Below are positions 1-11,841 of a stretch of DNA of 11,841 nucleotides, piece by piece. The stretch comes from Clostridiaceae bacterium (lineage in GTDB: Bacteria > Bacillota > Clostridia > UMGS1883 > JAAYMJ01). The stretch covers positions 1-11,841 of the forward strand of contig JAAYMJ010000189.1 in assembly GCA_012521455.1 (NCBI GenBank). The letters run 5' to 3'. Each line of letters opens with the position of its first letter. The stretch's first letter is position 1. The notes under the pieces were generated by a model. That model worked only from the letters and a program-made list of their open reading frames with translations, ran no database searches and was not told the DNA's origin. A program made the position numbers and the translations under genes.

Positions 1-430
1 AAAGGAGGGATAGGTTTTTTGAGTTTATTTTAAGCCTTTCTGCGCGCATTTTTATCTGGCTTAGGGATTCTTCCCCCGATATGTACAGCACTTTTTCACC
101 TAAATCTTTGGTGATTTGCAAAAGCAGGGTGCTTTTCCCTATTCCCGGCTCGCCGCCGACTAATACAAGGGAGCCTTTTACAAGCCCGCCGCCTAAAACC
201 CTGTCAAGTTCGCAGATTTTTGTTTTTATCCTTTCATTATCTTCCCTTTTTATTTCATTTATATTTACGGATTTTAAATCGCTTTTTATAATTTTGGCAT
301 TGCTTTTTTTAGTTTCCACAACCACTTCTTCAACCAATGTATTCCACATATTGCACTCAGGGCATTTGCCCATCCATTTGGTAGTTTGAAACCCGCACTC
401 ATTACACACAAATACGGTACTTTTTTTCAT
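1..430 (-). CDS. radA: DNA repair protein RadA, N-terminal part (cut by window edge)
   Basis: RadA (Sms) is a RecA-like ATPase that helps branch migration and processing of recombination intermediates. The visible 143 residues hold the two family hallmarks. One is an N-terminal C4 zinc finger (Cys9, Cys12, Cys23, Cys26, spaced CxxC...CxxC). The other is a Walker A motif GEPGIGKST at about 93-101, followed by the typical YISGEES and KMRAERL stretches. The ATG at 428-430 is preceded by GGGAG about 10 bases upstream and places the zinc finger at the usual distance from the start. The gene runs off the left end, so the KNRFG motif and the Lon-like C-terminal domain cannot be checked. It is divergent from the glycosyltransferase; the roughly 147-base gap must hold its promoter, but no convincing -35/-10 pair was found on this strand. 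The identification is firm. Confidence 0.96.
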   Translation of the reverse strand, partial: MKKSTVFVCNECGFQTTKWMGKCPECNMWNTLVEEVVVETKKSNAKIIKSDLKSVNINEIKREDNERIKTKICELDRVLGGGLVKGSLVLVGGEPGIGKSTLLLQITKDLGEKVLYISGEESLSQIKMRAERLKINSKNLSLL

Positions 431-469
431 ATAAAAGTTTCTCCCTTTCAAAGTTTTCTTAAATTAAAT

Positions 470-497
470 TTGAATTTGTGCGCAAACTAATTATAAA
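470..497 (+). promoter_or_regulatory. Candidate sigma-A promoter for the glycosyltransferase
   Basis: TTGAAT (470-475) and TATAAA (492-497) are separated by 16 bases, an acceptable housekeeping promoter, and would start transcription near 505. The spacer contains TTTGTGCGCAAA, a 12-base near-palindrome (10 of 12 positions symmetric) at about 475-486 that could be an operator. In so AT-rich a gap, such matches also arise by chance. Confidence 0.35.
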
Positions 498-517
498 TCT
501 TTTTCTTTATTATAACT

Positions 518-537
518 TAGCATTTTTCTAAATGCTA
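518..537 (+). promoter_or_regulatory. Perfect 8-bp hairpin in the glycosyltransferase leader
   Basis: TAGCATTT (518-525) and AAATGCTA (530-537) form a perfect 8-bp stem with a TTCT loop, about 40 bases upstream of the GTG start. It lies downstream of the candidate promoter, so it would be in the 5' leader of the mRNA. The TTAGCAT of its left arm (517-523) largely recurs as TTAGCATAA at 552-560. It could be a DNA operator, an mRNA-stabilising hairpin, or chance. Confidence 0.35.
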
Positions 538-577
538 TACTTTGTTTTATTTTAGCATAAATAAAGGAGTGACTTTC

Positions 578-1828
578 GTGCCGATATCGTTTTATTTTTG
601 CTTGCTTTTGCAGCTTTTCGGGGTTTTGGTAGGCGGGTATTTTTTTATAATTTCCCTTTTTGCGTATTTTGAAAAAAAGAAAAAACGCCCGCATACCAAT
701 AAAAACCACACCTTCGCCATTGTAATCCCGGCACACAATGAGGAAAGGGTTATCGGGCATTTAATTGAAAGTTTAAATTCACAAAATTATCCTAAAAATT
801 TATATGAGGTATTTGTAATCGCCGACAACTGCAGCGACAATACCTATGAAGTGGCAAAAAGCATGGGAGCTGCGGTTTTTGAAAGAAAGAATAATTTTGC
901 GCGGGGAAAAGGGTATGCCCTGGAGTGGGGGTTTAATAAGATTTTTGAGCTTGGAAAAAATTTTGACGCGGTTGTTGTGTTTGACGCGGATAATATTGTG
1001 GATTTAAACTTTTTAAAAGTGGCAAATGAGCATTTAAATTTAGGGGAAGAGGTTATACAAGGATATATTGAAAGCAAAAACCCCTTTGACACATGGATAA
1101 CCTCGTCTTATACCATTTCCTTTTGGATTACAAACAGGCTTTTTCAAAATTCAAGGTACAATTTAAACCTTTCCTGCCAGCTTTGCGGCACGGGGTTTGT
1201 GGTGGCTGCGGATTTACTTAAAAAAATCGGGTGGAAGGCAACCTGCCTTACTGAAGACATGGAATTTACCATGAGGCTTGCTTTAAATAATTACAAGGTT
1301 TCATGGGCAAAAGACGCAGTTGTATATGATGAAAAGCCCCTTACTTTAATTTCTTCATGGCACCAGAGAATCAGGTGGATGAAAGGGCATGCGGATGTAC
1401 TTTTTAGGTTTTTTAAGCCCCTTATGAAAAAGGCAATTTCAGACAGGGATTTTATACCTGTTGACTGCATTATGTATTTGGTAACACCTATAAGGATTAT
1501 AGCAAATGGCATAATATTAGTTTTTGCCTTGCTTCAAAGCTTTTTCCCAAGCGGGGAATTTGAGCTTTTTTCCATAGCCTACCTCTTTCCCTCCCCCGTT
1601 TTTTATAACCTTTTCGTCGTACTATGGTTTATATATATCCCCGCTGTGATATTTATTGAAAAAAACTGTTTTAATATAAAGATGTTTTACAGGTATATCC
1701 AATACGGGATATACAATTTAACATGGGTTCCCATAGCGGTTTGGGGGGTAATAAAAAAAGGCGACCGCACATGGTCACACACAATTCACAACCGCACAAT
1801 TTCAATTAAAGAGCTGGAGAAAGCATAA
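578..1828 (+). CDS. Membrane-bound processive family 2 glycosyltransferase
   Basis: This is a predicted inner-membrane GT2 enzyme that would polymerise or transfer a sugar from an NDP-sugar at the cytoplasmic face, of the BcsA / hyaluronan synthase / PgaC type. In the 416-residue product, a membrane segment (about 3-30) precedes a GT-A domain with PAHNEE (51-56), DNCSD (83-87), the metal-binding DAD (136-138), the catalytic TED (225-227) and the processivity motif QRIRW (263-267). About three membrane segments follow (roughly 297-322, 341-360, 377-391). The GTG start at 578 is chosen because AAAGGAG sits 7-8 bases upstream; a TTG at 542 in the same frame has no such site. It is the only plus-strand gene and converges on a deacetylase. 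A glycosyltransferase plus deacetylase pair is typical of poly-N-acetylglucosamine-like polymers, but the substrate cannot be read from the sequence. Confidence 0.87.
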   Translation: MPISFYFCLLLQLFGVLVGGYFFIISLFAYFEKKKKRPHTNKNHTFAIVIPAHNEERVIGHLIESLNSQNYPKNLYEVFVIADNCSDNTYEVAKSMGAAVFERKNNFARGKGYALEWGFNKIFELGKNFDAVVVFDADNIVDLNFLKVANEHLNLGEEVIQGYIESKNPFDTWITSSYTISFWITNRLFQNSRYNLNLSCQLCGTGFVVAADLLKKIGWKATCLTEDMEFTMRLALNNYKVSWAKDAVVYDEKPLTLISSWHQRIRWMKGHADVLFRFFKPLMKKAISDRDFIPVDCIMYLVTPIRIIANGIILVFALLQSFFPSGEFELFSIAYLFPSPVFYNLFVVLWFIYIPAVIFIEKNCFNIKMFYRYIQYGIYNLTWVPIAVWGVIKKGDRTWSHTIHNRTISIKELEKA

Positions 1829-2407
1829 AAAAAAGCCTTTACCCGGGCTTTTTTTGGTTTTTACTTTTATATCCATTCCATCAACGTCCCACTGTATAAC
1901 TTTGCGGTTTGTTTCACGGCACACTTTCATTAGCTGGTTGTTGTATTCACCGTAGGGGGCCCTGAATAAGATTTCGCCCTCATACCCGGTTAACTCCCTG
2001 ATTTTCCTGTCGCACTCATCCAAGTCCTTTTTCATTTGCTCGGCGTTTAATTTGTTAAAGTGGGCGTGGCTGTCGGAATGGTTTGCTATCTCATGCCCCG
2101 CGTCATAGAGCTTTTTTACCGCTTCGGGGTATTTGTCCAAAAAATCCCCCACCACAAAAAAGGTGCATTTTACGTTTTCGTCCTTTAAGGTTTTTATTAT
2201 ATCGTCGATGTCGTCAGCGCCCCACGCGCAGTCAAAGGTGAGGGCGATTTTATTATCTTGCCTTTCAACCCTGTAAATCGGCACTTCCTTTTGGGGATTT
2301 GCCACGTTTATGGCTGTGTTTTTTGTCAAAGGAAGGCCTAAAATCAGCAATAGTATAATTAGCGCAAAGGTGATGGCTTTGTATTTGTCAATTATGTAAA
2401 TCCTCAT
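1802..2407 (-). CDS. Sporulation-type polysaccharide deacetylase, C-terminally truncated
   Basis: This is a carbohydrate esterase 4 / NodB-fold protein of the clostridial PdaB-like family, which removes N-acetyl groups from cell-wall or cortex glycan outside the membrane. The 201-residue product has one N-terminal membrane anchor (about 12-30), the catalytic TFD (57-59, in TFDCAWG), metal histidines in NHSDSH (109-114), RAPYGEY (149-155) and WDVDGMD (173-179). The start at 2407 is chosen over the in-frame codon at 2422 because GAGGAGGG lies 5 bases upstream. It overlaps the amidase end by 20 bases, so translation is probably coupled. Homologues continue about 55 residues beyond WDVD to a Leu-x-His motif and final helices. 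Here the frame instead runs through the shared terminator into antisense of the glycosyltransferase. The last motif is missing and activity is doubtful; it may be a decaying gene. Confidence 0.82.
   Translation of the reverse strand: MRIYIIDKYKAITFALIILLLILGLPLTKNTAINVANPQKEVPIYRVERQDNKIALTFDCAWGADDIDDIIKTLKDENVKCTFFVVGDFLDKYPEAVKKLYDAGHEIANHSDSHAHFNKLNAEQMKKDLDECDRKIRELTGYEGEILFRAPYGEYNNQLMKVCRETNRKVIQWDVDGMDIKVKTKKSPGKGFFLCFLQLFN
1828..1855. terminator. Bidirectional intrinsic terminator between convergent genes
   Basis: A 10-bp stem pairs seven A plus GCC (1828-1837) with GGC plus seven T (1846-1855) around an 8-base loop. It gives a U-tract in both directions: at 1849-1855 on the plus strand and at 1834-1827 on the minus strand. 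It begins inside the TAA of the glycosyltransferase, as expected for that gene's own terminator. It also lies within the minus-strand deacetylase frame, upstream of that frame's stop codon at 1802-1804. Confidence 0.88.
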
Positions 2408-3113
2408 GGCTACCCTCCTCAAAATATTTATTTACCGCGTCCAAAATTGCTTGTGCGATTTTTTCCTGATATTTTTCATCCATCAGCATTAATTCTTCTT
2501 CCTCGTTTGAAATAAAGCCGCATTCCACAATTACCGCGGGAATTTTTGCCTGTTTTAGGATAAAGACAGAGCTGTCGGCAGGCTTTGCGACCCTGTCGTT
2601 TTTCTTAAAAGAAACTTTCCTTAACTCTTCCTGTATAATCTTGCCTAAAACCTTGCTGCGGGCGTCGTTTGTTGAGTAAAAGACCTGCGCCCCGTAGTAT
2701 TGGGATTGGGTAAAGGTGTTCATGTGAATGCTTAAAAACACGTCAGCGCCGCTTTCGTTCATGATTTTTACCCTTGTATTCATGTCATCCCGCTTTTTAA
2801 TTCTTAGCCTTTTATCCTCATGGGGAGAAACTGCGCTGTCGTCAGTCCTTGTCATTATTACCTCATAGCCCGCCTTTTCAAGTTTTTTTTGAAGTTTTAA
2901 CGCAATCTGCAAATTCAAGTCCTTTTCAACGCTTCCTGATTTCCCCACAGCGCCCCCGTCAAACCCGCCATGTCCTGCGTCTAAGACAACCTTGTGGGTT
3001 GAAAGGGCTATGGAGTCTTTTACCCTGTGTTTTGATATGGTTATTGTAAGGTAGGAAACAATTATCAGCATGGCGATGAATAATACCGTTGACCGCCTGA
3101 TTAAAACTATCAT
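2388..3113 (-). CDS. cwlD: N-acetylmuramoyl-L-alanine amidase, CwlD-like
   Basis: This is an Amidase_3 zinc hydrolase that cleaves the bond between N-acetylmuramic acid and L-alanine in peptidoglycan. In spore formers, CwlD strips the stem peptide in the cortex so that a deacetylase can make muramic delta-lactam. The 241-residue product has a single N-terminal membrane segment (about 9-26) that exports or anchors it, then zinc ligands His48 (DAGHGG), Glu63 (SVEKDLNL) and His130 (SIHMN), with catalytic Glu197 (VECGFISN). Length and architecture match CwlD. The ATG at 3113 is preferred: the GGGGG-type ribosome site is 7 bases upstream, but only 1 base from the alternative ATG at 3119. It sits directly after the terminator of the preceding operon and is coupled to a deacetylase, which fits the CwlD/Pda partnership. 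No clear promoter was found in the short gap, and no sporulation-sigma consensus was recognised. Confidence 0.88.
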   Translation of the reverse strand: MIVLIRRSTVLFIAMLIIVSYLTITISKHRVKDSIALSTHKVVLDAGHGGFDGGAVGKSGSVEKDLNLQIALKLQKKLEKAGYEVIMTRTDDSAVSPHEDKRLRIKKRDDMNTRVKIMNESGADVFLSIHMNTFTQSQYYGAQVFYSTNDARSKVLGKIIQEELRKVSFKKNDRVAKPADSSVFILKQAKIPAVIVECGFISNEEEELMLMDEKYQEKIAQAILDAVNKYFEEGSHEDLHN

Positions 3114-3131
3114 ACGCATACCCCCTTTTTA

Positions 3132-3176
3132 TAAAACAAAAAGCCCCGATACTTAAAATATATTTAAGCACCGGGG
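3132..3176 (-). terminator. Intrinsic terminator ending the lepB-to-membrane-protein operon
   Basis: In the minus-strand RNA a 14-bp stem forms between 3176-3163 and 3157-3144 with a 5-base loop (3158-3162), followed by CTTTTTGTTTT (3142-3132). The two non-Watson-Crick positions are G-U wobbles in the minus transcript but A-C mismatches in a plus transcript. The structure is therefore built to work on the minus strand, where it follows the stop codon of the membrane protein gene by about 15 bases. Confidence 0.9.
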
Positions 3177-3190
3177 TAATATGATTGTTT

Positions 3191-3712
3191 TTATTCAATG
3201 CCGATTAGTTTATCCAAAAGTTTTGCCATGACTTTTTTGTTTTTAATCCCCATGTAATATGCCGCCGCCACCACAACATAATCTAAAACCCAAAAGAAGA
3301 AAAACGGCAGCCCTGCGGCGTTTTCAACCGGGGGCGGGAAAAACACCATAAAGGGGGAATATAAAAACCTGATTACCAAATTCATGAAGAAAAAATTTAG
3401 CTTCCCTTTTGCCGCAAGGTAGTATAAAAACAAAAGGATAAACTGGATTAGCGAAAAAATACCCGCATATACATGGCCAAAATGGGGGTTTGCGTTTTCG
3501 TCCTTGCTTTTTATAAATCTTGCGCCCTTCCATGTGTCGGCAAAAATTACGGTGATGTATAAAAATATCATCGCAAAACACGCAATATAGTCAACGATGA
3601 TATTGTTTTTTGCGATTTCTGACACAAAGCCCACTAGGAAAAAGGACGCAATCCCGAAAAAGATTTTGATAAAAAAACACCTAAATGGTATGTGTAATCC
3701 TTCAGCGCTCAT
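3191..3712 (-). CDS. Polytopic membrane protein of unknown function
   Basis: I do not recognise this family. The 173-residue product has four or five predicted membrane segments (about 12-31, 39-58, 83-100, 108-125, 134-153) and a short basic C-terminus (KNKKVMAKLLDK). Many Phe and Tyr residues lie in the membrane parts, and there is no obvious catalytic motif. A basic loop (about 60-70) between segments 2 and 3 suggests a cytoplasmic loop there. An ATG at 3721 overlaps the dipeptidase stop as ATGA, but the AAAGG site abuts it with no spacing. The in-frame ATG at 3712 has the same site 9 bases upstream and is preferred. It is the last gene before a strong terminator. Co-transcription with the dipeptidase may indicate a role in peptide uptake or envelope function, but that is only context. 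Confidence 0.75.
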   Translation of the reverse strand: MSAEGLHIPFRCFFIKIFFGIASFFLVGFVSEIAKNNIIVDYIACFAMIFLYITVIFADTWKGARFIKSKDENANPHFGHVYAGIFSLIQFILLFLYYLAAKGKLNFFFMNLVIRFLYSPFMVFFPPPVENAAGLPFFFFWVLDYVVVAAAYYMGIKNKKVMAKLLDKLIGIE

Positions 3713-3717
3713 AGATA

Positions 3718-4641
3718 TCATCCTTTTAACGTTTGTTTTAAAAAGTTTAGATAGTTTTCCCCTGCAATTTTTCTAACCACTTCTTCTTTGTAGTTTAATT
3801 TTAGCAAATACTCAAAAATTTTGTCCACATCCTCTATTCCCGCAATATCCTTTGGCAATTCGTCCACCCCGTCAAAGTCGGCGCCCATTCCGACGTGGTT
3901 TTCTCCGCCTAAAGAACAAAAATGCTCAATGTGTTTTACAATGTCGTCAATTGTCGCGCCCTTTGGGGATAGAAATTGGGAATATAGGTTTATTCCCACC
4001 ACGCCGCCAGTGTTTTTTATTGCCAAAAACTGCTCATCGGTTAAATTCCTTGGGTGGCCGCAAATTTTTTTGGAGTTTGAATGGGAGGCGGTGATGGGCT
4101 TTTTGGATATTTCTATTACATCCCAAAACCCGTTTTCGTTTAGGTGGGAAATATCCACAATCATATCCATATCCTGCATTTTTTGCACCACTTCTTTGCC
4201 GAAGGGTTTTAATCCTTCTGTGTAGCCCGACATGCTCCCGCCGCCTAATTCGTTTTCGTGGTTCCATGTCAAGGTTATAAGCCTTACGCCTAAACCGTAA
4301 AAGTAATCAAGGTTTTCAATGTTCCCCTCTAACGCCTCGCCGCCTTCAATGGACAAAATTGCGGCTGTCTTTTTTTCTTTTAAGGCGGTTTCTATACCGG
4401 AATATGTTTTGCATAAGGAAAGCAGGTTTTCATGCTTTTTTTGCTCTTCATAAAAGCGGGAAATCAGGTTTTTTGCCTTTTCTTTTGAGTCCTTGCCTTC
4501 CACCCACGCGGCAAAAACCTGCACATGGCCGCAAAAACCCCTTCCCCTTTTTAAATCAAGATGGCAGGTGTTTTCGTATAAGTCGGGGCATACCCCTATT
4601 GTGTCGCAGTGAAAGTCAACGTAGGTGTAGCTAGAAGGCAT
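3718..4641 (-). CDS. Membrane dipeptidase (peptidase family M19)
   Basis: This is an M19 zinc dipeptidase related to renal dipeptidase, which hydrolyses dipeptides, often with D-residues at the C-terminal side. The 307-residue product has the binuclear zinc ligands expected for the family: His11 and Asp13 (FHCDT), Glu99 (SIEGGE), His166 (DISHLN) and His187 (ASHSNS). Arg198 and Asp255 (GADFDG) complete the active-site pattern. No signal peptide is seen, so it is probably cytoplasmic and may recycle cell-wall or dietary dipeptides. The ATG at 4641 lies 10 bases after GGAG and overlaps the yraN end by 11 bases, pointing to coupled translation. The membrane protein follows with at most a 4-base overlap at its alternative start. 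The family is certain; the substrate is not. Confidence 0.93.
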   Translation of the reverse strand: MPSSYTYVDFHCDTIGVCPDLYENTCHLDLKRGRGFCGHVQVFAAWVEGKDSKEKAKNLISRFYEEQKKHENLLSLCKTYSGIETALKEKKTAAILSIEGGEALEGNIENLDYFYGLGVRLITLTWNHENELGGGSMSGYTEGLKPFGKEVVQKMQDMDMIVDISHLNENGFWDVIEISKKPITASHSNSKKICGHPRNLTDEQFLAIKNTGGVVGINLYSQFLSPKGATIDDIVKHIEHFCSLGGENHVGMGADFDGVDELPKDIAGIEDVDKIFEYLLKLNYKEEVVRKIAGENYLNFLKQTLKG

Positions 4642-4993
4642 TTTTTATCAACTCCATATTTTTAATATTGAGCTTGTTCCCCTTTTCTTCGCCTAAAATT
4701 GAAACCACGTCAAAGCGGAAATAGCCGTCAAGGTTGTGTTTTGAAATATAGTCCTTTGCGGTGTTAATTATTTTAGTTTGCTTTTGCCTTGTGACGGTTT
4801 CCCCGGGCGTGCCAAAGTCAGAATTTTTCCTCATCCTTACTTCTACAAAGCATAGATATTCGCCGTCCTTTGCGATAATGTCAATTTCGCCGAATTTTGA
4901 GGTGTATTTTTTTTCTAATATTTTATATCCGCACTTTTTTAAGTATTTTTCCGCCTCTTTTTCACCTAAATTTCCAATGCTTCGCGCCTGCAT
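4631..4993 (-). CDS. yraN: YraN family (UPF0102) nuclease-fold protein
   Basis: This is a 120-residue member of UPF0102, a small family with a restriction-endonuclease-like fold found next to rnhB in many bacteria; its biological role is not established. The sequence shows the family pattern: GNLGEKEAEKYL near the N-terminus, FGEIDIIAKDG (about 34-44), then FVEVRMRK (about 49-56) carrying the putative catalytic Glu-x-(Lys/Arg) part. FGTPGE and RFDVVSI follow further on. The length is normal. The ATG lies 8 bases downstream of the rnhB stop codon with GGTGATG as the ribosome site, so the two genes are in one operon. A DNA-processing role is inference from fold and neighbours. Confidence 0.93.
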   Translation of the reverse strand: MQARSIGNLGEKEAEKYLKKCGYKILEKKYTSKFGEIDIIAKDGEYLCFVEVRMRKNSDFGTPGETVTRQKQTKIINTAKDYISKHNLDGYFRFDVVSILGEEKGNKLNIKNMELIKNAF

Positions 4994-5001
4994 TTCATCA
5001 C

Positions 5002-5601
5002 CTAGGCTATTTCAATTATATTTTTTAAAAATGACCTTCTATGTATGGGACAGGGGCCGTATTTTATTATATTTTGGATATGCTCCTTTGTGCCGTAGCC
5101 TTTGTGCTTTTTAAAATTGTACTGGGGATACAACCTGTCATATTCTATCATTTGCCTGTCCCTCGCTACTTTTGCAAGAATGCTTGCAGCGGCAATTGAC
5201 TGGGACTTGGCGTCCCCCTTTACTACGCACTCATGGGGAAGCAATATCCCTTTTGCAGAGTTTCCGTCAATTATCACATAGTCGGGTGTTATGCTTAACC
5301 CTTCAATTGCCCTTGCCATGGCTTTGTATGTAGCGTTTAGTATGTTTATTTCATCAATTACGAAATTATCAATGCTTGCTATGGAATAAGCAAGGGCGGA
5401 TTTTGTGATTATATCAAAAAGTTCTTCCCTTTTTTTGGGGGATAGTTTTTTAGAGTCGTTTATCCCCTCAATGACAAGGCCGGGGGGAAGGATGACGGCA
5501 GCGGCAAACACGCTTCCGGCAAGCGGGCCGCGGCCCGCCTCGTCCACCCCGGCAATTAAGTTATATCCTCTTTTTACTAAATCATTTTCTATTTCCAACA
5601 T
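5002..5601 (-). CDS. rnhB: Ribonuclease HII
   Basis: RNase HII cuts RNA in RNA-DNA hybrids and incises at single ribonucleotides left in DNA. The four catalytic acidic residues are visible: Asp20 and Glu21 (GVDEAGRGPLAG), Asp112 (IIDGN) and Asp130 (KGDAKS). The downstream signature IAAASILAKVARDR and the C-terminal HKGYGTKEH are also present. The ATG at 5601 is chosen because AAGGGATG is 5 bases upstream and the rbgA stop codon is immediately before it. An in-frame TTG at 5664 would add 21 residues reading through the end of rbgA and has no family support. The 199-residue length is typical. The gene pair rbgA-rnhB is conserved in Bacillus and clostridia. Confidence 0.96.
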   Translation of the reverse strand: MLEIENDLVKRGYNLIAGVDEAGRGPLAGSVFAAAVILPPGLVIEGINDSKKLSPKKREELFDIITKSALAYSIASIDNFVIDEINILNATYKAMARAIEGLSITPDYVIIDGNSAKGILLPHECVVKGDAKSQSIAAASILAKVARDRQMIEYDRLYPQYNFKKHKGYGTKEHIQNIIKYGPCPIHRRSFLKNIIEIA

Positions 5602-5605
5602 ATTT

Positions 5606-6457
5606 TCATCCCTTAGGTAGTTCAAGCGTGATTTTCCCGATTTTGCAGGCCCTGAATTCGTCAAGTACTATTTTGGCGCCCCGGTCGTAGTCGATTTCAG
5701 CGCCAGGCAGGATAAAGCCACGCTTTTTGCATATTAATTCTAAGATTTCCACGCCTTTTGCCGAGTCCGTGGTTTCAATTTTATAGCGGGCGCAAAGTTC
5801 TTCTTTGTATTCTTTATTTAAATACTCCAAAAGGTGGAAGGAAAGCTCCACCACGTCAAGAATTTCGTCCTTTATCGCGCCTGTGTAGGCAAGGCGCAGC
5901 GCCGCCTCCTTGTCCTCAAACTTCGGCCACAAAATCCCTGGGGTGTCAAGAAGCTCAAAGCCTTCTTTTAACCTGATCCACTGCTTCCCTTTGGTAACCC
6001 CTGGCCTGTCGCCTGTCTGGGCGCTTTTACCGCCTGTGAATTTATTTATAAAGGAGGATTTCCCCACATTGGGGATTCCTACAACCATAATTTTAATCGG
6101 GCGGTTTACTATGCCCCGCTGTCTGTCCCGCTCAATTTTTTCTTTTAACAGTTCTTTTGTGATTTTAGGGATTTTGTTTAGGTTATATCCTGTAATTGAG
6201 TTAATGAGTAATGCACATCTACCCATTTTTTCATAGTGGGAAAGCCAAATTTGGGTAGCCTTGTCATCGGCTAAATCACATTTGTTTAAAAGGGTTAATT
6301 TGGGTTTATTTCGGGTTATTTTTTCAATTTCGGGGTTTTTGCTACTTTCAGGAATTCTGGCGTCAACCAGTTCGTAAACAATATCCACAAGTTTTAAGTT
6401 CTCGGAAATCAATTTCCGGGTTTTTGCCATGTGTCCTGGAAACCAATTAATTTGCAT
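5606..6457 (-). CDS. rbgA: Ribosome biogenesis GTPase RbgA (YlqF)
   Basis: RbgA is a circularly permuted GTPase needed for late assembly of the 50S subunit; it binds the immature 45S particle. The permuted order is visible: G4 NKCD (58-61) comes before G1 GIPNVGKS (127-134), then the G2 region RPGVTKG (151-157) and G3 DTPG (171-174). N-terminal PGHM carries His9, at the position of the catalytic histidine described in B. subtilis RbgA. The C-terminal part (about 200-283) matches the family's RNA-binding ANTAR-like region in length. The ATG at 6457 overlaps the lepB end by 11 bases, with GAGGT 8 bases upstream. It is placed with lepB and rnhB as in B. subtilis. Confidence 0.96.
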   Translation of the reverse strand: MQINWFPGHMAKTRKLISENLKLVDIVYELVDARIPESSKNPEIEKITRNKPKLTLLNKCDLADDKATQIWLSHYEKMGRCALLINSITGYNLNKIPKITKELLKEKIERDRQRGIVNRPIKIMVVGIPNVGKSSFINKFTGGKSAQTGDRPGVTKGKQWIRLKEGFELLDTPGILWPKFEDKEAALRLAYTGAIKDEILDVVELSFHLLEYLNKEYKEELCARYKIETTDSAKGVEILELICKKRGFILPGAEIDYDRGAKIVLDEFRACKIGKITLELPKG

Positions 6458-7181
6458 GTTTCAATACCTCGAACTTATTTATTGGCCAAAATCTCAATAC
6501 GGCTTTTCCTAAAATTGATTTTCTGTCCACCATGCCGATGTCGCTGGCACGGGAGTCGTGGCTGTTGTTGCGGTTATCGCCCATTACAAAGACGCAGTTT
6601 TCAGGCACAACCTGCGGCCCTGTTTGTTGGAAATACGGGCTTTGATTCATTTTTTCCTTGATATACGGCTCATCTATAGCAACACCGTCAACGTAAACCT
6701 TGCCTTCGGCGTAGTCAATGTAAATGGTTTGCCCTTCGGTTGCGATAACCCGTTTTACAAAGACTTTTTTAGGATTGCTTTTAGGCCTGAATATAATTAT
6801 GTCGCCGTTTTTGGGGGTGTATGGAAGGCGGGATACCACCAACCTGTCCCCGTCATGCAAGGTGGGGTACATTGAGTCGCCATCCACTAAAACAAGCGTG
6901 AATACAAAGTTTCTGATTAAGAGTGCGATTACCACCGCAAGGCCTAAAGTGAAAACCCAGTCTAAGATTTCTTTTTTATAGTTGATTTTTGGTTTTTCTT
7001 CCTTCCCCACTATTTCAACCGTTTGGGTTCCGCTTTCTTGGGTCTGTTGGAGGTTTTCATCATATATTTGGGTTTCTTCCTGCTGGCTTTCATTTAATAT
7101 TTGGTTTTCTTCTTGTATTTCCTTATTTTCTCCGTTTTGGCCGTTTTTGTTTATTTCGTCCATATTAAGACTTCCCTTCAT
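6447..7181 (-). CDS. lepB: Signal peptidase I with long acidic N-terminal extension
   Basis: Type I signal peptidase removes signal peptides from exported proteins at the outer face of the membrane. One membrane segment (about 73-93) is followed by catalytic Ser103 (GDSMYPT), catalytic Lys143 (FVKRVIA) and box E GDNRNNSHDSR (201-211). Before the membrane segment lie about 65 cytoplasmic residues rich in Gln, Glu and Asn with almost no hydrophobic residues, so the protein is 244 residues against about 185 for B. subtilis SipS. The ATG at 7181 has AAGG 8 bases upstream; an in-frame ATG at 7163 also has AAGG, 11 bases upstream, so the start is uncertain by six residues. The gene follows a terminator and heads a new transcript or relies on readthrough. 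A weak TTAACC ... TATATA pair (7240-7214, 15-base spacer) is a possible promoter. Confidence 0.95.
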   Translation of the reverse strand: MKGSLNMDEINKNGQNGENKEIQEENQILNESQQEETQIYDENLQQTQESGTQTVEIVGKEEKPKINYKKEILDWVFTLGLAVVIALLIRNFVFTLVLVDGDSMYPTLHDGDRLVVSRLPYTPKNGDIIIFRPKSNPKKVFVKRVIATEGQTIYIDYAEGKVYVDGVAIDEPYIKEKMNQSPYFQQTGPQVVPENCVFVMGDNRNNSHDSRASDIGMVDRKSILGKAVLRFWPINKFEVLKHAN

Positions 7182-7290
7182 AGTTTTTGCCTTAAGTTAA
7201 TTTTGGATTTACCTATATATTTTATTATTCCAAAGGTTAATCCATTAATAAAAATGTATATTTCCCAAAAATTTGGATTTCTGCCTAAAC

Positions 7291-7312
7291 AAAAAGGGAC
7301 ATTGCGTCCCTT
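7291..7312 (-). terminator. Intrinsic terminator after rplS
   Basis: In the minus transcript AAGGGAC (7312-7306) pairs with GTCCCTT (7300-7294) around a 5-base loop, and the U-run is at 7295-7291. It starts about 13 bases after the rplS stop codon. The stem is only 7 bp and the U-run short, so it may be leaky and let part of the transcription reach lepB. Confidence 0.75.
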
Positions 7313-7325
7313 CCTTTGGTCGATA

Positions 7326-7670
7326 TTATAATCTTTCCTTAACTTTGGCAGATTTACCGACACGTTGACGAAGATAAAATAATTTTGCTCTTCTTACTTT
7401 ACCTTGTCTTGTTACTTCAATTTTGCTGATATTCGGAGAATGTAGCGGGAATGTTTTTTCAACGCCTACCCCGTAAGATACCCTTCTCACGGTGAAGGTT
7501 TCAGAAATACCGCCGCCTCTTCTGGAGATAACGGTACCTTCAAACATCTGAATTCTTTCCCTTGAGCCTTCCTTAACTTTAACGTACACCTGAACAGTGT
7601 CGCCGACATTAAAATTCGGAAGGTCCGTCCTAAGTTGCTCTTTCGCAACAGACTTTAAGATTTCGTCCAT
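7326..7670 (-). CDS. rplS: 50S ribosomal protein L19
   Basis: L19 binds at the 30S-50S interface near 16S-23S bridge regions. The 114-residue product matches the family throughout: the N-terminal helix ending [14 protein letters not shown], the [13 protein letters not shown] stretch, the basic [15 protein letters not shown] loop, [13 protein letters not shown] and the C-terminal RRAKLFYLR. The ATG has the strong site GGGAGGG about 6 bases upstream. It is last in the rpsP-to-rplS group, 82 bases after trmD, and followed by a terminator, so its expression may be set separately from the enzymes upstream of it. The identification is secure. Confidence 0.98.
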
Positions 7671-7689
7671 CTAAAGCCCTCCCTTCATC

Positions 7690-7732
7690 ATAGACGTTCG
7701 TGCATTCAAAACCAATGCAGAGGACCGTCCGT
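7690..7732 (-). promoter_or_regulatory. Possible L19 leader (autoregulatory mRNA structure)
   Basis: In the trmD-rplS gap the minus transcript can form an outer helix GGACG/CGTCT (7730-7726 with 7696-7692, one G-U pair). After an internal loop (7725-7720 and 7700-7697), an inner helix TGCATT/AATGCA (7719-7714 with 7706-7701) has a 7-base loop. A structured L19 leader at exactly this place is known in low-GC Gram-positives. The position and a helix-internal loop-helix form agree, but I cannot align it to the Rfam consensus. A TATAAA (7746-7741) lies just upstream without a good -35. Confidence 0.42.
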
Positions 7733-7752
7733 ACTCTCGATTTTATAGAATA

Positions 7753-8466
7753 TCACAAATTTTCCCCATTTGCAAGACTTTTTAAATATTTTTCGTATAA
7801 ATCCGGGCGTTTTTCCTTCGTTCTCTTTATAGATTGCTCCAATCTCCATTTTTTTATGTTTGCCTCATGCCCTGAAAGCAAAATATCGGGGACTTTTCTT
7901 CCTAATACTTCATAGGGCCTTGTGTATTGGGGGTATTCTAAAAGGTAGTTATAAAGGGATTCTGACTCCATGGTTTCTTTTGAGTCCAAGACCCCTTCCA
8001 CCATCCTCGATATGGCGTCTACCAAAATCAGGGCGGGAAGTTCCCCCCCTGTTAGGACATAGTCCCCTATGGAGATTTCCTCATCCACTATTTCTTCGAT
8101 AATCCTTTCATCCACCCCTTCGTAGTGGCCGCATAAAATTACGATATGGTCAAGTTTTGCTAGTTCCTTAGCCCGCTCCTGGGTAAAAATTTTCCCCTGT
8201 GGGGTGGTGTAGATAACATGGGGCTTTTTTTTACAATTTTTTATTACCGCCTGATAGGCGTTATATATGGGCATGACCTGCATTACCATCCCGCCGCCCG
8301 CCCCATAGGGGTAATCGTCAACCCTTTTGTGCTTATCCTCGGAATAGTCCCTTATATTTATGGCATTTACCTCTATTATTCCCTTTTTTTTCGCCCTTCC
8401 GATAATGCTTTCATTTGCAAACGCGTCAATTATGCCGGGAAATAATGTTAGTATATCAAATTTCAT
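7753..8466 (-). CDS. trmD: tRNA (guanine-N1-)-methyltransferase TrmD
   Basis: TrmD methylates G37 of tRNAs that read CNN codons, using S-adenosylmethionine, and so prevents +1 frameshifting. The product (237 residues) starts with KFDILTLFPG, as the family does. It shows the SPOUT trefoil-knot SAM site: TPQGKIF, LCGHYEGVDER and SIGDYVLTGGE, followed by the C-terminal tRNA-binding region with YTRPYEV and HEANIKKWR. The ATG at 8466 is preferred over a TTG two codons upstream. It overlaps rimM by 11 bases with only a weak ribosome site, so translation is probably coupled to rimM, the usual partner. Confidence 0.97.
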   Translation of the reverse strand: MKFDILTLFPGIIDAFANESIIGRAKKKGIIEVNAINIRDYSEDKHKRVDDYPYGAGGGMVMQVMPIYNAYQAVIKNCKKKPHVIYTTPQGKIFTQERAKELAKLDHIVILCGHYEGVDERIIEEIVDEEISIGDYVLTGGELPALILVDAISRMVEGVLDSKETMESESLYNYLLEYPQYTRPYEVLGRKVPDILLSGHEANIKKWRLEQSIKRTKEKRPDLYEKYLKSLANGENL

Positions 8467-8962
8467 AGTCAATCATACCATCCATTGGTTTTATAATTAT
8501 TCTTTTGTTATCTATGTCAATGGACATTACCACTTCGTCAATTACCGGGACAAAAAAGCGCCGGCCGTATTCGTCGCGGACTTCATACACGTCACTTCCC
8601 CCCGTGTTAAACACATCCGTCACTTCGCCTAAAAGTTTTCCTTCCTCCGTAAAGACGCTGCAGCCTATAATGTCCACAATAAAATACCTGTCTTTTGGCA
8701 AAACATAGTCGCTTCGATTGATATAGCCTTTTTTCCCTTTTAGCAGTTTTTCCGCCTGATTAATATCATCAACGCCTGAAAATTTTATAATCAAAAAGGA
8801 TTTGTGGGGCTTTGCGTACTCAATTTCATACTCCACGCCGTCTACATAAATTTTTGCCCCTTTTTCAAAATAGGAAAAATCGTCGGCGTAGACTTTGGAC
8901 CTCACCTCGCCGCGTAGCCCGTGGGTATTTACTATATCACAGATCAAAAGCGTATCCTTCAT
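8456..8962 (-). CDS. rimM: 16S rRNA processing protein RimM
   Basis: RimM binds ribosomal protein S19 and the 30S head during 16S rRNA maturation. The 168-residue product has the N-terminal RimM domain (ICDIVNTHGLRGEVRSKVYADD, then KGYINRSDYVLP near 80-92). A C-terminal PRC-barrel follows, with GEVTDVFNTGGSDVYEV and FFVPVIDEVV. The length is typical. AAGGAAG lies 7 bases before the ATG. The gene sits between khpA and trmD as in other Firmicutes. No ylqD-like gene lies between khpA and rimM, unlike B. subtilis. Confidence 0.96.
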   Translation of the reverse strand: MKDTLLICDIVNTHGLRGEVRSKVYADDFSYFEKGAKIYVDGVEYEIEYAKPHKSFLIIKFSGVDDINQAEKLLKGKKGYINRSDYVLPKDRYFIVDIIGCSVFTEEGKLLGEVTDVFNTGGSDVYEVRDEYGRRFFVPVIDEVVMSIDIDNKRIIIKPMDGMIDYEI

Positions 8963-8995
8963 ATGATTACTTCCTTTTTATTTTATATAACCATA

Positions 8996-9017
8996 AAGGG
9001 CGGTTGAGCCCGCCCTT
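8996..9017 (-). terminator. GC-rich hairpin between khpA and rimM, weak or partial terminator
   Basis: In the minus transcript AAGGGCGG (9017-9010) pairs with CCGCCCTT (9003-8996) around a 6-base loop, starting one base after the khpA stop codon. The stem is strong, but the following bases (TATGGTTATA) do not make a proper U-tract. It may attenuate transcription or protect the 3' end of an rpsP-khpA mRNA. Confidence 0.4.
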
Positions 9018-9018
9018 G

Positions 9019-9249
9019 TTACTGAACAATTTCTACAAGCACTTTCTTGCCTAATTTGGCGCCCTGCGCTTTTATGATTGTCCTGATTGCTTTTGCAATC
9101 TTGCCTTGTTTTCCTATAACCTTGCCCATGTCGCTTTCATGCACGGACAAAGTATAAATAATTACGCCATCACGCTCGGATTCAGTGACAATTACTTCAT
9201 CCTTGTTATTAACCAGTGATTGGGCGATAAAAAGAAGTAATTCCTTCAT
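9019..9249 (-). CDS. khpA: KH-domain RNA-binding protein KhpA (YlqC)
   Basis: This is a 76-residue single KH-domain protein. In other Gram-positives KhpA partners with KhpB (Jag/EloR) and binds RNA, affecting cell division and elongation. The RNA-binding GxxG loop is seen as IGKQGKIAKAIR (about 45-56), flanked by the expected beta strands (VIIYTLSVHE and KKVLVEIV). The length is typical. AAAGGAATG precedes the ATG, and a 7-bp hairpin sits directly in front of that site. Its place between rpsP and rimM is conserved. The family is certain; the function here is by homology. Confidence 0.94.
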   Translation of the reverse strand: MKELLLFIAQSLVNNKDEVIVTESERDGVIIYTLSVHESDMGKVIGKQGKIAKAIRTIIKAQGAKLGKKVLVEIVQ

Positions 9250-9266
9250 TTTTATTCATTCCTTTC

Positions 9267-9285
9267 AAGCAAGACACGCTTGCTT
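9267..9285 (-). promoter_or_regulatory. Perfect 7-bp hairpin just upstream of the khpA ribosome site
   Basis: AAGCAAG (9267-9273) and CTTGCTT (9279-9285) form a perfect stem with a 5-base loop in the 45-base rpsP-khpA gap. In the minus transcript it is followed at once by GAAAGGAATG, the khpA ribosome site, with no U-tract. It is therefore not a terminator; it could affect ribosome access or mRNA processing. Confidence 0.4.
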
Positions 9286-9294
9286 ATATCTACC

Positions 9295-9540
9295 TTATTC
9301 AATTATGCCGTGCTTTTTTAATAAGCTCTTAACTGTATCGGTAGGCTGCGCGCCTTTTCTGATCCAGTCTTTAATCTTTTCCCCATCAACTTTGAATGTT
9401 GACGGCTCGGTTAGCGGGTCGTAATATCCTACTTCCTCGATAAACCTGCCATCGCGGGGATATCTGGAATCGGCAACTACAACTCTGAAAAACGGGTTTT
9501 TCTTCGCACCCATTCTTCTAAGCCTGATTTTTACTGCCAT
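9295..9540 (-). CDS. rpsP: 30S ribosomal protein S16
   Basis: S16 stabilises the 5' domain of 16S rRNA during 30S assembly. The 81-residue product matches the family end to end: [25 protein letters not shown] in the N-terminal half, then [12 protein letters not shown], the [21 protein letters not shown] block and KKHGI at the end. GGAGGTG lies 5-6 bases before the ATG. It is the first gene after ffh and has a candidate promoter in the gap, so it may start its own transcript. Confidence 0.98.
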
Positions 9541-9574
9541 TTTTTCACCTCCGCAAATCCAATTTTTTATACAA

Positions 9575-9603
9575 GGTATAATTTACTTAAAAATTTAAGT
9601 AAA
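9575..9603 (-). promoter_or_regulatory. Candidate rpsP promoter with a perfect AT-rich dyad
   Basis: On the minus strand TTTACT (9603-9598) and TATACC (9580-9575) are 17 bases apart, giving 4 of 6 matches each to the -35 and -10 boxes, about 35 bases from the rpsP start. A perfect 10-bp inverted repeat, TTTACTTAAA / TTTAAGTAAA with a 2-base centre (9582-9603), covers the -35 box and almost the whole spacer. It looks like an operator. A 2-base loop and no U-tract argue against an RNA terminator. Confidence 0.4.
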
Positions 9604-9617
9604 TTAACATGTATTAA

Positions 9618-10955
9618 CTACCTGAAATGCTTGTTAAATTTGTTCATCTTCTTCATCATTTTGGGGTTTGTAAACTGCTTCATCATTTTCTGCATTTGCT
9701 CAAACTGCTTTAGGAGCGCGTTTACGTCAGCTACCGTTGTGCCGCTGCCTTGAGCAATCCTTCTCTTTCTTGATGAATTGATGATACCAGGGTTTGCCCT
9801 CTCTTTTGGGGTCATGGAAAGTATTATCGCTTCGGTTTTAATCAGGGGCTTATCGTCAATGTTTGCCTCTTCCAGCGCCTTTTTGTTAATCCCCGGAAGC
9901 ATGCCGAGAATTTGGGATAAGGGCCCCATTTTTTTCATCTGCCTAAGCTGTTCCAAAAAGTCGTTTAAGTCAAACTGGCTTTTCCTGATTTTTTCCTCAA
10001 GTTCCGCCGCCTTTTTTTCGTCAAAGGCTTCCTGGGCTTTGTCAATTAAGGTCAAAACATCGCCCATGCCCAGGATACGGGAAGCCATGCGGTCGGGGTA
10101 AAAAGGCTCTAAATCCGAAAGCTTTTCGCCCATGCCCACAAATTTTATGGGCTTTCCGGTAACCGCCTTAACTGAAAGGGCCGCGCCGCCCCGGGTGTCA
10201 CCGTCAAGTTTTGTTAGGATTATGCCGTCAATGCCTAAGGTGTTATTGAAACTTTCCGCCACATTTACGGCGTCCTGACCCGTCATGGCGTCAACCACAA
10301 GCAGGATTTCAGTGGGGTTTACCGCCTCTTTCATGAGCTTTAGCTCTTCCATCAGCTCTTCATTTACATGAAGCCGCCCTGCTGTGTCTATGATTAGGGT
10401 ATCAAATTTTGATAAATCAAAATTATCCACAGCCTCTTTAGCAATGTCCACCGGATTTTTGGTTTCATCCGTGGAAAGTACGGGTATGTTCAGGGAATTT
10501 CCCACCACCTCAAGCTGCTTAATGGCGGCAGGCCTGTAAACGTCGCAGGAAAGTAAAACGGGGCGTTTTCCCTGTTTTCTAAGTATATTGGCAAGTTTGC
10601 CGCTTGTGGTGGTTTTTCCCGCGCCGTTTAAGCCCACCATCATAATGATTGTGGGGGGTTTGGGGGAAATGGTTATTTTAGCCTGGGTTGAGCCCATCAA
10701 ATTGACAAGCTCGTCGCGGATTATTTTAATAATCTGCTGACCCGGTGTGAGGCTTTCTAGGACTTCGCTCCCGATAGCTTTTTCATAGACGGTTTTTTCA
10801 AACTCTTTTACCACTTTAAAGTTGACGTCAGCCTCAAGGAGCGCAAGCTTTACTTCCCGCATTGCCTCTTTTACGTCTTTTTCGGTGACTTTACCTTTTC
10901 CCCTTATTTTTTTAAATGTTTGCTGGAGTTTATCCGACAAATTTTCAAACGCCAT
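9618..10955 (-). CDS. ffh: Signal recognition particle GTPase Ffh (SRP54)
   Basis: Ffh binds SRP RNA and signal sequences of nascent membrane proteins and delivers them to FtsY. The 445-residue product has the N-domain helical bundle (1-95) and the G domain with G1 GLNGAGKTT (108-116), DVYRPAA (138-144), DTAGR (190-194) and TKLDGD (248-253). The M domain (about 300-445) has the SRP-RNA binding motif SRKRRIAQGSG (395-405) and a methionine-rich C-terminus (MQKMMKQ, KMMKKMNKF). GGGAGA is 5 bases before the ATG, and the ylxM stop is 15 bases upstream. This is a standard full-length protein with nothing unusual. Confidence 0.98.
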   Translation of the reverse strand: MAFENLSDKLQQTFKKIRGKGKVTEKDVKEAMREVKLALLEADVNFKVVKEFEKTVYEKAIGSEVLESLTPGQQIIKIIRDELVNLMGSTQAKITISPKPPTIIMMVGLNGAGKTTTSGKLANILRKQGKRPVLLSCDVYRPAAIKQLEVVGNSLNIPVLSTDETKNPVDIAKEAVDNFDLSKFDTLIIDTAGRLHVNEELMEELKLMKEAVNPTEILLVVDAMTGQDAVNVAESFNNTLGIDGIILTKLDGDTRGGAALSVKAVTGKPIKFVGMGEKLSDLEPFYPDRMASRILGMGDVLTLIDKAQEAFDEKKAAELEEKIRKSQFDLNDFLEQLRQMKKMGPLSQILGMLPGINKKALEEANIDDKPLIKTEAIILSMTPKERANPGIINSSRKRRIAQGSGTTVADVNALLKQFEQMQKMMKQFTNPKMMKKMNKFNKHFR

Positions 10956-10970
10956 AGTATTCTCCCTATA

Positions 10971-11327
10971 TCAATTTAGCTGGTTAATTCTGTTTGCAAT
11001 ACCCTCTAGCCTTTTTCCGATTTTTTTGGCACAATTAATATCCTCTGTTTTCATAAGGGTATCAGCGCAATCGCTAATGTCTTTTGCGATACCGCAAATT
11101 TCAGTATATTTCTTATAAAGGCCTAGTTTTTCCTCGGTCTCGCAAATTAGCTTTTCGCCTCTTTTAATATTATCGCGCACCCCTTGGCGGGTTATACCCA
11201 GTTCCTGCGCGATTTCAGCCAAAGAGAGGTCGTTGTTGTAGTATAAATCTATTGCCTCGGCCTGCTTATCCGATAATATCCCTTTATAAAAATCATAAAG
11301 CAGGCTCATTTTATAATCCTTTTCCAT
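10971..11327 (-). CDS. ylxM: YlxM family SRP-operon DNA-binding protein
   Basis: YlxM (UPF0122) is a small helix-turn-helix protein encoded before ffh in Firmicutes; it has been linked to SRP assembly and GTPase control in streptococci. The 118-residue product shows the family opening KDYKMSLLYDFYKGILSDKQ and a sigma-70 region-4-like helix-turn-helix (LSLAEIAQELGITRQGVRDNIKRGEKLI, about 34-61). A helical C-terminus with three Cys follows (TEICGIAKDISDCAD and INCAKK). The ATG at 11327 is kept because residues before the internal Met7 also match family members, although Met7 has its own AAAAGG site. The likely site for the first ATG, AGGCGGTG, overlaps a hairpin arm. Confidence 0.94.
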   Translation of the reverse strand: MEKDYKMSLLYDFYKGILSDKQAEAIDLYYNNDLSLAEIAQELGITRQGVRDNIKRGEKLICETEEKLGLYKKYTEICGIAKDISDCADTLMKTEDINCAKKIGKRLEGIANRINQLN

Positions 11328-11337
11328 AATAACACCG

Positions 11338-11362
11338 CCTGTAAAGCCAAAAACTTTACAGG
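11338..11362 (-). promoter_or_regulatory. Hairpin overlapping the ylxM ribosome binding site
   Basis: CCTGTAAAG (11338-11346) and CTTTACAGG (11354-11362) form a perfect 9-bp stem with a 7-base loop in the gap before ylxM. In the minus transcript the downstream arm ends in AGG, which is the start of the ylxM site AGGCGGTG. The adjacent CACC can also pair with GGTG if bases bulge. There is no U-tract, so this looks like a translation-controlling hairpin rather than a terminator. Confidence 0.5.
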
Positions 11363-11369
11363 TGATATT

Positions 11370-11841
11370 TTAACGGAAGAACTTGAATTTGTCAAGGAAT
11401 TTTTTAAATTTTCCTTTGTCTTCGTCCTTATCCTGTGGTTCTTCCTCTTCTTTTGGCTCTTCTTGAGTTTCTTTTGCTTCTTCTAATTTACCGTCCGGCT
11501 TTTCATATACCCCGTCAATTTCATCCTGAATTTCGTCCAATTCGCTTTGGATTTCTTCCATGTCCTGTATTGTTTTATTCATTTCAAGCTGGATTTGGGA
11601 AATTTCTTTTTCAACGGCCTTGATTTCTTCCTTTATTTCCTCAATTTCTTCTTCTGTTTCTTTTACTTCTTCCTCTAAATTTTCAATCTTTTCCTCAACT
11701 TTGCCGATTTCTTTTACTGTTTCATAAACTGGCTCATCTTTTGGCTCATCTTTTATTTTTTCTTTTATTTCTTCTTTTACTTCTTCAACCTGCTGGTCAT
11801 CGGCCTCTTCAATGGTATTGTCAAAGAGGGCTTTTGCAAAG
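11370..11841 (-). CDS. ftsY: Probable FtsY C-terminus with long acidic coiled-coil tail (cut by window edge)
   Basis: The frame is open to the right edge; 156 residues are visible. The first ones, FAKALFD, match the usual end of FtsY, the SRP receptor GTPase (typically ...FDPEEFxxALF), and ftsY is the normal neighbour of ylxM-ffh. Instead of stopping, the protein continues for about 149 residues. A Glu/Lys-rich linker comes first, then a roughly 65-residue heptad pattern of Ile/Val/Leu/Met from VEEKIENL to DEIDGV that should form a coiled coil. A Pro/Glu-rich acidic segment follows, and the end is GKFKKFLDKFKFFR, a basic aromatic helix. Glu makes up 44 of 156 residues. FtsY proteins usually carry the acidic domain and membrane helix at the N-terminus, so this looks like the arrangement at the other end. 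The assignment rests on seven residues plus context; an unrelated coiled-coil protein is the alternative. Confidence 0.6.
   Translation of the reverse strand, partial: FAKALFDNTIEEADDQQVEEVKEEIKEKIKDEPKDEPVYETVKEIGKVEEKIENLEEEVKETEEEIEEIKEEIKAVEKEISQIQLEMNKTIQDMEEIQSELDEIQDEIDGVYEKPDGKLEEAKETQEEPKEEEEPQDKDEDKGKFKKFLDKFKFFR

What the first reader, a model, noticed from the sequence alone, without database searches (positions are those of the whole stretch)
11370..11841. Presumed FtsY carries a C-terminal acidic coiled-coil tail ending in a membrane-type helix
Seen: the frame entering from the right edge begins FAKALFD and then runs about 149 more residues. They are glutamate-rich with a heptad-like stretch of around 65 residues, and end in the basic, Phe-rich GKFKKFLDKFKFFR. 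Known: FtsY normally ends within a few residues of its ALF motif, and its acidic, membrane-targeting region is N-terminal, often starting with a short basic/aromatic amphipathic helix. Inference: this lineage may have moved or duplicated the membrane-targeting and acidic module to the C-terminus, or fused a separate coiled-coil partner to the SRP receptor. The tail could tether the receptor or oligomerise it.
Basis: partly seen in the sequence, partly recalled or inferred. Interest (0 to 1): 0.72.

Follow-up and report, generated by a model that had tools for sequence, protein, structure and literature searches.

The report
SRP receptor with a reversed-position tail
A gut Clostridia bacterium has a protein-targeting receptor (FtsY) that carries its acidic spacer and membrane-sticking tip at the tail end instead of the front, an arrangement that also turned up in several other Clostridia and suggests that this part works from either end of the protein.

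Summary
The window is a whole contig whose right edge cuts ftsY; the rest of the gene ends contig G000:C191 (26-base exact overlap, same frame, order smc-ftsY-ylxM-ffh). The joined 458-aa protein exists intact (P0001: 100% identity and coverage, 20 contigs, longest 154 kb), so the tail is no assembly artefact. It is a genuine FtsY (TIGR00064, 364.8 bits, cut-off 260.7) with an ordinary alpha-N1-type start, no N-terminal acidic domain and a 148-aa C-terminal tail: a heptad stretch (0 of 2000 shuffles reach it), a predicted 75-residue helix, a disordered acidic linker, then GKFKKFLDKFKFFR. The tail search found only P0001. The architecture recurs: of 275 distinct FtsYs read (sample enriched for long frames), 11 have tails of at least 40 aa; 6 of these are acidic with an aromatic/basic tip, at six separate places on the NG tree (some nodes weak). 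In Shuttleworthella relatives the tip is conserved while the linker is rewritten. Best reading: a mirror-image A domain, with spacer and first-contact lipid tip placed C-terminally. Membrane binding and function are inferred; homology to N-terminal A domains is not shown.

The parts
11370..11840 (-). 3' end of ftsY: FAKALFDN (end of the NG domain) + 148-aa C-terminal tail + stop; the rest of the gene is on contig G000:C191 (about 2071-3001)
   Evidence: whole protein = P0001
11508..11732 (-). long acidic helix with heptad repeat (P0001 residues 339-413)
   Evidence: heptad test; AlphaFold2 helix, pLDDT 62 in block 341-350 and 77-87 in blocks 351-410
11415..11507 (-). disordered acidic linker (P0001 residues 414-444)
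   Evidence: block pLDDT 30-46; sequence
11373..11414 (-). C-terminal aromatic/basic tip GKFKKFLDKFKFFR (P0001 445-458), proposed lipid-binding helix
   Evidence: (helix 445-454, low confidence)
11322..11378 (-). RNA hairpin over the last ftsY codons, the stop and the ylxM start; possible translational coupling
   Evidence: -25.7 kcal/mol, z -6.6, 0 of 200 shuffles as stable
10971..11327 (-). ylxM (UPF0122), next gene of the SRP operon
9618..10955 (-). ffh (SRP54), SRP partner of FtsY
   Evidence: TIGR00959, 625.7 bits

Best explanation
A true SRP receptor, FtsY, whose acidic A-domain-like module sits at the C-terminus in mirror order: NG domain, acidic spacer (here a long coiled coil plus a disordered linker), aromatic/basic tip. 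The short N-terminal alpha-N1-type helix gives the stable, SRP-controlled membrane contact as in other FtsYs. The C-terminal tip takes the part of E. coli's alpha-A1: a first, reversible contact with anionic lipid at the end of a long negatively charged tether that keeps the NG domain off the bilayer until SRP docks. Here the spacer may also bring receptors together through the coiled coil. Shown: the gene, its architecture, the recurrence of the architecture, and tip conservation in one other genus. Inferred: lipid binding, tethering, oligomerisation and equivalence to alpha-A1.
For: FtsY identity and intact fusion on 20 contigs. Heptad and helix. Recurrence: of 275 distinct FtsYs read, 11 have tails of 40 aa or more: 6 acidic with an aromatic/basic tip, 3 RdgB fusions and 2 others. 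The six tips read FKKFLDKFKFFR, NFGFGWFKNKKKKNKDKK, SGGFFSFFKKKK, RGAFFGFFRRKRKE, KKKHWWSFGKG, KQKKWLFW. All six meet a strict tip rule (>=3 aromatic and >=4 K/R in the last 20) that 5 of 271 ordinary FtsY ends meet. Six Fitch changes on the NG tree. 0 of the 11 long C-tails coexist with an acidic N-extension of 40 aa or more, against 75 of the 264 others (Fisher p 0.04, not corrected for relatedness). N-terminal modules are built the same way outwards: 65 of 69 carry an aromatic/basic first 20 residues, 1 of 69 a mid-module one. In a Shuttleworthella relative (P0154) the linker is rewritten (41/121 identical, 35 gaps) while the tip is kept (10/14). E. coli alpha-A1 gives Dynamic and alpha-N1 Stable membrane binding, and the acidic A domain likely repels the membrane (passages of PMC5533587).
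Against: No homolog of this tail beyond its own 90% cluster (1 of 7995 scored), so selection on this very tail cannot be measured. Tip amphipathicity is not beyond its composition (shuffle p 0.28), nor is its likeness to N-terminal tips (118 of 1000). None of the three other mirror tails tested has a heptad signal (L088, L173, L252); two were not tested. The predicted tip helix has low confidence. Under a looser tip rule (>=2 aromatic, >=3 K/R) 27 of 271 ordinary ends pass. Within its own short tail the L297 tip is not enriched beyond chance (P 0.075 aromatic, 0.22 basic). Two other long tails (L243, L287) lack a basic tip. The N/C exclusion holds only for long tails: of 10 tails of 12-39 aa, 5 (L172, L216, L238, L245, L253) sit on FtsYs with N-extensions of 56 aa or more. 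Some tree nodes that separate the cases are weak (L297 0.11, L292 0.41 at the nearest node; L173 and L252 lie in one 18-member group with partly unsupported inner nodes). The six cases were gathered by a rule I set after seeing the first ones.
Confidence: 0.6

Rival explanations
1. The coiled coil is the point: it dimerises or trimerises FtsY or binds a partner, and the tip is secondary.
For: Strong heptad with Ile/Val/Met/Leu at 'a' and mostly Ile/Val/Leu at 'd'; 75-residue predicted helix. Two same-order relatives, L017 and L029, rank first and third by heptad score among 72 N-extensions.
Against: Three other mirror tails tested have no heptad signal yet carry a tip. No partner identified; oligomer state not modelled.
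Confidence: 0.2
2. Near-neutral growth: a lost stop codon or repeat expansion added a harmless acidic tail.
For: Acidic linkers change length and sequence fast (101-211 aa in 37 Shuttleworthella-type proteins); 10 of 274 FtsYs have tails of 12-39 aa, mostly acidic and without an aromatic/basic tip.
Against: In Shuttleworthella relatives the tip is kept while the linker is rewritten; six tails end alike; the heptad in the window is not what drift gives. None of this measures selection on the window's own tail.
Confidence: 0.12
3. Contig-join or binning artefact.
For: The window and the NG domain are on two contigs that overlap by only 26 bases.
Against: The window alone reads through ALF into the tail; the joined protein is in the database at 100% on 20 contigs, longest 154 kb; operon order fits.
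Confidence: 0.02
4. Fusion of a separate downstream coiled-coil gene.
For: FtsY-RdgB fusions (L055, L061, L063) show that ftsY can fuse to another gene (domain call on L063 only); rdgB follows ftsY as a separate ORF in L088.
Against: No acidic ORF among those shown after ftsY in 24 same-order loci. Pfam hits of the tail are below cut-off in the 25 of 72 shown. A free-standing tail homolog of the tail's own length was not searched for.
Confidence: 0.06

Closest known systems
E. coli-type FtsY with N-terminal A domain (alpha-A1, acidic stretch, alpha-N1, NG)
   Same: Same kinds of parts: distal tip, acidic spacer, alpha-N1-type helix, NG GTPase
   Different: Tip and spacer are at the C-terminus, in mirror order; the spacer is a long predicted coiled coil
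Short Clostridia FtsYs with no A domain (e.g. P0002, P0018, L035)
   Same: Same kind of N-terminus and NG domain, about 70% identical
   Different: They end at the ALF motif
Mirror-type FtsYs found here: Shuttleworthella satelles (P0125 = L252), Ruminococcus MAG L088, G150 (L173), G562 (L292), G510 (L297)
   Same: NG, acidic tail, aromatic/basic C-terminal tip, short N-terminus
   Different: None of their tails was a hit of the window tail; tails 45-170 aa; no heptad signal in the three tested
FtsY-RdgB fusions (L055, L061, L063)
   Same: C-terminal linker rich in Glu/Ala/Pro on an FtsY without an A domain
   Different: The linker ends in an XTP/dITP diphosphatase domain, not a tip

Membership tests
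FtsY (SRP receptor) | NG GTPase of the FtsY equivalog family | tested here: met
   TIGR00064 364.8 bits against cut-off 260.7; the Ffh model is below its cut-off
FtsY (SRP receptor) | GTPase motifs GxNGxGKTTT, DTAGR, TKLDG | tested here: met
   present in P0001 (sequence)
FtsY (SRP receptor) | alpha-N1-type sequence directly before the NG domain | tested here: met
   GFFKRLKEGLNKTRNAF; G9, F11, L14, G17, T21, R22 invariant in a 28-row FtsY alignment; helices 3-17 and 19-35 predicted, the first ten residues with pLDDT 44. Lipid binding not tested
FtsY (SRP receptor) | gene context smc-ftsY-ylxM-ffh (usual order recalled) | tested here: met
FtsY with E. coli-type A domain (optional; called non-essential in PMC2780400, passage) | acidic domain with lipid tip N-terminal to NG | tested here: not met
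   only 8 residues precede the GFFKRL helix; the acidic stretch is C-terminal
FtsY (SRP receptor) | SRP-dependent GTPase activation and targeting | not testable with these tools
   needs biochemistry
Known Pfam coiled-coil families | score above the curated cut-off | tested here: not met
   best hit 23.5 bits against cut-off 45; the 25 of 72 shown are all below cut-off

The most novel reading that the evidence does not exclude
Mirror-image FtsYs are a recurrent, repeatedly evolved architecture in Clostridia: the spacer and first-contact lipid tip of the SRP receptor is position-independent and has been placed at the C-terminus five or six times in the FtsYs read here, in place of an N-terminal A domain. 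In the window's lineage the spacer is a rigid coiled-coil rod that may make the receptor multivalent at the membrane.
Probability: 0.45. Interest if true: 0.66.

Novelty: new variant of a known kind. Interest (0 to 1): 0.55.

Why it matters
The precise roles of the poorly conserved FtsY A domain were described as unclear in 2017 (PMC5533587, passages read). If the same kinds of parts work from the opposite end of the protein, the A domain acts as a charged tether with a lipid tip rather than through a fixed geometry at the N-terminus. These natural swaps give ready-made constructs, one from a named strain (Shuttleworthella satelles DSM 14600), to test that directly.

Tried and rejected
Tail as a copy of SMC coiled coil (smc lies just upstream): against the 387-aa smc fragment on C191 the best local match is 40% over 47 aa, E 0.06 in a single-sequence comparison, with several overlapping registers, so generic coiled coil; the rest of smc was not compared. 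Tail as homolog of N-extensions (8 tested): z about 5 against shuffles for L017, L019 and L029, 4.3 for L121, 0.8 to 3.0 for the other four; but the reversed sequences score alike (119, 93, 105 against 111, 102, 114 for the first three), so composition and periodicity only. Tip homology to N-terminal tips (74 compared): MFKKFISKFKK looks close, but 118 of 1000 shuffles reach the score. Hydrophobic moment does not separate the tip from shuffles. Downstream partner gene: none seen. Tail conservation in relatives of L088: in none of 9 family genomes, nor in the 79 of 149 phylum genomes that matched at E 1e-100, does the alignment pass residue 319 of 456-457, so L088 stands on one MAG. Genus of G150: no other genome held. 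No Rfam hit in the window. Literature (8 listings; passages only of PMC8321541, PMC7987157, PMC5533587, PMC2780400): no C-terminal A domain or lipid tip on FtsY seen in these; the library lacks most subscription journals.

The survey is not a frequency estimate. Regions were chosen largely for long open frames; one search took 19 of the 20 remaining over-cut-off FtsY matches plus G003; match lists were cut. Dropped before counting: tblastn matches under 250 bits, identical cores, and the window genome's own three loci (replaced by P0001).

Full report
What is there. The window is the whole contig G000:C277 (contig length). Its right edge cuts a minus-strand gene: FAKALFDN, then 148 residues, then a stop at 11370. 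The missing part is at the end of contig G000:C191: the smc 3' end, then an FtsY starting MSGQNEKKGFFKRLKEGLNKTRNAF and running to FAKALFDN at the contig end. The two contig ends share 26 identical bases in the same frame. ylxM and ffh follow in the window, so the order is smc-ftsY-ylxM-ffh. The joined 458-aa protein is in the protein database at 100% identity and coverage (P0001; 7 member sequences, 20 contigs, longest 154,025 bases). Of the 120 hits listed there (7997 scored), the other 119 cover 64-68% of it, that is, not the tail. A search with the tail (residues 309-458) found P0001 and nothing else among 7995 scored candidates; candidates were limited to 0.55-1.75 times the whole protein's length, so a free-standing tail homolog would not have shown.

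Anatomy. P0001 is FtsY by NCBIfam (364.8 bits against 260.7; the match ends at residue 308). The FtsY chains among the 60 PDB sequences shown (of 73) match within residues 6-310. AlphaFold2 with a 28-row alignment gives the NG fold, a low-confidence helix at 317-332, a 75-residue helix at 339-413 (pLDDT 77-87 in blocks 351-410), disorder at 415-444 and a short low-confidence helix at 445-454; Foldseek ranks FtsY structures first. The heptad repeat is not matched by any of 2000 shuffles. Net charge is -38 before the last 15 residues and +6 in them.

Relatives. The same-order FtsYs read end within 8 residues of the NG end. Some have an N-terminal acidic module (L017: MLFWKKKK, then an acidic heptad stretch, then GFFARL and NG), some have none. 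N-terminal modules across Clostridia are built alike: aromatic/basic tip first, acidic body, then the GFF-type helix and NG. 65 of 69 distinct acidic extensions of 60 aa or more have such a first 20-mer, 1 of 69 a middle 20-mer.

Recurrence. Reading 275 distinct FtsY cores (274 plus the window) gave 11 with C-tails of 40 aa or more. Six are acidic with an aromatic/basic tip: the window, L088 (Ruminococcus MAG, 155 aa), L173 (G150, 113 aa), L252 (170 aa), L292 (G562, 68 aa) and L297 (G510, 45 aa). L252 is Shuttleworthella satelles DSM 14600 (P0125, 100%; Lachnospiraceae). Three are FtsY-RdgB fusions (domains checked on L063), and two, L243 and L287, are a sister pair whose tail has no basic tip. 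All six tips meet a strict rule that 5 of 271 ordinary ends meet; a looser rule is met by 27 of 271. On a FastTree of the NG domain the six fall in six places (Fitch count 6). Support is uneven: the nearest nodes of L297 and L292 have 0.11 and 0.41, and L173 and L252 lie in one 18-member group with partly unsupported inner nodes, so the true number could be five. The window's parent node (support 0.98) holds 20 sequences; of the 14 names shown, most are same-order, one (L034) is from another order, and both N-extended and short forms occur.

None of the 11 long C-tails also has an acidic N-extension of 40 aa or more, against 75 of 264 others (Fisher p 0.04, not corrected for relatedness). This does not extend to short tails: of 10 tails of 12-39 aa, 5 sit on FtsYs with N-extensions of 56 aa or more. 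The sample was enriched for long frames and is not a frequency estimate.

Evidence that such tips matter. Of 120 listed relatives of L252 (7971 scored), 34 cover it fully. Across 37 proteins with this kind of tail (P0121-P0157, one an N-terminally incomplete piece) the linker runs from 101 to 211 aa, but only five tip variants occur. P0154 keeps 278/304 of NG and 10/14 of the tip, but only 41/121 of the linker with 35 gaps. P0157 keeps 270/304, 10/13 and 47/124 respectively. Most of the 37 are close variants of one type; the independent comparisons are few (S. satelles type, P0154, P0156/P0157).

Mechanism. In E. coli the extreme N-terminus (alpha-A1) mediates a Dynamic and alpha-N1 a Stable membrane mode, and the acidic A domain likely holds the protein off the membrane (passages of PMC5533587). 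Membrane localisation is required for targeting, the A domain as such is called non-essential, FtsY derivatives tethered by a transmembrane domain are functional, and C-terminal GFP/YFP fusions work (passages of PMC2780400). A tether on the C-terminus is therefore plausible. I infer that the C-terminal tip replaces alpha-A1, that alpha-N1 is unchanged, and that the coiled coil sets distance or valency. None of this was measured here.

Limits. The window's own tail has no divergent homolog found, so its conservation cannot be tested. Tip amphipathicity and tip likeness are within composition. Homology between N- and C-terminal modules is not shown; 'moved' is an inference from architecture, and independent origin of similar parts is equally possible.

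Noticed in passing
window 11322-11378 (-): Strong RNA hairpin (z -6.6) pairing the last ftsY codons and stop region with the ylxM ribosome-binding site and start codon; may couple ylxM translation to reading through the FtsY tip. No Rfam match in the window.
   Followed up: partly
L055, L061, L063: FtsY fused through a Glu/Ala/Pro-rich linker to an RdgB/HAM1 XTP/dITP diphosphatase in gut Clostridia MAGs (domain call on L063 only); in L088 rdgB is the next separate ORF.
   Followed up: partly
L243 and L287 (G382, G577): Sister FtsYs with 93-97 aa C-tails of another kind: acidic start, then an aromatic-rich end with few or no basic residues.
   Followed up: no
window 6447-7181 (-): ORF that reads like signal peptidase I (recalled, not searched) with a long Glu/Gln-rich N-terminal extension of about 65 residues before the membrane anchor.
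   Followed up: no
P0237: A 595-aa FtsY hit with precomputed SMC-type Pfam domain PF02463 (name recalled), perhaps a read-through of the adjacent smc and ftsY genes.
   Followed up: no
G000:C60:4361-5125: Third SRP-type GTPase in the genome (397-aa frame), perhaps FlhF, which would suggest flagella; not checked.
   Followed up: no
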